A stretch of 64,000 bases of DNA, taken from contig JAOABX010000004.1 of assembly GCA_026418175.1 (NCBI GenBank), positions 62,001 through 126,000 of the forward strand, in the 5' to 3' direction. Positions 1 to 64,000 of the stretch are shown in pieces. Position 1 is the first letter of the stretch. The number at the start of each line of letters is the position of its first letter. The translations under genes were made by a program, and so were the position numbers. The notes under the pieces were generated by a model. It had not been told where the DNA came from. It searched no databases and worked only from the letters and a program-made list of their open reading frames with translations. Source of the stretch: Flavobacteriales bacterium. Lineage in GTDB: Bacteria; Bacteroidota; Bacteroidia; CAIKAF01.

Positions 1-92
1 CAGGTTCACAGTTGATTCCTGGTGTTTACTATTATGTGCTAAAAGGTTCGCATAATATTGAATTGAATGGAACAATTCACATTTTTGAATAA
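1..92 (+). CDS. C-terminal end of a T9SS type B (gliding-motility-associated) cargo protein, partial
   Basis: Reading frame 3 is open from the window edge to a TAA at 90-92. It gives 29 residues including GVYYYVLKG and a final IHIFE. This is the usual end of the CHU_C / gliding-motility-associated C-terminal domain, which directs secretion through the type IX system. The same ending pattern closes the proteins at 12251-13912 and 52545-56756. Everything upstream lies outside the window, so the size and function of the passenger are unknown. Confidence 0.75.
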   Translation, partial: GSQLIPGVYYYVLKGSHNIELNGTIHIFE

Positions 93-167
93 TTATTTTT
101 AGTTAAAACATACATTCATTTCTTAAAAAGATCGTATCATATTTTATTCTTTTAAACCTGAATAAAA

Positions 168-818
168 TCAGGCTGATAGCAATTTTTCATTTGATTGGAT
201 ATAGAATGTTTTTGATGTATTGCTATCTGTTGAATGGTGATGCAATCCTCCATTTTCATCAGGTAAAAGGTTTCTGCCAGATGAGGAATAAACATGTATC
301 TTAATGCCTGCTTGATTGAAATTATTTAAATAGTTAGAAATCAATTTATCAATTTGAGAAAGCAATAAGCGGTATGATGGGATGTTGTAATGTGCCATTT
401 CTGTTTGATAAATTCGTACATATAAGTCTTGAGGAAAATGAAGTATATAATCAAAGGCTTTCTTGATCAAAAAGGTATCATAGAATTCTAACTTCGGATT
501 ATAAGTGTTTCCATCCAATAAATTCAAATTAAAAACAAAAGCTTTATCTTTAATATGTGTGGCAAAACGCTTTTTTGAAGTTTCGTAATCTTCATATGTA
601 TCAAGCAGCATATCACCATTAGTAATTAGCTGAATAATTTCTGGCATAGCAGTTTGATCCTGTTTGCTAATTACATCCTGAAAACGTACGGCTCCCAGAT
701 CAATCCATAAATGGTTAATTTGTTTGTTACTAAAACTGAATGCTTGTAGTTTATTATTTAAAACAAGTGTTGAAATGGTAACTAAACCGGATGTTTGAAT
801 AAATTTTCTGCGATTCAT
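168..818 (-). CDS. hypothetical exported protein with Tat-like N terminus
   Basis: This is a 216-residue protein if started at the ATG at 818. An in-frame ATG four codons upstream (830) is less likely because it would put MTII before the signal. The N terminus reads MNRRKFIQTSG followed by a hydrophobic stretch, which resembles a twin-arginine signal. The rest is a soluble domain with no motif I recognise. The reading MAHYNIPSYRLLLSQIDKL suggests an alpha-helical middle. It stands alone, convergent with the T9SS gene that ends at 92 and divergent from the outer-membrane gene at 919. Family unknown. Confidence 0.7.
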   Translation of the reverse strand: MNRRKFIQTSGLVTISTLVLNNKLQAFSFSNKQINHLWIDLGAVRFQDVISKQDQTAMPEIIQLITNGDMLLDTYEDYETSKKRFATHIKDKAFVFNLNLLDGNTYNPKLEFYDTFLIKKAFDYILHFPQDLYVRIYQTEMAHYNIPSYRLLLSQIDKLISNYLNNFNQAGIKIHVYSSSGRNLLPDENGGLHHHSTDSNTSKTFYIQSNEKLLSA

Positions 819-918
819 AATAATAGTCATTGATTACAAGTTAACGATAAAAGAAGCAATAAGTTCTTTTACCCTTCGTTATTCCTTTTAATTTTGTATA
901 AAATTAACGAGAAATTGC

Positions 919-1713
919 ATGCGGCACTGTAGAGGGTTATTTTTTGTTTTAATGGCTTTTATACCTGCATTCTTGCATGCACAAAAGAAACCCAAGTTTA
1001 AAAATGCCGCTGACCTTGAAACTAAGCAAAAGGTATTTGTTACTGCCGGCCCGGAGGTAGGATTGGTATTTCCTACTGACTTTGGTGCAAGAACTAATGT
1101 TCGATATCAGGATACTTTATTTAAGCTTAGCCCTCAAGTGAGGTTTAGATTGGGGATGTGTGTTCGTACTGATTTTTCAAAAAAATTTTCGTTACAAACC
1201 GGTATTTATTACATTGAACGAGTGTATGAAGCACAAGTAGGAAAAACGGATGCCACCGGAACGGCTTTTCAATCTTTGATTTTTAATAGCTCATTTAAAT
1301 ATATTGGCTTTGAAATTCCTGTGATGGGTTTATTTTATGTTCAGCTAGGAGAACGTTGGTTTTTAAATAATTTACTTGGTTTTTCTGTAGAGTTTTTTCC
1401 CAGCAGCGTTAAAAGTATTTCATCTGATACTACCATAGCCTATAAGGTTTATGGAGCCCGTAATTCTTGGGTAGTGCCTAGTGTGAAAGTGGCTGTTGGT
1501 TTTGAGTACAGAACTGAAAATGCCGGATACTTTTATTTGGGAGGTCAATTTCATCGTCCATTTTTCCCGATTTTTGATGGATTTATAGAACGAAAAAATC
1601 CAGCACCTTTTGGCTTACAAACATCAGAGATACCGGCTTCTGGAACATATTTTTCTATAGATCTGAAGTATTTCTTTCCACCTGGAAAGAAAAATAAATT
1701 TTTTGAGCGATGA
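919..1713 (+). CDS. outer-membrane beta-barrel protein (PorT-like family)
   Basis: A 264-residue protein with a cleavable signal peptide ending near FLHAQ (residues 1-22). It then has alternating aromatic/hydrophobic strands typical of a small 8-10-stranded outer-membrane barrel, for example RFRLGMCVRTDFSKKFSLQTGIYY-type strand pairs (shortened here: RFRLGMCVR, FSLQTGIYYIE). A candidate Bacteroidota -7 box TAATTTTG lies at 889-896, with only a weak -33 element. It overlaps the following hydrolase by 4 bases (ATGA), so the two are probably co-transcribed. The specific role is unknown; the call rests on strand pattern and signal, not on a named motif. Confidence 0.7.
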   Translation: MRHCRGLFFVLMAFIPAFLHAQKKPKFKNAADLETKQKVFVTAGPEVGLVFPTDFGARTNVRYQDTLFKLSPQVRFRLGMCVRTDFSKKFSLQTGIYYIERVYEAQVGKTDATGTAFQSLIFNSSFKYIGFEIPVMGLFYVQLGERWFLNNLLGFSVEFFPSSVKSISSDTTIAYKVYGARNSWVVPSVKVAVGFEYRTENAGYFYLGGQFHRPFFPIFDGFIERKNPAPFGLQTSEIPASGTYFSIDLKYFFPPGKKNKFFER

Positions 1714-2588
1714 AAGTGATTCGCATCTTGTTTTATGTATCGCTCAGTTTATTTTTGTTATTGTTGCTGGTTTCTTTTTTTAGTCCCTATATTTTGGGAT
1801 ATTATGATGTAACTTTTTTCAGAAGTATAAAACGAAAGAATGCCGGCCAGGTATTTTCAGTATTTCATCATCCACGATGCGATATATCATATGTGCGTGC
1901 TGGGGAGCAGAATTCACAGCCTGTAATCTTGTTGCATGGATCACCAGGTAATTGGAGTAACTATTCTTTTTTGTATAAAGAATATAAATTACACCATAAA
2001 TATGATCTGATTAGTATTGATCGTCCGGGGTTTGGCCGCTCTTGTGATGCATTGGCTGACATGTCGTTACAAAGCCAAGCTTACTTGCTTAATGATTTTG
2101 TGAAGCATTTTCATTTTCAACAAAAACCTATAGTGCTTGGTTATTCGTTAGGAGGCCCATTAGCAGTTCAAATGGCAGCAATTGATCCTGAACTTTTTTC
2201 AGCATTGATTTTGGTTGCCGGTTCATTTGATCCGGAATTGGAGCCACGCCAATGGTATCGTCCTTTGTTTCATATGTTCCCATTTAACTTGTTTTTGGTT
2301 AAGGATCTTAAAAGTAGTAATACAGAATTGTGGAGGCATAAAAAAGATTTGCAAATGTTGAAGTACTATTGGCCTATGATTCAGTGCCCGGTTGTGATTG
2401 TTCAAGGCTTGAATGATATTTTAGTACCGGCTGAAAATGCTTCGTTTGCCAAATCAAACCTGATATCTTCCAATCATGTTCATACATTATATGTTCCCGA
2501 TGAAAATCATTTCATCCCCTTTACTGAAAATGGAAGAAATGCTTTGTTGCAGGCATTTTTTATTACAGATTCATTACTTCATCAATAA
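1710..2588 (+). CDS. alpha/beta-fold hydrolase, membrane-anchored
   Basis: A 292-residue protein with an N-terminal hydrophobic anchor (about residues 5-30) followed by an alpha/beta hydrolase domain. The oxyanion-region motif LLHGSPGN is at about 74-81 and the nucleophile elbow GYSLGG has Ser146. The likely acid is Asp237 in GLNDILVP and the catalytic His is His267 in ENHFIPF, so the whole triad is present. The substrate cannot be told from sequence. The start codon overlaps the stop of the upstream barrel gene (ATGA), indicating translational coupling. Confidence 0.85.
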   Translation: MKVIRILFYVSLSLFLLLLLVSFFSPYILGYYDVTFFRSIKRKNAGQVFSVFHHPRCDISYVRAGEQNSQPVILLHGSPGNWSNYSFLYKEYKLHHKYDLISIDRPGFGRSCDALADMSLQSQAYLLNDFVKHFHFQQKPIVLGYSLGGPLAVQMAAIDPELFSALILVAGSFDPELEPRQWYRPLFHMFPFNLFLVKDLKSSNTELWRHKKDLQMLKYYWPMIQCPVVIVQGLNDILVPAENASFAKSNLISSNHVHTLYVPDENHFIPFTENGRNALLQAFFITDSLLHQ

Positions 2589-2639
2589 TAAATCTATTTC
2601 AATTTCATTTCATAAAAATTTTATTGATTTTTATACTGT

Positions 2640-3428
2640 ATGAAACAAGTTGTGAATATTGTTTTCTGCATTTTGCAGATTAGTATAATCTGCATGATAT
2701 TTTTCTTTTCATCCTGTTCGGTAAGCTTTGAAAAACGAAGATATACACGTGGGCATTACATCGATATACAAACTCGTTATGCAGACAGGGAAATCACAAA
2801 CACAAATGAAGACAATGTTGAAATTCATAAATTGTCTGATAATTTCACTGCTTCTGTTAAAGAGGAGGAATCACAAAAATTTACTTATACAGTTGCCCTG
2901 CAAGTGAAGCAGCATGAACCGTGCGATCGAATTTATTTTGACGATGGAACACAGGCAGAGGTAAAAGTATTGGATATCAATGAAAAGGAAGTAGCATACC
3001 GAAAATGTAACGAACCCCATTCACCGGTCATTATTTTGAATAAAAAATACATATCAAAAATCGAATTTTCTTCAGGTGAGCGCTATGAAGCAGGAGTAGG
3101 GAGTAAACAAGAACAAGTCATTCAAGAAGAGGAAATCCAAACTACACAAGAAGCAACGAATCAATCTAAGGAGCCTAAACAATCATCAGCAAAAGAGGGA
3201 ATAATAAATATATTGGCCTTGTTGTTTGCTATTGTAGGATTAGTAATGTTAATTCTAGCCTTTATTCATGTATGGTATTGGCTGTTTGGAGCGGCAATAT
3301 TTTCTGCATTGGGAGCAAGTATGGGCTGGTTGGGAATTAATAGGAGCCTGAAAGGGTTAGGAATTGTGGCTTTGATTATTGGAACAATTTGTTCGGTGTT
3401 GTCTAGTATTTTGTTTGGTTTTATTTAG
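2640..3428 (+). CDS. hypothetical lipoprotein/membrane protein
   Basis: A 262-residue protein. The N terminus carries a hydrophobic segment ending FFSSC, a plausible lipobox with Cys at residue 26. A central region (about 95-150) has the pattern DRIYFDDGTQAEVKV ... YISKIEFSSGERY, often seen in Bacteroidota envelope proteins. A Glu/Gln-rich linker follows at about 155-185, then three strongly hydrophobic segments at about 188-262. The combination of lipoprotein signal and C-terminal membrane segments is common but functionally undefined in this phylum. No function is assigned. Confidence 0.7.
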   Translation: MKQVVNIVFCILQISIICMIFFFSSCSVSFEKRRYTRGHYIDIQTRYADREITNTNEDNVEIHKLSDNFTASVKEEESQKFTYTVALQVKQHEPCDRIYFDDGTQAEVKVLDINEKEVAYRKCNEPHSPVIILNKKYISKIEFSSGERYEAGVGSKQEQVIQEEEIQTTQEATNQSKEPKQSSAKEGIINILALLFAIVGLVMLILAFIHVWYWLFGAAIFSALGASMGWLGINRSLKGLGIVALIIGTICSVLSSILFGFI

Positions 3429-3430
3429 GA

Positions 3431-4076
3431 TTAATCATTTACACATCTGCAACTCATTCCATAATTTTTATTGCTGCCCACTTTATTTATACGGGTATCA
3501 TTGTAATTAAGAATATAAAACCAAGCAGTTATTTCATCCCGTTGGGTTGCTGACCAGAAAGCAGCATTATATCCTAAATTGTCGTATGTATCGTAGGGAT
3601 TTCGATATCCTCCCAGTAGTGCAGAAAATCTACTTGGATTACCCGCAATGGTATTTGGCGATTTACATCGATCTTTACTTTTTAATTTTCCTCCGACCCA
3701 AGTTTTTACCTTCTAATTCTAAAATTAATTGCTGTCATTCATATTCGCTGGGGATATGCCAATCACAAGGACAAATCGCCCGCCAGTTATATACAGCATA
3801 ATAATTTTAAAGCAAGCCGTACTCTTTTATTTGCGCTGTATCGTAGTTATAGTAACTCCAAGCACACTCCATGGTTTCTTTCCATTGTTTATTTCCGGAG
3901 ATAAATGGTATAGAGTTACCATTCAAATATCTTTTTGAACGAAGATTTTCTTTCATCCAAATTTTATTCCCAATTTTTATAGTGCTATATTCATTATCAT
4001 CAATATCGGCAATGGTTTCCATGTTTTGCGAATATGCTGTTAATGCTAGTATGTAACAAGAACAACAAAAAAACAT
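3431..4076 (-). pseudogene. decayed FISUMP-domain secreted protein
   Basis: Read on the minus strand from ATG at 4076, this begins with a signal peptide ending AYSQ. It continues with the typical FISUMP opening (IKIGNKIWMKENLRSKRYLNG) and YYNYDT. It stops at a TAA at 3807-3809 where TAT (Tyr) is expected between YGLL and NYYAVYNW. The remaining domain is still readable in fragments: CDWHIPSEYE, then after a frameshift QQLILELEGK, then after another GGKLKS, FSALLGGYRN, AFWSATQRDE and the terminal MSCRCVND followed by TAA at 3431-3433. One nonsense and at least two frameshift changes therefore inactivate it. Short plus-strand open frames across it are chance readings. Confidence 0.8.
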
Positions 4077-4175
4077 ATTAATAGGGAAAAAAATTTAAAA
4101 CTTCTTTCATAAAATCAAATATAAGGATATCTAATACTGACAGTTAGGTTGTGCAAGTGTGATATAAACAAAGCA

Positions 4176-5054
4176 CTATGGATAAAAACAGGATTTTACA
4201 CAACGAAATCCTATGTGAACAGCTCCAGTTAAAGGGTCGGTTGATTGGAGTACATCTGGAGCATATCCTTTACAGTAATTTGGAGCACACAAAAATGAAC
4301 CCCCGCAAATTACCCGCTTTTCAGTGTATGGGTCATACGGGTCAAAAGATCTTGGTGGTCCTTTCCAACGCTCATTTCTTTTCATTTCTTTGAGAATTTC
4401 AACTCGGTTAGAATGAAAATAATCTTGTGTCCATTCCCATACATTCCCTTTTAAATCTGATGGAGCATTTACATTATGATGATAATATCCAACCGGTGCA
4501 GAATATAAATACCCATCACTCAAAACATTTTGAAATGGGAACAAACCCTGCCAGTAGTTAAATCTTGTAAGTGTATCTGCACGGGATAGTTGAAATACAT
4601 ATTGCCATTCTGCAGCAGTGGGTAGTCGCATATTCATCCATTCACAAAACCTGCAAGCATCTTCATAATTTACATGAACTACAGGATGATTCATTTTTCC
4701 ATGAATGCCTTGATTATCGCCCAATGGATCTCTCCAGCTAGCTCCTTGCTTGTATTCCCATCTTCCATTTTTTTGGTTTTTATCCATGATAAATACCATA
4801 GAGCCTCCGTTTTTTTCTGCAGCAGTTACATAACCAGTAGCATCTGTAAATTCTTTAAAAAGTGCATTTGTTACTTCGTATTTCATTACTTCCAGCGGTG
4901 CAATAGGAATTGTGGTAGTATCATTACTATTCGTTAATAAAGTACCTCCAGGTATGAAAATGGTTTCCCGGTAAATTTTTGAAGTAGAATCATTGCAGCC
5001 AATTAAAATACAGGCAATGATATTCAATATAATTATCAAATAGCCCACGTGCAT
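4176..5054 (-). CDS. formylglycine-generating enzyme (FGE/SUMF1 family), predicted lipoprotein
   Basis: This enzyme oxidises a sulfatase active-site Cys to formylglycine. From the ATG at 5054 it is 292 residues, beginning with a lipoprotein signal (LIGC, Cys20). The FGE-sulfatase fold is clear: FIPGG near 33, HPVVHVNYEDA at 123-133, RLPTAAEWQY at 143-152, GNVWEWT at 203-209 and GFRC near the end. Both catalytic copper-binding cysteines are present in SFLCAPNYC (Cys256 and Cys261, the same 5-residue spacing as in human FGE Cys336/Cys341). It overlaps the sulfatase stop by 19 bases. An in-frame ATG at 5126 is rejected because it buries the signal peptide. The lipoprotein signal implies it acts outside the cytoplasm. 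Confidence 0.88.
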   Translation of the reverse strand: MHVGYLIIILNIIACILIGCNDSTSKIYRETIFIPGGTLLTNSNDTTTIPIAPLEVMKYEVTNALFKEFTDATGYVTAAEKNGGSMVFIMDKNQKNGRWEYKQGASWRDPLGDNQGIHGKMNHPVVHVNYEDACRFCEWMNMRLPTAAEWQYVFQLSRADTLTRFNYWQGLFPFQNVLSDGYLYSAPVGYYHHNVNAPSDLKGNVWEWTQDYFHSNRVEILKEMKRNERWKGPPRSFDPYDPYTEKRVICGGSFLCAPNYCKGYAPDVLQSTDPLTGAVHIGFRCVKSCFYP

Positions 5055-6622
5055 TTTTTCCCGTTGATACGAACTGTATAATCCATAATTTGAGGCCAGG
5101 TTGGTTTTGGGATTTCGGTAATCCATGCATTCAATATAGCAAGTAATTCAAAAGCAATTTGTGATTTTGTTTCATGCATGGATTGTTTTTCACCTTGATC
5201 ATTAAGTAGAGAATATAATTCCATGGTTTTATCTTTTTGATTCACTATTAGCTTCCAATTCCCTGACCGAATGGCAAAATTATAACCACTATACCAGTAT
5301 AAATATGTATGATGCTTGGTCTCATTAGATTCTAGTAATGGCCAAAGTGACATGCCATCAAGTTTACGGTCAACCGGGAGCGGAATATGAAGCAGGTCGA
5401 GAATCGTTGCAAAAACATCAAACAACATAACCGGCTCGTGAATAATTGTTTTAGGTTTTATTTTTGGTGGATAGTGTATGATGAGTGGTACCCTGATTCC
5501 TCCTTCATAAAAGGTAAATTTACCGCCATTGAGTGGAAAATTATTTACTGTTTTTGAATATAGTGCAGCTCCATTGTCGCTGGTGAAAATAAATAAAGTA
5601 TTCTCCCACTTGCCAACAGATTTTAGGTATTTAACCAAATCTCCAATCATTTGATCCATAGCTACAATCATGGAATAATATACCCGTTTGTTGTGTGTGG
5701 GAATATGTTGTAATGAATCATAAATATTTTTGGGAGCTTGGTAGGGGGTATGAGGTGCGGTGATTGGCAGATATAGAAAAAAAGGCTTGTTACCGCATTT
5801 TTCAATAAAAAATTTGGCCTCCCTGCCAAAAGCATAGGTGAGATATGTTTTTTCTTGGATGATAGTGCCATGTTTTCGAATAGCACAAGGTCCTTTTCGT
5901 CCATTCTTCCAAATGTGCTTATCCGTAAACTCGTGAATAGGCGCGTATACTACCTGTTTGTCATTTTTTTCTGCAAATAATGTATAGGCTTCGTAACATC
6001 CATACGTATATTCAAACCCAAAATTTTGTGGAAGCATGGGTTCATGATATCCCAGGTGCCATTTTCCAATCCAGGCTGTTGCATAGCCTGCTGATTTTAG
6101 TATTTCGCTTAAGGTGATTTCTGTAGTTGGCAATCCAAAGTTTTGCCATTCATGCACAGGTGGAAAATGTCCCCAAGGTGCAGGCTCCAGGTCGTTAGTA
6201 TTAATTAGGTTTTTAAACCACCACCATTCAAATTTTGATTTAGGATAGCGTTGATGTGGTTGAAATTGAAATCCAAAACGCTGCTGGTACCTTCCAGTTA
6301 AGAAACCAGCACGCGATGGGGCACAAATTGGAGCGGTTGCATATCCACCGGTAAATAGAGCACCTTCATAAGCTAATTGATCCAAGTTAGTAGTTTGAAT
6401 ACAGGTATTGCCATAAACCGATAAATCATAATATCCTAAATCGTCAGCTACTATAAAAATAATGTTTGGTGAGTTCGCTTGGGCTGGAGGTATTTGTTTT
6501 AAATATTTTTCTTTTCCCGCTTGTAATTGTGCCCGTAATGGATGAATTAGGAATAAGTTGATATAAAATATAAAATATATGATAATAGGAATACGATAAA
6601 ACTTTTTATGTGAAAAATTCAT
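5036..6622 (-). CDS. type I sulfatase, Cys-type, exported
   Basis: A 528-residue sulfatase that hydrolyses a sulfate ester, substrate unknown. The start at 6622 gives a hydrophobic export signal (residues about 10-32, ending LRAQ). Metal-binding DDLGYYD begins at Asp60. The modification motif is C-A-P-S-R with Cys100, followed by GFLTGRYQQR. GKWHLG, TAPHTP and TSDNGA supply the other active-site residues. The Cys needs conversion to formylglycine, and the next gene encodes the FGE that would do this. Extending the frame upstream to 6730 would run through a terminator and a tRNA, so I reject that start. Confidence 0.93.
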   Translation of the reverse strand: MNFSHKKFYRIPIIIYFIFYINLFLIHPLRAQLQAGKEKYLKQIPPAQANSPNIIFIVADDLGYYDLSVYGNTCIQTTNLDQLAYEGALFTGGYATAPICAPSRAGFLTGRYQQRFGFQFQPHQRYPKSKFEWWWFKNLINTNDLEPAPWGHFPPVHEWQNFGLPTTEITLSEILKSAGYATAWIGKWHLGYHEPMLPQNFGFEYTYGCYEAYTLFAEKNDKQVVYAPIHEFTDKHIWKNGRKGPCAIRKHGTIIQEKTYLTYAFGREAKFFIEKCGNKPFFLYLPITAPHTPYQAPKNIYDSLQHIPTHNKRVYYSMIVAMDQMIGDLVKYLKSVGKWENTLFIFTSDNGAALYSKTVNNFPLNGGKFTFYEGGIRVPLIIHYPPKIKPKTIIHEPVMLFDVFATILDLLHIPLPVDRKLDGMSLWPLLESNETKHHTYLYWYSGYNFAIRSGNWKLIVNQKDKTMELYSLLNDQGEKQSMHETKSQIAFELLAILNAWITEIPKPTWPQIMDYTVRINGKKCTWAI

Positions 6623-6667
6623 TGTACGGAAAATACTACAAAACAAGAAATAAAAGCAAATAGAAAT

Positions 6668-6692
6668 AAAAAAGCCACCTTCAGGTGGCTTT
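6668..6692 (-). terminator. rho-independent terminator of tRNA-Lys
   Basis: On the minus strand, immediately after the tRNA 3' end, AAGCCACC-TGAA-GGTGGCTT forms an 8-bp stem with a tetraloop, followed by a T-run. It separates the tRNA transcript from the sulfatase gene. Confidence 0.88.
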
Positions 6693-6694
6693 AG

Positions 6695-6767
6695 TGATCC
6701 CGCTGGGGCTCGAACCCAGGACCCCAACATTAAAAGTGTTGTGCTCTACCAGCTGAGCTACGGAATC
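6695..6767 (-). tRNA. tRNA-Lys (anticodon TTT)
   Basis: A 73-nt cloverleaf on the minus strand. The acceptor arm pairs GATTCCG with CGGGATC (one G-T pair). The D arm contains AGCTCAGCTGGTAGAGC and the anticodon arm is CAACA-CTTTTAA-TGTTG, with TTT at the anticodon. The T arm contains GGTTCGAGCCC and the discriminator is A. No CCA is encoded (CTA follows). It has its own promoter and terminator, so it is a single-gene transcription unit. Confidence 0.97.
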
Positions 6768-6787
6768 ATCCCTTTGAAACGGGAGTG

Positions 6788-6818
6788 CAAATTTAATATT
6801 AATACAGTATCTGCCAAA
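6788..6818 (-). promoter_or_regulatory. Bacteroidota-type sigma promoter for tRNA-Lys
   Basis: On the minus strand a -33 TTTG (6818-6815) is separated by 19 bp from a -7 TAAATTTG (6795-6788). This is an exact match to TTTG-N19-TAnnTTTG. Transcription would start about 6782, some 15 bases before the mature tRNA. Confidence 0.8.
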
Positions 6819-6844
6819 AAAAATCAAAGGAGATACAAAAAAAT

Positions 6845-7924
6845 TTATTTTGTTTTTATTATGGCCTTGAAAATTTGGCCTTTACCAGCCAAATAGCCAA
6901 CATTGCCAGTAGGAGAAATATCAATGACATGAAACCCAACTTTCCATTGGTATATTTGCTTCAAGTGTGATGGGCCATTTTTACTTTTCCTAATTTCATA
7001 CCATTCAGTACCATTGATACCGGTTACCAGGAAATAATTATCAGTCCATAATTTGATGCAAGAACGATAACCACCGGGAGGGTCAATAATTTTTTCAACT
7101 TTTATTGGCTCAGGCCATAAGAGGTGGGGTTTAATTACATATGTCAGGCACCCGATTCGCTCGTCCGGTTTTTCGTAATCGCCTCCGCAAACCAAAACAT
7201 CTCCATTTTTTCTCAAAGTCATTGAATAAGCTCCGGTACCTGATTTTCCTTCTGCTATGCCAGCTATATCAATACTGGTTTGTATTTCAGACCCATGTGA
7301 AGTTGGAATGAAAATGATTCTGGATTTCAATCCTCCGGTAATCATCATAAGTGTAAACTGATCTACCCATTGAAGGCAACTGCCACTGGCTGCAAAAGCA
7401 TATTCCATGGTGTCTGCAAGTGGTTGTAAGGCTTTGTTTAGCTCTTTCCAGGTATTACCTCCATCTGTAGTAATGCTTATGTAATAATGGCCATCTATTG
7501 GATCGCCTAAAACAGCTCCTAGCTGGGGATTTAAAAAATCAATAGCATCTAAAAACATTCCTTTTCTATTATCTTCCAAAACTTTTTTCCAAGACATGCC
7601 ACCGTCGGTTGTTTTCCAAATTTCTGCCGGCCAACCGGCTTTCATTACCAAAGCATTATTTTCATCCCAGGCATGAATATCTCTAAAATCCATCGTATCA
7701 ATAGGAAAACCTTTCATCCATTGCCAGGTTATTCCGCCATTGGTACTTTTACCTACAGTGCTTTGATTTCCACAAATCCATACCAATTCGTCATTTAACA
7801 CATGCAATCCGCGAAATGAGGCTGTTTTTTCTGTAGAAAGCGGCATGAGTTGTATGGTTTGAGCCTGCGTCAAACCAATACAGTAAAACAACAGGATAGT
7901 AATTTGAATTAAATGAGCAATCAT
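6845..7924 (-). CDS. secreted YCF48/BNR-like beta-propeller protein
   Basis: A 359-residue protein from ATG at 7924, with a signal peptide ending GLTQAQ. Asp-box/BNR repeats recur as KSTNGGITWQ, KTTDGGMSWKK and TTDGGNTWKE. These mark a seven-bladed propeller of the YCF48/sialidase-like type, often labelled 'oxidoreductase' in Bacteroidota without evidence of redox chemistry. A longer frame to 8167 would overlap the divergent acetyltransferase and is rejected. It shares a 35-bp divergent region with the GNAT gene at 7960. The ligand or partner is unknown. Confidence 0.82.
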   Translation of the reverse strand: MIAHLIQITILLFYCIGLTQAQTIQLMPLSTEKTASFRGLHVLNDELVWICGNQSTVGKSTNGGITWQWMKGFPIDTMDFRDIHAWDENNALVMKAGWPAEIWKTTDGGMSWKKVLEDNRKGMFLDAIDFLNPQLGAVLGDPIDGHYYISITTDGGNTWKELNKALQPLADTMEYAFAASGSCLQWVDQFTLMMITGGLKSRIIFIPTSHGSEIQTSIDIAGIAEGKSGTGAYSMTLRKNGDVLVCGGDYEKPDERIGCLTYVIKPHLLWPEPIKVEKIIDPPGGYRSCIKLWTDNYFLVTGINGTEWYEIRKSKNGPSHLKQIYQWKVGFHVIDISPTGNVGYLAGKGQIFKAIIKTK

Positions 7925-7959
7925 GAGCTTAAATTTACTAAAACTCTGTATTTTTCTGC

Positions 7960-8415
7960 ATGATAAATACTCAAATAATTCGTGCCGGCATACAACATCT
8001 TGACGACATTGTTCCTTTATTTGATGGCTATCGTCAGTTTTATCGCCAACCTTCAGATCGGGAGGGAATAAGACGTTTTTTGAAAACAAGATTTGAACAA
8101 CAAGATACGGTATTATACTTGGCATATCATCAAGCCCATCCCGCTGGTTTTGCGCATCTTTTCCCATTTTTTACTTCTGTAGGATTAAAAAAACATTGGA
8201 TATTAAACGATTTATTTGTAGATGAGAAATTTCGTTCACATGGTGTTGGCCACTTGCTTATAGAGGTCTGTAAGAAACATGCCATAGAAACCAATGCTAA
8301 AGGTTTGTTTCTTCAAACGGAAATAAAAAATCAACAAGCCAGGAAATTTTACTTACATCATGGATTTAAAGAAGATGTGGAGAATGTATATTGCGAATGG
8401 ATTGCCAATGATTAA
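7960..8415 (+). CDS. GNAT-family N-acetyltransferase
   Basis: A 151-residue single-domain acetyltransferase. Motif A is visible as NDLFVDEKFRSHGVGHLLIE (about 82-101), where R-S-H-G-V-G is the acetyl-CoA pyrophosphate loop. A C-terminal ARKFYLHHGF matches the usual motif B. The length is normal for the family. The substrate is unknown. It is divergently transcribed from the propeller gene, and the promoter must lie in the 35-bp gap or inside that gene. Confidence 0.88.
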   Translation: MINTQIIRAGIQHLDDIVPLFDGYRQFYRQPSDREGIRRFLKTRFEQQDTVLYLAYHQAHPAGFAHLFPFFTSVGLKKHWILNDLFVDEKFRSHGVGHLLIEVCKKHAIETNAKGLFLQTEIKNQQARKFYLHHGFKEDVENVYCEWIAND

Positions 8416-8471
8416 AAAAAGGAAATGATATCAACAAATTAAATTCCATTTTTTAAATTTGGTTGTAATCT

Positions 8472-9635
8472 ATGGATATGCGTTATACAATTTTTTATTT
8501 TCTCTGCATAATTGCAATTATTGCAACATTATCTTGTAATTTTTCAGGTCGTAACAAGGGTAAGGAGGAGGCGCTTCCTGAAACAATAACTTCAATAGCC
8601 GAATCAGACATTTATGATTTCAATAAAGTAACGGCATATTCTTCTGGAATTATCGAAGATCGAAAGCTGGATGCCAAACAAAAATTTTTAAAGGCCATTG
8701 ATGAATACAGAAATAACAAGAAGCCTGAATTGGCAGTTCCAATATTTAAAGAATCCATTTTGATTTTTCCGGATGCCAAAGCCTATTATGAGCTGGGAAA
8801 TGCATTGCTAGACATAAAACAATATGGAGAAGCTGTGCAGGCTTATCATATGGCTGAACAGCTCGATTACCAGCCTAATGCCAAAGTTTTGTATAATTTG
8901 GCTTGTGGTTATTCATTACTTGAAAATGAAGAAAAAGCCTTGAAGTATGTTCAACTAGCCATTGAAAATGGATACAATAATACAAAACACATGTTAACAG
9001 ATGCAGATCTTGCATTCGCTCGAAAATCACCTCGATTTAATAAAGTATATGAAGAATCTATGGGTGGAACCGGTGATCCGGATGAAGCTTTGTTTGAATT
9101 ATTTACCATGAATTTTAAGGAGGCAAAACTTCCGTTCACACTAACTTCTGATGCTTCTCAGAAAATTGATTATGGCAATGCCATGGCGTATGATTTTGAA
9201 CGATTTGTACCTCAAATGCGAGATGCACAATTTAGCCGTGATGTAGGAGATGAATTTTATTATTTGGCAAAAATTAAACAAGCTCCAAACTACACGTTGT
9301 TGATTTATTCCGGTGTTTCAGTATGGTCAGAGCATCCTCCGGTGTATCATTACTTAACCAGTTATGATAAAAAGGGTAAAATTATCAGTCAAGTAGAGTT
9401 TGCAGGCATATTTGGTACTCCTGACCAAATTATGGAAGGAAGCATTGGAAATGATTTAACAATTACGGTAAAGATTTTTGATCAGCAGTGGGAAAAAGAT
9501 CCGTTTGAACATGGATATAAAAACAATAAGCTGCTTAATAAAAAGGAGTCATCTAGTATAACATATCGCTTGGATAATACAGGAAAAATCACGGAGTCTT
9601 CAACTTTGGTGGGGCTAAAAGCCAATCGCCGTTAA
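8472..9635 (+). CDS. TPR-containing lipoprotein
   Basis: A 387-residue protein with a lipoprotein signal ending ATLSC (Cys22 from the first ATG; a second in-frame ATG two codons later is possible). TPR-like repeats occupy roughly residues 70-175 (AKAYYELGNALLDIKQYGEA, then VLYNLACGYSLLENEEKAL). The C-terminal half (about 215-387) is predicted beta-rich and has no motif I know. A candidate -7 box TAAATTTG sits at 8454-8461. It ends 6 bp from the convergent ppk1 gene. Confidence 0.75.
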   Translation: MDMRYTIFYFLCIIAIIATLSCNFSGRNKGKEEALPETITSIAESDIYDFNKVTAYSSGIIEDRKLDAKQKFLKAIDEYRNNKKPELAVPIFKESILIFPDAKAYYELGNALLDIKQYGEAVQAYHMAEQLDYQPNAKVLYNLACGYSLLENEEKALKYVQLAIENGYNNTKHMLTDADLAFARKSPRFNKVYEESMGGTGDPDEALFELFTMNFKEAKLPFTLTSDASQKIDYGNAMAYDFERFVPQMRDAQFSRDVGDEFYYLAKIKQAPNYTLLIYSGVSVWSEHPPVYHYLTSYDKKGKIISQVEFAGIFGTPDQIMEGSIGNDLTITVKIFDQQWEKDPFEHGYKNNKLLNKKESSSITYRLDNTGKITESSTLVGLKANRR

Positions 9636-9641
9636 TAGGTT

Positions 9642-11705
9642 TTAATCATCATCAAATACCTTGAAGTATTTATTCCGTAAGTATTCATAAATAGCATGTT
9701 GTGCTCTAATTTTTTCTCCTTCTTGAGGTATAACTTTATTATTTAGTTCTTCATCTAAAATTCGGGCTTTGGTATTATCTTTTAATTGTAGTGAAAGTAT
9801 ATCCAGCATTTCTTGTTTCAATATCTGATCTTCCAATGGAAATCCAAGTTCAATGCGATGGTATAAGTTGCGTTTCATCCAGTCGGCGGATGAAAGATAA
9901 ATTTTTTGTTCTCCCTGATGATAAAAAACAAATACTCGGGCATGCTCTAAAAAGGTATCCACAATTCGCCGTACGGTTATATTTTCACTATAATCAGAAT
10001 TTGGCTTCAGGCAACAAATACTTCGTACAATCAGATCTATTTTTACCCCTGCTTTACTTGCTTTGTAAAGCTTTTCAATCATAATTTCATCTTCCAGGTT
10101 GTTAAGTTTAATGATAATATGTGATTTTTTTCCTTGTTTGGCACTGGCTATTTCATAATCAATCAAACGTGAAAATTCATCCACCATGTTAAACTGAGCT
10201 ACCAACAGTTTGTTAAACGTAACCAGTGTATTTTGTGATTCTAAATAATCAAAGAGCTTAATCAATTCATCAGTATACTCCTGTTTGCAGGTAAAAAATC
10301 CATGATCACTATATATTCTGGCAGTTTTTTCATTAAAATTTCCGGTACTCATAAATGCATAATGCCTTATACCCCGCCTATTACCTGATATTCTTGAAAT
10401 TAGGCAGGCTTTGGCATGTACTTTCAGGCCAGGAATGCTGTATATGATCTGAATACCGGCAGCCGCCATTTGTTGTGCTGATTTCAGGTTTGTTTCTTCA
10501 TCAAAGCGTGCTTTTACTTCTACAAATACCGTTACTTTTTTCCCGTTTCTTGCAGCTTCAATTAAGGCACTTACAACTGCTGAATTATCTGCAACTCGAT
10601 ACTGAGTAGCTTTAATTTCTAACACTTTTGGATCATATGCGGCATCCTGTAAAAAGCGTAAAAAGTAATCGTAGCTTTGATAAGGAAAATTAAGCAGCCA
10701 GTCGCGGTTTTTTATTGCTTCGAATATTGAAGGGTAGCTGTCTAATTCTGGTATCCGCATGGGTTGCGGGATATGTGCTTCTAATTGAGGAGATAGTGGG
10801 TTGGGGAATCGAAAAAAATCAAAGAAATTATGATACCGTGCCCCGGGTATCATTTCATTTTTTTTGAGTTGAAAGCATTCTTTTAAAAATTCTAAAACAC
10901 TTCCAGGCATGCTTTCGTCATATAAAAATCGCGATGGAGCTCCAGTTTTACGCTTGCTAAGGTTTTTCTTTACTTTTTCTACCAAATTTCCTTCGTATTC
11001 GTCTTCAATGTGCAAATCAGCATCGCGTGAAAGCTTTATGCTATGACAACTACATATTTCATAGCCTTTAAAAAGTTGGTCTAAATTAACCCGAATGATG
11101 TCGTCCAAAAAGATGATTCCAAATTTTCCATCTTCCGGTGGTAATTCTACAAAACGCGGATGAATATCGGATGGAATTTTTACTATTGCATAACGAGTTC
11201 GCCGTTTAGTTGGTTTGTTATTTTTTTTTTGTTTTGCCTGTAACCCAACTACAAAATAAATGGCTCCATTTTGTAAAAATGGAGCTACTTTATTTTTTAC
11301 CAATAAAACCGGTTGAATTTGGTAAATCAATTCATCCTGAAAATAATTTCGTACAAACTGAAGTTGCGATTTACTTAAAAGGCTGTCATTTAACAAATAA
11401 ATTTTATTCTTTTCTAAAGCTGGAATAATTTTTTCACGAAAGTTTTTCCCAAATTCTTTCTGTTGCCTGGATACAATAAAATTGATTTGGTCTAATAATT
11501 CCTGAGCTTTGGGAGCTTCAGCAGGAATGGTTAATAAATGCCGAATTGCCCCCACCCGAACCCTGAAAAATTCATCCAGGTTAGAACTGTAAATAGCCAT
11601 GAACTTAATACGTTCGTACAAGGGCAGTTCTTCATCAAACGATTCTTGTAATACCCTGTAGTTGAAGGATAACCAGCTAATGTCCCGATTGATGGTACTG
11701 CTCAC
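9642..11705 (-). CDS. ppk1: polyphosphate kinase 1
   Basis: PPK1 reversibly transfers the gamma phosphate of ATP to polyphosphate. This 687-residue protein has the usual length and order. The N domain begins NRDISWLSFNYRVLQE, followed by the head domain and the two C-terminal phospholipase-D-like domains. The phosphorylated catalytic His lies in GLKVHAKACLI (near residue 428). FMSTGNFNEKTARIYSDHG and SSADWMKRNL are the other active-site blocks. No exopolyphosphatase gene is adjacent. It is transcribed alone, convergent with the TPR lipoprotein gene. Confidence 0.97.
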   Translation of the reverse strand: MSSTINRDISWLSFNYRVLQESFDEELPLYERIKFMAIYSSNLDEFFRVRVGAIRHLLTIPAEAPKAQELLDQINFIVSRQQKEFGKNFREKIIPALEKNKIYLLNDSLLSKSQLQFVRNYFQDELIYQIQPVLLVKNKVAPFLQNGAIYFVVGLQAKQKKNNKPTKRRTRYAIVKIPSDIHPRFVELPPEDGKFGIIFLDDIIRVNLDQLFKGYEICSCHSIKLSRDADLHIEDEYEGNLVEKVKKNLSKRKTGAPSRFLYDESMPGSVLEFLKECFQLKKNEMIPGARYHNFFDFFRFPNPLSPQLEAHIPQPMRIPELDSYPSIFEAIKNRDWLLNFPYQSYDYFLRFLQDAAYDPKVLEIKATQYRVADNSAVVSALIEAARNGKKVTVFVEVKARFDEETNLKSAQQMAAAGIQIIYSIPGLKVHAKACLISRISGNRRGIRHYAFMSTGNFNEKTARIYSDHGFFTCKQEYTDELIKLFDYLESQNTLVTFNKLLVAQFNMVDEFSRLIDYEIASAKQGKKSHIIIKLNNLEDEIMIEKLYKASKAGVKIDLIVRSICCLKPNSDYSENITVRRIVDTFLEHARVFVFYHQGEQKIYLSSADWMKRNLYHRIELGFPLEDQILKQEMLDILSLQLKDNTKARILDEELNNKVIPQEGEKIRAQHAIYEYLRNKYFKVFDDD

Positions 11706-11847
11706 AGCCTTTAGGATTGTTATGTAACAAAATTAGGGGTTTTTTAATCTTTCCCATAAGGCTAGTATTAAACTTAATACCACCATGCAACGAAAAGTTA
11801 TTTTAAGTTATCTTTTAAATGGTTATTTTCAAGCCCAAAAACTAATT

Positions 11848-12210
11848 ATGTTACATAACAAATATTCGACTGCTATTATAATAGCATGCTTTATTTCAAT
11901 AGGCTTGTATGCTCAACAGCCACAACATGATACTATTTTTGTGAAAAATGATGTAAATAGTGCCGTAATGTTCAATAAAGGAGATCATAAATATTTATAC
12001 ATTCAACAAATTATTCCAATAGATATTCCTATAAAAGAACTCAAGTTAGAGTTGATTTCATCTAAAGCTTCAGTAATTGACCCTAAATATATTGAACGCT
12101 TTAATCAAGATGTTTGTATTCCTCTCGATGTGTTGGAGGAAAAGTTTTATACTCTTTATATAAAAAAAGGGAAAATGATTGAATATCAAAAGAGAATTAT
12201 CATCAAATAA
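11848..12210 (+). CDS. small hypothetical secreted protein
   Basis: From the ATG at 11848 this is a 120-residue protein with a clean signal peptide (MLHNKYSTAIIIACFISIGLYAQ in outline, cleaved near GLYAQ). The upstream in-frame ATG at 11785 would place 21 extra residues before the signal and is less likely. The mature part is short and mostly beta-like, with no known motif. It precedes the choice-of-anchor-L cargo gene by 40 bp in the same direction, but a functional link is not shown. Confidence 0.6.
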   Translation: MLHNKYSTAIIIACFISIGLYAQQPQHDTIFVKNDVNSAVMFNKGDHKYLYIQQIIPIDIPIKELKLELISSKASVIDPKYIERFNQDVCIPLDVLEEKFYTLYIKKGKMIEYQKRIIIK

Positions 12211-12250
12211 TACCCATTAAAATTGTAAAATGAATTGTTGAATACAGTAT

Positions 12251-13912
12251 ATGAAAAGAACTTTTACCGCAATATTGTTGTTGAGTTTATTGACATTTCA
12301 TTTCATTTACGGTCAATTAACGGTAGATAACACGCAGACACCGGTTAATCTAGTGCAAAATTTGCTTGCAGGGCCTGGTGTGCAAATTAGTAATGTAACG
12401 TTTAATGGAGCACCAGGAAATTCTATCAATCCACAAATCGGTAGTTTTAATGGAACTAACTCCAATGTCGGATTAAACAGCGGATTGATTCTTTGTACAG
12501 GTAGTATTAATGTAGCTGTAGGTCCTAATAATAACGGCGGCGCCACTGTTGGTGGAGGAAATTTTGGAGCCAGCGATCCGGATTTAGATATTTTATCAAA
12601 TAATAATACCAATGATAAAGCGGTGTTAGAATTTGATTTTATTCCTGCCGGTAATACCATTACATTCCGTTATGTGTTTGGCTCAGAAGAATACAATGAA
12701 TATGTATGTTCAGGTTTTAATGATGTGTTTGGTTTTTTTATCAGTGGTCCAGGATTTAATGGCCCCTATCAATTGCAAGCAGTAAATATTGCTATTATTC
12801 CAAACACCACTACTCCGGTAGCTATTAATACGATTAATAACGGGAATCCGGGGATGTTTGGAAATGCGCCTACCTGTGCTGCCATTGATCCCAACTGGTT
12901 TACTTACAGCAATTATTATTTTGATAATACCGGAGGAACCAGTGTTCAGTTCGATGGATTTACTGTAGTAATGACAGCTACTGCTCAGGTACAGTGCAAC
13001 CAAACGTATCATTTAAAAATTGCAATAGCTGATGCTGGTGATACCGGATTGGATTCAGGAGTGTTTTTAGAAGCCGGCTCCTTAGTGTCTGAAGAGTTGT
13101 CCATTGATGCTATTACTTCGTCAGGCGACTCGTTGATGATTGAAGGATGTAATACAGCCTTTTGGATTTTTTCTCGGCCAACTGCTGCGGATACCGCCAT
13201 TATTGATATCGGTATATTTGGAACAGCTACTATGGGAACTGATTACTCCAATATCCCTACTCAAATTATTATGCCACCCGGCGTATTGAGTGATACTTTA
13301 AGTTTTTCTGCATTTGCTGACTTTATTACAGAAGGTACCGAAACCATCACTTTGGCTATTTATTTCTCCAATTCTTGTTCGGGAGATAGTGCTACTGCTA
13401 CACTTTACTTGATAGATTATGATTCGTTAAAGGTAGATTTATTTCAAGATACAGTTATATGCACGGCGAATGGAGAAACTGCCATATTGTATCCATTAAT
13501 GACTGGAGGAGCAGGGCCTTTTTCGTTTGTATGGTCCGGACTGCAAGATACTACCCAAACGGTAACTGTAAATCCAGCTTCAACTACTCAGTATTTCGTT
13601 ACAGTAACGGATGCTTGTGGTTTTACCGATATTTCAGATACTGTTACAGTAACCATTCAATGCCCCATCATAGTACCTAATGTTGTCTCGGCCAATAGTG
13701 ATGGTTCGAATGATATTTTCTTCATCACTAATATCGACCAATACCCCGAAAATGAAGTATATGTTTATAACCGATGGGGGTGGTTGGTATATTCAGCAAA
13801 GGGCTATCAAAATAACTGGTCACCAAGTAATTTGGTTGAAGGGGTTTATTTTTATGTGGTAGATAACAAAGTGGATGCCCCTGTGGCCGGTACACTGCAT
13901 GTGTTTAAGTAA
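12251..13912 (+). CDS. choice-of-anchor L domain protein with T9SS type B sorting domain
   Basis: A 553-residue secreted protein. It has a signal peptide (cleaved near FIYGQ) and an anchor-L domain of about 250 residues, with characteristic GSFNGTNSNVGLNSGLILCTG and YVFGSEEYNEYV. A Calx-beta-like stretch (about 275-380) and a PKD/Ig-like module (FSFVWSGLQDTTQTVTV) follow. The final CHU_C domain (IVPNVVSANSDGSNDIFF ... VYNRWGWLVY ... GVYFYVV) is the type IX export and attachment signal. Likely a surface or matrix protein; the ligand is unknown. Confidence 0.88.
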   Translation: MKRTFTAILLLSLLTFHFIYGQLTVDNTQTPVNLVQNLLAGPGVQISNVTFNGAPGNSINPQIGSFNGTNSNVGLNSGLILCTGSINVAVGPNNNGGATVGGGNFGASDPDLDILSNNNTNDKAVLEFDFIPAGNTITFRYVFGSEEYNEYVCSGFNDVFGFFISGPGFNGPYQLQAVNIAIIPNTTTPVAINTINNGNPGMFGNAPTCAAIDPNWFTYSNYYFDNTGGTSVQFDGFTVVMTATAQVQCNQTYHLKIAIADAGDTGLDSGVFLEAGSLVSEELSIDAITSSGDSLMIEGCNTAFWIFSRPTAADTAIIDIGIFGTATMGTDYSNIPTQIIMPPGVLSDTLSFSAFADFITEGTETITLAIYFSNSCSGDSATATLYLIDYDSLKVDLFQDTVICTANGETAILYPLMTGGAGPFSFVWSGLQDTTQTVTVNPASTTQYFVTVTDACGFTDISDTVTVTIQCPIIVPNVVSANSDGSNDIFFITNIDQYPENEVYVYNRWGWLVYSAKGYQNNWSPSNLVEGVYFYVVDNKVDAPVAGTLHVFK

Positions 13913-13919
13913 AGGATTT

Positions 13920-15248
13920 TTATCCTTTATACCATAACCACTTCCATAATTCCTTGTATGTTACTTTTTTGCCGTACATCAATATTCCAGTACGATAAAT
14001 TCGTGCAGCCAACCATGTTGTAAATACAAATCCGCCAATGAGTAACAAGGCAGAAACAGCCAGCTCCCAATAAGCTACCCCAAAAGGGATACGAACCATC
14101 ATTACTATTGGTGAGGTGAGCGGAATAAATGAAAATATTTGGGCCAAGGCACCTTCAGGATTGTTAAGTACTGATTGCCCGATGGCAATAGAAAAAATTA
14201 AAGGCATGGTAATGGGTAACATAAATTGTTGTGAATCAGATTCACTGTCAATTGCTGAGCCAATCGCTGCAAATAGTGAACTATAAAGCAAATAACCTCC
14301 TAAAAAATAAAAAATAAACATACCAATCATTACTGATAAATTAGTAACTTGGAAAAGTTCAAGAATGCTTCCCACATTCATTCCTCCAAATTCAGCCTGT
14401 GTTTGCATGGATCCACTTTGAACCTGATCCATTATATTTGGTGCAAAAGCTAAACTTAATACAGTAATTACAATACCTGAAAATACTACCCAAATAAGAA
14501 ATTGTGTAAGCCCAACCCATGCAATACCAATGATTTTTCCCATCATTAATTGAAATGGCTTAACAGAAGATACAATCACCTCAACAATTCTGTTAGACTT
14601 TTCCTCCATAACTCCACGAAGCACCTGTACGCCATACATCAAAATGAAAATGTAAATAAGCATGCCTGAAATAAACGATACTACATATTTTTGTTCAGCA
14701 AATTCTACTTCTTCTCTAACTCCTGTTTCCGTTTCTTTTATCTTTTTTTCAAACAGGTTTACTTTTACCCGAACACTGTCGAATACTGCCGGGTCAATGT
14801 TATACATCAGCAATTTTTGTTCTTCAATAATTTTTTCTAATTCTATTTCTATGGCATTTTTAATACTTATAGAAGGTCTTTCTTTGAAGGCTAAAAACAT
14901 CCCTGCTGGATGAGCTACCGGATCGCGGGGAATGAACAATATGGAAGAGTAGTTTTCATTGTAAATAGAATCGCGAGCCTGGTCATAAGTATCATATTTC
15001 CATACAAAACGTAATTTGCTGTTAGGACGACGAATATTATAATATTTCAACGCATCACCCAATTTTACAGGGGAAGTATCAACTACCATCACCCGATGTT
15101 CTTTTTCTTCTTCGGAAATAGCCACTAAAATTAGCAAAGCATAAAATGCTGCCATGAGTATTGGGCCAAGAATAGTCATTATTATAAATGACTTTTTCCT
15201 CACTCGGGTAAGATATTCCCGTTGTATAACCAGCCATATTTTATTCAT
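13920..15248 (-). CDS. ABC transporter permease (NatB/ABC-2 type)
   Basis: A 442-residue ABC-2-type permease. One transmembrane helix follows KKSFIIMTILGPILM near residue 20. A large extracytoplasmic loop (about 45-185) comes next, then five or six helices to the C terminus. EEKSNRIVEVIVSSVKPFQLMMGK (shortened: EKSNRIVEVIVSSVKP) is the coupling region typical of NatB-like permeases. Its start overlaps the ATPase gene by 8 bases. In this family the pair exports Na+ or other small substrates, but the substrate is unknown here. Confidence 0.9.
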   Translation of the reverse strand: MNKIWLVIQREYLTRVRKKSFIIMTILGPILMAAFYALLILVAISEEEKEHRVMVVDTSPVKLGDALKYYNIRRPNSKLRFVWKYDTYDQARDSIYNENYSSILFIPRDPVAHPAGMFLAFKERPSISIKNAIEIELEKIIEEQKLLMYNIDPAVFDSVRVKVNLFEKKIKETETGVREEVEFAEQKYVVSFISGMLIYIFILMYGVQVLRGVMEEKSNRIVEVIVSSVKPFQLMMGKIIGIAWVGLTQFLIWVVFSGIVITVLSLAFAPNIMDQVQSGSMQTQAEFGGMNVGSILELFQVTNLSVMIGMFIFYFLGGYLLYSSLFAAIGSAIDSESDSQQFMLPITMPLIFSIAIGQSVLNNPEGALAQIFSFIPLTSPIVMMVRIPFGVAYWELAVSALLLIGGFVFTTWLAARIYRTGILMYGKKVTYKELWKWLWYKG

Positions 15249-16170
15249 GGGAAATTCCTTTTACTTGTTGAATAAAAATTTCATTCATAGAAGGTATCTG
15301 CTCATTAAAATGATGAACATCCACATGGTTTACACAAATCTTTAGAATCTCATTGGAAGTTAAAGGTGGTGGAATATGAAGGGTAAGGAAATGTTCTTCT
15401 TCATCTGTATGTTCATGCAAGACCGAAACTCCAGGAGGTAGTGCTTGCTTTAATAATTCAGTTGAACCATTAAAGCCTAAACGATATTGGTTGGTTTTAT
15501 ATTGTTGACGTATTTCTTTTACCGATCCATCTAAAATTTTTCTGCTTTTATTGATTAATGCAATATGGTCACAGAGTTCTTCCACCGATTCCATACGATG
15601 TGTAGAAAATATGATGGTTGCCCCCTGAGATTTTAATTCCAGAATTTCTTTTTTTATTAACTCAGCATTTACTGGGTCAAAACCTGAAAAAGGTTCATCA
15701 AAGATGAGCAGCTCTGGTTCGTGAAGTACGGTTACAATAAACTGCACTTTTTGCTGCATCCCTTTGGATAATTCTTCGATGCGCTTGTTCCACCAACCGT
15801 GCAATTCAAATTTATCAAACCAATAATCAAGTTTTTTTTGAGCTTCTTTTTTGCTCAACCCTTTTAGTTGAGCCAGGTACATGGCGTGTTCTCCAACTTT
15901 CATTTTTTTATACAGCCCGCGTTCTTCCGGTAAATAACCAATACGGCCAATGTGATGAAGGCCTAACGGTTCATTGTTAAAATACAATGCTCCTTCGTCG
16001 GGCGCAATAATTTGATTGATGATGCGTATCATGGTTGTTTTACCTGCACCGTTAGGGCCAAGTAATCCAAATACCTTTCCCCTGGGGATGGATAACGATA
16101 CATCATGTAATGCTGTATGATTGGCATATCGTTTTACAATATGTTCTGCCCGAAAAATAAAATCGTTCAT
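15241..16170 (-). CDS. ABC transporter ATP-binding protein (NatA-like)
   Basis: A 309-residue ATPase. Walker A is GPNGAGKTT (about 35-43), the signature is LSKGMQQK, Walker B is LLIFDEPFSGFDP, and the switch His lies in FSTHRMES. A C-terminal domain of about 85 residues is common to drug- or Na+-export ATPases of the DRA/NatA group. It forms a two-gene operon with the permease that overlaps its 3' end. Confidence 0.95.
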   Translation of the reverse strand: MNDFIFRAEHIVKRYANHTALHDVSLSIPRGKVFGLLGPNGAGKTTMIRIINQIIAPDEGALYFNNEPLGLHHIGRIGYLPEERGLYKKMKVGEHAMYLAQLKGLSKKEAQKKLDYWFDKFELHGWWNKRIEELSKGMQQKVQFIVTVLHEPELLIFDEPFSGFDPVNAELIKKEILELKSQGATIIFSTHRMESVEELCDHIALINKSRKILDGSVKEIRQQYKTNQYRLGFNGSTELLKQALPPGVSVLHEHTDEEEHFLTLHIPPPLTSNEILKICVNHVDVHHFNEQIPSMNEIFIQQVKGISHE

Positions 16171-16240
16171 ATTACCCCAATATTACTGCTTAAAGTAAAA
16201 GTAACAGATAAGTGATTTTAAAAAAATTACACCCAAGAAA

Positions 16241-17389
16241 TTAATTAAACATGTTTTTCATTTTATCAAAAAATGAACGATCTTTTTTCCCTTCCCCAGG
16301 ATTGAAATTGGGCGAATTACGTAGCTTTTCCAGTATAGCTTTTTCTTCACTGCTAAGCTTTTGAGGAGTCCAGATATTTACTCTTACAATTTGGTCGCCA
16401 CGACCATAATCATTGATAGAGGGCAATCCTTTGCCTTTAAGGCGAAGGAGCTTGCCTGCCATGGTACCGGGTTCAATTTTAATTTTTGCTTTTCCTCCCA
16501 GTGTAGGTATCTCCACATGAGTACCTAAGGCAGCATCAGCAAAGTTGAGGTATAAATCGTACACAATATGGTTGCCTTCACGAATAAAATCTTCGTGTTC
16601 AGCTTCTTCAATTACAATCAGTAAGTCGCCGGGTACTCCGTTACGTGGGCCTGCATTTCCTTTTCCGCTCATGCTTAGCTGCATTCCATCTTCCACACCG
16701 GCAGGGATTTTTATATCAATTACTTCTTCGCCTCGCACAATACCATCTCCCCAACATTTATTGCACTTATCTGTAATGATAGTTCCTTCGCCATTACAGG
16801 TGGGACAGGTTGATACAGTTTGCATGCGCCCTAAAAACGTATTGGTTACCTGCGTTACCTGCCCGCTTCCGTTACAGGTTTTACAAGTAGCACCTTTTGC
16901 ACCACCTTTGGCTCCTGAACCATCGCAAGCATCACAGGGGACGTATTTATTTACTTTAATTTTTTTGGTTGTTCCCTCGGCAATTTCTTCTAAGGTAAGT
17001 TTTACTTTGATTCGAATGTTTGATCCACGGTTTACTGTTCTTCGGCTACTTCGCCTGCTCCCGCCACCAAAACCTCCAAAACCACCGAAAATATCTCCAA
17101 ATTGTTCAAAGATATCTTCCATGCTCATTCCCTGACCACTATATCCGCCAAATCCACCTGCGCCACCCATGCCGGCATGACCAAATTGGTCGTACCGTTG
17201 CTTTTTTTCAGGGTTGCTCAATACTTCATAAGCCTCCGCCGCTTCTTTAAATTTTTCTTCGGCAGCTTTGTCGCCCGGATTTTTATCCGGATGATACTTC
17301 ACTGCCAGTTTGCGGTAGGCTTTTTTAATCTCGTCGGCGCTGGCATTTCTAGGTACGCCCAAAATTTCGTAATAATCTCTTTTTGACAT
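16241..17389 (-). CDS. dnaJ: chaperone protein DnaJ
   Basis: A 382-residue type I Hsp40 co-chaperone that stimulates DnaK ATPase. The J domain (1-70) has the HPD motif in YHPDKNPG, followed by a Gly/Phe-rich linker (about 75-110). The zinc region has four CxxCxGxG-type repeats ([24 protein letters not shown], and CNKCWGDG with a W in place of the usual residue). C-terminal substrate-binding domains follow. It lies 13 bp after grpE; dnaK is not in the window. Confidence 0.98.
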
Positions 17390-17402
17390 GTTCTTTCTTA
17401 AA

Positions 17403-18038
17403 TTATTGTGCTACAACAACTTTTGGATATCGCAATACTTTATCGTGCATTTTATATCCTTTTTCTATTACATCAATGATGGTTCCTTTTTGCCCTTCTT
17501 CCTGCGCAGGAATGTGAGTGATGGCTTCGTGTATCTCCGGGTCAAATTTTTCTCCTATCGGATTATAAGCCTGTAAGCCTTTTTCCTGCAATACATGTAG
17601 TAACTTCTGAAAAATCATTTCCACCCCTGTTTTCAGAGCGTTTATATCCGAGGCATTTGAATCCATGGTTTTTAGTGCCCTGTCAAAATCGTCAAGCACA
17701 GGCAGGATGACTGTCAAAATTTCTGATCCGGCGGTTTTAATTAGCTCTATTCGTTCTTTGGCATTTCGCTTTCTGAAGTTATCAAATTCAGAGAAAAGCC
17801 GCAGGTATTGATCATACGTTTCTTTGTATTTACTTTCCCAATCGGGATTACTGTTGTTGTCTTCTATGTTTTTGTTTTCAACTGTTTCATTGGTATTTTC
17901 AGCCGTTTCATTCGTGTTTTCTGATGTTTCATTAGTTTTTTCAGGGGTTTCAATAGAGCTTTCACTTACTTCCGGCGTTTCATGATTTACTGGTTGCAAC
18001 TCTTCTTCATGCATTTGTTCGGTGTGTTTATTTTCCAT
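17403..18038 (-). CDS. grpE: nucleotide exchange factor GrpE
   Basis: A 211-residue GrpE, the exchange factor of DnaK. The N-terminal 65 residues are low-complexity and acidic, with a repeated E-N-T-N-E-T unit. The long coiled coil (about 68-120, including [11 protein letters not shown]) and the beta domain ([31 protein letters not shown]-like, ending RYPKVVVAQ) follow. It is the first gene of a grpE-dnaJ operon. I saw no CIRCE inverted repeat in the 279 bp upstream. Confidence 0.97.
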
Positions 18039-18317
18039 AATTCGTTAATCATCAAAAATTTCAAATGGTTAATTGTACAAATTTGCTGCCATTGGAATAA
18101 GCTTGTCATTTTGGCAGTGAAGAAAATTTTTAAAAAAATCAGAAAAGCATGCAGCAAAATAAAATTCATGGAGTCTATATGAATTAAAGCATGCTTCCTC
18201 TTAAATGTTTAAAAACACCTATATCATAGTTGTTAAAGTAATCATTAAGGGGTTTTTGAGCGGATTTTCAAAGAATATTACTTAATGAAAAAGATGTAAG
18301 TTTACCTACTCTATGGT

Positions 18318-18863
18318 ATGAAACTTTCAACTGATGAAATTATTGAAGGATGTAGGAAGGGTAAACAACTGGCTCAAAGTGAGTTGTTTCGGTTGCATGC
18401 CCCCAAACTGTTGGGAGTATGCTTCCGTTATGTCGGAAGCCGTGAATTAGCAGAAGATTTATTGCAGGATACGTTTGTGAAGATTTTTGCAAATATCCAT
18501 TCGTATCGTGGAGATGGTAGTTTTGAAGGGTGGATGCGTATCATTGCAGTTAATACCTGTCTGAGCTGGATTAGAAAAAATAAAAACTTAGCTCGTGAAA
18601 TTGAACTGAACCAAAAACATGATAGAATGTTTGAAGAACAGGAAGAGTCGGAAGTTTTTCCTATCACTGCTGATGTGTTAATGCAACAAATTTCAACATT
18701 ACCCGATGGTTACAGGGTGGTATTAAACTTATTTGCTATCGAAGGATTCAGTCATAAGCAAATTAGTGAAAAACTTGGGATTAGTGAAAGTACTTCCCGA
18801 TCACAATATTCACGGGCTAAGAGTTTTTTATCTAAAAAAGTTATGGAACTCATTCAAAAATGA
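18318..18863 (+). CDS. ECF-type RNA polymerase sigma factor
   Basis: A 181-residue sigma factor with region 2 (AEDLLQDTFVKIFANIHSYR, and GWMRIIAVNTCLSWIRK) and region 4 (LPDGYRVVLNLFAIEGFSHKQISEKLGISESTSRSQ, given here as LPDGYRVVLNL and ISEKLGISESTSRSQ). It is followed 9 bp downstream by a membrane/barrel protein that is the likely regulator. The target regulon cannot be deduced. Confidence 0.95.
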   Translation: MKLSTDEIIEGCRKGKQLAQSELFRLHAPKLLGVCFRYVGSRELAEDLLQDTFVKIFANIHSYRGDGSFEGWMRIIAVNTCLSWIRKNKNLAREIELNQKHDRMFEEQEESEVFPITADVLMQQISTLPDGYRVVLNLFAIEGFSHKQISEKLGISESTSRSQYSRAKSFLSKKVMELIQK

Positions 18864-18872
18864 TTTCACATC

Positions 18873-20321
18873 ATGGAACACAATGAATTTGAAAAATACC
18901 TCCGCGAACAGGCTGATAAATTTTGGTTGGAGCCTGCACCCGGATCATTTGGCCAGGTAATGGAGGCCATGCAGCGGCAAAAAAAGCGTCGTCGCTTTTT
19001 ATTTATTTTATTCTTTTTGTTGTTTATACTAAGTGGAGGAAGTATGTTTTTATGGTGGATTACACATACCCCATTTACATCAATAGAAAATCATCAGGTT
19101 GTAACAAATAGTTTAGAAAACCATATAGAAATACCCCATAATAAATCGCTGAGAAACCAAGAGCATAAAGCCGTATCTAAAAAAAATAAGTCTGAATCCA
19201 ATGTATCAACGTATGATTTAAAAGAATTGAGTGTGGCAGAAAATAATAAATTAATACCTTCAGTTTCATCCAACATTTGGAATCAATCAAAACCTTCTGA
19301 AATTATTACCAGAAAAAAGTCTCTAAAACAAAAAAATAATTCTAACAAATTAGCGATAAAGAAAGATTTTGACACAAATGATAAAACATATCAACCTATC
19401 CATGCACAAGAAGAGAATTACTTTAAAATAACAACTGAAAATGTAAATTATACTACAAATATCATCCCAGAATCAACATCTGTAACAGATACGAGTGATA
19501 GTTTAACACAAAACAATGTATTTAATAAAAATATTTCAAATCAAAAAAATGATGAAGTAGAATTTATAACAGATACTCCTAAGATTAATGTCAAATCCCG
19601 ATTTTGGGATCCCAACCGGACAAAAAAGTGGTTTGTTTCTGCGTGGTTTAATGGGTTTGCAGCCGGAAGTGTATTTGAACAAAATCCAACACTTACTGAT
19701 ACTGGGTTAGTAAATAAATCAGAAAATTATGCTGATTACCGAAATTATTATAATACACTACGGTTTGGTTTTTCTGCCGGTGGTTCTATTGGATTTATGC
19801 CCATTACATATCTTACCATTGAACTTGGTTTTCAATATACGGAATTTACAACACTTGAAAAACCGCTTGGATATCCCAATCAAGGAGGTGCAGGTTCCAC
19901 TCCTACTGATGTTTTTCCATTAACAGTACTTCCTTCACCCGAAGCTCAGGTATATGCTTCCAATTTTAAATTGTTACAAATACCGTTGTTATTTACTTTC
20001 CATGCGAACTTTGGAAAATCAGCCATGCATTTATCTGCCGGTCCTATTTTTAGTTATACCAATAGTTTTAAAGGGTACACATTATTCAACAGCTATAATT
20101 CTTTACATTTTAGTACACAGGTTGACAGTTCAAATGTACAGCGTTTGGGGATAGGGTTTCAATCCAAGCTATTATACTCATACCTGATTTTACCCAATTT
20201 TAGTTTGTATGCGGGGCCAACGTTTCAGTACCGGTTTAATTCGTTGTTTGTAAACTCATACATAATTCGCCAAAAACCTTACTTCATTGGAGTAGAAACC
20301 GGATTACGATTTCATTTTTAA
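18873..20321 (+). CDS. membrane-anchored protein with C-terminal outer-membrane beta-barrel-like domain; candidate sigma regulator
   Basis: A 482-residue protein in four parts. A short charged N-terminal head (1-40, EFEKYLREQADKFWLEPAPG) is followed by one transmembrane helix (about 41-64) and a 170-residue Asn/Lys/Ser-rich linker of low complexity (about 70-240). The final 240 residues have beta-barrel-like strands (LRFGFSAGGSIGFMPITYLT, YLTIELGFQYTEF, FIGVETGLRFHF at the end). The head has the size and position expected of an anti-sigma domain, and the gene directly follows an ECF sigma gene. The architecture recurs next to sigma genes in Bacteroidota. That it controls the sigma factor is an inference. 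Confidence 0.7.
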   Translation: MEHNEFEKYLREQADKFWLEPAPGSFGQVMEAMQRQKKRRRFLFILFFLLFILSGGSMFLWWITHTPFTSIENHQVVTNSLENHIEIPHNKSLRNQEHKAVSKKNKSESNVSTYDLKELSVAENNKLIPSVSSNIWNQSKPSEIITRKKSLKQKNNSNKLAIKKDFDTNDKTYQPIHAQEENYFKITTENVNYTTNIIPESTSVTDTSDSLTQNNVFNKNISNQKNDEVEFITDTPKINVKSRFWDPNRTKKWFVSAWFNGFAAGSVFEQNPTLTDTGLVNKSENYADYRNYYNTLRFGFSAGGSIGFMPITYLTIELGFQYTEFTTLEKPLGYPNQGGAGSTPTDVFPLTVLPSPEAQVYASNFKLLQIPLLFTFHANFGKSAMHLSAGPIFSYTNSFKGYTLFNSYNSLHFSTQVDSSNVQRLGIGFQSKLLYSYLILPNFSLYAGPTFQYRFNSLFVNSYIIRQKPYFIGVETGLRFHF

Positions 20322-20527
20322 ACAACCGGTTTCTTTTTCATGAGTATTATTCCTTACACCATATTGGTTTTTTTCTATGAAGTTGTCTGTGGTGAACCTG
20401 CTGGTAATTTCAAAGCTAATAGCTCGTGTAGTTATTCTCTCAGAAATCATGCAGTTTTCAAGAGAAAATCAACATGTAATTAAAAACTTACCCGTAGATG
20501 GTTCGACATGAAGATAAAATTTCAACC

Positions 20528-21466
20528 TCAATGGTTCTGGTTGATTTTCTTCACACTTTTGTTACGCAGCAAATGGTCAATGGCAGAAGCCAATAATTCT
20601 GCACAACTCAACACTTCAATGTTGGACGGAAGCTGTTGATGAGGAATGGTGTCGGTAATAACTAATTTTTTAATTTTTGATTCAGCAATGCGTTGAGTAG
20701 CTTGGCCTGACAACACGCCATGCGTGCAATACGCATGGACTGAAAGCGCCCCATGCTCTATCAGCACATCGGCGGCTTTGCATATGGTACCTCCGGTGTC
20801 AATCATATCATCTATAATGATGACATGTTTACCCGTTACTTCCCCGATGATTTCCATGCTGCTTACCTGGTTGGGTTTCAGTCGTTCTTTATGAATCACA
20901 GCCATTTCACAACCTAAAATGTTCTTGTAATGCTTGATGCGTTTTAATCCTCCAAAATCCGGACTGCATAAACAAATGTTATTTACATTGAAATTAGCCT
21001 TAATATGTCGAATAAATTCATTGCTCATATAAATGTGGTCGATAGGGATTTTATAAAATCCTTCAATACTGGTGGTGTGCATATCCATGGTAATAATGCG
21101 GTCTGCGCCGGAATGTTCCAAAAAATCGGCAATGAGCCGGGCTGAAACCGATGAACGAAAATCGTCTTTACGTTCCTGGCGGCTGTGTGGCAAGTATGGA
21201 ATTACACAAATGATCTCTTTGGCAGAAGCTCTTCGAGCAGCGTCAATGCTGACGAACAATTCAAACAGATGTTCGTAGGGCAGGTGTACCTGGGCAATCA
21301 GGATGATGGTTTCGCCCCGAACCGATTCTTCAAACCGGGTATAAACTTCCCCGTCTGAAAACCGGGTGGCATATAATTGTCCCGGTTTTTTTCGTAGCTG
21401 ATGACAGATACGCTCCGTGAGGTTGCCGGATGAGGAGAGGGGGAAGATCTTGTAGTGGAAATTCAT
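20528..21466 (-). CDS. prs: ribose-phosphate pyrophosphokinase
   Basis: A 312-residue enzyme making PRPP from ribose 5-phosphate and ATP. FSDGEVYTRFEESVRGETI, the flexible loop SRQERKDDFRSSVSARL and MDMHTTSIEGFYKIPID match class I PRS. The PRPP-binding loop is VIIIDDMIDTGGTICKAA. The length is standard. It is transcribed alone on the minus strand and convergent with the sigma/barrel operon. It is somewhat divergent from the commonest form (K-D-D in place of K-A-R-P in the flexible loop), so a second prs elsewhere is possible. Confidence 0.93.
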   Translation of the reverse strand: MNFHYKIFPLSSSGNLTERICHQLRKKPGQLYATRFSDGEVYTRFEESVRGETIILIAQVHLPYEHLFELFVSIDAARRASAKEIICVIPYLPHSRQERKDDFRSSVSARLIADFLEHSGADRIITMDMHTTSIEGFYKIPIDHIYMSNEFIRHIKANFNVNNICLCSPDFGGLKRIKHYKNILGCEMAVIHKERLKPNQVSSMEIIGEVTGKHVIIIDDMIDTGGTICKAADVLIEHGALSVHAYCTHGVLSGQATQRIAESKIKKLVITDTIPHQQLPSNIEVLSCAELLASAIDHLLRNKSVKKINQNH

Positions 21467-21540
21467 GCATTGACTGAATTAAAAACAAAAGTAATGAATG
21501 AATATCATATACATGTTGATAAATTGTTGAAAAGCTTCTC

Positions 21541-21559
21541 TTTCTTTCTTTCTTTCTTT
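21541..21559. repeat. TTTC microsatellite
   Basis: Four perfect TTTC units plus a partial fifth in the gap between prs and the secreted-protein island. It lies upstream of both genes, so length changes could alter promoter spacing, but no promoter box is visible around it. Confidence 0.85.
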
Positions 21560-21660
21560 ACAACTGTTATGAGGCCAACAAGCAGGGCGGAACCCGAAAA
21601 GCCAACCGGCAAGATAGCAAAGCCCGGAAATAGAGTAGGGATAAATAAAAATAGATGTTT

Positions 21661-22035
21661 ATGAAAAAGTATTTTATGCTTCTGTCTGTATTGCTAATTC
21701 CTGTTTCGGTTTTCTCAGTTCCAGTTGATATAACTATTTATACTCACGATGGTTGTTATATTCATATAGTAGGTGATGCTGATCCAACTCCATTCGGCAC
21801 TTTGGTAAACTTTACTGGTACTATTCAAGTTGGTGGTTCATCTGGTTGTCCTAAATTTAAATGGAAATTTAGGATGCAGCCCAACACTCCTTCCGAAGGA
21901 GACGCAGTGATAGAAATAAATAGTGATGAGTCTATATGTGAAGCTACCATACTATCATTTCAACCGTTGCATAATGGAGTAGATCCAGACCATATCTCTT
22001 TCCTAAACACGTTTAAGAATACGATATTACAATAA
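21661..22035 (+). CDS. hypothetical secreted protein
   Basis: A 124-residue protein started at MKKYF (21661; ATG at 21655 is two codons upstream). The signal peptide is cleaved near SVFSV. The mature part contains four cysteines (YTHDGCYIHI, GGSSGCPKFKW, DESICEATI among them), which may form disulfides. No family is recognised. It is first in a run of three small genes coding for exported proteins. Confidence 0.6.
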   Translation: MKKYFMLLSVLLIPVSVFSVPVDITIYTHDGCYIHIVGDADPTPFGTLVNFTGTIQVGGSSGCPKFKWKFRMQPNTPSEGDAVIEINSDESICEATILSFQPLHNGVDPDHISFLNTFKNTILQ

Positions 22036-22049
22036 TTAAAGGCTGATTT

Positions 22050-22781
22050 ATGTTTTTAATACAAATTGATATTTTTTCTAAGGTAAGGTATCTTTTATAT
22101 CTTATCTTTTTTTTTAGCAATAATTTAAATGCCCAAAAAACTTGTTGGTGTTATGAATATCGCTATGAAACTACTGATACTTTTAAACTTTTAGTTGTAG
22201 ATACTAGTTTCTTTGAAACACCATTTAAGATTAAAGCTCAATATAAATACATATATGATGATCCCTATATTATAATTTTACCCGCTAAGCTCGATAATGG
22301 AAAGTTTTTTGACATTTCTCTTCCCATGCATATAAACGTAAAACCAGCGGATACAATGGTTTATGATATGAATAGTCATACTTTTTATATTAAATCTTCA
22401 AATTCGTTTGTTAAAACCTGCATTGATAATAAACCGCTGGATTTATCGTTGATTAAAAGCAATAAAAAGAATGTCGTGAAGTTAATTAATTCGGTAACGA
22501 TAGAAAATAAATCCAATATTCCCGAGTCTTGCCTAATTCCTGAGTTGGCCATCTATAAAATCAAAGGAATGGGACAAATTACTGCATATAATTCATTTAA
22601 AAAAGCTAAACTGGTAAGGTATTCTATTTGTAGTTGCTTAGATGCATCGTTAAAATCTAAGTTAAAGGATATTTTTAACTCATTGGCTAAACAAGCACAA
22701 ATAAAATGCTTTCCAAATAGTTTTATGCACTATCAACCTATGTTTGATTTTAGTAAAACTCAAAAAATTGAAGACCCTTGA
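22050..22781 (+). CDS. hypothetical exported protein, possible paralogue of the next gene
   Basis: A 243-residue protein with a signal peptide ending NNLNAQ at about residue 29. The mature start is Cys-rich (KTCWCYEYRYETTDTFKL). The body is beta-rich with no recognised domain. The YEYRYETTDTF block resembles YEYEVQVKDTF in the next protein, and both have a proline/hydrophobic block beginning IP-S or IPES in the C-terminal half. This suggests an old duplication. The 15-bp spacing from the previous gene supports an operon. Confidence 0.6.
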   Translation: MFLIQIDIFSKVRYLLYLIFFFSNNLNAQKTCWCYEYRYETTDTFKLLVVDTSFFETPFKIKAQYKYIYDDPYIIILPAKLDNGKFFDISLPMHINVKPADTMVYDMNSHTFYIKSSNSFVKTCIDNKPLDLSLIKSNKKNVVKLINSVTIENKSNIPESCLIPELAIYKIKGMGQITAYNSFKKAKLVRYSICSCLDASLKSKLKDIFNSLAKQAQIKCFPNSFMHYQPMFDFSKTQKIEDP

Positions 22782-23437
22782 AAGCACTATGTTTTTATAT
22801 TTTAATAATGATACATCCTATTGCCTTTGGGCAGGATGTTCAATACAACCCACAGGTTTTATACTACGAGTATGAAGTTCAGGTAAAAGATACGTTTTAT
22901 CTTAAATCTGCTAATACCTGGTTGCCATTAAATAATTCGCATGAAAAAGTTTTTAAATGTTATGTAAGTGATGACTGGTTGATGTATGTAGAATATATGG
23001 TGAGTAGAGATATTGAATCAGGCAAGATATATCATCTTGTTCCTACAAAAGATAAATCCGGTGATACCATTCAATTTTATTATTTCCCCAAACAAATCTA
23101 CAAGCATGGAGAGGAATTTTATAAAGCAGAGCCATCGTTTAGCACAACACATCAACGTTGTTTTTTGACAGCGATGCAAACTGAATTTGAGCACCACGAT
23201 ACAATTCCCTCATCGGTTGTATTTCCGCCCTATGCATGGCTGGGAGGTGGGTTTGGAAAAATATCAGATGTATATCTCTACGCAAGGTTAACGAAAATAG
23301 CTCATCAACCTATCCCCTGGAAAAAAGAATTGATAGAGAATGTGATTAGCCAGTTCAATGCTATTCCGGAAACGGAGGTAAACATCAGAAAATATGTTAT
23401 TGAAACAGCTGCCCATCACCACCGTCAAAGGCAGTAA
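22778..23437 (+). CDS. hypothetical exported protein with TTG start
   Basis: A 219-residue protein. Reading from TTG at 22778 gives a signal peptide (MKALCFYILIMIHPIAFGQ) that overlaps the upstream stop (TTGA). The first ATG, at 22808, leaves the signal truncated, so the TTG start is preferred. No known domain. The N-terminal YEYEVQVKDTF block resembles the upstream protein. The gene ends 4 bp from the convergent aspartate kinase gene. Confidence 0.58.
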   Translation: MKALCFYILIMIHPIAFGQDVQYNPQVLYYEYEVQVKDTFYLKSANTWLPLNNSHEKVFKCYVSDDWLMYVEYMVSRDIESGKIYHLVPTKDKSGDTIQFYYFPKQIYKHGEEFYKAEPSFSTTHQRCFLTAMQTEFEHHDTIPSSVVFPPYAWLGGGFGKISDVYLYARLTKIAHQPIPWKKELIENVISQFNAIPETEVNIRKYVIETAAHHHRQRQ

Positions 23438-23440
23438 GGC

Positions 23441-24721
23441 TTACTTGTTCTCTACCACCAAACGAATGGTATGGCTGTTTTTCTGTTCAACTAGTAATTC
23501 TTTTTCTTTCAATAATCGCTCTACCGTAGCCTGGTTGTAGTTGCGAACTGTAATCAGTTCTAAATTCGTTTTATGCTCTATCACAAAGTTTCGCTCTAAG
23601 TCCATCAGTAGGGGCGTAATTTTTTGTTCATCAAAATCCACACATACCTGAAAACTCAAGGCAGAATGCTGCATCAGGTTCACTTTTACCCGGTATTTGG
23701 CCAGCAACGCAAAAATTTCGCTCAGGTTTTCTTCCATAATAAATGAAAAGTCTTTGGGAGATATGGAGATGAGCGACTGGTTGACTTTAAAAATAAAACT
23801 GGGAATTACTGCCAGCGGTTCCTTGTCGTTAATCACCGTACCGGGATTGGCCGGATGTATAAATGATTTCACCCGAAGTGCAATGTGCTTGTTTTGCAAT
23901 GGCTTCATGGTTTTAGGGTGAATCACCGTTGCCCCGTAATAAGTTAACTCGATAGCATCGTAATAAGAAAGTTGAGGAAGCAATTGCGCATCGGCAAAAT
24001 ATTTGGGGTCGGCATTGAGTACACCGGGTACATCTTTCCAGATGGTTACATCCGATGCATTTAAAGAGTAAGCAAAAATGGCAGCAGTATAGTCAGAACC
24101 TTCACGCCCTAGCGTGGTGGAATGCCCTTCTGAGCTTTTGCCTATAAATCCCTGAGTAACCACAATGGCTTGATTGCCTTCAGTAAAAATGGGTTCAATG
24201 TTTTGTTTTATTAAATATTCAGTAATGTTCCAATTTACTTTTCCTTCGCGGTAAGTATTGTCAGTTCTTACCAAACCTCGGGCATCTTTATATTCTGTTT
24301 TAATTCCAATAGAATTTAAGTAGGATGACACAATTTTAGTTGAAAGAATTTCTCCTTGGCATACCACCTGGTCGTATATAAAATTATATTCTTCATGTTG
24401 TGCAACGGTACTTAGAATAATTCTAATTTCTTCAAATACTTCATCAATTTCTTTACGAATATCCAACGAGTTTTGAAACAATTCATGGATAATTTGGTAA
24501 TGATAATTACGCAATTCGTCCAGTTCCTTGCTAAAATCTTCTTTTTTATACCCTTTTTGTACCAAAACTTCTAATGCATTGGTGGTTTTACCCATTGCAC
24601 TGATTACTACAACCAGGTAGTCGTTACCTCTATAATTCCGAATGATTTCTGCTACATTTTTTACAGCTTCTGCATTTTTTACCGAAGCTCCACCGAATTT
24701 AAATATGCGTATTTGCGACAT
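23441..24721 (-). CDS. lysC: aspartate kinase (monofunctional)
   Basis: A 426-residue enzyme phosphorylating aspartate, the first step to lysine, threonine and methionine. The N-terminal ATP site is KFGGASVKNAEAV (usually KFGGTSV). LGREGSDYTAAIFAYSL is the aspartate/nucleotide-binding signature, and TYYGATVIHPKTM and VLNADP follow. A regulatory ACT-like region occupies about 300-410. No fused homoserine dehydrogenase is present. Confidence 0.95.
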   Translation of the reverse strand: MSQIRIFKFGGASVKNAEAVKNVAEIIRNYRGNDYLVVVISAMGKTTNALEVLVQKGYKKEDFSKELDELRNYHYQIIHELFQNSLDIRKEIDEVFEEIRIILSTVAQHEEYNFIYDQVVCQGEILSTKIVSSYLNSIGIKTEYKDARGLVRTDNTYREGKVNWNITEYLIKQNIEPIFTEGNQAIVVTQGFIGKSSEGHSTTLGREGSDYTAAIFAYSLNASDVTIWKDVPGVLNADPKYFADAQLLPQLSYYDAIELTYYGATVIHPKTMKPLQNKHIALRVKSFIHPANPGTVINDKEPLAVIPSFIFKVNQSLISISPKDFSFIMEENLSEIFALLAKYRVKVNLMQHSALSFQVCVDFDEQKITPLLMDLERNFVIEHKTNLELITVRNYNQATVERLLKEKELLVEQKNSHTIRLVVENK

Positions 24722-24734
24722 GACAGTTGGTAAT

Positions 24735-25220
24735 TTATTTAATAGTATGTAGTTGTTCTTCTGTAAGTTTGCAATTTATCCAAGTATTGTCCAGTTCACA
24801 GCCGTATTTTTTATAAAATTCAATGGACGGAGTATTCCAGTCTAATACTTGCCATACCATGGCCTTAGCCTGCATGTTTTTTGCTGCATGGATGGTGGCT
24901 TCAAATAAAGCCTTACCAATGCCTTTGCCGCGGTAAGGCTCTTCAACAATAATATCTTCAAGGTACAAACATTTACCTTTCCATGTTGAATAGCGAATGT
25001 ACCAGAGTGACATACCTACAATTCGCTGGTCGGCTTCAGCAACAATAACCCAGAAAATGGGATTTTCTCCAAATCCATCACGAATGATATCTTCAACTGT
25101 ATTGGTTACCTCATGTGGAGCTTTTTCATATTCAGCCAATAGCTTAATCAGTCGGAGAATTTCCGGGGCATCTACCTTTTTTGCAGGGCGAAGCGAAAAA
25201 GATGGTGAATAATTTGACAT
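24735..25220 (-). CDS. GNAT-family acetyltransferase (diamine/thialysine-type)
   Basis: A 161-residue protein started at ATG 25220. A longer frame to 25367 adds a hydrophobic but implausible N-terminal extension and would overlap the fbp promoter. LRPAKKVDAPEILRLIKLLA and EYEKAPHEV at the start, LEDIIVEEPYRGKGIGKALF (acetyl-CoA loop RGKGIG) and WNTPSIEFYKKYGCE match the SAT1-like subgroup, which acetylates diamines or thialysine. It lies 13 bp upstream of lysC on the same strand, so the two are probably co-transcribed. Confidence 0.87.
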   Translation of the reverse strand: MSNYSPSFSLRPAKKVDAPEILRLIKLLAEYEKAPHEVTNTVEDIIRDGFGENPIFWVIVAEADQRIVGMSLWYIRYSTWKGKCLYLEDIIVEEPYRGKGIGKALFEATIHAAKNMQAKAMVWQVLDWNTPSIEFYKKYGCELDNTWINCKLTEEQLHTIK

Positions 25221-25307
25221 GTGTGTGCAAAAATAGATGAATTTCAATTTGCTAAATAAAAACATTGAAGTACTGTGATTGAATTGTGTTCTTGCAAGTA
25301 TGAAGCC

Positions 25308-25339
25308 TTTGCTAATCCGCGTGTAATAAACGATATTTG
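25308..25339 (+). promoter_or_regulatory. Bacteroidota-type promoter for fbp
   Basis: TTTG (25308-25311), a 20-bp spacer and GATATTTG (25332-25339). The spacing fits; the -7 box deviates at its first base. Transcription would start about 20 bases before the fbp ATG. Confidence 0.55.
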
Positions 25340-25365
25340 CATTTTTAATTAAATGCCAAATACTC

Positions 25366-26370
25366 ATGAACCGTTTTACAACACTCGGAGAATTTATAAT
25401 TAGTCGTCAGGCCGACTTTCCTTATGCCAAAGGCGAGTTAAGCAGCTTGCTTAGCGCCATCCGATTGGCAGCTAAAGTTGTAAACCGTGAAGTGAACAGG
25501 GCCGGGCTAAGCCATGATATTTTAGGTTCTACCTTTCAGCAAAATATACAAGGTGAAGTGCAGCAAAAGCTCGATGTGTATGCAAATGAGCAATTTATTA
25601 TCGCCCTTCAAAATAGGGGTGAAGTGTGTGGTTTAGCTTCTGAAGAAAACGAAGACATTATAGCGTTTGATACGCCTTTGGCCCGCAGTGGAAAGTATGT
25701 TATCATGATTGATCCATTAGATGGTTCATCTAATATTGATGTGAATGTATCTATTGGTACTATCTTTTCTGTATATCGCCGCAAAACAGATATTGGAAGC
25801 CTGGCTACTTTAGAGGATTTTCTTCAGCCTGGAGTGGAACAGGTTGCCGCCGGGTATATTATTTACGGATCATCCACCATGTTAGTTTATACTACGGGGC
25901 ATGGAGTGCATGGTTTTACGCTGGAACCTTCTATCGGCACATTTTTCTTGTCACATCCCAATATTAAGATTCCAGAAGATGGTACGATTTATTCTGTGAA
26001 TGAAGGGAATTTTAACAGTTTTGAAGAGGGTATTAAAATGTACATTCAGCATTGCCGCAGTAATGAAAATGCTTCCGGAAAACCATATTCGGCGCGTTAT
26101 ATTGGTTCACTGGTAGCTGATTTTCATCGAAATTTACTCAAGGGTGGAATTTACATGTATCCCGGTACAATAAAAGACCCGAATGGCAAACTTCGATTAT
26201 TATATGAATGCAATCCTCTGGCATTTATTGCAGAACAGGCAGGTGGGTTGGCTTCTACCGGCAAACAACGCGTGATGGAAATACAACCCACTTCCTTGCA
26301 TCAGAGAGTGCCTTATTTAGTCGGTTCTAAAAACATGGTAAATAAAGTGGTGGAGTTTATTAACTCCTAA
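25366..26370 (+). CDS. fbp: fructose-1,6-bisphosphatase class 1
   Basis: A 334-residue gluconeogenic phosphatase. The metal- and substrate-binding motif [20 protein letters not shown] is intact. [25 protein letters not shown] and [17 protein letters not shown] are the fructose-phosphate site. The length is normal. mfd starts 7 bp after its stop, suggesting read-through transcription. Confidence 0.97.
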
Positions 26371-26377
26371 ATCCGAT

Positions 26378-29300
26378 ATGCAGCTTCCTCACGAAATTGT
26401 TCTGAAATATCAGAAAAGCCCTTTGTTTCATCAGTTGGAAGAACAACTGAGAGCCTCCCCTGCGGTTGTTCATTTGCAAGGTACAGCAGGTTCGCTTCCA
26501 GCTTTTTTGATGGCAGCATACGCTTGGAAATATGATAAGTTATTAATATGCATGGCTCGCGATCGGGAGGAAGCAGCATATTTGCTGAACGATTTGGAAA
26601 ATCTTTACTTGCGTGATCGTGTCTTTTTTTATCCGGAATCATATCGCAGGCCTTATGATGTAGAAGAAACAGACAATGCCAACATCTTAATGCGTACTGA
26701 AACCCTGAATGCCATCAGTGAAGGTAAGGCACGTGTGATTGTTACATATCCTGCGGCTTTAGTAGAGAAGGTAATTACACGGGAACATATTGATAAGAAA
26801 ACCTTGCGGCTTACACAAGGCGAGGCCGTTGATCCGGATTTTGTTTTTGATGTATTGATTGAATACGGATTTGAGCGGGATGATTTTGTGTATGAACCGG
26901 GCCAGTTTGCGATTCGCGGAGGTATAATTGATGTGTTTTCATATGCGTATGATTTGCCATTCCGAATAGAATTTTCCGGTAATAAAGTAGGGTCAATACG
27001 TTCGTTTGATCCGGAAACACAACTTTCTAAACAACATCTTACAGAAATAGATATTCTGGCCAATATCGAACAAAAAACCGGAGAAGAATTTCGTATTCCA
27101 TTTTTTGAATTTATTTCATCCAATGCTCTATGGTGGATTTTTGATCCAGTATCATCCAGAGAGGTTGTACAAAAATATTATGATAAGGCTGTAGAAGCCT
27201 ATAATCATCTGAGTGGAGAAATTAAACGATTAGAACCGGCTCAGCTATTTATTACAGCAGCAGATTTTCAACAAGGCATTCAAAAATTTTCTCAAGTAGT
27301 TTTGAATGGACCAACTGAAAGTTCTGTTGTATTGTGGAATGCAATTCCTCAGCCTGAATTTCATAAAAATTTTAATTTATTATTTGATTTTCTTCAGCAA
27401 AATCTGATTCAACAAATTACTACCTATATTTTTTCAGATCAACTTCGACAGATTGAACGGATAAAAAACATTTTTCACGACCTGATTGAAAAAAGCAAAA
27501 AAACTCAACCGGATGCTTCCTTGTTTGAACCGGTTCCATTTGCTATTCGTGAAGGTTTTATAGACCAAGAATTACAAATTGCCTGCTTTACCGATCATCA
27601 AATCTTTGAACGATACAAACGTTTTCAGCTCAAAAGTTCCTATTCTAAAAATCAATCACTCACCCTGCGGGAACTTACCAATTTGAATCCTGGTGATTAT
27701 GTTACACACATTGATCATGGAATTGGACAATTTGCCGGGCTTGAAAAAATTGATGTAAATGGAAAGCCACAAGAAGCAGTTAAGTTAATTTACAAGGATG
27801 GCGATGTTATTTATGTTAGTATTCACTCCTTGCATCGCATTGCTAAATATACCGGCAAAGATGCCAAACCACCGGTATTAAACAAAATTGGTAGTAATAC
27901 CTGGCAAACATTAAAAGCAAAAACCAAGAAAAAAGTAAAAGAATTAGCTTTCGATTTAATTAAGCTCTATGCTAAAAGAAGAAGCGAAAAAGGCCATGCC
28001 TATTCAGCTGATACTTATTTACAGCATGAATTGGAGGCTTCGTTTATGTATGAAGATACTCCCGACCAGTATAAAGCAACACAGGATGTAAAAGCTGATA
28101 TGGAAAAACCCTATCCCATGGATCGCCTGGTGTGTGGCGATGTAGGATTCGGTAAAACGGAAGTGGCTATACGTGCCGCTTTTAAAGCAGTGGCTGACGG
28201 AAAACAAGTGGCCGTGTTGGTACCCACTACAATTTTAGCTTTGCAACATTATAAAACCTTTTCCAATCGTTTAAAAGATTTTCCATGTACCGTTGATTAC
28301 ATTAATCGTTTTAGAACAGCAAAAGAACAAAAAGAAGTACTGAAAAAACTTGAAGAAGGTAAAATAGATATTCTTATAGGAACACATAAACTGGTGGGAA
28401 ATGACGTTAAATTTAAAGATTTGGGATTATTGATTATTGATGAAGAACAAAAATTTGGCGTAAGTACAAAAGATAAACTAAAAACTCTGAAAACAAATGT
28501 AGATACTCTCACTTTGTCGGCCACTCCTATTCCACGAACCTTGCAATTTTCCTTACTTGGAGCACGTGATTTAAGTATCATTCGTACTCCACCGCCTAAC
28601 CGATATCCCGTACAAACCGAATTACGTGGATTTAATGAAGAAGTAATTCGCGATGCTATCATGTATGAAGTGAACCGAAATGGTCAAGTATTTTTTATTC
28701 ATAACCGTATTCAAAATTTACCTGAGATAACTGGCATGATACAACGCTTGTGTCCGGATGTTAAAATTCGTTATGCGCATGGTCAAATGGATGGAAAACA
28801 GCTGGAAGAAATCATGCTTGAATTTATTGAAGGAGATATTGATGTATTAGTATCTACCTCGATAGTAGAAAGTGGGTTGGATATACCCAATGCCAATACC
28901 ATCATCATCAACGATGCTCATAATTTTGGATTGAGTGATTTACACCAGATGAGAGGTAGAGTAGGCCGAAGCAATAAAAAAGCATTTTGTTATTTGCTAA
29001 CACCTCCCATAAGTACTTTAACTGAAGATGCAAGAAAGCGCTTGAATGCCTTGGTTGAGTTTTCTGATTTAGGTTCTGGGTTTAATATTGCTATGAAAGA
29101 TCTGGATATACGTGGTGCCGGCGATTTGTTAGGTGCAGACCAAAGTGGATTCATTAACGAAATGGGCTATGAAACCTATCAAAAAATTTTAAATGAAGCC
29201 TTGCAGGAGCTGAAAGAAAATGAGTTTCGCGATGTGTTTGAAGAAGAAATTAATTCGCCCGATCATGCATGGGTTGAAGATTGCCAAATAGAAACAGATT

Positions 29301-29758
29301 TGGAAATTCTGATTCCGGAATCATATGTTAACAATATTACCGAACGATTGATTTTATACAAAGAATTAGATGGATTGGAAAAAGAAGAAGAAATTTCTCA
29401 ATTCAGGCTTCGCCTGGAAGATCGCTTTGGTAAACTACCTCCACCTGCCGAAGCCTTGCTCGATACCATTCGCCTTCGCATTTTAGCGAAAGAGTTAGGA
29501 ATTGAAAAAATTATACTAAAAAAAGGGAGTTTTATTGCATATTTTGTTACTAATCCTCGTTCGCCTTTTTATCAGTCAGAAGTGTTTCAGCGTATATTGC
29601 AATTTTTACAATTACCGCAAAGCCGTAGTATCGAAATGAAACAAAAAAATGATAAATTGGGTTTATCATTTTCGCAGGTCAATACTGTGGCAGAAGCGTA
29701 CGATTGGCTGAAGCAAATGCACACTTTTAAGGCAGAAGAAGTAGTGGGTAAGGAGTGA
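26378..29758 (+). CDS. mfd: transcription-repair coupling factor Mfd
   Basis: A 1126-residue DNA translocase that removes stalled RNA polymerase and recruits UvrA. The N-terminal UvrB-homology domain contains FYPESYRRPYDVEETDNANILMR-type sequence (FYPESYRRPYD). The RNAP-interaction domain has GDYVTHIDHGIGQFAGLEKI. The helicase core has Walker A GDVGFGKTEVAIR, DEEQKFGV, and LTLSATPIPRTLQFSLLGARD. TRG-like motifs precede a C-terminal domain. It is full length and undamaged. Confidence 0.98.
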   Translation: MQLPHEIVLKYQKSPLFHQLEEQLRASPAVVHLQGTAGSLPAFLMAAYAWKYDKLLICMARDREEAAYLLNDLENLYLRDRVFFYPESYRRPYDVEETDNANILMRTETLNAISEGKARVIVTYPAALVEKVITREHIDKKTLRLTQGEAVDPDFVFDVLIEYGFERDDFVYEPGQFAIRGGIIDVFSYAYDLPFRIEFSGNKVGSIRSFDPETQLSKQHLTEIDILANIEQKTGEEFRIPFFEFISSNALWWIFDPVSSREVVQKYYDKAVEAYNHLSGEIKRLEPAQLFITAADFQQGIQKFSQVVLNGPTESSVVLWNAIPQPEFHKNFNLLFDFLQQNLIQQITTYIFSDQLRQIERIKNIFHDLIEKSKKTQPDASLFEPVPFAIREGFIDQELQIACFTDHQIFERYKRFQLKSSYSKNQSLTLRELTNLNPGDYVTHIDHGIGQFAGLEKIDVNGKPQEAVKLIYKDGDVIYVSIHSLHRIAKYTGKDAKPPVLNKIGSNTWQTLKAKTKKKVKELAFDLIKLYAKRRSEKGHAYSADTYLQHELEASFMYEDTPDQYKATQDVKADMEKPYPMDRLVCGDVGFGKTEVAIRAAFKAVADGKQVAVLVPTTILALQHYKTFSNRLKDFPCTVDYINRFRTAKEQKEVLKKLEEGKIDILIGTHKLVGNDVKFKDLGLLIIDEEQKFGVSTKDKLKTLKTNVDTLTLSATPIPRTLQFSLLGARDLSIIRTPPPNRYPVQTELRGFNEEVIRDAIMYEVNRNGQVFFIHNRIQNLPEITGMIQRLCPDVKIRYAHGQMDGKQLEEIMLEFIEGDIDVLVSTSIVESGLDIPNANTIIINDAHNFGLSDLHQMRGRVGRSNKKAFCYLLTPPISTLTEDARKRLNALVEFSDLGSGFNIAMKDLDIRGAGDLLGADQSGFINEMGYETYQKILNEALQELKENEFRDVFEEEINSPDHAWVEDCQIETDLEILIPESYVNNITERLILYKELDGLEKEEEISQFRLRLEDRFGKLPPPAEALLDTIRLRILAKELGIEKIILKKGSFIAYFVTNPRSPFYQSEVFQRILQFLQLPQSRSIEMKQKNDKLGLSFSQVNTVAEAYDWLKQMHTFKAEEVVGKE

Positions 29759-29834
29759 GTATAAAAAATGCCTTGCACCAACACATAAGAGTGAAGTAAT
29801 AATAAATTTTCAAACAATTACTTAGTTTTAAGGC

Positions 29835-30602
29835 ATGTTTCGTCCGCGAATAATACCGGTATTACTTTTGAAAGGAAATGTGCTTGTCAAAACTGAAAAG
29901 TTTAAAGAGCCGGTATATATTGGCGATCCCATCAATGCGATTCGCATTTTTAATGATTTGCATGCTGATGAGTTAGTGTTTTTGGACATTGAAGCGAGTA
30001 AGCAAGGGCGAAGCATTTCTGCAGATTTTGTAAAAGCATGTGGGGAGGAAGCCAATATGCCTTTTGCTGTGGGTGGTGGGATTTCTTCACTTGATCAGAT
30101 TCGCCAGTTGTTGCAGGCAGGTGCCGAAAAAGTGATCATTGGCCATGCAGCCCATAAAAACCCTGAATTTGTGAAGCAGGCATGTGATGAATTTGGAGCT
30201 TCTACCATTGCTGTTTGTATGGATGTAAAAAAGCAGTGGTTGGGGGGGCAAAAAGTTTTTTCATTGAATGCTACTGAATCTACGGGTCTTGATCCGGTAA
30301 GTTATGCTAAACAAATGGAAGAATTGGGTATAGGCGAACTGATTGTGCAATCGGTAGATCGGGATGGCACTCGTTTAGGATATGATGTTGGATTGATAAA
30401 ACAAATAACATCGTGTGTTTCAATTCCTGTTGTTGCTTTAGGAGGAGCTTCATCAGTTCAGGATATGAAAATTTTAAGGCAAAATGCACCTGTAAGTGGC
30501 CTTGCTGCAGGAAGTATGTTTGTTTTTCACGGTAAAAACAAGGGGGTATTAATTCATTATCCTGAAGAAAAAGAGAAGCGGGAGGTTGTTAGGCTTACCT
30601 AA
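29835..30602 (+). CDS. AglZ/HisF2-family (beta/alpha)8 protein, HisF-like
   Basis: A 255-residue TIM-barrel protein of the HisF2/AglZ type, which in LPS or protein-modification loci uses ammonia to build acetamidino groups. The start RPRIIPVLLLKGNVLVKT, then GDPINAIRIFNDLHADELVF and AVGGGISSLDQIR, match this family. HisF Asp11 is Leu11 (VLLLK), the family hallmark, while Asp130 is retained (CMDVKK). The usual partners (HisH2 glutaminase, WbpG-type ligase) are not adjacent. No other his genes are present. Confidence 0.85.
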   Translation: MFRPRIIPVLLLKGNVLVKTEKFKEPVYIGDPINAIRIFNDLHADELVFLDIEASKQGRSISADFVKACGEEANMPFAVGGGISSLDQIRQLLQAGAEKVIIGHAAHKNPEFVKQACDEFGASTIAVCMDVKKQWLGGQKVFSLNATESTGLDPVSYAKQMEELGIGELIVQSVDRDGTRLGYDVGLIKQITSCVSIPVVALGGASSVQDMKILRQNAPVSGLAAGSMFVFHGKNKGVLIHYPEEKEKREVVRLT

Positions 30603-30611
30603 TAAATGCCG

Positions 30612-31208
30612 TTAAATAGCTTTATCCTTTAATATTATTTCTAGCAATTGTTCAAATGGCAGATGCTTGGTATAGTTTCGATCAGAATATACATTTGCCA
30701 TTAGCTTTAGTGCTATTGGTTCTCTGCTTTTGTAGTATAAATGTAATTCAATGTTGCCAAATTGTTGGTTCCAGGGACCGGCATCATTAATATCTATGAT
30801 TGGTTTAAAATAAATAAAATCAGTTTGAAACATCTGATTATGTTGTTCGTGGTATTGCTTTTCAGCCGTGTAACAATAATAGGAAAGTGTTGGTATTTTT
30901 TCTCGAAACCATTCAAATAAAAATAGAAGTTCATGGTCCTCAATTTGTACACAGGGTTTAATGAAAAATCCATTGGAAGAAGGAGAGTTCCAGGTATATA
31001 GATAATCAGATTCTATTATCCGATGAGCAACGTAGAAATAATGCTGTAATAAAAAATCAGATATTTGTTTATGACGCGTGGTGTTTTTCCAACGGCGGTA
31101 ATTATATTGTTCGTCTTCACGGCGAACCAAGGGTTCTACAAATTCATTGTTTACCACATGGGTATTGAGTCCTAAAAAAGTATTTAACCACTGTTTAAAG
31201 GAAGCCAT
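30612..31208 (-). CDS. hypothetical protein
   Basis: A 198-residue soluble protein with no signal peptide or membrane segment. Its composition is rich in aromatic and charged residues (NYRRWKNTTRHKQ, LLFLFEWFREKIPTL, FKPIIDINDAGPWNQQ). No family is recognised. It lies convergent with the HisF2 gene with a 9-bp gap and ends a block before the LptG-type permease; a functional connection is not evident. Confidence 0.6.
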   Translation of the reverse strand: MASFKQWLNTFLGLNTHVVNNEFVEPLVRREDEQYNYRRWKNTTRHKQISDFLLQHYFYVAHRIIESDYLYTWNSPSSNGFFIKPCVQIEDHELLFLFEWFREKIPTLSYYCYTAEKQYHEQHNQMFQTDFIYFKPIIDINDAGPWNQQFGNIELHLYYKSREPIALKLMANVYSDRNYTKHLPFEQLLEIILKDKAI

Positions 31209-31362
31209 ACATATATAACATTTATTGAGAGCAAATGTTTGTTTTAAAATTCAAGAAACGAGAATAAAACAATCAAGAGGTAATAATGATTATTGATGAT
31301 GCATTTATAATTATATCTTATGTAGTTTACCGTTATTCAACTTTCAATCAATGAAGAAAGAC

Positions 31363-32448
31363 TTATTTTTGGGCAAATCGGGTTAACACAAGCCCAATTC
31401 CGGCAAAAAGAAAATTTGGAAGCCACACAGCCAACCAAGGTGACATAACACCATTAAGGGCAAAGGTGGTGGTAACGCGCATCAGAAATATGTAGGTGAA
31501 GGCCATCGCAACTCCCATAGCTAAGTGAAAACCAATACCTCCACGTACTTTACGGCTGGCAATGGGTACGCCAAGCAATGTTAAAATAATTGTTGAAAAT
31601 GGATTCGCATTACGGTTATGTTTTTCAATCAAATAATGATTAATAAACTCTGAACCCTTGGCACGTTCTTCTTTAATGTAAGCATTTAGCTCTCGATTAC
31701 TCATCATGTCCATTTTCTTCAAATCATGTTTGAAAAATGATGGCGTGAAAGCGAAGCTGGTATCCATCAATTGTCCTCGACGAACTTTTTCATTTAGGCC
31801 ATCAAATGATCGAATGATGTAATCATGAAGTTGCCACCCTCCGGTGATGCTGTCGTAAACAATATGGCCAGCCATGATTTTAAGAACCAACTTTTCATTT
31901 TCCATTTTTTCATACGAAAATTTGGAGGCGCGATTAGCTCTTACATCATAACGTTCCACATATACAAATTCACCTTTGCTAAGTTGCCGGTGGAAGTTGG
32001 GGGAGGTTTCCGACCCTTTTCCAAAATATTTTTTTTCGAATTTTATACGAACTTCGTTCGAACGAGGCAATACATAATTGGTAAGTGTCCAACTTATGCT
32101 TGCTATAAAGGTTGCTGAAATTAAAAAAGGAACTAACAAGCGCCAATAGCTAATACCTGTAGCTAAAATAGAAATGATTTCTAACCGGCTGGCCATACGG
32201 GATGTAAAAAAAATAACGGAAATAAATACAAATAACGGACTAAATAAGTTGCCAAAAAATGGAATAAAATTTAAATAGTAATCCAGGAGAATTTCTTTCA
32301 TGCTGGGCTTAAAACCGGGTCGGCCGATAAATCCATCCAACTTTTCTGAAACATCAAACACAATAGTTAGCGCCAATATTAGGGTGATAGCTACAAAAAA
32401 AGTAGCTAAAAATTTGCCCATAATATAGCGGTCAATTCGTTTAAACAT
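31363..32448 (-). CDS. LptF/LptG-family permease (YjgP/YjgQ)
   Basis: A 361-residue permease of the lipopolysaccharide-export type, which extracts LPS from the inner membrane with LptB. The N terminus (MFKRIDRYIMGKFLATFFVAI) and SRMASRLEIISILATGISY match this family. Two groups of three helices flank a periplasmic beta-rich domain (about 130-270). The ATG at 32448 shares a base with the tgt stop (TGATG), and a TTG one codon earlier is less likely. Whether it is LptF or LptG cannot be told from this copy alone. Confidence 0.88.
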   Translation of the reverse strand: MFKRIDRYIMGKFLATFFVAITLILALTIVFDVSEKLDGFIGRPGFKPSMKEILLDYYLNFIPFFGNLFSPLFVFISVIFFTSRMASRLEIISILATGISYWRLLVPFLISATFIASISWTLTNYVLPRSNEVRIKFEKKYFGKGSETSPNFHRQLSKGEFVYVERYDVRANRASKFSYEKMENEKLVLKIMAGHIVYDSITGGWQLHDYIIRSFDGLNEKVRRGQLMDTSFAFTPSFFKHDLKKMDMMSNRELNAYIKEERAKGSEFINHYLIEKHNRNANPFSTIILTLLGVPIASRKVRGGIGFHLAMGVAMAFTYIFLMRVTTTFALNGVMSPWLAVWLPNFLFAGIGLVLTRFAQK

Positions 32449-33590
32449 CAAAGCCGGGTAGTTACTTTTTTTACCATGTCGTTTTTCCAGCTTGCAAAAT
32501 CTCCTGCCAAAATTTGTTTACGTGCTTCTTTTACCAGCCAAAGATAAAATCCTAAATTATGTATGCTAGCTATTTGCGATGCCAATCGCTCATTTACCAT
32601 AAATAAATGGCGTAAATAAGCCTTGGAATATTGTCTATCTACAAAAAGATCACTTTCTTCATCTATGGGTGAAAAGTCATCTTCCCATTTTTTGTTTTTC
32701 ATGTTCATTATGCCATTTCGTGTAAACAGCATACCATTGCGGCCATTGCGGGTTGGCATAACACAATCAAACATATCTACACCCAAGGCAATGCATTCCA
32801 AAATATTTTCAGGAGTTCCAACCCCCATGAGGTATCGAGGCTTATCAGCCGGTAAAATGTTGCAAACCACATCCGTCATTTCATACATGATTTCAGCTGG
32901 TTCACCTACGGATAATCCACCGATGGCATTTCCATCCATGTTCATTGAAGTTATAAATTCAGCTGATTGTATTCGTAAATCTTTATAGGTACTTCCCTGA
33001 ACAATTGGAAATAAGGACTGATAATATCCATAGGGACATTCAGAATGCTGGTAAGCATCCACACATCGCTTGAGCCAACGATGTGTTAATTCCATGGATT
33101 TATAAGCATAGGTGTAATCGCTGGGATAGGGAGGGCATTCATCAAACGCCATCATGATATCACTTCCAATGTTTCGTTGGATACCAATAACATTTTCCGG
33201 AGTAAATAAATGTTTTGAACCATCTATATGCGATTTGAAAAAAGCTCCTTCTTCGGTGAGTTTACGGTTTTCGTTGAGTGAAAAGATTTGGTAGCCCCCG
33301 CTATCTGTCAAAATGGGGCGTTCCCAGTTCATAAACTGATGTAAGCCTCCGGCTTTGTAAAGTATTTCGGTTCCCGGACGTAAATACAGGTGATAGGTAT
33401 TCCCTAAAATAATTTGTGCCTGAATATCATCTTTAAGTTCTCGTTGATGTACAGCTTTTACAGAACCCACTGTTCCAACAGGCATAAAAATAGGGGTTTC
33501 AATAATTCCGTGTGCAGTATGCAGAATACCAGCCCTGGCTTTACTTTGGGTATCTGTAGCTATTAGCGTATATGTATTGTTTGTTGACAT
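32448..33590 (-). CDS. tgt: queuine tRNA-ribosyltransferase (TGT)
   Basis: A 380-residue enzyme exchanging guanine-34 for preQ1. TDSGGYQIFS contains the general-base Asp96; DMFDCVMPTRNGRNG carries the nucleophile (Asp275); LSVGEPAEIMYEM and YLMGVGTPENIL are the base-binding segments. The zinc site CxCxxC expected at about 313-318 reads S-D-L-F-V-D, so all three cysteines are absent, although the following YSKAYLRHL and SIHNL (His344) remain. The 3' end overlaps the permease. Confidence 0.94.
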   Translation of the reverse strand: MSTNNTYTLIATDTQSKARAGILHTAHGIIETPIFMPVGTVGSVKAVHQRELKDDIQAQIILGNTYHLYLRPGTEILYKAGGLHQFMNWERPILTDSGGYQIFSLNENRKLTEEGAFFKSHIDGSKHLFTPENVIGIQRNIGSDIMMAFDECPPYPSDYTYAYKSMELTHRWLKRCVDAYQHSECPYGYYQSLFPIVQGSTYKDLRIQSAEFITSMNMDGNAIGGLSVGEPAEIMYEMTDVVCNILPADKPRYLMGVGTPENILECIALGVDMFDCVMPTRNGRNGMLFTRNGIMNMKNKKWEDDFSPIDEESDLFVDRQYSKAYLRHLFMVNERLASQIASIHNLGFYLWLVKEARKQILAGDFASWKNDMVKKVTTRL

Positions 33591-33678
33591 GTCGAATTAC
33601 AAAAGTCTGAAAATAATTCAAGTATTAATAACCTTTTGATGAATTTTACCGCACGGGAATTATTCGTTAATTTGATTT

Positions 33679-34776
33679 ATGGCATGGCTTTCTGACATAA
33701 TATTCATTGCATTGTTAGGCATTATAATTATAGAATTATTACTTGTTTTTTTGCTTAGGCATTGGCCAACTAAATGTGAGAAACATTCAGCTACAACTAC
33801 ACCATCCATTTCGGTAGTGGTATGTTCACACAATGATGCAAATGAACTGAAAAAAAACCTACCCTTATTGCTTAATCAAAACTATTTGTTGTTTGAAGTG
33901 ATTTTGGTTGATGACCACTCAGAAGATGATACAGAAGTTTGGCTGAATACACTTTCTTCAAAGAAACTTCGTGTAATTACATTGCGAAATAAAAAAAAAA
34001 CAGGCAAAAGTAATGCGCTGGCAGCAGGGTTACGAATTGCATCGGGGGAGTGGATCGTTTTAACAGATGCCGATTGTTCGGTGCAAAGCGAGGATTGGCT
34101 ACGGCATCTTTCATGCTACTTAACGAATCAATATATCGGTTATGTAGCATATGGGCCCCATATAAAACTTCGCGGATTTTTAAATAAATTAATTCGTTAT
34201 GATACGGCACAGGTTGCTTCGTTATATCTATCGTCGGCTGCCGGTGGGTTCCCATACATGGGCGTTGGACGAAACATGGGGTGGCATCGGTCTGTACTTT
34301 CAAAGGTGATTGATGCTTTGGAAAAGTTACCGACCATGTCTGGTGATGATGATTGGGTGTTACAACAATTACGTAATGAAGGAAAAATACGTCCTATTGC
34401 TGATCCCACTACCTTCGCCTTCTCACTTCCCAAAACATCCCTCAAAAGCTGGTTTCGTCAAAAGACTCGGCATCATACCACCGGTTGGAATTATGCATGG
34501 AAAGATAAACTTTGGTTAGCAGCCTGGCATATAAACCGTATGCTTTTTTATCCATTGTTACTAATGTTTTTGTTATTCGGCATTTCGTCCTTCCAGTGTA
34601 TTGGAATTTTTTTGATTCGATCGGTTATTGTATGGGGCTGGCAGACAATACGTTTTAACAAACTGTTAGAAAAAGACCTAATTTTTTATATTCCGCTGCT
34701 AGAGATTATTCATACTTTCGTGGTATTGGTGTTTAGCTTAAGATCAATTGGAAAAGCCAACCAATCATGGAAATAA
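33679..34776 (+). CDS. glycosyltransferase family 2, membrane-bound
   Basis: A 365-residue enzyme. One N-terminal helix (about 5-28) is followed by a GT-A domain: VVVCSHNDANELKKNLP (about 47-63), VILVDDHSEDDTEVWL (UDP-sugar site), LTDADCS (metal-binding DxD-like) and GDDDWVLQQLRNEG, with the RQKTRHHTTGW acceptor motif. Two or three helices lie at the C terminus (about 290-355). It likely transfers a sugar to a lipid or polysaccharide. It overlaps the next gene by 10 bases. Confidence 0.88.
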   Translation: MAWLSDIIFIALLGIIIIELLLVFLLRHWPTKCEKHSATTTPSISVVVCSHNDANELKKNLPLLLNQNYLLFEVILVDDHSEDDTEVWLNTLSSKKLRVITLRNKKKTGKSNALAAGLRIASGEWIVLTDADCSVQSEDWLRHLSCYLTNQYIGYVAYGPHIKLRGFLNKLIRYDTAQVASLYLSSAAGGFPYMGVGRNMGWHRSVLSKVIDALEKLPTMSGDDDWVLQQLRNEGKIRPIADPTTFAFSLPKTSLKSWFRQKTRHHTTGWNYAWKDKLWLAAWHINRMLFYPLLLMFLLFGISSFQCIGIFLIRSVIVWGWQTIRFNKLLEKDLIFYIPLLEIIHTFVVLVFSLRSIGKANQSWK

Positions 34777-35375
34777 ATAATTCATTATCGGATAAAGCCC
34801 GTTCAGACCATGAACTGGTAAAACGAGCTGTAGAGCTCGGCGATCAACTGGCCTATGCGGAGTTATTAGGCAGATATCGAGATTCTATTTATTTCATGTT
34901 TGTGAAGATGGTTGGCAATAAAGACGATGCTGAAGACTTAACCATTGAAACATTTGGAAAAGCTTTTAAAAGTTTGCCTTATTATCAGCCCAATTTTGCT
35001 TTTAGTACCTGGTTATATCGTATTGCTACAAATAATGGGATTGATTTTTTGCGACGAAAAAAGTTAAATACATTTTCAATAGATAATGCCATCAAAGGAA
35101 AAGATGGCGATGAATTGACGATTGATGTTCGCAGTCAAGTACCTGATCCAGAGGAAGAGATGATTCGGGAACAAAAAAAAGAAGTATTGCGGCAGTTAGT
35201 AGAAAAACTTAAACCCCGCTATCGGCGGCTTATTGAACTGAGGTATTACGAAGATTTATCATACGAAGAAATTGCGGAACGATTAAATCTTCCCTTAGGT
35301 ACCATTAAAGCCCAGTTGTTTCGTGCCAAAGATTTACTCTATCATATTGTAAAGAAAACCCGTGGCAATATTTAA
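34767..35375 (+). CDS. ECF-type RNA polymerase sigma factor
   Basis: A 202-residue sigma factor with region 2 (DAEDLTIETFGKAFKSLPYY; FSTWLYRIATNNGIDFLRRK) and region 4 (KLKPRYRRLIELRYYEDLSYEEIAERL, NLPLGTIKAQLFRAKDLLY). Between them is a 60-residue linker. No anti-sigma gene is adjacent; its neighbours are a glycosyltransferase (10-bp overlap) and rsmG. It could be a housekeeping-type ECF of the SigW/RpoE class, with a regulator elsewhere. Confidence 0.95.
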   Translation: MEINNSLSDKARSDHELVKRAVELGDQLAYAELLGRYRDSIYFMFVKMVGNKDDAEDLTIETFGKAFKSLPYYQPNFAFSTWLYRIATNNGIDFLRRKKLNTFSIDNAIKGKDGDELTIDVRSQVPDPEEEMIREQKKEVLRQLVEKLKPRYRRLIELRYYEDLSYEEIAERLNLPLGTIKAQLFRAKDLLYHIVKKTRGNI

Positions 35376-35379
35376 GCCC

Positions 35380-36000
35380 ATGGAAATAATTCAAAAATAT
35401 TTTCCCGAGCTTTCATCACATCAGTTACAGCAGTTTGCAATTGCTAAAGAAGCTTATCAACTATGGAATGAACGCATCAACGTAATTTCTAGAAAAGATA
35501 TTGAAAATATCGAAGAACGTCATTTTTTACATTCGCTGGCCATAGCTAAAGTAGTGAAATTTGCACCCGGAACACGCATACATGACGTAGGAACCGGTGG
35601 AGGCTTTCCTGGAATACCATTAGCAATTGCTTTTCCTCAATGCGAATTTTTGCTAATTGATTCAATAGGTAAGAAATTAAAAGTAGTAGAAGAAGTGGTG
35701 GCTGCCTGTAAGCTCAACAATGTGCAAACTCAACATAGCCGTGCTGAACAGGTAAAGCAAACCTGCGATTTTGTTACTGGTAGGGCTGTAGAAACCATTG
35801 CTGAGTTTTACAGGCATGTATCGCATATGCTAAAAAAAGGTGAAAAAAGTTCGCTTCCTAACGGAATACTATATCTCAAAGGCGGAGATATTTCAGATGA
35901 AATAAAAAACTTTGGTAAACCAGTAAAAGAATTTCCTATTTCAACACTCTATGCTGAACAATTTTTTGAAACAAAAAAAATAATTTTCATACCTTATTAA
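35380..36000 (+). CDS. rsmG: 16S rRNA (guanine-N7) methyltransferase RsmG
   Basis: A 206-residue methyltransferase that modifies G527 of 16S rRNA, affecting streptomycin response. NVISRKDIENIEERHFLHSLAI and IHDVGTGGGFPGIPLAIAFP (SAM site) are diagnostic, with VTGRAVE as the later motif. The ATG at 35380, just after the sigma gene's stop, is preferred over an ATG at 35362 that would overlap the sigma gene by 14 bases. It ends 1 bp before the gamma-carbonic anhydrase gene. Confidence 0.95.
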   Translation: MEIIQKYFPELSSHQLQQFAIAKEAYQLWNERINVISRKDIENIEERHFLHSLAIAKVVKFAPGTRIHDVGTGGGFPGIPLAIAFPQCEFLLIDSIGKKLKVVEEVVAACKLNNVQTQHSRAEQVKQTCDFVTGRAVETIAEFYRHVSHMLKKGEKSSLPNGILYLKGGDISDEIKNFGKPVKEFPISTLYAEQFFETKKIIFIPY

Positions 36001-36001
36001 T

Positions 36002-36514
36002 ATGGCTATTATACGAACAGTGTTGGGTAAAACCCCGGTGTTTGGGAAAGATTGCTGGTTAGCTGAAACTGCAGTGGTAACCGGTGATGTGATTTGCGGT
36101 GATGAGTGTACTTTTTGGTACAATGCTGTGGTACGTGGAGATGTACATTTTATTCGCATGGGCAATCGTGTTAACGTTCAGGATAATGCAACAATACACT
36201 GTACCTATGAAAAAGCACCAACCACCATTGGAAATAATGTTTCTATAGCACACAATGCCATTGTGCATGGATGTACTATTCATGATAATGTGCTGATTGG
36301 TATGGGAGCCATTGTGATGGATCATGCTGTGATTCATGCCGGATCAATCATTGCAGCCGGAGCAGTAGTTCTTGAAAATACAGTTGTAGAGTCAGGAAGT
36401 ATTTATGCAGGTTCTCCGGCTAAAAAAATAAAATCTGTGGATGAACAACACGTTAAAGATTTAATTAATCGCATTGCTCAAAATTATGTTAAATACGCTG
36501 GTTGGTATAGATAA
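36002..36514 (+). CDS. gamma-carbonic anhydrase-like hexapeptide protein
   Basis: A 170-residue left-handed beta-helix protein. The hexapeptide repeats run from VVTGDVICGDECTFWYNAVVRGD to VLENTVVESGSIYAG. The three metal His are at IHCTYEK and IAHNAIVHGC. Family members are trimeric and may be carbonic anhydrases or acyltransferase-like proteins, and many are catalytically uncharacterised. It is last in the overlapping operon. Confidence 0.88.
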   Translation: MAIIRTVLGKTPVFGKDCWLAETAVVTGDVICGDECTFWYNAVVRGDVHFIRMGNRVNVQDNATIHCTYEKAPTTIGNNVSIAHNAIVHGCTIHDNVLIGMGAIVMDHAVIHAGSIIAAGAVVLENTVVESGSIYAGSPAKKIKSVDEQHVKDLINRIAQNYVKYAGWYR

Positions 36515-36715
36515 TTCCTTGGTTATCGAGCTTGCTAATATGTGTTTGGAAGTCAATTATATTTTAAAAATCTAAAGGTTTTTGACAAAACATACAATTT
36601 TTAAAAGTCTATTCTGGATAATTTTCCCTCTTTTTTCAAGTTGAATCAGTAGTGTTAGAATTTTTAGCAGCAATTTAAGGGAAAATGCTAATTTTGGCAT
36701 CCTAAAATCTGTATC

Positions 36716-38035
36716 ATGGCAAAGGTTGAAGTATTAATGCCCAAACTGGGAGAAAGCGTAATGGAAGCTACTATTACCAAATGGTTGATAGAAGAGGGAG
36801 GCAGGGTTGAATTTGAACAGCCATTGGTTGAAATAGCTACTGACAAGGTAGATTCAGAAGTTCCTGCGCCTTATGCGGGCATGCTTGTTAAAAAACTTTT
36901 TAACGAAGGTGATGTAGTGAAAATAGGACAGGCCTTTGCTTTGATTGAAACAGAAGCAGTTACTGATGCACCGACACCTGTTGTTGAAGCTCCCAAAGCC
37001 GAAGTCCCATTTGTCCCACAGCCTACTCAGACATCTACTACTTTGGTATCAGCATCCTCACAAACTGCCCCAAAAACCGGAGGAAATCGTTTTTATTCTC
37101 CTTTAGTACGCACCATTGCCCTAAAAGAAAACATTTCCAACGAAGAATTAGATACTATACCAGGTACAGGGCTTGATGGCCGAGTTACCAAAAACGATAT
37201 TTTGGCTTATGTAGCCTCGGGCAGAAAATCGGCCCCTGTTGTTCCATCTACACCTGTAAACCAACCGGTAGCTGAAGTGCGCCGCGAGGAGCCGATAGCT
37301 GTAAAACCGGCTGTTTCTATTGGCGGTGGTGATCAAATCATTGAAATGGATCGCATGCGTAAGCTCATAGCACAAAACATGGTGTTGAGTAAACAAACTT
37401 CAGCGCATGTAACCTCGTTTGTGGAGGCAGATGTTACAAATTTGGTGAGATGGCGTGAAAAAGTAAAAGGTGAATTTGAAAAGAAATATGGAGAAAAACT
37501 TACGTTTACTCCAATGATCCTGGAAGCCGTAGTGCAGGCTATTCGTGAATTTCCTAACGTAAATGCTTCGGTTGATGGCGACAGAATAATTGTAAAAGGT
37601 AGAATTAATTTGGGAATGGCAACAGCCTTGCCTTCTGGGAATCTCATAGTTCCAGTTATAAAAAATGCCGATCAAATGAACTTGTATGGCCTTACTAAGG
37701 CTGTAAATGACCTTGCCAACCGGGCACGTCAAAACAAATTAAAACCGGATGAGATTCAGGATGGTACATACACTGTATCAAACGTTGGAACCTTTGGTAA
37801 CGTAATGGGTACACCCATTATCAATCAACCGCAGGTGGCTATATTGGCTACTGGAGCTATTCGTAAGCGTCCCGCTGTGCTTGAAACTCCTGATGGAGAT
37901 GTGATTGCCATCCGTCATATGATGTTCTTGTCTCATTCATATGATCACCGTATCATTGATGGTGCTTTGGGTGGAATGTTTGTAAAACGGGTGGCAGAAA
38001 TTCTCGAAGCATTTGATATTAACCGTTCCATTTAA
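36716..38035 (+). CDS. 2-oxo acid dehydrogenase E2 dihydrolipoyl acyltransferase
   Basis: A 439-residue E2. A single lipoyl domain (1-77) has the lipoylated Lys in EIATDKVDSEV. A linker (about 80-125) precedes the peripheral subunit-binding domain (SPLVRTIALKENIS ... GRVTKNDILAYV, about 129-166). The catalytic acyltransferase core has the HSYDHRIIDGALGG motif. E1 and E3 are not in the window, so pyruvate versus 2-oxoglutarate versus branched-chain specificity is unresolved. A -7 box TAATTTTG lies at 36689-36696. A terminator follows. Confidence 0.95.
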   Translation: MAKVEVLMPKLGESVMEATITKWLIEEGGRVEFEQPLVEIATDKVDSEVPAPYAGMLVKKLFNEGDVVKIGQAFALIETEAVTDAPTPVVEAPKAEVPFVPQPTQTSTTLVSASSQTAPKTGGNRFYSPLVRTIALKENISNEELDTIPGTGLDGRVTKNDILAYVASGRKSAPVVPSTPVNQPVAEVRREEPIAVKPAVSIGGGDQIIEMDRMRKLIAQNMVLSKQTSAHVTSFVEADVTNLVRWREKVKGEFEKKYGEKLTFTPMILEAVVQAIREFPNVNASVDGDRIIVKGRINLGMATALPSGNLIVPVIKNADQMNLYGLTKAVNDLANRARQNKLKPDEIQDGTYTVSNVGTFGNVMGTPIINQPQVAILATGAIRKRPAVLETPDGDVIAIRHMMFLSHSYDHRIIDGALGGMFVKRVAEILEAFDINRSI

Positions 38036-38061
38036 TTTGATTATTTTTAAATCAAATATTT

Positions 38062-38097
38062 ATCAAACGCCATGTTTTTCGTGGCGTTTGATTTTTT
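38062..38097 (+). terminator. rho-independent terminator after the E2 gene
   Basis: ATCAAACGCCA, a 9-base loop, then TGGCGTTTGAT followed by a run of T. The 11-bp stem ends the E2 transcript 27 bp after its stop. Confidence 0.9.
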
Positions 38098-38109
38098 AAA
38101 ATCAACTCC

Positions 38110-38886
38110 ATGATTGAATTACATAAACCCCTACTGTTTTTTGATATTGAATCAACAGGTTTAAGTGTGCTTAAAGACCGTATTGTTGAAATATCCTTTA
38201 TCAAATTACTTCCTGATGGCTCAGAACATCGCAGGGAATATTTGCTCAACCCGACTATCCCAATCTCTCCGGAAGCAACATCCGTTCATGGAATTACTAA
38301 CGAAATGGTGAAAGATAAACCCACCTTTGACGAAGTAGCTCATGAAATATTTGATTTTATTGGGAATGCTGATCTTTCTGGATTTAATGCCCTAAAGTTT
38401 GATATTCCCATGCTGGTGGAAGAGTTTATGCGCTGTAATATTGACTTTGATCTAGCTTCGCGTGATATTGTGGATGTACAACTCATCTTTCATAAAATGG
38501 AAGAAAGAACTTTGGCAGCAGCTTATCGTTTTTATTGTGATAAAGAATTGAAAAATGCTCATTCTGCAACGGCTGACACTGAAGCTACTTACGAAGTATT
38601 TAAAAAACAAATTGAACGATATGACCAATTAAAAACCAGTATTAAAAAAATAAGTGAATTTACCGGATTGAATAAACGGGCTGATTTAGAAGGTCGTATT
38701 GTTTTTGATGACCAGGGAAATGAAATATTTAACTTTGGTAAACACAAAGGTAGAAAAGTAGAAGAAGTGTTTGCTAAGGAACCTAGTTATTATAATTGGA
38801 TGATGGAGGGCGATTTTGCGGCATACACTAAAAAGGTTATCACAGATATTCGGTTGCGCATGCTTAAAAAGAAGTTTCAATCTTGA
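38110..38886 (+). CDS. DEDDh 3'-5' exonuclease (DnaQ-like)
   Basis: A 258-residue exonuclease. Exo I is FFDIESTGL (acidic D-x-E), Exo II is FNALKFDIPML, and Exo III is HSATADTEATYEVF with the H-x4-D arrangement. The C-terminal quarter (about 200-258) has FNFGKHKGRKVEEVF and YYNWMMEGDF, common to a subset of Bacteroidota exonucleases. It may process DNA or RNA; it is not fused to a polymerase. Confidence 0.9.
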   Translation: MIELHKPLLFFDIESTGLSVLKDRIVEISFIKLLPDGSEHRREYLLNPTIPISPEATSVHGITNEMVKDKPTFDEVAHEIFDFIGNADLSGFNALKFDIPMLVEEFMRCNIDFDLASRDIVDVQLIFHKMEERTLAAAYRFYCDKELKNAHSATADTEATYEVFKKQIERYDQLKTSIKKISEFTGLNKRADLEGRIVFDDQGNEIFNFGKHKGRKVEEVFAKEPSYYNWMMEGDFAAYTKKVITDIRLRMLKKKFQS

Positions 38887-38944
38887 ATAATGTAAATTTT
38901 CATACTGTTCTAAATCGTTTATATTTGAATTAGAATCCAAGATA

Positions 38945-40963
38945 ATGAAACAAATACTGCTTTTATTTATCTTATTTATAAATATCTTAGGATATTTTGC
39001 ACAACATGTTGAATTTAAAGCAGAAAATTTTCCGAATGATAAACCCGGATTTAAGAAAGCGGTAGCCAATTTAGAACGTGGTGATAAATATTTTGAGGAA
39101 GGAAGTGTAAAGTATGAAAAAGCATTGGAGTATTATTTAAAAGCCCATGAATTTAATCCAAATCATGCCCGGTTGAATTATCAGATTGGAATTATATACA
39201 ATGCGATGAATTTAAAAGAGCAGGCAGCTGAGTTTTTAGAAAAAGCCATAGCTCTTGACCCTTCGTATAAAGAATCATCTTTGTTTGTATTGGCAGAAGC
39301 TTACCACCTTTCCGGAAATTTTAACAAAGCCATAGAAAAATATCAGGAGGTGATAAACATGGCTCAGGCTGCTTTGGAAAAAGCAAAAAAGAAAAAAGAT
39401 AAACAAGATTATCAGGATGATATAAGTTTATCTGAGCTTCGTATTCGTCAGTGTAAAAATGCCATTGAACTTTCAAAAGATACTCTGCCTGTTATGTATG
39501 AAAACTTAGGTAAAAAAATCAATTCTAAATATCCGGATTATTCTGCCGTAGTTAATGCTGATGAAACCTTGTTGGTTTTTACTTCACGTCGTCAGGGTAG
39601 TACTGGGGGGAATACCCCTCCAGGAGATGTTTACCAATATGAAGACATTTATTTTTCTCAAAAGGCTAAAAATGGAGAATGGACTGCTGCCAAAAAAATA
39701 AAAGGGAAAGTGAATACTCCTGACCATGAAGCACCTGTTTGGCTCTCTGCTGATGGAAAACGTATGTTTATTTATCGTTATAAAGGGAATGGAGATATTT
39801 TTGAAACCACTTTTGATGGAAAAGAATGGAGTACTCCCAAAAAACTTTCTCCAGTTAATACTAAATATCGCGAAACCCATGCATCCATGACTTCGGATGG
39901 CAAAACCATCTATTTTACCAGCAATCATGAAAAACTATCTATAAATGGTAGCATGGATATATTTAAAGTGGATTACAATCCACAAACTAAAAAATGGAGC
40001 AAACCACAAAATCTTGGACCAGTTATCAATTCGCCTTACGACGAAGATTGTGTGTTTATAAGCATTGATGGAAATACTTTATACTTTAGTTCTCAAGGGC
40101 ATAATTCAATGGGTGGATTCGATTTTTTTAAATCACAAAAAGTGAATGGTGAATGGACAAAACCGGTAAATTTTGGTTATCCTATCAATACTCCGGCCAA
40201 TGATATTTTTATTTTTTTTACGGCTGATGGAAAACACGCATATTTTGATTCTGACCGTAAAGATGGAGTGGGTGAGAAAGATATTTACAAACTAACTTTA
40301 TTGGATGATTTAAAAATACCAATCACCGTTTTGGTTAAAGATGCAAAAACAAAAGAACTTATATCATCCATTTTAGAAGTTCGTTCCTCAATACAGCATG
40401 AACCTATTCTCATGCACGAATCATCGCAAGGAACATATACTGGAGAAGTGCAGTATGCAAAACAATTTACGATAACTGCTTCTTCCAGTCAGTATAAACC
40501 TTATACCAGCTCCTTTAGTAGCAAAGTGGCCGATCCCTTGAAAGATCAAATTTTACTGGAGATTTTTTTGGAGCCAATTCCAAAAGAAGATGTTGCAGTT
40601 AAGGAAGAAGAGTTTACATACACAAACATTTATTTTGATTATCATGTGTATGAACTCCGCGAAGAATCAATCAAAGAATTGCAAAAAGTACGCGATTACT
40701 TAGTGAAAAATCCTAAATTCAAAGTATATCTGGAAGGCCACACTGATCATGTAAGCTCTGATGGTTTTAATATTACTCTATCTAGAAATCGGGTGAATGC
40801 TGCTGCAAATTGGCTGATAAAACATGGAATTAGTGCAAACAGAATTACAAAAAAATGGTATGGTAAAAGTAAGCCGGCAGTTCCTAATACGAATCCTGAC
40901 GGTACAGATAACCCAGACAATCGCCAAAAAAATCGTCGCGTAGAAATTAAAATCGTTCGTTAA
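38945..40963 (+). CDS. PorE-like TPR / beta-propeller / OmpA-domain envelope protein
   Basis: A 672-residue exported protein (signal ending GYFAQ). It contains TPRs (about 30-180: DKYFEEGSVKYEKALEYYLKA, LNYQIGIIYNAMNLKEQAAEF) and a PD40/WD40-like propeller (about 190-445: ETLLVFTSRRQG, GKTIYFTSN, GNTLYFSSQG, GKHAYFDSDR). A CRD-like domain (about 450-550) and an OmpA peptidoglycan-binding domain (NIYFDYHVYELREESIKEL ... GHTDHV) follow. This order matches T9SS component PorE, but PorE paralogues are common and there is no lipobox here. A -7 box TATATTTG is at 38920-38927. Confidence 0.85.
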   Translation: MKQILLLFILFINILGYFAQHVEFKAENFPNDKPGFKKAVANLERGDKYFEEGSVKYEKALEYYLKAHEFNPNHARLNYQIGIIYNAMNLKEQAAEFLEKAIALDPSYKESSLFVLAEAYHLSGNFNKAIEKYQEVINMAQAALEKAKKKKDKQDYQDDISLSELRIRQCKNAIELSKDTLPVMYENLGKKINSKYPDYSAVVNADETLLVFTSRRQGSTGGNTPPGDVYQYEDIYFSQKAKNGEWTAAKKIKGKVNTPDHEAPVWLSADGKRMFIYRYKGNGDIFETTFDGKEWSTPKKLSPVNTKYRETHASMTSDGKTIYFTSNHEKLSINGSMDIFKVDYNPQTKKWSKPQNLGPVINSPYDEDCVFISIDGNTLYFSSQGHNSMGGFDFFKSQKVNGEWTKPVNFGYPINTPANDIFIFFTADGKHAYFDSDRKDGVGEKDIYKLTLLDDLKIPITVLVKDAKTKELISSILEVRSSIQHEPILMHESSQGTYTGEVQYAKQFTITASSSQYKPYTSSFSSKVADPLKDQILLEIFLEPIPKEDVAVKEEEFTYTNIYFDYHVYELREESIKELQKVRDYLVKNPKFKVYLEGHTDHVSSDGFNITLSRNRVNAAANWLIKHGISANRITKKWYGKSKPAVPNTNPDGTDNPDNRQKNRRVEIKIVR

Positions 40964-41046
40964 ATTAACAAGTTAGCAATATTGGTTATTATTCCGCAAG
41001 AATTATCATAATAAATGTTTAAAGTTAGTTTAACTTTAAACTTATT

Positions 41047-41646
41047 ATGGATGAGCGGATTGAACGGGTATTAAATTACATTGAAAGTCATATTTATGAC
41101 TCACTTAGCCTAAGTGAACTGGCAAACATTGCTTGTTTAACTCCGTTTCATTTTCATCGCTTATTTAAACAAGAAACTGGGTTAACTACAAAAATTTTTG
41201 TTGATTCACTAAAAATGGAAAAGGCCCTTCACGAAGTAGTTTATTCTTTCAAGCCTGTTGCAGAAATAGCTATTCAGTTTGGCTATAATGATTATGAAAC
41301 CTTTTCCCGAAGGTTTAAAAAATATCATCAGGTTTCACCTGATGACTTAAGATCCATTTTGAAAAACCTCATGCAACAAAATCAATCATTAAACAACCAG
41401 GTTATCGTTCTTACTCATACTTCAGATAATCTAGATGAAATTTCTGAAAAATTGGCTCAAAAAATTAAAATCAACGATTACAATCCTCTTAAGGATGATG
41501 AGGTAATAACTTTTATGGTACATAAAAAGAGTTTAACCGAAAATTCAGCCAACAAGTCTACGATCCAAATCAAAAATAAATACCAGGCTGAACAAACTAA
41601 TGAATTGTGGAAGAAAGTATTGGAAAAGTATGTGAAATTAAAATAA
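41047..41646 (+). CDS. AraC-family transcriptional regulator
   Basis: A 199-residue protein with the AraC/XylS double helix-turn-helix at residues 1-105: LSLSELANIACLTPFHFHRLFK, and VAEIAIQFGYNDYETFSRRFKKY. The C-terminal 90 residues are a charged, unassigned extension and there is no typical N-terminal sensing domain. The two secreted-protein genes that follow (8 bp away, then overlapping) are the nearest candidate targets. Confidence 0.9.
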   Translation: MDERIERVLNYIESHIYDSLSLSELANIACLTPFHFHRLFKQETGLTTKIFVDSLKMEKALHEVVYSFKPVAEIAIQFGYNDYETFSRRFKKYHQVSPDDLRSILKNLMQQNQSLNNQVIVLTHTSDNLDEISEKLAQKIKINDYNPLKDDEVITFMVHKKSLTENSANKSTIQIKNKYQAEQTNELWKKVLEKYVKLK

Positions 41647-41654
41647 TTTTTCTT

Positions 41655-42389
41655 ATGAAAAGAATGTTATTGTTAGCTATTTTAATCTTACTTGTATTAC
41701 CTTTTTTTTCGCAAGGTGTTGGTATTAATGAAACTGGAGTGTCACCGGATGCTTCCGCCATATTAGATGTTAATTCAACTAACAAAGGGTTGCTTATACC
41801 TCGGGTAGCTTTGATTAGTCCTACTAATCCTATAGTTTCACCTGCAACCAGTTTGCTGGTTTATAATACTTCTACAAGTGGCACATACTCTACCCCGGGA
41901 TTTTATTATTTTAATGGAACAGATTGGGTGCCATTAGCAGCCTCCGTTACTTCAAATTCCAGAACAGTATTTAGAAATTTAATATCCTCCGTTTCTTTAA
42001 CAGTAAATAACTCAACTGCACCTTCAACTACATTGCTAAATTTTGATTATACGCCCATTAATGATACAATTTTGATTCAAGTTAATTTAGCCGGTAGAAT
42101 TAATAGTTCAACTGCACCTACCACTCCGGGGCATCCTTGGTTGGTTCGTTTGGTGGTAAATAGTGTTACAATTAAACAAACATATCCATTTCCCCCTCAA
42201 AACTCTTCCGGTAATTTTATATCAACTTCTTTTACCATTCCAGTTGCAGTTACTCCAAATACTATAAATAATATACGGCTAGTTTTGCTAAGCACTTTTA
42301 CTAGTTCAGGCTCTATAACTTTGGGAATAGACCCGAGTGTGGTTTCTCAATTTGCAAATATTATTATTCATGATGTGCCAACAAATTAG
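41655..42389 (+). CDS. secreted protein with Bacteroidota tail-fibre-like N-terminal repeat
   Basis: A 244-residue protein from the ATG at 41655, with a signal peptide cleaved near PFFSQ. The first mature part (GVGINETGVSPDASAILDVN, then NKGLLIPRVALIS) is a recurrent Bacteroidota surface-protein start. The rest is Ser/Thr-rich beta structure with no named domain. An earlier frame start at 41607 would overlap the AraC gene and is rejected. It overlaps the next gene by 17 bp. Confidence 0.75.
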   Translation: MKRMLLLAILILLVLPFFSQGVGINETGVSPDASAILDVNSTNKGLLIPRVALISPTNPIVSPATSLLVYNTSTSGTYSTPGFYYFNGTDWVPLAASVTSNSRTVFRNLISSVSLTVNNSTAPSTTLLNFDYTPINDTILIQVNLAGRINSSTAPTTPGHPWLVRLVVNSVTIKQTYPFPPQNSSGNFISTSFTIPVAVTPNTINNIRLVLLSTFTSSGSITLGIDPSVVSQFANIIIHDVPTN

Positions 42390-43971
42390 AGATTATATAA
42401 TATTTTTCTTAATTATCTCAGCTTTTCAGCTGGAACTGTTGGCCCAAGCCGATACAGTTTGGACCAGAAGTTATGGTGGCTCATCTGATGAGGCAGTAGG
42501 GCTTTCGTTGATGAATAATTTTGGATCTCCAGGATTAAATCTGGATGTAAATGGCAATGGTATATTTTTTACTTCTTCCAGTTTATCCAGTGATGGATTA
42601 GTACGGGCTAATTATGGCAGTGAAGATGTATGGGTAGTAAAGTTAGATCATAATGGGGATACCCTTTGGAGTAAAATATTGGGTGGCTCTGATTTTGATA
42701 GGCCTTCTTCAATTAAAGCATTGGCGGATGGTAGTTGTGTAATAGCCGGAAGAACTTTAAGCAATAATGGTTTTTTTGTGGGTAATCACGGAGGTTATGA
42801 TGGTTTTGTGGTTAGATTGGATGACAATGGGAATGTTTTGTGGAAAAAATTGTATGGTGGTTCTGAAATGGATTATTTGTATGATGTAATATGGACCTCT
42901 GATAATCATTTGTTGGTTTGTGGCGAAACAGGTTCAAATGATGGGGATTTGGCAGGTACAGGAACAGGTTTATCATGGGTTATGAAACTCAATGCTTCGA
43001 ATGGAAATATTCTGTGGAGCAAAACATATGTTGGACCCAATGGAAATTTTTCCGATGCGTTAGAAAATTTTTATCGAATACTTGAACTACATGATGGCAG
43101 TGGTTATGTAGCCGCTGGATATACAGTGGCAGATTTTAATAATATCAATGGAGATGATATTTACATTCATAAAATAGATACTGGCGGGCAGTCTGTATGG
43201 TTTAAAAAAGTTGGTTCAACGAATGGCGGAGAAGGGTTGGGAGGTCTTGCAAATGCTAAACATGGGGCTTTCTATATAGCCGGAAGATTAGCCGGTGATC
43301 AAGGTAACGATGTAACTGATGGTTATCATGGAGGAAATAGTGATGTGTGGTTATTAAAAATTGATACTTATGGAAATAAACTATGGGATAAAAGTTTTGG
43401 AGGAACAGATTGGGAGTTTGCCTACGATATTTCTGTAGATTCAATGGGATACGTTTATTTAGGTGGCTTTACCCGTAGCACTAATAACGATGCCTCAGAT
43501 CCAGGTTTTGGTTTGCAGGATTTTTGGGTAATAAAAACAGATTCTGCTGGAAATATGGTTTGGAATAAAAAAATGGGTGGCTCTCAAAATGATGTATTGC
43601 ATGCCTTAAAAATTTATCATCATCAAATCATTGTCATGGGAAGAACCAATTCTTCTGATGCCTGGATACATCATTCCTGGGGAGGCCGCGATATTTGGGT
43701 GGCTAAACTACTACAAGCTGATGGATTAAATATTGGCGAATCAAAGGGAATTAGATTCTGTTTGTTTCCTAATCCGGGTTTTGATATCATACAATTATTC
43801 ACAGAGCAACCAATTAAGTACTGGGAATTATTTACGGTAAATGGTATCAAGGTCAATTATTCCAATTCGCAGTATATGCATGTAATTAATTTGCCGCAAG
43901 GAGTCTATTTTGCCAACGTTTTGTTATGTAATGGCAAAACAATCCATCAAAAAATAATAGTTGCTAAATAA
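42373..43971 (+). CDS. T9SS type A cargo with beta-propeller repeats
   Basis: A 532-residue protein from ATG 42373 (adjacent ATG at 42370), with a signal ending LELLAQA. The propeller repeats have the pattern VWVVKLDHNGDTLWSKILGG, FVVRLDDNGNVLWKKLYGG, VWLLKIDTYGNKLWDKSFGG, WVIKTDSAGNMVWNKKMGG. The C terminus (FPNPGFDIIQLF ... LPQGVYFANVLLCNGKTI ... KIIVAK) is a type A sorting domain. Its end overlaps the convergent oxidase gene by 8 bases. Ligand unknown. Confidence 0.87.
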   Translation: MCQQIRDYIIFFLIISAFQLELLAQADTVWTRSYGGSSDEAVGLSLMNNFGSPGLNLDVNGNGIFFTSSSLSSDGLVRANYGSEDVWVVKLDHNGDTLWSKILGGSDFDRPSSIKALADGSCVIAGRTLSNNGFFVGNHGGYDGFVVRLDDNGNVLWKKLYGGSEMDYLYDVIWTSDNHLLVCGETGSNDGDLAGTGTGLSWVMKLNASNGNILWSKTYVGPNGNFSDALENFYRILELHDGSGYVAAGYTVADFNNINGDDIYIHKIDTGGQSVWFKKVGSTNGGEGLGGLANAKHGAFYIAGRLAGDQGNDVTDGYHGGNSDVWLLKIDTYGNKLWDKSFGGTDWEFAYDISVDSMGYVYLGGFTRSTNNDASDPGFGLQDFWVIKTDSAGNMVWNKKMGGSQNDVLHALKIYHHQIIVMGRTNSSDAWIHHSWGGRDIWVAKLLQADGLNIGESKGIRFCLFPNPGFDIIQLFTEQPIKYWELFTVNGIKVNYSNSQYMHVINLPQGVYFANVLLCNGKTIHQKIIVAK

Positions 43972-45295
43972 TTTCCAGTCGTTCTGATTGCAACGAACTT
44001 ATTATATGTGGATTGATAGTTCTGATTCGATCAATAAAGGAGGAAGCTTGCGGATAGGTATGAAGCAAAAAATGAGGTTTCATTCGTACATCCTTGGTGA
44101 GATAAACCCTGCCACCATATTTTAATACAATTTCATCCATTTCATCCAAAAATTTCCATAGCGAAGGTTGAATTTTAAAATCCATTGCTAATGTCCATCC
44201 TTCCATAGGAAACCGGATATAATTTTCTTTCTGCTTTCCGAATAACTTTAGTACTGTTAGAAACGAACCCATATTTTTTTTGCCAATGTGGCCAATAAGT
44301 TCAATTAATCCTTCACGCCCTTTTTCACGGGGAATAACAAACTGGTATTGTGTAAATCCTTTTTTACCATAAATTCGATTCCAATGATGGATCGCATCTA
44401 ACGGATAAAAAAAACTATCATAATGTATAATGTTTTTAATTTCTTTGGTTGTTTGTTTGTGATAATACAAAAAATTAAATGCTTTTACGCTAAAACTATT
44501 CAATACAAACGAAGGAAAATAAAAAGGCACATTCAGCTTGCCGTCGCTATGCACTTTTAAAGGCAGCTTTCTTTGTTTTTGTGAAAGTTCATTCAACATG
44601 GCATTCTCTCCTCGCATCATAATACTTCGACCAAAACTTTTCCCTTTACTCAGGCAGTCAATCCATGCCATGCTATACGTCCAATTTGCTGATTCTTCAA
44701 ACAACCGAATAACTTCATCTAGATTGGCAGCTTTGATATTTTCTTGTCGGATAAAAGCAGTTTCAATTTTTTTTAGTTTAAAACATACATCGGTAATAAT
44801 ACCTGTTAGACCCATTCCACCGCAGGTTAAATGAAACAAATCCTGATTTTCTTCACGACTGCAACGCATTTTTTGCCCATTGGGTAAAATAAGATGGAAG
44901 AAAAGTACATGGTCTGAAAAAGTACCTTCTTTGTGATGATTTTTCCCATGTACGTCTGATGCTAAAGCTCCACCACACGTTACAAACTTGGTGCCCGGTG
45001 TAACTGGTAAAAACCACCCCTTGGGAACAAAAATTTTTAATATTTCATCAAAACTAACACCTGCCTGGCAATGGAGTATTCCATGTTGCTCATCAAAAGC
45101 TAAAAAATGATTGAGTTTAGAGGTAGAAATGATATGCGTTTGCAAAGCAGAATCTCCATAACATCTGCCTAATCCACGAGGTATTAATTTTTGATTTTTA
45201 TTCAGGACATCAATTATTGCATCTTCATTCCCCGGAGCCACTATTTCTGCGTCAATCCATGGATAGTTCCCCCAATTTGCAATACTGGCTTTCAT
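43964..45295 (-). CDS. DprE1-like FAD-dependent decaprenylphosphoryl-ribose oxidase
   Basis: A 443-residue FAD oxidoreductase close to mycobacterial DprE1 (oxidises decaprenylphosphoryl-ribose to the 2-keto form). FAD-domain motifs are RGLGRCYGDSA (about 40-50), PVTPGTKFVTCGGALASDVHG and HGKNHHKEGTFSDHV. The C-terminal domain has YPLDAIHHWNRIYG, TQYQFVIP, LKLFG and YLTKDVRM. By alignment position the mycobacterial Cys387 is Ala370 and Lys418 is Lys401. The paired prenyl-phosphate transferase gene is 8 bp upstream on the same strand. Confidence 0.88.
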   Translation of the reverse strand: MKASIANWGNYPWIDAEIVAPGNEDAIIDVLNKNQKLIPRGLGRCYGDSALQTHIISTSKLNHFLAFDEQHGILHCQAGVSFDEILKIFVPKGWFLPVTPGTKFVTCGGALASDVHGKNHHKEGTFSDHVLFFHLILPNGQKMRCSREENQDLFHLTCGGMGLTGIITDVCFKLKKIETAFIRQENIKAANLDEVIRLFEESANWTYSMAWIDCLSKGKSFGRSIMMRGENAMLNELSQKQRKLPLKVHSDGKLNVPFYFPSFVLNSFSVKAFNFLYYHKQTTKEIKNIIHYDSFFYPLDAIHHWNRIYGKKGFTQYQFVIPREKGREGLIELIGHIGKKNMGSFLTVLKLFGKQKENYIRFPMEGWTLAMDFKIQPSLWKFLDEMDEIVLKYGGRVYLTKDVRMKPHFLLHTYPQASSFIDRIRTINPHIISSLQSERLEII

Positions 45296-45303
45296 GTAGT
45301 GCT

Positions 45304-46182
45304 TTATAACTTATGAATATAAATGATGAGAAAAAACGTGAATATCCAACCTAACAAAACCAATTGAATAAATCGGTCGCTCAATAGCATTTTGGTTGGG
45401 TTGCCGCTTTTGTTTAATACAAAGGTAATTTGCAGGTATCGAATAATTCCTAATATAACAAAAATGCTGGTGGCGTATAGATATTCAGTATGAAAACGTT
45501 CCACTACTTCTTCGCTTATAGTGTACATAATGTAAGCCACAATTACTACAGCTGCCATAATCACCATGGATGCATTAATAAATTCTAAGTTATAGCCATC
45601 AACCGATTTGCGCATTTTTTGTCCGCTTTTCATAAAGAGAATTACATCATCTCTACGTTTGGCCATCCCTAAAAACAATGCCAGAAGAAATGTCATTATA
45701 ATTATCCAATGTGAAATATAAACTTCGGCCAATAATCCACCGGCAATAACTCGAAGTAAAAATCCAATGGCGATAATAGTAATATCGATAATTGCTACAT
45801 GCTTTAACCCCATGGAGTAAGCTATATTCATGAGAAAATAAATAGCAAGTACACCGGCAAAAAATAGGTTAATAAAATATGCACCGATCAATGAGCCGAT
45901 AAAAAATATGGAACTAAGTAATATGCCTGTTGTTATAGAAACTTCGCCCGAGGCAAATGGCCGATGTTTTTTTTCAGGGTGAAGCCTATCTGATTCAATG
46001 TCTTTAATATCATTGATTATATAAATAGATGAAGCAATGAGTGAAAAGAGAACAAAACCCATACTCACCTGTATAAAGCCATGTACATCGGAGAGTATAT
46101 TCCCGCTGAAAAATAGGGGTAAAAAAATGAATAGATTTTTAACCCAATGCGAAACTCGTAATAATTTAAAATACAGCTTCAT
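45304..46182 (-). CDS. decaprenyl-phosphate phosphoribosyltransferase (UbiA family)
   Basis: A 292-residue UbiA-superfamily integral-membrane transferase. The motif NDIKDIESDRLHPEKKHRP (about 57-75) gives the Asp-rich Mg2+/phosphate site with the HP-x-K-x2-RP pattern of DPPR synthase (Rv3806c), which joins PRPP to decaprenyl phosphate. Eight or nine helices are expected. The ATG at 46182 is preferred over a TTG at 46191. Together with the DprE1-like gene it makes two steps of a decaprenylphosphoryl-arabinose-type route. Confidence 0.87.
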   Translation of the reverse strand: MKLYFKLLRVSHWVKNLFIFLPLFFSGNILSDVHGFIQVSMGFVLFSLIASSIYIINDIKDIESDRLHPEKKHRPFASGEVSITTGILLSSIFFIGSLIGAYFINLFFAGVLAIYFLMNIAYSMGLKHVAIIDITIIAIGFLLRVIAGGLLAEVYISHWIIIMTFLLALFLGMAKRRDDVILFMKSGQKMRKSVDGYNLEFINASMVIMAAVVIVAYIMYTISEEVVERFHTEYLYATSIFVILGIIRYLQITFVLNKSGNPTKMLLSDRFIQLVLLGWIFTFFLIIYIHKL

Positions 46183-46234
46183 GCTGCACAATAGTTTTCT
46201 TTTGTAGTTTTGTAATCATCAGTTTACAAAATAA

Positions 46235-47278
46235 GTGAAAAAAGTTTTAATAACAGGAACTGCTGGATTCATAGGCTATCATCTCACTCAAAAGATGCTT
46301 GCTTCCGGGTATGAAGTGGTAGGCGTTGATAATGTAAATGATTATTATGATGTAAACCTCAAATGGAGTAGGTTACAACTGCTTGGGATTCATCGAGCCA
46401 ATGCTGTTAAAGGCAGTTTGATTTCTTCCGGAAATTTTCATTTTTCTTACACAGATATTGCAGATACTGAGGCTATGATGAAGCTTTTTGACGAACATCG
46501 TTTTGATGGAGTGATTCATTTAGCAGCTCAGGCTGGTGTTAGGTATTCATTAATTAATCCTGCAGCATACATACACAGTAACGTTTCTGGATTCTTATCT
46601 GTGCTGGAAGCATGCAAGGTTTACCCTGTAAAGCATTTGGTATATGCAAGCACATCATCGGTGTATGGATTAAATACTCGTGTACCTTTTCAGGTGTCAC
46701 AACATACGGATCACCCTATGAGTTTATATGCTGCCACCAAAAAAAGCAATGAACTTATGGCGCATGCATACAGTCATCTGTATCAAATACCAACTACCGG
46801 TATTCGTTTTTTTAGTGTATATGGGCCTTGGGGTAGGCCGGATATGGCCTTATTTATTTTTACTAAGAATATTCTGGAAGGTAAGCCCATTCAGGTATTC
46901 AATCACGGAAATATGAAACGTGATTTTACTTATGTAGATGATATTGTAAACGGGGTAATGCGTGTATTGTTAAAACCACCCGTAGCCCAACCAAATTGGA
47001 CAGATGAAGAAAATCCATCTACCTCGTCAGCACCTTATCGCTTAGTAAACATTGGTAATAATAATCCTGTAAACCTCATGGATTTTATTCGCGAAATTGA
47101 AATAAATACAGGGAAGCAGGCAATCATAAAATATCTACCCATGCAGCCTGGCGATGTGCCTATGAATGTGGCTGATGTAACTGATTTGGTGAACGAATAC
47201 AACTACAAGCCCTCAATCACAGTGAAGGAAGGAGTGGCATCTTTTGTAAATTGGTATAGGGAATATTATCAAATATAA
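46235..47278 (+). CDS. NAD-dependent epimerase (UDP-glucuronate 4-epimerase-like)
   Basis: A 347-residue extended SDR with a GTG start at 46235. GTAGFIGYHLTQK is the NAD site, STSSVYG and YAATKKSNELMAHAYSHLY carry the catalytic Ser/Tyr/Lys, and FFSVYGPWGRPDMALF is the LpsL/CapI-type substrate loop. It would interconvert UDP-glucuronate and UDP-galacturonate for surface polysaccharide. The -7 box TAGTTTTG is at 46205-46212. It is divergent from the UbiA gene and followed 1 bp later by DUF4403. Confidence 0.9.
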   Translation: MKKVLITGTAGFIGYHLTQKMLASGYEVVGVDNVNDYYDVNLKWSRLQLLGIHRANAVKGSLISSGNFHFSYTDIADTEAMMKLFDEHRFDGVIHLAAQAGVRYSLINPAAYIHSNVSGFLSVLEACKVYPVKHLVYASTSSVYGLNTRVPFQVSQHTDHPMSLYAATKKSNELMAHAYSHLYQIPTTGIRFFSVYGPWGRPDMALFIFTKNILEGKPIQVFNHGNMKRDFTYVDDIVNGVMRVLLKPPVAQPNWTDEENPSTSSAPYRLVNIGNNNPVNLMDFIREIEINTGKQAIIKYLPMQPGDVPMNVADVTDLVNEYNYKPSITVKEGVASFVNWYREYYQI

Positions 47279-47279
47279 A

Positions 47280-48695
47280 ATGATTGGTACTCGAAAATTA
47301 CAATTTCAATTATTGTTTTTTTTCGGGCTTTTTGTATTCTTATCTTGCCGTGCTAAAACTTTTTTTTCAGTTCAGCCAGATTATACAATGCAGGTACCTG
47401 TAGTTAAGATAAACCCATCCCTTATTCAGGTGCCCATTGAAGTACCTATGCATGTTTTTCAGCAGGAATTAAACAAACATTTTAAAGGATTAATCTATAA
47501 CGATTCATTGTATGAAAATAATGATGAAGATAATTTGAAAGTAAAAATCTGGCGAACCAAAAAGTCAATTCAGGTGGATGGGTATAAGCAAAAAATAAGG
47601 TTCATGTTCCCACTCGAAATTTGGGCACAGTATAGATGGCAAGCTTGTGGTTTTTGTCCTGTCATTGAAAAAAGCACAATGTTTGATATAGACCTTACGC
47701 TAAATACTCAGGTTCAGATAAGTCGTGACTGGGGAATAATAACTACCACTACATTTAAAGATATGTTCTTTTCTAAAGAGCCAATTTTAGATTTTGGTGT
47801 GGTTCAAATTCCGGTTACACGTCTTATACGTGGATTACTTACAGCTAATATGCCAACCATTACCGCTGCGGTTGATCGTGAAGTGACAACGGCTATTCCA
47901 TTGAAGCTATATGTAGAAGATGCATGGAAAAAATTGCAGGAACCTGTATTACTTGATTCAGCATACCAAGCATGGTTAGTAATGAAGCCGGTGAATATGT
48001 TTCTTACACCGCTACAATGTGATCCGGGTAAATTAGTTGCACAGGCAGGAATGGAAGTTTATTTGGAAACAAAGGTGGGTACCCAACCTGAAGAGCCCTT
48101 AAAAACATTTTTAGGACCTCCTGTCATCAAAGAAAAACTTACCAGTCAGTTTAATGTGGAATTGCCTATTCAAATTGATTTCGATGCTGCTACTCGAATA
48201 GCTCGAAAAAATCTCAAAGATTCAATTTTTACAGTTTCAAAAAACAAAAAAATTCGAATTAATGATATTGAAATTTACGGCAAAAGTGGTTTTGTATTTA
48301 TAAGAGCTGATTTAGATGGTAATTTTAAAGGAATTATTTATTTTAAAGGAATTCCATCGTACGATAGCCTGACACGTTCAATATATCTCAAAGACTTTGA
48401 TTTTGAATTAAACACCAAAAATGCACTGTATACTTTTGCTTCATGGTTGTTACATGGTTCATTTAAAAAAACATTGGATAAGTATTTTTCTTATTCCATA
48501 GCAAAAGATATAGAGGGAACCAGATTGGCATTAAAAAAACTCTTACAAGGGTATACTTACGACAAATATTTCAAAATATCAGGAGATGTAGATCAGTTGG
48601 CTTTAAAGAATGTTTTTTGTGATGATCAAGGCATTCAAGCCCTTTTAGTAAGTTCTGGAACAGCTGTAATAACGTTTTTAAATTTTACTCCTTGA
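47280..48695 (+). CDS. DUF4403-family lipoprotein
   Basis: A 471-residue protein with a lipoprotein signal ending FLSC. The body fits DUF4403: SLIQVPIEVPMHVFQQELNKHF, KVKIWRTKKSIQVDG and RFMFPLEIWAQY near the start, and repeats of about 150-200 residues to the end. DUF4403 proteins are envelope proteins of unknown function, probably with a lipid- or polymer-binding fold. It lies 1 bp after the epimerase gene and overlaps the convergent SRPBCC gene by 18 bases. Confidence 0.85.
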   Translation: MIGTRKLQFQLLFFFGLFVFLSCRAKTFFSVQPDYTMQVPVVKINPSLIQVPIEVPMHVFQQELNKHFKGLIYNDSLYENNDEDNLKVKIWRTKKSIQVDGYKQKIRFMFPLEIWAQYRWQACGFCPVIEKSTMFDIDLTLNTQVQISRDWGIITTTTFKDMFFSKEPILDFGVVQIPVTRLIRGLLTANMPTITAAVDREVTTAIPLKLYVEDAWKKLQEPVLLDSAYQAWLVMKPVNMFLTPLQCDPGKLVAQAGMEVYLETKVGTQPEEPLKTFLGPPVIKEKLTSQFNVELPIQIDFDAATRIARKNLKDSIFTVSKNKKIRINDIEIYGKSGFVFIRADLDGNFKGIIYFKGIPSYDSLTRSIYLKDFDFELNTKNALYTFASWLLHGSFKKTLDKYFSYSIAKDIEGTRLALKKLLQGYTYDKYFKISGDVDQLALKNVFCDDQGIQALLVSSGTAVITFLNFTP

Positions 48696-49139
48696 TAGTT
48701 TACAAAAGTATTGGCTGTATTTTTTTTTACGTACTCCAAATTGCAAATGCATAATTGGTTTTATAATAAAATCGAGCCATGGATGAAATGTATGATATGT
48801 TATCTCATCCATAATTTTACATTCCTTGTTCCCTGTTTTTATAATGCGATGCCGATGTTCCCAATTTTTTAATGGGAATGGCAATTCTTTACCTATGTCA
48901 ATAAACATGATCTCATTTCCATTTTTTTGTAAAAATATAATTTCAGAAACCCAGAGAGCGTCAATTAATGGGCCACCTAAGCGTACAATAACTCGGTGTC
49001 CAGGCAAACATCCTTCAAATAGTTCAACCTTCATAGGCATAAACCAGGGATTGATGGCTTTAAATAGTGATTCATTAAAATTTGAAAATACATTTTCTGC
49101 ATCTAATGGAATAATTTCACTTTCCAGGGTTATTTTCAT
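48678..49139 (-). CDS. SRPBCC-family (START-like) protein
   Basis: A 153-residue protein of the SRPBCC type, in which a helix-grip fold makes a deep hydrophobic ligand pocket. The start MKITLESEIIPLDAENVFSNF and the pattern FEGCLPGHRVIVRLGG, KNGNEIMFIDIGK and LPFPLKNWEHRHRI are typical. No signal peptide. The ligand is unknown. It is divergent from folK with a 26-bp gap. Confidence 0.72.
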   Translation of the reverse strand: MKITLESEIIPLDAENVFSNFNESLFKAINPWFMPMKVELFEGCLPGHRVIVRLGGPLIDALWVSEIIFLQKNGNEIMFIDIGKELPFPLKNWEHRHRIIKTGNKECKIMDEITYHTFHPWLDFIIKPIMHLQFGVRKKKYSQYFCKLSRSKI

Positions 49140-49165
49140 TATTTTGTATTTGTAGTAAATAAAAC

Positions 49166-49651
49166 ATGAATCGTGCTGTTTTGTTGATGGGAGGTAATTT
49201 AGGGAATGTACCGGTTACATTTTCTCGTGCAAGAGGTCTTATTGCAACACAGGTAGGCGAAATTATATCTACATCATCCTTGTATTTGAGTGATGCATGG
49301 GGATTTGAAGCGAAAGAACAATTTTACAATCAAGTATTAATAGTAAATACTGGCCTTTCAGCACAACATCTTTTGAATAAAATATTGGAAATAGAAGATT
49401 TTTTTGGAAGAACACGTAATCAAAATGAAGGGTATCAATCTCGTACTTTGGATTTGGATATTTTATTTTTTAATCATGAGGTGATTGTGTCAGAATCATT
49501 GCAAATACCACATCCAAGGCTTCATTTCCGTAATTTTACCTTGGTACCTTTGGCTGAGCTGATGCCTGAATATATACATCCGGTCCTACAAGTTTCAGTG
49601 AGGCAGCTTTTATACCAGTCTAAAGATAAACTTAGGGTTCAAAAACTATGA
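49166..49651 (+). CDS. folK: 6-hydroxymethyl-dihydropterin pyrophosphokinase
   Basis: A 161-residue folate-pathway enzyme transferring pyrophosphate from ATP to the hydroxymethylpterin. LMGGNLGNVPVTF, SSLYLSDAWGF, and RTRNQNEGYQSRTLDLDILF are diagnostic, with IPHPRLHFRNFTLVPLAEL at the end. It overlaps the following kinase by 4 bases (ATGA). Confidence 0.94.
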   Translation: MNRAVLLMGGNLGNVPVTFSRARGLIATQVGEIISTSSLYLSDAWGFEAKEQFYNQVLIVNTGLSAQHLLNKILEIEDFFGRTRNQNEGYQSRTLDLDILFFNHEVIVSESLQIPHPRLHFRNFTLVPLAELMPEYIHPVLQVSVRQLLYQSKDKLRVQKL

Positions 49652-50283
49652 AATGGCAATATTTGGCCATAGAGGGGAATATAGGTGCCGGAAAGACCAC
49701 CTTGGCAACTCGGCTGGCAAACGATTTTGATGTGAGTCTGATCTTGGAATCATTTAGTGAAAATCCTTTTTTGCCAGATTTTTACAAAGATCAGCAACGT
49801 TATGCATTTCCTCTTGAACTATCGTTTTTGGCAGAACGTTACCACCAATTGAAAGAAATTCTCTCCAAACCGGATTTATTTAGACCGCGATTCATTGCAG
49901 ACTATTCCCTATGGAAATCATTGATTTTTTCACGAATTACGCTTAAAGATGTAGAATACCAGCTTTTTGAACAATTATTTACAATAATGATGGAGTCGCT
50001 TCCTAAGCCAGATTATTTGTTTTATCTACATTCAGATAAACATCGGCTTCAACATAATATTCAGCTTAGAGGTAGGTTGTATGAGCAGAATATTGGAGAG
50101 GATTACTTACAAGCGGTTGAACAAGGCTATATGAAAACCCTTAAAACATTGCATCAAATTCCTGTAGTTGTGTTTAATGTTACAGAGGCAGATTTTTATA
50201 AAAATCAATCTCATTATGAAGAAATTGTGAATTTTTTAACAAATGTACCTGAACCGGGTTTGCATTTTGTGGAAATACGATAA
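49648..50283 (+). CDS. deoxynucleoside kinase (dAdo/dGuo kinase family)
   Basis: A 211-residue nucleoside kinase with P-loop GNIGAGKTTLA at about 9-19. ESFSENPFLPDFY and DYSLWKSLIFSRITL are typical of deoxyadenosine/deoxyguanosine kinases; the lid region has LQHNIQLRGRLYEQNI. It salvages deoxynucleosides to monophosphates. Translationally coupled to folK. Confidence 0.9.
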   Translation: MKWQYLAIEGNIGAGKTTLATRLANDFDVSLILESFSENPFLPDFYKDQQRYAFPLELSFLAERYHQLKEILSKPDLFRPRFIADYSLWKSLIFSRITLKDVEYQLFEQLFTIMMESLPKPDYLFYLHSDKHRLQHNIQLRGRLYEQNIGEDYLQAVEQGYMKTLKTLHQIPVVVFNVTEADFYKNQSHYEEIVNFLTNVPEPGLHFVEIR

Positions 50284-50352
50284 ATTTTTTTTCTTAATTA
50301 AAAACATTGTCTAATTTCGCGTTGTTGAATAAAAATTAAACATATACATATT

Positions 50353-52035
50353 ATGAAGTTGAAAAATCTTGCAATCGTAGCATTGGGTGGAGCGTTAATC
50401 GCAGGTTGCGGTAAGTTTAACCTGAATAAGATTACGTACAAGGTGGTACCCAGCCCTTTAGAGTACAAAGGAGATTCTGTTGAAGTAACCATTACTGCAG
50501 AATACCCTAAAAAGACTATGCCTAAAAAGGCCACTGCCGAGGTTACTCCTATTCTTAAATATAAAGGAGGAGAAAAGGCTTATAAAACTATTTTCCTTAA
50601 AGGAGAAAAAGCCACTGGCGACGGTCAAACACTTAGTCATAGCGGTGGTACATTAAAATATAATGCAAAGATTGCCTACGTTGATGGTATGCAGGAGGCA
50701 GAATTACACGTAAAAGGTGTAGGTAAAATTAAAACGAAAGAAAAATACAATGGTATGACCAAGGATCCTATTGCTTTGGGGACCATTATTACACCGCTTC
50801 TTACTCTAAAAGACGAACGATTTGTAATTGGTAAACATAACTATGGCCCGATTTTCAAAACACAGGTAGCTAATATATATTTCCCATACAATGCTTTCAA
50901 TATTCGTCCGGCTGAAAAAACAAGCGACGAAATGAAAAAGTTCCAAGCATTTGTTGATTTTCAATTAAAAGATGGTGGAACTTTCAAATCATTGGAAGTG
51001 AATGGATGGGCTTCTCCTGATGGTGAAGAAACCAAAAATAATGACCTTTCTACCAAGCGTAGTAATGAAGTAAGAAAATGGATGGAGCAATATTTAACAA
51101 AAGACAAAAAAATAACTTCTGTTCAAATTTCAAATAAAGGAAATGGTGAAGATATTAATGGATTTAAAGCCATTGTTGCTACCAAAAATTTTGAAGGTAA
51201 AAATGAGTTGGTAAGCAAAATTAACAGCGGTGCGATGAATAAAGATTTGAAGTCTGCTGGAACTGCTGCTTACAATCAGTTTGAAAAAGAAGTGCTTTCT
51301 CCTTTGCGTAAATCAGAAATAAAATTAGTGGTACAAGAAAGACAAAAAACCAATGAAGAACTGGTGAATTTTGCTAAAAATGAACCTACCAAATTAACAT
51401 TGGAAGAACTCCTTTATACTGCCCAAACATTAATTTCTGATGAGGCTACCCAAATAAAAATTTATGAAGCAGCTGCACGTCAATTCCCTGAAGATTGGAG
51501 GCCAAATAATAACATTGGAGTTATTTATGCCAAGCAGGGCAAATTGAATGAAGCGTTGACTGAATTCCAAAAGGCTGAAAAGATAGCAGCCTCTGAAAAG
51601 GCTATCAAGAATAACATTGGTGCAGTTTATATGTTAAAAGGAGATAAAAACAATGCTTTGACTTATTACAAGCAAGGGGGTGGTTCTCCTGAAAATGGAC
51701 ATAACTTAGGAAACTTGTATATACTTCAAGGTAAGTATTCAGAAGCTGTAGCTTCATTTGGAAATGAATGTTCTTTCAATGCAGCATTGGCAAAATTATT
51801 GGCTGGCAGTCCTGAAAAAGCTGGTGGTATCATTGATTGTTCTGACGATAAAGACAAAGCGTTGTCATACTATTTGAAGGCAATTGCTGCTGCACGTACC
51901 AATAGCAAGCAAGCTTTAATTGATAATCTGAAAACAGCTATTCAGAAAGATGCATCGTTGAAAGCGAAAGCTAAAATTGATTTGGAATTCTTGAAATTCC
52001 GTGAAGACGCTGATTTTAAATCAACTATTCAATAA
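50353..52035 (+). CDS. TPR lipoprotein with OmpA-like region
   Basis: A 560-residue lipoprotein (signal ending LIAGC, Cys18 of the start). Its N-terminal half is beta-rich. The centre (about 170-260) resembles an OmpA-type domain (VANIYFPYNAFNIRPAEKTS, EVNGWASPDGEETKNNDLS). TPRs follow (about 340-540: NNIGVIYAKQGKLNEALTEF, NNIGAVYMLKGDKNNALTYY). A type found beside outer-membrane assembly or T9SS loci in Bacteroidota; function undefined. A terminator follows. Confidence 0.8.
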   Translation: MKLKNLAIVALGGALIAGCGKFNLNKITYKVVPSPLEYKGDSVEVTITAEYPKKTMPKKATAEVTPILKYKGGEKAYKTIFLKGEKATGDGQTLSHSGGTLKYNAKIAYVDGMQEAELHVKGVGKIKTKEKYNGMTKDPIALGTIITPLLTLKDERFVIGKHNYGPIFKTQVANIYFPYNAFNIRPAEKTSDEMKKFQAFVDFQLKDGGTFKSLEVNGWASPDGEETKNNDLSTKRSNEVRKWMEQYLTKDKKITSVQISNKGNGEDINGFKAIVATKNFEGKNELVSKINSGAMNKDLKSAGTAAYNQFEKEVLSPLRKSEIKLVVQERQKTNEELVNFAKNEPTKLTLEELLYTAQTLISDEATQIKIYEAAARQFPEDWRPNNNIGVIYAKQGKLNEALTEFQKAEKIAASEKAIKNNIGAVYMLKGDKNNALTYYKQGGGSPENGHNLGNLYILQGKYSEAVASFGNECSFNAALAKLLAGSPEKAGGIIDCSDDKDKALSYYLKAIAAARTNSKQALIDNLKTAIQKDASLKAKAKIDLEFLKFREDADFKSTIQ

Positions 52036-52054
52036 TTTTATTCAACTTCATAAT

Positions 52055-52084
52055 AAACCCCAGCCTATGCTGGGGTTTTTTTTT
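52055..52084 (+). terminator. rho-independent terminator
   Basis: AAACCCCAGC-CTAT-GCTGGGGTTT followed by T-run, 20 bp after the stop of the TPR lipoprotein gene. Confidence 0.92.
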
Positions 52085-52116
52085 ACTAATTCAAATCGTA
52101 TATATACACAAAAGTG

Positions 52117-52148
52117 TTTGAAATATTCTCTATTATACGTTAATTTTG
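52117..52148 (+). promoter_or_regulatory. Bacteroidota-type promoter for the adhesin operon
   Basis: TTTG (52117-52120), 20-bp spacer, TAATTTTG (52141-52148). An exact match to TTTG-N20-TAnnTTTG, 19 bp before the ATG of the small secreted protein. Confidence 0.7.
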
Positions 52149-52166
52149 AAAGCTAATCCAAAGTAA

Positions 52167-52523
52167 ATGAAAAAAAGTGTTTTTTTATTTTTTTTGATTT
52201 TAATTTCTATAGGTCTGCATGGGCAAATTAAAACAGTTTCAAATGAGACGTATGTAACTTGTTTTTATTCTGTATCACAAATTCCTTCACAGGAAAAGTG
52301 GGATCAATTAGTTGCATATCTTGGTAAAACTGAAGGTGTGGAAAAAATAAAATCTGTATATAAACCAGAGCAAGGAAGGGGGCAATTAATTTTACTAATA
52401 AAAGCGTCTTCAGGAAATAGGGAAAATATAAAAGAGTTTGATTTAGCTCAAATAAAATCAATCATCATTCAAATGGGCTTGCAGCCCGAAGAACCTGAAA
52501 TTAAGGACGGAAAACATATTTAA
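52167..52523 (+). CDS. small hypothetical secreted protein
   Basis: A 118-residue protein with signal peptide (MKKSVFLFFLILISIGLHGQ, cleaved near GLHGQ). No known motif. It lies 21 bp before the 1403-residue cargo, shares its promoter, and so may be a partner, but no chaperone signature is visible. Confidence 0.6.
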   Translation: MKKSVFLFFLILISIGLHGQIKTVSNETYVTCFYSVSQIPSQEKWDQLVAYLGKTEGVEKIKSVYKPEQGRGQLILLIKASSGNRENIKEFDLAQIKSIIIQMGLQPEEPEIKDGKHI

Positions 52524-52544
52524 ATTGATTTTTCATTACCAATT

Positions 52545-55500
52545 ATGAAATACATAGGAGTAGTTTTATACACCCTTATTTTTATAGGAAAGTTAGTTGC
52601 ACAGTCTGAAAATTGTTCTGGAGCAACAACCCTTTCAGTGTTAGCCAATTGTTCTTCTCCTGTATCAGGCAGTACGGGAACTGCTCAAAATATACCTGGC
52701 TGTGTAGGGAATGCAGATGACGATGTATGGTATCAGTTTGTTGCAACCTCTACGTCACATCAAATTACCGTAGTGCCTTCTGCTGGTCTTGACCCAGTGG
52801 TACAATTGTTTTCTGGTTCTTGCTCGTCACTTGCTTCCATTTCATGTATGGATGCTACGTTAACTGGTCAACCGGAAACCATATTCGCTAGTGGATTAAC
52901 CATTGGTGCAACGTATCGCATACGTGTTTATCATTATTTTGCTGGCGGAGGTTCACCCAATACATTTACCATTTGTGTAACTACGCCACCGCCACCTCCT
53001 TCAAACGATGCATGTGGTGGTGCTATTTCTTTAACTATAAATAGCTCTTGTACTTATACAAATGCTACATCACTAAATGCTACACAGTCTTTACCAGGAT
53101 GTGCAGGTACTGCAGATGATGATGTTTGGTTTTCATTTGTTGCCACCAATTCAGTGCATACTATTACCGTTGATCCTTCTGTGAATATGGACCCGGTAGT
53201 TCAATTATTTTCTGGTACAAACTGCGGCAACTTGGTCAGCATGGTATGTATGGATAATGGATTTACAGATGGAAACGAAGTAATTAATGCAGTAGGCCTT
53301 ACTGTGGGGAATACGTATTGGATTAGAGTGTATGATTATTATGCTTCAACGGGCGGTTATCCATTCCAGATTTGTGTTACAGGAACACCAACGCCTGTAC
53401 CACCAAATGATAATCCATGTGGTGCTATTGCGTTACCTCCCGTAACGTCAGCGTGCAATTATTTGAATTTTTCTACTGTAGGAGCTACAACCTCTACTGG
53501 TCCTGGAATTCCAACTCCGGCATCTTGTTCAGGAGGGGCTGCACCCCAACAAGGTGGATTCAATAACTCTCCTCAGCCCAAAGATGTATGGTTTTCAATT
53601 GTTGTACCCTCCACCGGAAATATAACCATTACAGCACAACCCGGATACGGAGTGAATGATGTGGTAATGGCATTGTATTCGGGCACGTGTAGTTCTTTAA
53701 CTCAAATAGCATGTTCAGATGATTATAACTATCCTGGAAGTGCAAATGATATGAAGCCGTTTATCAATGCTACCGGCTTAACTCCAGGTTCTACTGTTTT
53801 TCTTCGTTATTGGGCATTTAATGGAAACACAACTGGGAATATTGGATTTTGTGTATCTACCAATACCCATGATAATTGTAACAATGCATTATATATCTGC
53901 GACCTGAATGGATACAGCGGAACTACTAGTGCTGCTTTTACAACCGATAGACCTTGTAACATGCGAGGTAATGCAGAAATGAATAATGCCCCAACGTACA
54001 CATATACACCTGGAACTTGTCAGCCCGGTGGAATTTTTGGATTAGGAGGATCTTGGGGTGTTGGCGCTCCCAATTGCGATGTGAGAATTGATAATAATTC
54101 ATGGATACGATTTACGGCTGCAAGTACAACTGCAACCTTAAATGTAAATGTATACGGTTGTTTTGTTGGAAACTATCCATCCGGTGGAATTCAAATGCAA
54201 ATATTTAGTGTATCCTCTCCTTGTTGTGGTTTTACCCCCGTTTCTGATTTTAAAGAAGGTTCCAGTACATTTACCATTACTGCCAATAACTTAACGGTTG
54301 GTCAAGATTATTACCTTATGATTGATGGTTTTGCTGGAGATATCTGTAGTTATACCATCACTGCCAATTCTGGAGTTCAATTCCCGGATATTACTGCGTC
54401 ATCTAATCCAACATGTGCTGGAACTACTATTACATTATTTGGTCCTCCCGGTGCAACATCTTATTTATGGCAACCAGGTGGGCAAACTACACAAAATATA
54501 AATGTTACCCCATCAACTACTACCACATACACGCTTGAAGTTACCGGTGTATGCGGTGCAAGACAAACGTTAACTAAAACCATTACTGTTAATCAATTGC
54601 CCGATTTGAGTGGTATTAATAATAATATAACAGTTTGTGCTGGTCAAACCATTAATTTCTCAGCATCTGGTGGAAGCAGCTATCAATGGACAGGCCCCAA
54701 TTCATTTAATTCAACCCTGCAAAATCCTAGCATTTCAAATGCTTCAGCTGCCAATGCAGGAACTTATACAGTTACAGTCACCTCGGCAGCAGGTTGTACA
54801 AATTCTGCAAATGTGCAAGTGGCAGTTAATCCTAATCCAACTCCAAGCATTTCAGGTGCGAATGTAATTTGTGCCGGGCAGTCAACAACTTTTACCTCAA
54901 CCTCAGCCAATGCATATGTATGGAATACCGGTGCTACCACTCAGTCTATCAATATTACCAATCCGGGAACCTATACTGTTACTGTAACCGGTGCCAATGG
55001 TTGTACTGCCACTGCAACTCGTACACTAACTGTGAATAGTAATCCTACACCAGTAGCTTTTAATAATGGACCGGTATGTGTGGGGAGTGCTATCCAACTG
55101 AATGCGTCCGGAGGAAACTCTTATCAATGGACGGGACCTGCATCATATTCCAATAATACTCAAAATCCAACCATTTCTGGTGCAACAATGGCCAATGCAG
55201 GAACTTATACTGTTACGGTAACTGGGGCTAATGGTTGTACTGCTACAGCTTCTACTACTGTAAGTGTTGTGAATAATCCATCCGCTGCTATTTCCGCAAT
55301 ACCTGATGCTGATATTTGTATTGGAGAATCAGTTACACTAATAGCTACAAGCTCATTAGCATATTCATGGAGTACAGGTGAAACAACCTCTTCCATTATA
55401 GTTTCTCCAATTACCAACAGTACTTATTCGGTTACTTTGACTAATCCGGGTGGATGTGTTGGATCAGCCAATGCATCAATCAATATTACGGTAAATTCAT

Positions 55501-56756
55501 TACCTTCAGCTAGCATCAATTCCAATTCTCCGGTATGTGAAGGCAGTTCGCTTAATTTATCTGCAAATGGTGGGGTTAGTTATGTATGGTCAGGCCCCAA
55601 TGGATTTGTTAGTTTTGACCCGAATCCAGTTTTAAACAATGCAGAAAGCCTAAATGCTGGTATTTATCATGTTACAGTTACTGATGGAAATGGTTGTACA
55701 GCTACAGCCAATATTTCTGTCGATGTGATTGTAGCCCCTGATATACAATTAGCAGCTTCTCCAAACGATTCTGTGTGTGCTGGTACACCTGTAAATCTTT
55801 CAGTAGTTTCTTCTGCTTCTTATCAGTGGAGCACTGGAGCAACCATTTCATCAATTACTGTATTGCCTGTATCATCAACCATATATACAATTACTGTTAC
55901 AGATCCATCCGGAGTATGTAATGGAACTGTTGTTGATCAAATACTTATTACAGTTATTGAAAATCCTAATGCAACTGCTTCTGTGAATTCTCCGGTTTGC
56001 CCACGTGATGATATTCAGCTATCATCATCAGGTGGAAATTCTTACCAGTGGACAGGACCTGGTGGTTTTACATCTAATCTGCCCAATCCTGTAATTCAGG
56101 ATGCAATGCCATCTGATACTGGTTGGTATAGTGTAGTGGTTTCAAATACATTTGGGTGTTCTTCAGTTACTTCTGTTCAAGTTGTATTGTATAATCAGGC
56201 TTTAGATTTAATAGCTAACCCAGATACGGCATCTGTATTAAATTCAGAAAATGTTAATGTTGCAATATTGAATAATGATTTTGGGAATATAGGTTCAATC
56301 ACTATTTTACAACAACCTTCTCATGGCTCAGCTCAAATTAGCGGAAATTCAATTATATATACTCCTAATCAAGATTATGAAGGAGTAGATCAGTTAAGTT
56401 ATTCAATTTGTGATGAGACTTGTAGTGCATATTGTGACACAACAGTGGTAATATTTATTGTTACCGGAAATAATACAGTAGTTATTCCTGAATTGATAAC
56501 TCCTAATGGTGATGGTTCAAACGATACTTGGATTATAACCAATATTGAAAAATACAACGAAAACGAAGTAATCATCATGAATCGCTGGGGAGATAAAATC
56601 TTTGTAGCTTCTCCTTATACTAATAATTGGAGTGGACAATGCAATACTGGAATTCTTATAGCTGGTAACAAAGTAACCGATGGTACTTATTTCTATGTAT
56701 TAACACTTAAACCGGGTGAAGAGCCTATCAAAGGTTTTATTGAGTTAAGAAAATAA
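52545..56756 (+). CDS. large modular T9SS type B surface protein (PPC and Ig/PKD-like repeats)
   Basis: A 1403-residue exported protein (signal ending KLVAQS). Residues about 25-440 hold three PPC-like beta modules (recurring NADDDVWYQFVAT, TADDDVWFSFVAT). A further beta region (about 445-620) and about eight Ig/PKD-like modules (about 625-1220) follow; these alternate a full Ig type (SYQWTGP ... NAGTYTVTVTSAAGC) with a shorter PKD type (AYVWNTGATTQSINI ... ITNPGTYTVTV). Then comes a tandem cadherin/VCBS-like module (about 1225-1305) and the CHU_C domain (ELITPNGDGSNDTWII ... GTYFYVLTLKPGE). Probable adhesin or matrix protein. Confidence 0.9.
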   Translation: MKYIGVVLYTLIFIGKLVAQSENCSGATTLSVLANCSSPVSGSTGTAQNIPGCVGNADDDVWYQFVATSTSHQITVVPSAGLDPVVQLFSGSCSSLASISCMDATLTGQPETIFASGLTIGATYRIRVYHYFAGGGSPNTFTICVTTPPPPPSNDACGGAISLTINSSCTYTNATSLNATQSLPGCAGTADDDVWFSFVATNSVHTITVDPSVNMDPVVQLFSGTNCGNLVSMVCMDNGFTDGNEVINAVGLTVGNTYWIRVYDYYASTGGYPFQICVTGTPTPVPPNDNPCGAIALPPVTSACNYLNFSTVGATTSTGPGIPTPASCSGGAAPQQGGFNNSPQPKDVWFSIVVPSTGNITITAQPGYGVNDVVMALYSGTCSSLTQIACSDDYNYPGSANDMKPFINATGLTPGSTVFLRYWAFNGNTTGNIGFCVSTNTHDNCNNALYICDLNGYSGTTSAAFTTDRPCNMRGNAEMNNAPTYTYTPGTCQPGGIFGLGGSWGVGAPNCDVRIDNNSWIRFTAASTTATLNVNVYGCFVGNYPSGGIQMQIFSVSSPCCGFTPVSDFKEGSSTFTITANNLTVGQDYYLMIDGFAGDICSYTITANSGVQFPDITASSNPTCAGTTITLFGPPGATSYLWQPGGQTTQNINVTPSTTTTYTLEVTGVCGARQTLTKTITVNQLPDLSGINNNITVCAGQTINFSASGGSSYQWTGPNSFNSTLQNPSISNASAANAGTYTVTVTSAAGCTNSANVQVAVNPNPTPSISGANVICAGQSTTFTSTSANAYVWNTGATTQSINITNPGTYTVTVTGANGCTATATRTLTVNSNPTPVAFNNGPVCVGSAIQLNASGGNSYQWTGPASYSNNTQNPTISGATMANAGTYTVTVTGANGCTATASTTVSVVNNPSAAISAIPDADICIGESVTLIATSSLAYSWSTGETTSSIIVSPITNSTYSVTLTNPGGCVGSANASINITVNSLPSASINSNSPVCEGSSLNLSANGGVSYVWSGPNGFVSFDPNPVLNNAESLNAGIYHVTVTDGNGCTATANISVDVIVAPDIQLAASPNDSVCAGTPVNLSVVSSASYQWSTGATISSITVLPVSSTIYTITVTDPSGVCNGTVVDQILITVIENPNATASVNSPVCPRDDIQLSSSGGNSYQWTGPGGFTSNLPNPVIQDAMPSDTGWYSVVVSNTFGCSSVTSVQVVLYNQALDLIANPDTASVLNSENVNVAILNNDFGNIGSITILQQPSHGSAQISGNSIIYTPNQDYEGVDQLSYSICDETCSAYCDTTVVIFIVTGNNTVVIPELITPNGDGSNDTWIITNIEKYNENEVIIMNRWGDKIFVASPYTNNWSGQCNTGILIAGNKVTDGTYFYVLTLKPGEEPIKGFIELRK

Positions 56757-56806
56757 TTTTTCTAATAATAAATCAATCTCTATTTTTTTATATTATGCGG
56801 ATTCAA

Positions 56807-57790
56807 CTAGTAAGTGCGACACATTTCTTTTTTTAAGAGATGTTTTAGAAAAACCTCCATAGGGGTTTTCCAATTTAGTGATTTTCTGGGTCTGTTGTTC
56901 AATAAACATTGTACTTGCAAAATTAATTGATTATCTAATAGTCTAATATTGGTGTTTTTAGGTATAAACTGACGAATAAGTCCGTTGATATTTTCATTGA
57001 TAGCTTTTTGCCAAGCCGAATAAGGATGGGTGAAGTAATACTCTGCCTGAAGTTTCTGAGCTATTTGTTGATGCAAAGCAAATTCCAGCCCGTTATCGGA
57101 GGTAAGGGTATGCACCAGTGCTTTATAGGGGGCTAAGGTATTAATCAGCTGGGTTTTGGTTAGTTGAGCAGTAGGTCTTTCCAGCTTTGCTAGCAGGGTA
57201 AAGTAACTCTTTCTTTCTACCATACTAAGTAATGCTCCCTGATGTTTATAGCCAATGATAGTGTCTATTTCCCAGTCTCCATATCGCTCCCTGTTATTCA
57301 CAATAGCCGGCCTGTGTTCGATACTGATTTTACCGGCAATTTTGCCTCTGTGGTCTTTACCTCCATATCGCTTACGATAGGGCTTACTGGCTATACGTAA
57401 GTGCTTGTACCATTCTCCGCCTTTTGCTTTGTTAGCATAGATATACCGATAGATTGTTTCAGGACTTACCATCTTAACTTGCTTATGACGATAATATCCA
57501 CTGATCTGTTCCGGCGACCATTTTTCGGCTAATCGCAGGCTGACCAACTTTTCTATACAACCATCCCATTTTCTAGGAAGTTTGTATCGTTCTTTGCGAA
57601 TTTTAACCCACTCAAGAGCATATTGGGCCGAGTAACCTCCTCGTTTCAGACGGTTACGGGCTAGTTCCCTGTACACCGTACTGCGATGTACTCCAAGTTC
57701 CTGGGCTATCTCAACCTTACTTTTTCCCATTTTTACCATCAGCTCTAATTTCACTCGTTTTTCTAAGTCCAATTGTTTATATTTGCTCAT
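56807..57790 (-). CDS. IS30-family transposase
   Basis: A 327-residue intact DDE transposase. N-terminal helix-turn-helix (KVEIAQELGVHRSTVYREL, about 28-46), DDE catalytic residues in GDWEIDTI, TSDNGLEF and NENINGLIRQFIPK. The last residues (C-R-T-Y and the stop) are encoded within the left inverted repeat. No frameshift or internal stop. Confidence 0.96.
   Translation of the reverse strand: MSKYKQLDLEKRVKLELMVKMGKSKVEIAQELGVHRSTVYRELARNRLKRGGYSAQYALEWVKIRKERYKLPRKWDGCIEKLVSLRLAEKWSPEQISGYYRHKQVKMVSPETIYRYIYANKAKGGEWYKHLRIASKPYRKRYGGKDHRGKIAGKISIEHRPAIVNNRERYGDWEIDTIIGYKHQGALLSMVERKSYFTLLAKLERPTAQLTKTQLINTLAPYKALVHTLTSDNGLEFALHQQIAQKLQAEYYFTHPYSAWQKAINENINGLIRQFIPKNTNIRLLDNQLILQVQCLLNNRPRKSLNWKTPMEVFLKHLLKKEMCRTY
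56808..56823. repeat. left inverted repeat of the IS30 element
   Basis: TAGTAAGTGCGACACA; perfect partner at 57858-57873. The transposase stop codon lies in or beside it. Confidence 0.85.
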
Positions 57791-57857
57791 AACAGGAGTT
57801 TTTATTTTTAACCGGAAGGTATTTTACGTTTGTGAAATACCTTCTTTTTTTACCTCC

Positions 57858-57873
57858 TGTGTCGCACTTACTA
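57858..57873. repeat. right inverted repeat of the IS30 element
   Basis: Reverse complement of the left repeat, with identical 16 bases; divergence starts inward of ACACA. Confidence 0.85.
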
Positions 57874-57997
57874 TTTGAATCTGGGTATTTATCTAATGAT
57901 AAGAGGATAAGTAATATATTAGATGTTAATGAATGGTTAAGAAGATTTTCTTTCGGGTATAAAACTTGTTACTTTGCAATGTTAAAAGTAGAATACT

Positions 57998-59467
57998 ATG
58001 ATGAAAAAAATATTTATCGCTATTATTTTATTAATGATTTTTGTTGGAGGCTATAATGCACAAGGAATTACCAACTATTCCTACAAGTTTAAAATAAACG
58101 GATTGAAAGATACGGTTTGTTATTTAGGATTTCACTTTGGAGAAAAAAAATTTGTAAGAGATACAGCGCGTATTAATTCTAAAGGAGAGGTAGAGTTTAA
58201 AAAGAAAAACGACACCATTCCTGGAGGAATCTATTTATTTGTGCTACCCAACAAACGTTGGTTTGAGTTTGTAATTAATGAGCCATCCTTTTACATAGAA
58301 ACAGATACAATTGACCTGGCAGGACATGCAAAAATAAAAGGATCAGTAGAAAATCAAATTTGGTTTGACTATTTAAAAAAAATGGCTGCTTTTCAAAAAG
58401 AAATAGAGCCTCTTAGAAAAGAAAGGGATTCTTTAGATAAACAATCCCCTCGCTACAAAGATCTGGATAAAAAATTAGGAGAAATCAACCAACAAATCAA
58501 TAAATATCGTGAAGATATTATGGAAAAAAATAAAGGCACCTTTATGGCCTATTTATTTAAGGTAATGAAAGATGTTGAAATTCCTGAAAGTCCAAAGAAT
58601 CCAGATGGAACAATTGACTCTACATTCCAGTATCGTTATTTTAAAGCACATTATTTTGATCATGTAAACTTCTCAGATGCCCGGATTTTACGAACACCTA
58701 TTTTTGAACCTAAATTCACCTACTTCCTTGAGAAAGTTATTCCACAAATTCCAGATTCTATCATCAGCGAAGTGGATAAAGTTATTGAAAAAGCTAGGGC
58801 TAACCCCGAAATGTTTAAATACGTAGTACACACTACTACTTATACCTTCGAACGGTCTCAGCTCATGTGTATGGATGCTGTCTTTGTTCACATGGTTGAA
58901 AAATATTACAATACCGGACAAGCCACTTGGGTAGATCAAAAAACATTGGAAAAAATGAAAGAACGAGCATCAAAACTGAAGCCATTACTTTGTGGCAAGC
59001 AGGCCCCCAACCTGATTTTGCCTGATACAAACATGGTATGGCACAACTTGTATAAGTTGCAGGCTGATTATACTATATTGTATTTTTGGGATGCTACATG
59101 CGGCCATTGCAAAAAAAACACTCCCAAGCTCAAAGAACTCTATGAAACTTATCTCAAACCCAATAATATTCCCGTTTATGCAGTAGAAGGCGAACTTGAA
59201 ACCACCGAATGGAAAAAATACCTGGTTGAAAATAAGCTTCCCTGGATTAATGTGTCAGATAGTCCGGAAATAAATAAAAATCCTGAGAAGTATATTCACT
59301 TAACTGACTTGCCCAGTTTAAATTTTAGGCATACTTATGATTTATCAACCTATCCAGTAGTTTATGTTTTAGATAGAGAAAAGAAAATAATTGGAAAAAA
59401 AATTGGAATTGAACAAATTAAAGATTTTATAGAAGGGTATAAAAAGGTAAAATCAAGTAAAAAATAG
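57998..59467 (+). CDS. thioredoxin-like protein (DUF4369/DUF5106-type, TlpA-like)
   Basis: A 489-residue exported protein (signal ending GYNAQ). N-terminal DUF4369-like beta domain (about 25-125), helical DUF5106-like middle (about 125-330, with VHTTTYTFERSQLMCMDAV), and C-terminal thioredoxin fold with redox motif C-G-H-C in WDATCGHCKKNTPKL. Likely a periplasmic disulfide reductase. A -7 TACTTTG-like box sits at 57970-57976, beyond the IS right end. Confidence 0.85.
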   Translation: MMKKIFIAIILLMIFVGGYNAQGITNYSYKFKINGLKDTVCYLGFHFGEKKFVRDTARINSKGEVEFKKKNDTIPGGIYLFVLPNKRWFEFVINEPSFYIETDTIDLAGHAKIKGSVENQIWFDYLKKMAAFQKEIEPLRKERDSLDKQSPRYKDLDKKLGEINQQINKYREDIMEKNKGTFMAYLFKVMKDVEIPESPKNPDGTIDSTFQYRYFKAHYFDHVNFSDARILRTPIFEPKFTYFLEKVIPQIPDSIISEVDKVIEKARANPEMFKYVVHTTTYTFERSQLMCMDAVFVHMVEKYYNTGQATWVDQKTLEKMKERASKLKPLLCGKQAPNLILPDTNMVWHNLYKLQADYTILYFWDATCGHCKKNTPKLKELYETYLKPNNIPVYAVEGELETTEWKKYLVENKLPWINVSDSPEINKNPEKYIHLTDLPSLNFRHTYDLSTYPVVYVLDREKKIIGKKIGIEQIKDFIEGYKKVKSSKK

Positions 59468-59494
59468 GGGAGAGCCGAATAATTTTAATTTGTA

Positions 59495-59526
59495 TTTGGC
59501 AAATCTGATTAGAATCGCTATATTTG
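59495..59526 (+). promoter_or_regulatory. Bacteroidota-type promoter for rpsO
   Basis: TTTG (59495-59498), 20-bp spacer, TATATTTG (59519-59526): full consensus, about 29 bp before the rpsO ATG. Confidence 0.8.
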
Positions 59527-59554
59527 CCCACTTGAATTAAAAATAGTAGTTGAA

Positions 59555-59824
59555 ATGTATTTGACATCCGAAACCAAAAAGGAAATTTTCAAAAAGTACG
59601 GTAAATCAGAAACTGATACTGGTTCTGCAGAAGGTCAGATTGCGTTGTTTACAACTCGTATCAACCATCTTACCGAACACTTAAAAAATAACCCAAAAGA
59701 TTTCAATACCGAACGTTCGTTAGTAATGCTGGTAGGGAAAAGGAAAAAATTACTTTCTTACCTTGAGAATAAAGATATCGAACGTTATCGTGCCATTATC
59801 AAAAAACTAAAACTGAGGAAGTAA
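59555..59824 (+). CDS. rpsO: 30S ribosomal protein S15
   Basis: An 89-residue protein binding 16S rRNA. TGSAEGQIALFTTRINHLTEHL and LVMLVGKRKKLLSYL are the S15 signature. Starts at the ATG 59555 with its own promoter and terminator, and precedes pnp as in many bacteria. Confidence 0.98.
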   Translation: MYLTSETKKEIFKKYGKSETDTGSAEGQIALFTTRINHLTEHLKNNPKDFNTERSLVMLVGKRKKLLSYLENKDIERYRAIIKKLKLRK

Positions 59825-59838
59825 CTAATCACCTCGTA

Positions 59839-59867
59839 AAAAAGGCAATCTTGATTGCCTTTTTTTG
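59839..59867 (+). terminator. rho-independent terminator after rpsO
   Basis: AAAGGCAA-TCTTGA-TTGCCTTT followed by T-run. It may attenuate read-through into pnp. Confidence 0.88.
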
Positions 59868-59898
59868 TTTATTATCATAAACAAATTTAATTATCAAC

Positions 59899-62034
59899 AT
59901 GTCATTGAACGTAATAACAAAAACTTTTGATATTGGAGATGGTCGAACCATCACCATTGAAACCGGGAAATTAGCCAAGCAAGCAGATGGGTCTGTAGTT
60001 GTAAGGATGGGAAATACCATGTTACTTGCAACAGTATGTGCTAAGCAAGAGGCTGGCGAAAATGTAGATTTTATGCCTCTTACAGTTGATTATCAAGAAA
60101 AATTTGCTGCTGCTGGTCGGATTCCAGGTAGCTTTCATCGAAGAGAGGCAAAACTGTCTGATTATGAAGTATTAATATCTCGTCTTATTGATAGGGCTCT
60201 TCGTCCTTTGTTTCCGGATGATTTTCATGCCGAAACTCAAGTAATTGTAAACCTTATTTCGCTTGATAAAGAAGTGTTACCCGATGCTTTGGCGGCATTG
60301 GCAGCATCTTCAGCATTAGTTGTTTCAGATATTCCTTTCAATGGACCAATTTCTGAAGTTCGGGTGGGACGTATTAATGGAAAATTCAAAATTAACCCAT
60401 CTATTGCTGAACTGGAACAGTCTGATATGGATATCATGGTTGCTGCATCTGAAAAAGACATTAACATGGTTGAGGGGGAGATGAAGGAAATTTCAGAGCA
60501 AGACATGATTGAAGCACTAAAATTTGCCCATGAACATATTAAAATTCAATGCCGGGCACAGAAAGAGCTTGCCGCTCTCGTAAACAAGGCTAAAAGAGAA
60601 TATTGTCACGAAAAACACGACGAAGAATTACGAAAGGCTATCTGGGCCTTTGCTTATGATAAGTGTTATGCTGTTGCCCGCGAAGGTGTTGCAAATAAAA
60701 AACTTCGTTCTGAAAAATTCAAAGCTATTAAAGAAGAGTTTGTTGCTACTCTTACCCCTGAAGAAGCAGAAGAAAAAGCATTTCTTATAGGTAAGTATTA
60801 CCATGATGTTGAGAAAAAAGCCATGCGTGATTGTGTTTTGAATGAGCGCAAACGCTTGGACGGAAGAGCTTTGGATGAAATTCGCCCCATTTGGTGCGAA
60901 ACGGATTATTTACCTTCTACACATGGTTCAGCCATCTTTACCCGTGGAGAAACACAATCTCTTACAACGGTTACCTTAGGTACTAAAATGGATGAGCAAA
61001 TCATAGATGGAGCTGTATTTGAAGGTACTAGCCGTTTTTTATTACATTATAATTTTCCTCCTTTTTCAACAGGCGAAGTAAAGCCAATGCGTGGTACGGG
61101 AAGACGTGAAATAGGACATGGTAATCTGGCTTTACGAGCCATTAAACAAGTTTTACCAGAAAATTTACCCTATTCACTTCGTATTGTTTCGGATATTTTA
61201 GAATCAAACGGGTCATCTTCAATGGCTACGGTTTGTGCCGGTTCATTAGCACTTATGGATGCCGGAATTAAAATAAAAGAGCATGTGAGCGGAATTGCCA
61301 TGGGGTTAATTTCCGATAGTGAAACCGGAAAATATGCCGTGCTTTCTGATATTTTAGGAGATGAAGACCACTTGGGAGATATGGATTTTAAAGTATGTGG
61401 AACATCGAAAGGAATTACGGCCTGCCAAATGGATATTAAGGTAGATGGAATGTCGTATGAAATCTTAGCTGAGGCCCTTGAGCAAGCAAAACGAGGCAGG
61501 CTACAAATTCTTTCTAAGCTAAATGAAGCGATTCCACAACCTCGACCAGATTTTAAACCGTTTGTACCTCGTATTGTAACTATAGAAATTCCTAATGAAT
61601 TCATAGGAGCTGTGATTGGTCCCGGCGGAAAACATATTCAGGAGTTGCAACGTGAAACCAATACCGTTATTACCATTGAAGAAGTAGGAAATGTTGGTAT
61701 TGTTGAAATTGCAGGATCAAACAAAGAATTGTTAGAAAAAGCTCTGAACCGAATCAAAACAATTACTGCAGTGGCAGAAGTAGGACAAACCTATGATGGT
61801 ATTGTTAAAAAAATTACAACGTTTGGTGCTTTTGTTGAAATATTACCGAAAAAAGAAGGGTTATTACATGTTTCAGAGTATGATTGGAAACGTACTGACG
61901 ATATATCAAAAGTGTTAAAAGAAGGGGATTTAGTACAGGTAAAATTGGTTGAAATTGATTCCAAAACAGGAAAAATGAAACTTTCAAGAAAAGCCCTATT
62001 GCCTAGAACTCCGGCTCCTTCTGCCAGCGAATAA
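59899..62034 (+). CDS. pnp: polyribonucleotide nucleotidyltransferase
   Basis: A 711-residue 3'-5' phosphorolytic exoribonuclease. Two RNase-PH domains ([33 protein letters not shown]; later [16 protein letters not shown]) are followed by KH ([20 protein letters not shown]) and S1 ([20 protein letters not shown]) domains. Length and order are normal. Confidence 0.98.
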
Positions 62035-62065
62035 AACTAATTGAACATAATATTAACTTATTCAT

Positions 62066-62101
62066 AAAAAAGGTTGTAATGGCATCATGCAACCTTTTTT
62101 T
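62066..62101 (+). terminator. rho-independent terminator after pnp
   Basis: AAAAAAGGTTG ... CAACCTTTTTT, with a 14-base loop, 31 bp after the pnp stop. Confidence 0.85.
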
Positions 62102-62141
62102 GTTTCATACCGTTTACTAATTGTTGTTATAAACCCAAGGT

Positions 62142-63005
62142 ATGAGACAATTAAAAATAGCTGTAAAAGTTACAAATCGCGATACAGCATCATTAGATAA
62201 ATATTTACATGAAATAGGAAGAGTAGATTTATTATCTGCCGATGAAGAGGTTGAATTAGCTCGCCGAATAAAAGAAGGCGATCAGGCAGCCATGGAAAAA
62301 TTAGTTAAAGCTAACTTGCGATTTGTGGTTTCTGTTGCAAAACAGTATCAAAATCAAGGCCTTACACTTCCAGACTTAATTAATGAAGGTAACTTGGGGC
62401 TGATAAAAGCTGCCCAGCGGTTTGATGAAACCCGAGGATTTAAATTCATATCCTACGCGGTATGGTGGATACGCCAATCCATATTACAAGCCTTGGCTGA
62501 GCAGGCTCGTATTGTTCGTTTACCTTTAAACAAAATAGGTTCAATTAATAAGATAAATAGAACTTTTTCTGAACTAGAACAAAAGTTTGAAAGAGAGCCT
62601 ACGGCTGAAGAAATAGCCGCAGTACTTGAAATGAGTGAACAGGATGTGAAAGAATCTTTATTAAGTTCCGGAAGGCATGTTTCTATGGATGCACCTTTAC
62701 AAGAAGGAGAAGAAGGCGATATGTATGATGTTATAAAAAGCTCCGAAAATCCAAGTCCAGACAATGATTTAGTTACAGAATCGCTTCGTCGTGAGATAGA
62801 ACGTTCACTTTCAACCCTTACCCCTCGCGAGGCAGATGTTTTACGATTGTTTTTCGGATTAAATGGCGAAACTGCTTTAACCTTAGAAGAAATAGGTGAA
62901 AAGTTTGAGTTAACTCGTGAAAGGGTTCGTCAGATTAAAGAAAAAGCTATCCGTAGGTTAAAACAAGGCTCCAGGTGTAAATTGTTAAAATCGTATTTAG
63001 GATAA
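62142..63005 (+). CDS. rpoD: primary RNA polymerase sigma factor (SigA/RpoD)
   Basis: A 287-residue primary sigma of the short Bacteroidota form without region 1.1. Region 1.2 starts [20 protein letters not shown]; region 2 has [19 protein letters not shown] and [19 protein letters not shown]; region 3 is [17 protein letters not shown]; region 4 ends [19 protein letters not shown]. It would read the TTTG/TAnnTTTG promoters noted here. Confidence 0.97.
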
Positions 63006-63053
63006 TCATTTTTCAATTCCCTTTTTTCTTTTCTTTGCTTCATAATTCAAAGT

Positions 63054-63707
63054 ATGAAGCCTATAATTGCCCCTTCTTTATTATCCGCTGATTTTGGCAA
63101 TCTACATCGTGATTGTATGATGTTGAATGAAAGTGAGGCCGATTGGTTTCATATTGATATTATGGATGGTCTTTTTGTACCTAATTTATCTTTTGGCTTC
63201 CCAGTATTAAAATCTATTCAGCAAATAGCTACCAAACCGTTGGATGTTCATTTAATGATTGTTGACCCCGATCGCTATTTAGAAAATTTTAAAGAACATG
63301 GTGCTTGGCAGATTAGCGTACATATTGAAGCATGTATCCATTTGCATCGGACAATTCAAAAAATAAAATCCTTAGGACTGAAAGCCGGAGTAGCTGTAAA
63401 TCCTCATACCTCAATAACATTACTTGAAGATATTATTGGTGATATAGACCTGGTTATTATTATGTCAGTTAATCCAGGTTTTGGCGGGCAAAAATTTATT
63501 GAGCGAACCTATGAAAAAACAGCACGTTTAAAAGATTTAATAGTAAAAAATAACGCATCTTGTCTAATAGAAATTGACGGTGGAGTAAATATCCAAAATG
63601 CACCATTACTCCTTAAAGCAGGAGCTGATGCTTTGGTCGCTGGAAATTTTGTTTTCACTTCATCTAATCCCTTGGAAACTATTGCGGCACTTAAATCTAT
63701 TGAATAA
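63054..63707 (+). CDS. rpe: ribulose-phosphate 3-epimerase
   Basis: A 217-residue TIM-barrel pentose-phosphate enzyme. APSLLSADFGNLHRD, FHIDIMDGLFVPNLSFG, LDVHLMIVDPDRY, IMSVNPGFGGQKFI and EIDGGVNIQNAPLLLKAG are diagnostic. It overlaps the convergent SDR gene by 11 bases. Confidence 0.97.
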   Translation: MKPIIAPSLLSADFGNLHRDCMMLNESEADWFHIDIMDGLFVPNLSFGFPVLKSIQQIATKPLDVHLMIVDPDRYLENFKEHGAWQISVHIEACIHLHRTIQKIKSLGLKAGVAVNPHTSITLLEDIIGDIDLVIIMSVNPGFGGQKFIERTYEKTARLKDLIVKNNASCLIEIDGGVNIQNAPLLLKAGADALVAGNFVFTSSNPLETIAALKSIE

Positions 63708-64000
63708 CATAACCACCATCTGCGAGTAAAGCATGACCTGTAACAAAGCTTGATTCATTACTACAAAGCCATACAACACAATTAGCAATTTCTTCAGGTG
63801 TTCCCATTCGATTCATAGCGTGTTTCGATTCGATGGCATGTTTTAATGCTTCGTTGGTAGTAATTCCTCCACGTTCCAACATGGGTGTTAATATAAAACC
63901 TGGACAAATAGCATTTACACGAATATTTTGAGTGGCAAATTCCAAGGCTGCATTTTTGGTAAGCCCTAATACTCCATGCTTTGCCGCTACATAAGCAGGT
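63697..64000 (-). CDS. short-chain dehydrogenase/reductase, C-terminal part
   Basis: Partial: 100 codons, the start lies beyond the window. PAYVAAKHGVLGLTKN carries the catalytic YxxxK, followed by VNAICPGFILTPM and MNRMGTPEEIANCVVWLCS and the end VTGHALLADGGYV, typical of classical SDRs. The first in-frame ATG visible (63945) is internal, so the gene should not be started there. Confidence 0.92.
   Translation of the reverse strand, partial: PAYVAAKHGVLGLTKNAALEFATQNIRVNAICPGFILTPMLERGGITTNEALKHAIESKHAMNRMGTPEEIANCVVWLCSNESSFVTGHALLADGGYVIQ

Follow-up and report, generated by a model that had tools for sequence, protein, structure and literature searches.

In the FecI/FecR system, an inner-membrane anti-sigma factor passes the state of the outer membrane to an ECF sigma factor; a TonB-dependent barrel serves as receptor there and is a separate protein from the anti-sigma factor. 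For Bacteroidota, a dual membrane-spanning type of anti-sigma factor (Dma) has been published, comprising an anti-sigma domain, a helix, a disordered tether and a C-terminal barrel; according to the accessible text, Dma proteins adjoin an ECF21 sigma factor, the effects of anti-sigma loss depend on its sigma factor, and the authors propose that Dma2 senses a glycan (PMC13088901). PMC12045153 does no more than cite the Dma1 paper. A P. vulgatus protein of the same head-to-barrel layout is described, in the accessible part of PMC9308784, as probably activated by envelope stress, and in the available portions of both reports loss of the relative in P. vulgatus and B. thetaiotaomicron turns genes on or has effects that need the sigma factor (PMC9308784, PMC13088901).

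The window is the whole stretch of 64,000 nucleotides analyzed here. It contains an ECF sigma gene and, 9 bp downstream, a gene for a 482-residue partner; the ORF coordinates agree with the original prediction of this pair. On one side the pair is flanked by a divergent grpE-dnaJ (named by eye) and on the other by prs. We consider it quite probable (roughly 0.85) that the pair consists of a sigma factor and a Dma-type anti-sigma factor, which probably form an autoregulated envelope sensor. The features are as follows:

18150..18178, + strand: candidate ECF promoter TGCAGC-N17-GTCTWW and possible autoregulation site, within the 279 bp separating grpE from the sigma gene
18318-18863, + strand: ECF sigma factor, 181 aa, in the clade of Das2
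18873-20321, + strand: predicted Dma-type anti-sigma partner, 482 aa, starting 9 bp after the sigma gene
18873..18992, + strand: partner residues 1-40, head, presumed sigma-binding (head HMM homology)
18996..19052, + strand: residues 42-60, transmembrane helix preceded by KKRRR (hydropathy 2.53)
19068..19616, + strand: residues 66-248, disordered tether (pLDDT below 50 throughout)
19620..20318, + strand: residues 250-482, predicted eight-stranded beta-barrel with terminal Phe (model and structure comparison)

Elsewhere in the window, positions 22050-23437 hold two adjacent uncharacterised ORFs of 243 and 219 aa, with no Pfam family over the cut-off and no NCBIfam match.

The partner has no Pfam match over the cut-off and no NCBIfam match at E up to 1, and a solved-structure search with the full-length protein gave nothing under E 0.63. 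Its AlphaFold2 model was built from a 7-row alignment (mean pLDDT 57.3, pTM 0.45). The charged N-terminal head and single transmembrane helix of the original prediction agree with the hydropathy peak at residues 42-60 and with the modeled helices (3-16, 25-53 and 56-65). The predicted linker is indeed flexible, with pLDDT under 50 over residues 66-248, but its length is nearer to 183 than to the proposed 170 residues; N, S, K and T are abundant in it and glycine is absent. The C-terminal domain, foreseen as barrel-like, is modeled as eight long strands between residues 253 and 481, in blocks mostly at pLDDT 78-95. Its nearest folds are small outer-membrane barrels, namely OprF, NspA, OmpA and OmpW (Z 16-18.5; Foldseek, VIA-align), with Z 18.5 and rmsd 2.0 over 131 for OprF, Z 17.6 for NspA and Z 17.1 for OmpA. 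A soluble periplasmic fold, which had been named as one outcome speaking against the prediction, was not obtained from the full-length model; the C-terminal part was modeled as an eight-stranded barrel of outer-membrane type rather than as a soluble domain. The barrel model, together with the published Dma layout, supports reading the partner as a probable one-chain trans-envelope sensor.

Two known classes of regulator were considered and rejected. The head is basic and its residues 1-40 contain no Cys, and no FecR or zf-HC2 domain was matched in the partner by Pfam at E up to 1, which argues against a FecR-type or zinc-binding class I anti-sigma factor. A TonB-dependent transducer disagrees with the eight-stranded model, and no TonB-dependent receptor was matched in the partner by Pfam at E up to 1. 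The window protein's own barrel has no Pfam barrel match; among six barrel-tailed relatives, PF13568 is over the cut-off in two and below it in two more.

The sigma factor itself matches Pfam Sigma70_r2 (3.5e-18) and r4_2 (8e-15). For comparison, Dma2 orthologs were located via DUF4943, the family of dma2's neighbor, which has matches in 7 of 295 genomes. Two of these seven (G086 and G046) have the dma2 operon order: sigma factor, Dma2, DUF4943, then two further proteins (224 or 216 aa, and 312 aa), the genes at the BT_1556 and BT_1555 places being assigned by order and size. The window sigma factor shares 37-39% identity with the two Das2 orthologs, vs 21-30% with five other ECF-type sigma factors of its own genome. 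It forms one clade with the Das2 orthologs (support 99/98) in a tree whose rows were picked by likeness to the window sigma factor, whose outgroups are long-branched and whose bootstrap is unsettled. In a set of 101 sequences, the head HMM (see below) gave E 1e-6 for the window partner and 1.1e-7 for the Dma2 of G086; the Dma2 of G046 reached just 0.055, which we count against the Dma reading. Two more partners from G086 and G046, outside the training set, scored 1.1e-6 and 4.3e-6. By homology, the partner thus appears to have an N-terminal anti-sigma domain. One profile comparison between the barrels of the window partner and Bacteroides-type Dma2 gave a probability of 97.1 and E 6.5e-11. The Dma2 model shows the same domain order (helices, residues 67-196 at pLDDT under 50, then eight strands between 200 and 355) at lower confidence, with mean pLDDT 53.4 and no residue at 90.

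Because the layout is identical to the published definition, and head, barrel and sigma clade agree with those of the Dma2/Das2 orthologs, we assign the window partner, on sequence grounds, to the already published Dma family as a further member. The original prediction described the arrangement as recurrent in Bacteroidota and of no known mechanism. Its occurrence there is matched by the same published layout, but the arrangement already has a name, Dma, and some genetics exist. An uncharacterised Flavobacteriales-type sigma pair is now placed in this family, together with a testable putative promoter.

Since a sequence search with the window protein reached just 6 of 60 genomes (its own included), a profile was needed to follow the family. 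A census was taken from the first 89 matches obtained when 119 genomes were searched for sigma factors like that of the window. Four of them were skipped (G031:C1, G038:C5, G029:C17 and the second site of G120:C9), and the window, L018, L022, L027, L069, L072 and L073 (all barrel class by profile) were left out, so that 78 new loci were counted. At all 78, the gene following the window-like sigma gene encodes a hydrophobic segment close to the N terminus; no such segment was found in the next ORFs after two more distant sigma factors (L177 and L178, 33% identical), which are excluded from the tail counts. With 38 barrel-class heads as its training set, the head HMM recovers all 38 other partners, namely 26/26 with a type IX secretion system (T9SS) sorting tail (T class), 8/8 short ones and 4/4 held-out barrel ones. 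As a background, 2 of 936 reversed ORFs passed, and eight matched ORFs outside the partner list are, by eye, further or duplicate partners. Against the Dma reading, the window (E 1.8) is missed by an HMM built from the heads of the T class, as are 8 of the 42 barrel-class heads. Head and sigma distances correlate weakly (0.318 vs a shuffled maximum of 0.233), pointing at best to co-inheritance, not to binding. The window's genome has a second Dma-type pair (L018:4923-7057, G000:C66) with a partner of 548 aa, in which the head motif occurs, by eye, twice in tandem; its counterpart L069 in G002, which is listed under the same genus as the window's genome, has one copy.

The partners of the 78 pairs carry a barrel in 42 cases, a T9SS type-B sorting domain in 26, neither (short partners) in eight, and are truncated in two (L108 and L114, judged by eye; L106 and L149 also run off contigs). 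The barrel calls comprise 33 made by an HMM that was trained on 15 of these and nine made by visual inspection of the C terminus (L099, L101, L103, L105, L106, L111, L136, L173 and L174). PF13568 is present in 19 and PF13505 in 10 of the 33, possibly overlapping, and Pfam barrel models match at most three of the nine. TIGR04131 and CHU_C each match all 26 T-class partners at E up to 0.001, with a PKD domain in 15-16 of them as well; barrel models have no match in any of the 26. The T class spans 13 family codes, and barrel and T9SS tails coexist within one genome, for example in G030, G039 and G116.

Three of the eight short partners (L135, L155 and L169) are followed by a gene for a PF13568 barrel over the cut-off. 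The next genes of L124 and L146 have no Pfam match over the cut-off, that of L159 is cut by the locus end and has no match, and those of L154 and L158 look unrelated by eye. A ninth such partner, outside the 78-locus census, occurs in G006 (L025:3963-6073), where the sigma gene is followed by a 186-aa head-and-helix protein without a barrel and then by a PorP/SprF protein (PF11751, 1.2e-62); its head HMM value of 0.24 lies above E 0.01, and it was found solely by the window protein's own match. The next genes of 17 T-class pairs matched 13 families, PorP/SprF not among them; for the remaining nine T-class pairs, the rule used here gave no following gene within 250 bp. An apparent second sigma gene comes after the T9SS-tailed partner in two genomes belonging to one family (L142:1992-2570 and L152:925-1503). 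Sigma70 region 4 without region 2 at E 0.001 was found in 2 of the 17 T-class next genes, probably these same two.

On the sigma tree, whose bootstrap is unsettled, the four labels (three tails and the outgroup) require 14 changes vs 35.8 when shuffled, and at least three gains or losses of the T label are forced by well-supported branches alone. The tail type changed repeatedly on the sigma tree, while head and helix were retained. The published barrel-tailed form seems to be just one design out of two or more, with a T9SS tail in 26 of 78 pairs. In the titles and partial abstracts that were searched we found no description of a T9SS-tailed anti-sigma factor. As far as their accessible text goes, one report ties a T9SS CTD protein to a sigma factor by another route (PMC7712824), and another places an unclassified sigma pair of F. 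psychrophilum among T9SS-linked promoters (PMC9723704).

The putative promoter TGCAGC-N17-GTCTWW has a single exact match in the window's 2.68-Mb genome, upstream of the sigma gene at 18318, with 0 matches on the other strand and 0 for the reversed pattern. The form TGCAGC-N17-GTCT[AT], picked after several of its sites (G002, G006, Dma2) were known, lies upstream of sigma genes in the window, G002, G006, both Dma2 operons, L101 and L126, that is, in 7 of 92 upstream regions vs a mean of 0.03 in dinucleotide shuffles. G002, G006, G086 and G046 have 2-5 copies each of TGCAGC-N17-GTCTWW, one of which precedes the sigma gene, and 0-3 copies of the reversed control. With one mismatch allowed, the window's genome has 31 more matches vs 13 for the control pattern, and the window has two variant matches vs 0.74 expected; ten of the one-mismatch genome sites were inspected and resolved no wider regulon.

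A family word, GCAAC-N17-CATC, chosen from an enrichment count over almost the same set of regions, is present in 28 of 92 sigma upstream regions (mean 0.03 in dinucleotide shuffles) and in none of them on the reverse strand; 20 of these 28 regions have it 40-60 bp ahead of the rule-chosen start codon. A promoter matrix exceeded the 99% null in 25/26 T-class, 7/8 short, 14/42 barrel, 2/2 truncated and 4/14 reference rows, counts that are partly circular as the seeds were drawn from the same set; the window scores below the threshold (4.57 vs 8.52). Judged from these sites, the sigma factor probably autoregulates its own operon, and the rise of das2 in a dma2 mutant (log2 4.54, in the accessible text of PMC13088901) fits such autoregulation. 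An initial promoter guess, GTAAC with CGT, was not enriched (1/81 vs 0.9) and was dropped. In G002, one exact site lies just before the ATG of a protein with a T9SS type-A tail (4.4e-05, barely past the cut-off), an isolated lead.

Under the preferred reading, the head would bind the sigma factor and keep it at the inner membrane, the disordered tether would cross the periplasm, and the barrel would be built into the outer membrane. A signal at the outer-membrane end (a ligand, damage or failed barrel assembly) may then lead to inactivation of the anti-sigma factor, probably by proteolysis; a site-2-type peptidase M50 is encoded in the window's genome, and the family is likewise present in all 14 control genomes. 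Once free, the sigma factor would use TGCAGC-N17-GTCTWW to transcribe the operon it belongs to, and might also act on other envelope genes. The anti-sigma role is assigned to the window partner by analogy, from papers on its relatives.

The C-terminal domain could instead stay in the periplasm as a sensor, making the partner an ordinary one-membrane anti-sigma factor. Barrel models can mislead, the location of the barrel is a prediction, and the 26 T-class relatives gave no barrel-model match; however, eight membrane-type strands, Z of 17-18.5 to OprF, OmpA and NspA, the terminal Phe and a tether of roughly 88-288 residues in 40 barrel-class partners (assuming a 235-residue barrel) make this unlikely. 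A role outside regulation deserves mention because of an orphan barrel in G001 (L023:1744-2565), which is 57% identical to that of the window, has a hydrophobic N terminus and lies near prs, grpE and dnaJ; at this locus no sigma gene or head stands beside it, and the one TGCAGC-N17-GTCTWW copy of G001 is on a different contig. The barrel may thus have a use of its own, and many family-profile matches fall in open frames of just about 250 aa. That the window protein is an ordinary outer-membrane protein on a membrane anchor, whose head does not regulate the neighboring sigma factor, is nevertheless very improbable: the head is kept beside window-like sigma factors despite the varying C-terminal part (38/38 outside training), and the relatives are genetically shown anti-sigma factors. 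Those experiments cover relatives only, so the partner might activate or chaperone its sigma factor rather than inhibit it, but the losses reported in the accessible text for P. vulgatus and B. thetaiotaomicron, which turn genes on or act through the sigma factor, leave this the most far-fetched of the three.

How a Dma-type protein with its sigma factor senses the envelope can be considered from the exchange of tails. As a tentative and rather doubtful proposal, these proteins may be client reporters, in which the conserved head and helix carry a tail suited to a particular outer-membrane machine. For BAM the tail would be a barrel and for T9SS a type-B sorting domain, and a separate outer-membrane protein could take its place. 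Failure of the machine would leave the tail undelivered, the anti-sigma factor would be destroyed and the sigma factor freed, each protein thereby gauging the pathway that assembles it. The T9SS-tailed partners suggest, without proving it, that they report on the export pathway of their own tail. Against the proposal, we know of no T9SS client that retains an inner-membrane anchor. Alternatively, the tail may serve as a leash whose far end needs only a firm hold in the outer membrane. The window's genome has 29 TIGR04131 matches, 24 of them over the cut-off, and both of its Dma-type pairs are barrel-tailed. These data do not separate the leash, the client-reporter proposal and the glycan sensing put forward in the accessible text of PMC13088901. 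Were the T9SS tails exported with the head remaining at the inner membrane, type IX secretion would be equipped with its own transcriptional read-out, and what Dma proteins sense would become approachable by tail exchange.

Among described systems, the window pair is most directly compared with Dma2/Das2 (BT_1558/BT_1559) of B. thetaiotaomicron, with likenesses measured on the operon-identified orthologs of G086 and G046 and not on BT_1558 itself. Dma2 resembles the window partner in its head, helix, tether and eight-stranded barrel; Das2 is likewise an adjacent sigma factor in one clade with that of the window, and a promoter-like motif is common to both. The barrels differ in sequence (about 19% identity over 149 aligned columns), DUF4943 adjoins dma2 and has no match in the window's genome, and, unlike the dma2 operon, the window pair sits between grpE-dnaJ and prs. 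EcfO/Reo of B. fragilis and M0N98_03761/03760 of P. vulgatus, likened to the window pair by published description only, also consist of a sigma factor followed by a large anti-sigma factor with a predicted outer-membrane barrel; in the accessible text the former is linked to oxidative stress and the latter to probable envelope stress (PMC9308784, PMC13114119). Another locus of the window's genome (L020:4273-5802, G000:C79), in which a sigma gene precedes genes for a 154-aa protein and for a small one that begins like a signal peptide, recalls by its order the cirYZ-spy genes of P. vulgatus, as described in the available part of PMC13114119; it has no NCBIfam match. Finally, in comparison with FecI/FecR, the window partner is a single polypeptide whose barrel is small, and it does not match FecR.

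Follow-up and report, generated by a model that had tools for sequence, protein, structure and literature searches.

The window, the 64,000-nucleotide stretch of DNA analyzed here (G000:C44:62001-126000 of a 2.68-Mb assembly that is 99.7% complete), carries a pair of genes that very probably encode steps 1 and 3 in the synthesis of a lipid-linked D-arabinofuranose (D-Araf) donor. Both genes lie on the minus strand. The first (45304-46191, 295 aa from a TTG start) is predicted to encode a UbiA-fold phosphoribosyltransferase of the Rv3806c/DPPR-synthase (DPPRS) family, and the second (43964-45295, 443 aa) is predicted to encode an FAD-linked polyprenyl-phospho-ribose 2′-oxidase of the DprE1 family, with a stop-to-start gap of 8 bp between them. 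An alternative ATG start at 46182, where the initial annotation ended the pair, would give a DPPRS of 292 aa. That annotation had described a two-gene unit of a DprE1-like oxidase and a DPPR-synthase-like UbiA protein, and this is what we observe: the DprE1 homologue matches the DprE1 structures in the PDB over its full length with an E value of 3.5e-85 (phmmer), and the DPPRS matches Rv3806c (PDB 8j8j) with an E value of 4.9e-45, both values lying far outside what chance would give.

At E≤0.001, the DPPRS has PDB relatives only among the entries for decaprenyl-phosphate phosphoribosyltransferase. Its best curated family, NF008977 (decaprenyl-phosphate phosphoribosyltransferase), scores 245.1 bits and passes the cut-off of 234, and NF008978 scores 215 bits with a cut-off of 207. 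The PRPP and Mg2+ ligands of Rv3806c have been described (PMC10994848), and of the 13 Rv3806c positions that we checked, a set that includes these ligands, 11 are identical in the window protein (NDxxDxxxD, R12, K18, Y57, K74, R77, Y125, and K130). The two changes are Y157 to F144 and Q135 to N122, the latter replacing with Asn the Gln135 that contacts ribose O3. Public annotation already names one Bacteroidota DPPRS of this kind.

The statement in the initial annotation that DprE2 and a DPPR phosphatase are not visible is correct for the window and does not extend to the genome, where we found homologues of both. From all the adh_short matches, i.e., the SDR genes of the genome, a DprE2 homologue was picked at G000:C44:28488-29219, a locus that shares its contig with the window pair and lies ∼77 kb away from it. 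It scores 321.8 bits with NF005489, passing the cut-off of 267, and 207 bits with the DprE2 model NF053786, missing the cut-off of 250, and its best PDB match is DprE2 (21gq_C, 5e-32), with the next match at 1.8e-14. Five other SDRs that were scored fit DprE2 less well and were rejected, the best NF005489 score listed for them being 96 bits versus 322. A HAD-IB phosphatase homologue, whose substrate assignment is putative, lies on a different contig (G000:C33:186452-187093) and is 45% identical (E value of 5e-55) to the HAD protein encoded after DprE2 in the cassette of a relative. These two homologues lend weight to the earlier proposal of a keto-sugar or arabinose lipid donor. The four donor genes are thus spread over three places in the genome and do not form one operon.

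The usual gene order in relatives, including Bacteroidota, is a single cluster, DPPRS-DprE1-DprE2-HAD. Within five genes of the DprE1 homologue, DprE2 was present in 64 and DPPRS in 59 of the 72 named loci scored. Among 296 sampled genomes of the phylum, 64 had DprE1, 61 had a strong DprE2 match, and 59 had both, leaving unpaired five genomes with DprE1 but without a strong DprE2 and two with DprE2 but without DprE1. DprE2 therefore occurs in 59/64 genomes with DprE1 versus 2/232 of the others (Fisher P of 1e-53, uncorrected for kinship). Within the taxonomic family of the window, DPPRS, DprE1, and DprE2 are adjacent in three genomes (G306, G307, and G308) and nearly so in a fourth (G301), while they are split in differing ways in the genus of the window and in G303, G304, and G300. 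One family member (G299) has none of the four genes, and every other member searched has DPPRS, DprE1, and DprE2. Since clustered and variously split versions coexist within one family, the scattering is most simply explained by the rearrangement of one pathway. Scattering of the cassette over three places is unusual; a Gram-negative pentofuranose donor pathway is of a kind already known.

The presence of DprE2 and HAD homologues in the genome, together with the co-occurrence of DprE1 and DprE2, makes a polyprenyl-phospho-D-Araf donor the best reading of the pair. The UbiA-fold enzyme would transfer 5-phosphoribose from PRPP to a polyprenyl phosphate, probably undecaprenyl phosphate, and the HAD-IB phosphatase encoded on C33 would then remove the 5′-phosphate. 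The DprE1-type flavoenzyme of the window would oxidize the 2′-hydroxyl to a ketone. Reduction of this ketone on its opposite face by the DprE2-type SDR encoded on C44 would then yield polyprenyl-phospho-D-arabinofuranose. A flippase would export the lipid-linked D-Araf, and a GT-C-type membrane enzyme would add D-Araf to a surface glycan in the periplasm. This scheme draws on gene families, conserved residues, clustering, and co-occurrence, from which we infer the reactions, the lipid, the order of the steps, the flippase, the transferase, and the acceptor.

The route could stop short of this product, yielding lipid-linked ribofuranose, a 2-keto sugar, or some other pentofuranose, for example xylofuranose, with the DprE1/E2 pair acting in a different epimerization. 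A related pathway in Citrobacter youngae gives ribofuranose or xylofuranose, the sugar being set by the epimerase present (PMC11127046), and the DprE1 and DprE2 homologues both score under their NCBI equivalog cut-offs (418.8 of 500 bits over the full length for NF053785, and the 207 of 250 given above). We nevertheless consider this rather unlikely, given that DprE1/E2 homologues accompany Araf-containing glycans in Gram-negative bacteria whereas the epimerase of xylofuranose systems is a different one that resembles GalE (PMC11127046), and that the substrate-pocket residues of DprE1 are conserved and its specific partner DprE2 co-occurs with it.

The score with NF053785 supports membership of the window protein in the DprE1 family as judged by its sequence and does not grant it equivalog status. 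The AlphaFold2 model of the protein has a mean pLDDT of 93.5, and ranks 1 to 49 of its Foldseek matches in the PDB are all DprE1, with E values from 1e-47 to 1e-33. By alignment with checked numbering, His132, Lys418, and Cys387 of M. tuberculosis DprE1 correspond to His116, Lys401, and Ala370, and the two proteins are identical at H132, K418, Y60, K367, Q334, and Q336. Across 128 homologues, no variation is seen at H132, K418, Y60, W230, K367, Q334, D389, or Y415, and a single homologue departs from Q336; since the catalytic and pocket residues hardly vary, the enzyme retains the catalytic site. The FAD_binding_4 domain is shared with aldonolactone (gulono- or galactonolactone) oxidases and other oxidases of the VAO family, and there are weak matches to lactone oxidase models. 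It is, however, very improbable that the window protein is one of these, only loosely related to DprE1: the lactone oxidase matches are partial and N-terminal while the DprE1 match spans the full length, the first lactone dehydrogenase follows the 49 DprE1 structures among the fold matches at 9e-24 and 14% identity, a DPPR synthase is linked to the gene, and DprE2 is encoded in the same genome. An aldonolactone oxidase identity was rejected on the fold ranking and the extent of the matches.

The initial annotation had placed Ala370 at Cys387 and Lys401 at Lys418, both with an offset of 17, and our alignment agrees. It had also read the Ala as a replacement of the drug-target Cys, and here the polarity is wrong. 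At the Cys387 position, the 128 homologues outside Actinomycetota, a set made up of 80 named genome-collection loci, neighborhood loci from the phylum of the window and its relatives, and the window itself, have 117 Ala, 10 Thr, 1 Ser, and no Cys. The sample was gathered by similarity to the window protein and is therefore poor in remote homologues, and it included only two actinobacterial sequences. The sole homologue with an apparent Cys (L181) was an open reading frame-calling artifact, and the corrected residue is Ala. As only Ala, Thr, and Ser are seen in these homologues, Cys is, on the sequences compared, a special state of the actinobacterial branch and Ala the normal one outside it.

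Natural benzothiazinone resistance has been attributed to a Cys-to-Ala change in M. avium and to a Cys-to-Ser change in M. aurum (PMC3206020), the M. avium case being reported also in PMC3035642. The window protein thus resembles M. avium DprE1, in which Ala at the Cys387 position is likewise tied to natural resistance (PMC3206020), although in M. avium Ala is an exception within a Cys-bearing group, whereas in the window protein it is the normal state of the group. By analogy with M. avium, there is sound reason not to expect covalent trapping by nitro-benzothiazinones of an enzyme with Ala370.

The description of the pair as mycobacterial type in a Bacteroidota did not hold up either. The family is widespread, with members in Bacteroidota, Pseudomonadota, Campylobacterota, and Cyanobacteria, among other groups, and no Emb-type enzyme was found in the genome. 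A DprE1 tree was built by a quick method; it has long branches for mycobacteria and some other groups, and the miscalled L181 sequence was kept in it as a further long branch. In this tree the window protein clusters with the majority of the sequences from its taxonomic family, and mycobacterial DprE1 is set apart on a long branch of its own, which makes a recent transfer from mycobacteria unlikely. Although the best-characterized relatives are actinobacterial, import from mycobacteria or their relatives with loss of the Cys here is thus extremely improbable, given this tree and the 0 of 128 nonactinobacterial homologues with Cys.

"Decaprenyl" in the initial annotation is best taken as a family name, as undecaprenol or undecaprenyl phosphate is the typical lipid carrier in Gram-negative bacteria (PMC11127046), and the carrier here is probably undecaprenol. 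That annotation had also proposed a genome search for DprE2 and arabinosyltransferase homologues. The first was found; no Emb-type (PF04602) arabinosyltransferase was found in the genome, with a positive control in Corynebacterium glutamicum. Directly upstream of the DprE2 gene, on the minus strand, is a gene for a 447-aa membrane protein (G000:C44:29274-30617; L018:11274-12617), which we consider a weak candidate for the D-Araf transferase. It has no Pfam or NCBIfam match, and its profile matched neither the GT-C of the Chitinophagaceae cassette nor any PDB sequence; its homologues in G307 and G308 (∼25% identity) adjoin an NAD-dependent epimerase-like gene. We propose, quite tentatively, that it represents a new GT-C family that adds D-Araf to an undescribed Bacteroidota surface glycan with the donor made from the three loci.

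A multihelix family is encoded beside the cassette in Chitinophagaceae and Cyclobacteriaceae (L104:3262-4968, minus strand, with relatives in L108, L111, L112, L113, L130, and L140). The member scanned (L058) had no convincing Pfam match, and the model of a Chitinophagaceae cassette-linked protein, which has a low pLDDT of 69, counts ArnT, OST, ALG12, Pmt4, AftA, and Emb among its top matches. On this model, the protein resembles a GT-C and the family is a candidate for arabinofuranosyltransferases. A search of the genome of the window for this GT-C of the Chitinophagaceae cassette found no homologue.

The genome thus shares with the mycobacterial DPA pathway (Rv3806c, Rv3807c, DprE1/Rv3790, and DprE2/Rv3791) a homologous DPPR synthase, oxidase, and reductase and common active-site residues, including H132 and K418 of DprE1. 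It differs from that pathway in having a HAD-IB phosphatase where mycobacteria have the unrelated Rv3807c, Ala in place of Cys387, no Emb found, three loci, and probably undecaprenol as carrier. The Gram-negative three-component pentofuranose systems (PMC11127046) likewise derive polyprenyl-phosphoribose from PRPP with a UbiA-fold synthase and have a HAD-family phosphatase, and the Araf systems among them have DprE1/E2 homologues, as here. In Citrobacter youngae O1/O2, ORF15 is a fusion, whereas here the HAD is a separate protein, and the Citrobacter-type system has a MATE flippase and GT136. The cassette of Bacteroidota such as Chryseobacterium and Chitinophagaceae has the same four families, with about half of the DprE1 residues identical, but is a single cluster there and lies in three places here. 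In the literature library searched, we found no paper on the Bacteroidota cassette and no biochemistry from any Bacteroidota, which does not disprove their existence elsewhere.

These results do not overturn known biology, since a 2024 study (PMC11127046) already describes Gram-negative pathways of this kind. They indicate that the D-arabinose donor pathway targeted by tuberculosis drugs is common in Bacteroidota and other Gram-negative bacteria, without the benzothiazinone-reactive Cys, which bears on drug selectivity and natural resistance and on where the D-arabinan broken down by Bacteroidota enzymes might come from.

Divergent from the DPPRS gene is a gene for an NAD-dependent sugar epimerase/dehydratase (46235-47278, plus strand; best PDB match 5u4q, E value of 4.8e-129). 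The same divergent pair occurs in eight relatives of the same taxonomic family, and G303 keeps it although its DPPRS and DprE1 sit on different contigs. Given this adjacency, the epimerase/dehydratase may possibly feed the same glycan as DPPRS and DprE1. A scan for promoters and terminators and a repeat search gave nothing of note.

The cassette takes other forms elsewhere. In other lineages the DPPRS is longer, with an apparent N-terminal HAD domain in the one case inspected, and in Rhizobium a GtrA-family protein is encoded between DPPRS and DprE1. Three genomes of one genus (G013, at locus L071; G034; and G131) have a DprE1 homologue without a strong DprE2 match; the L071 homologue is divergent, has Thr at the Cys387 position, and is adjoined by a HAD gene. 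In a member of the Flammeovirgaceae (L209; CP139022.1), a DPPRS-oxidase-SDR cassette lies on a 53.6-kb Bacteroidota plasmid, so plasmids can carry the cassette.
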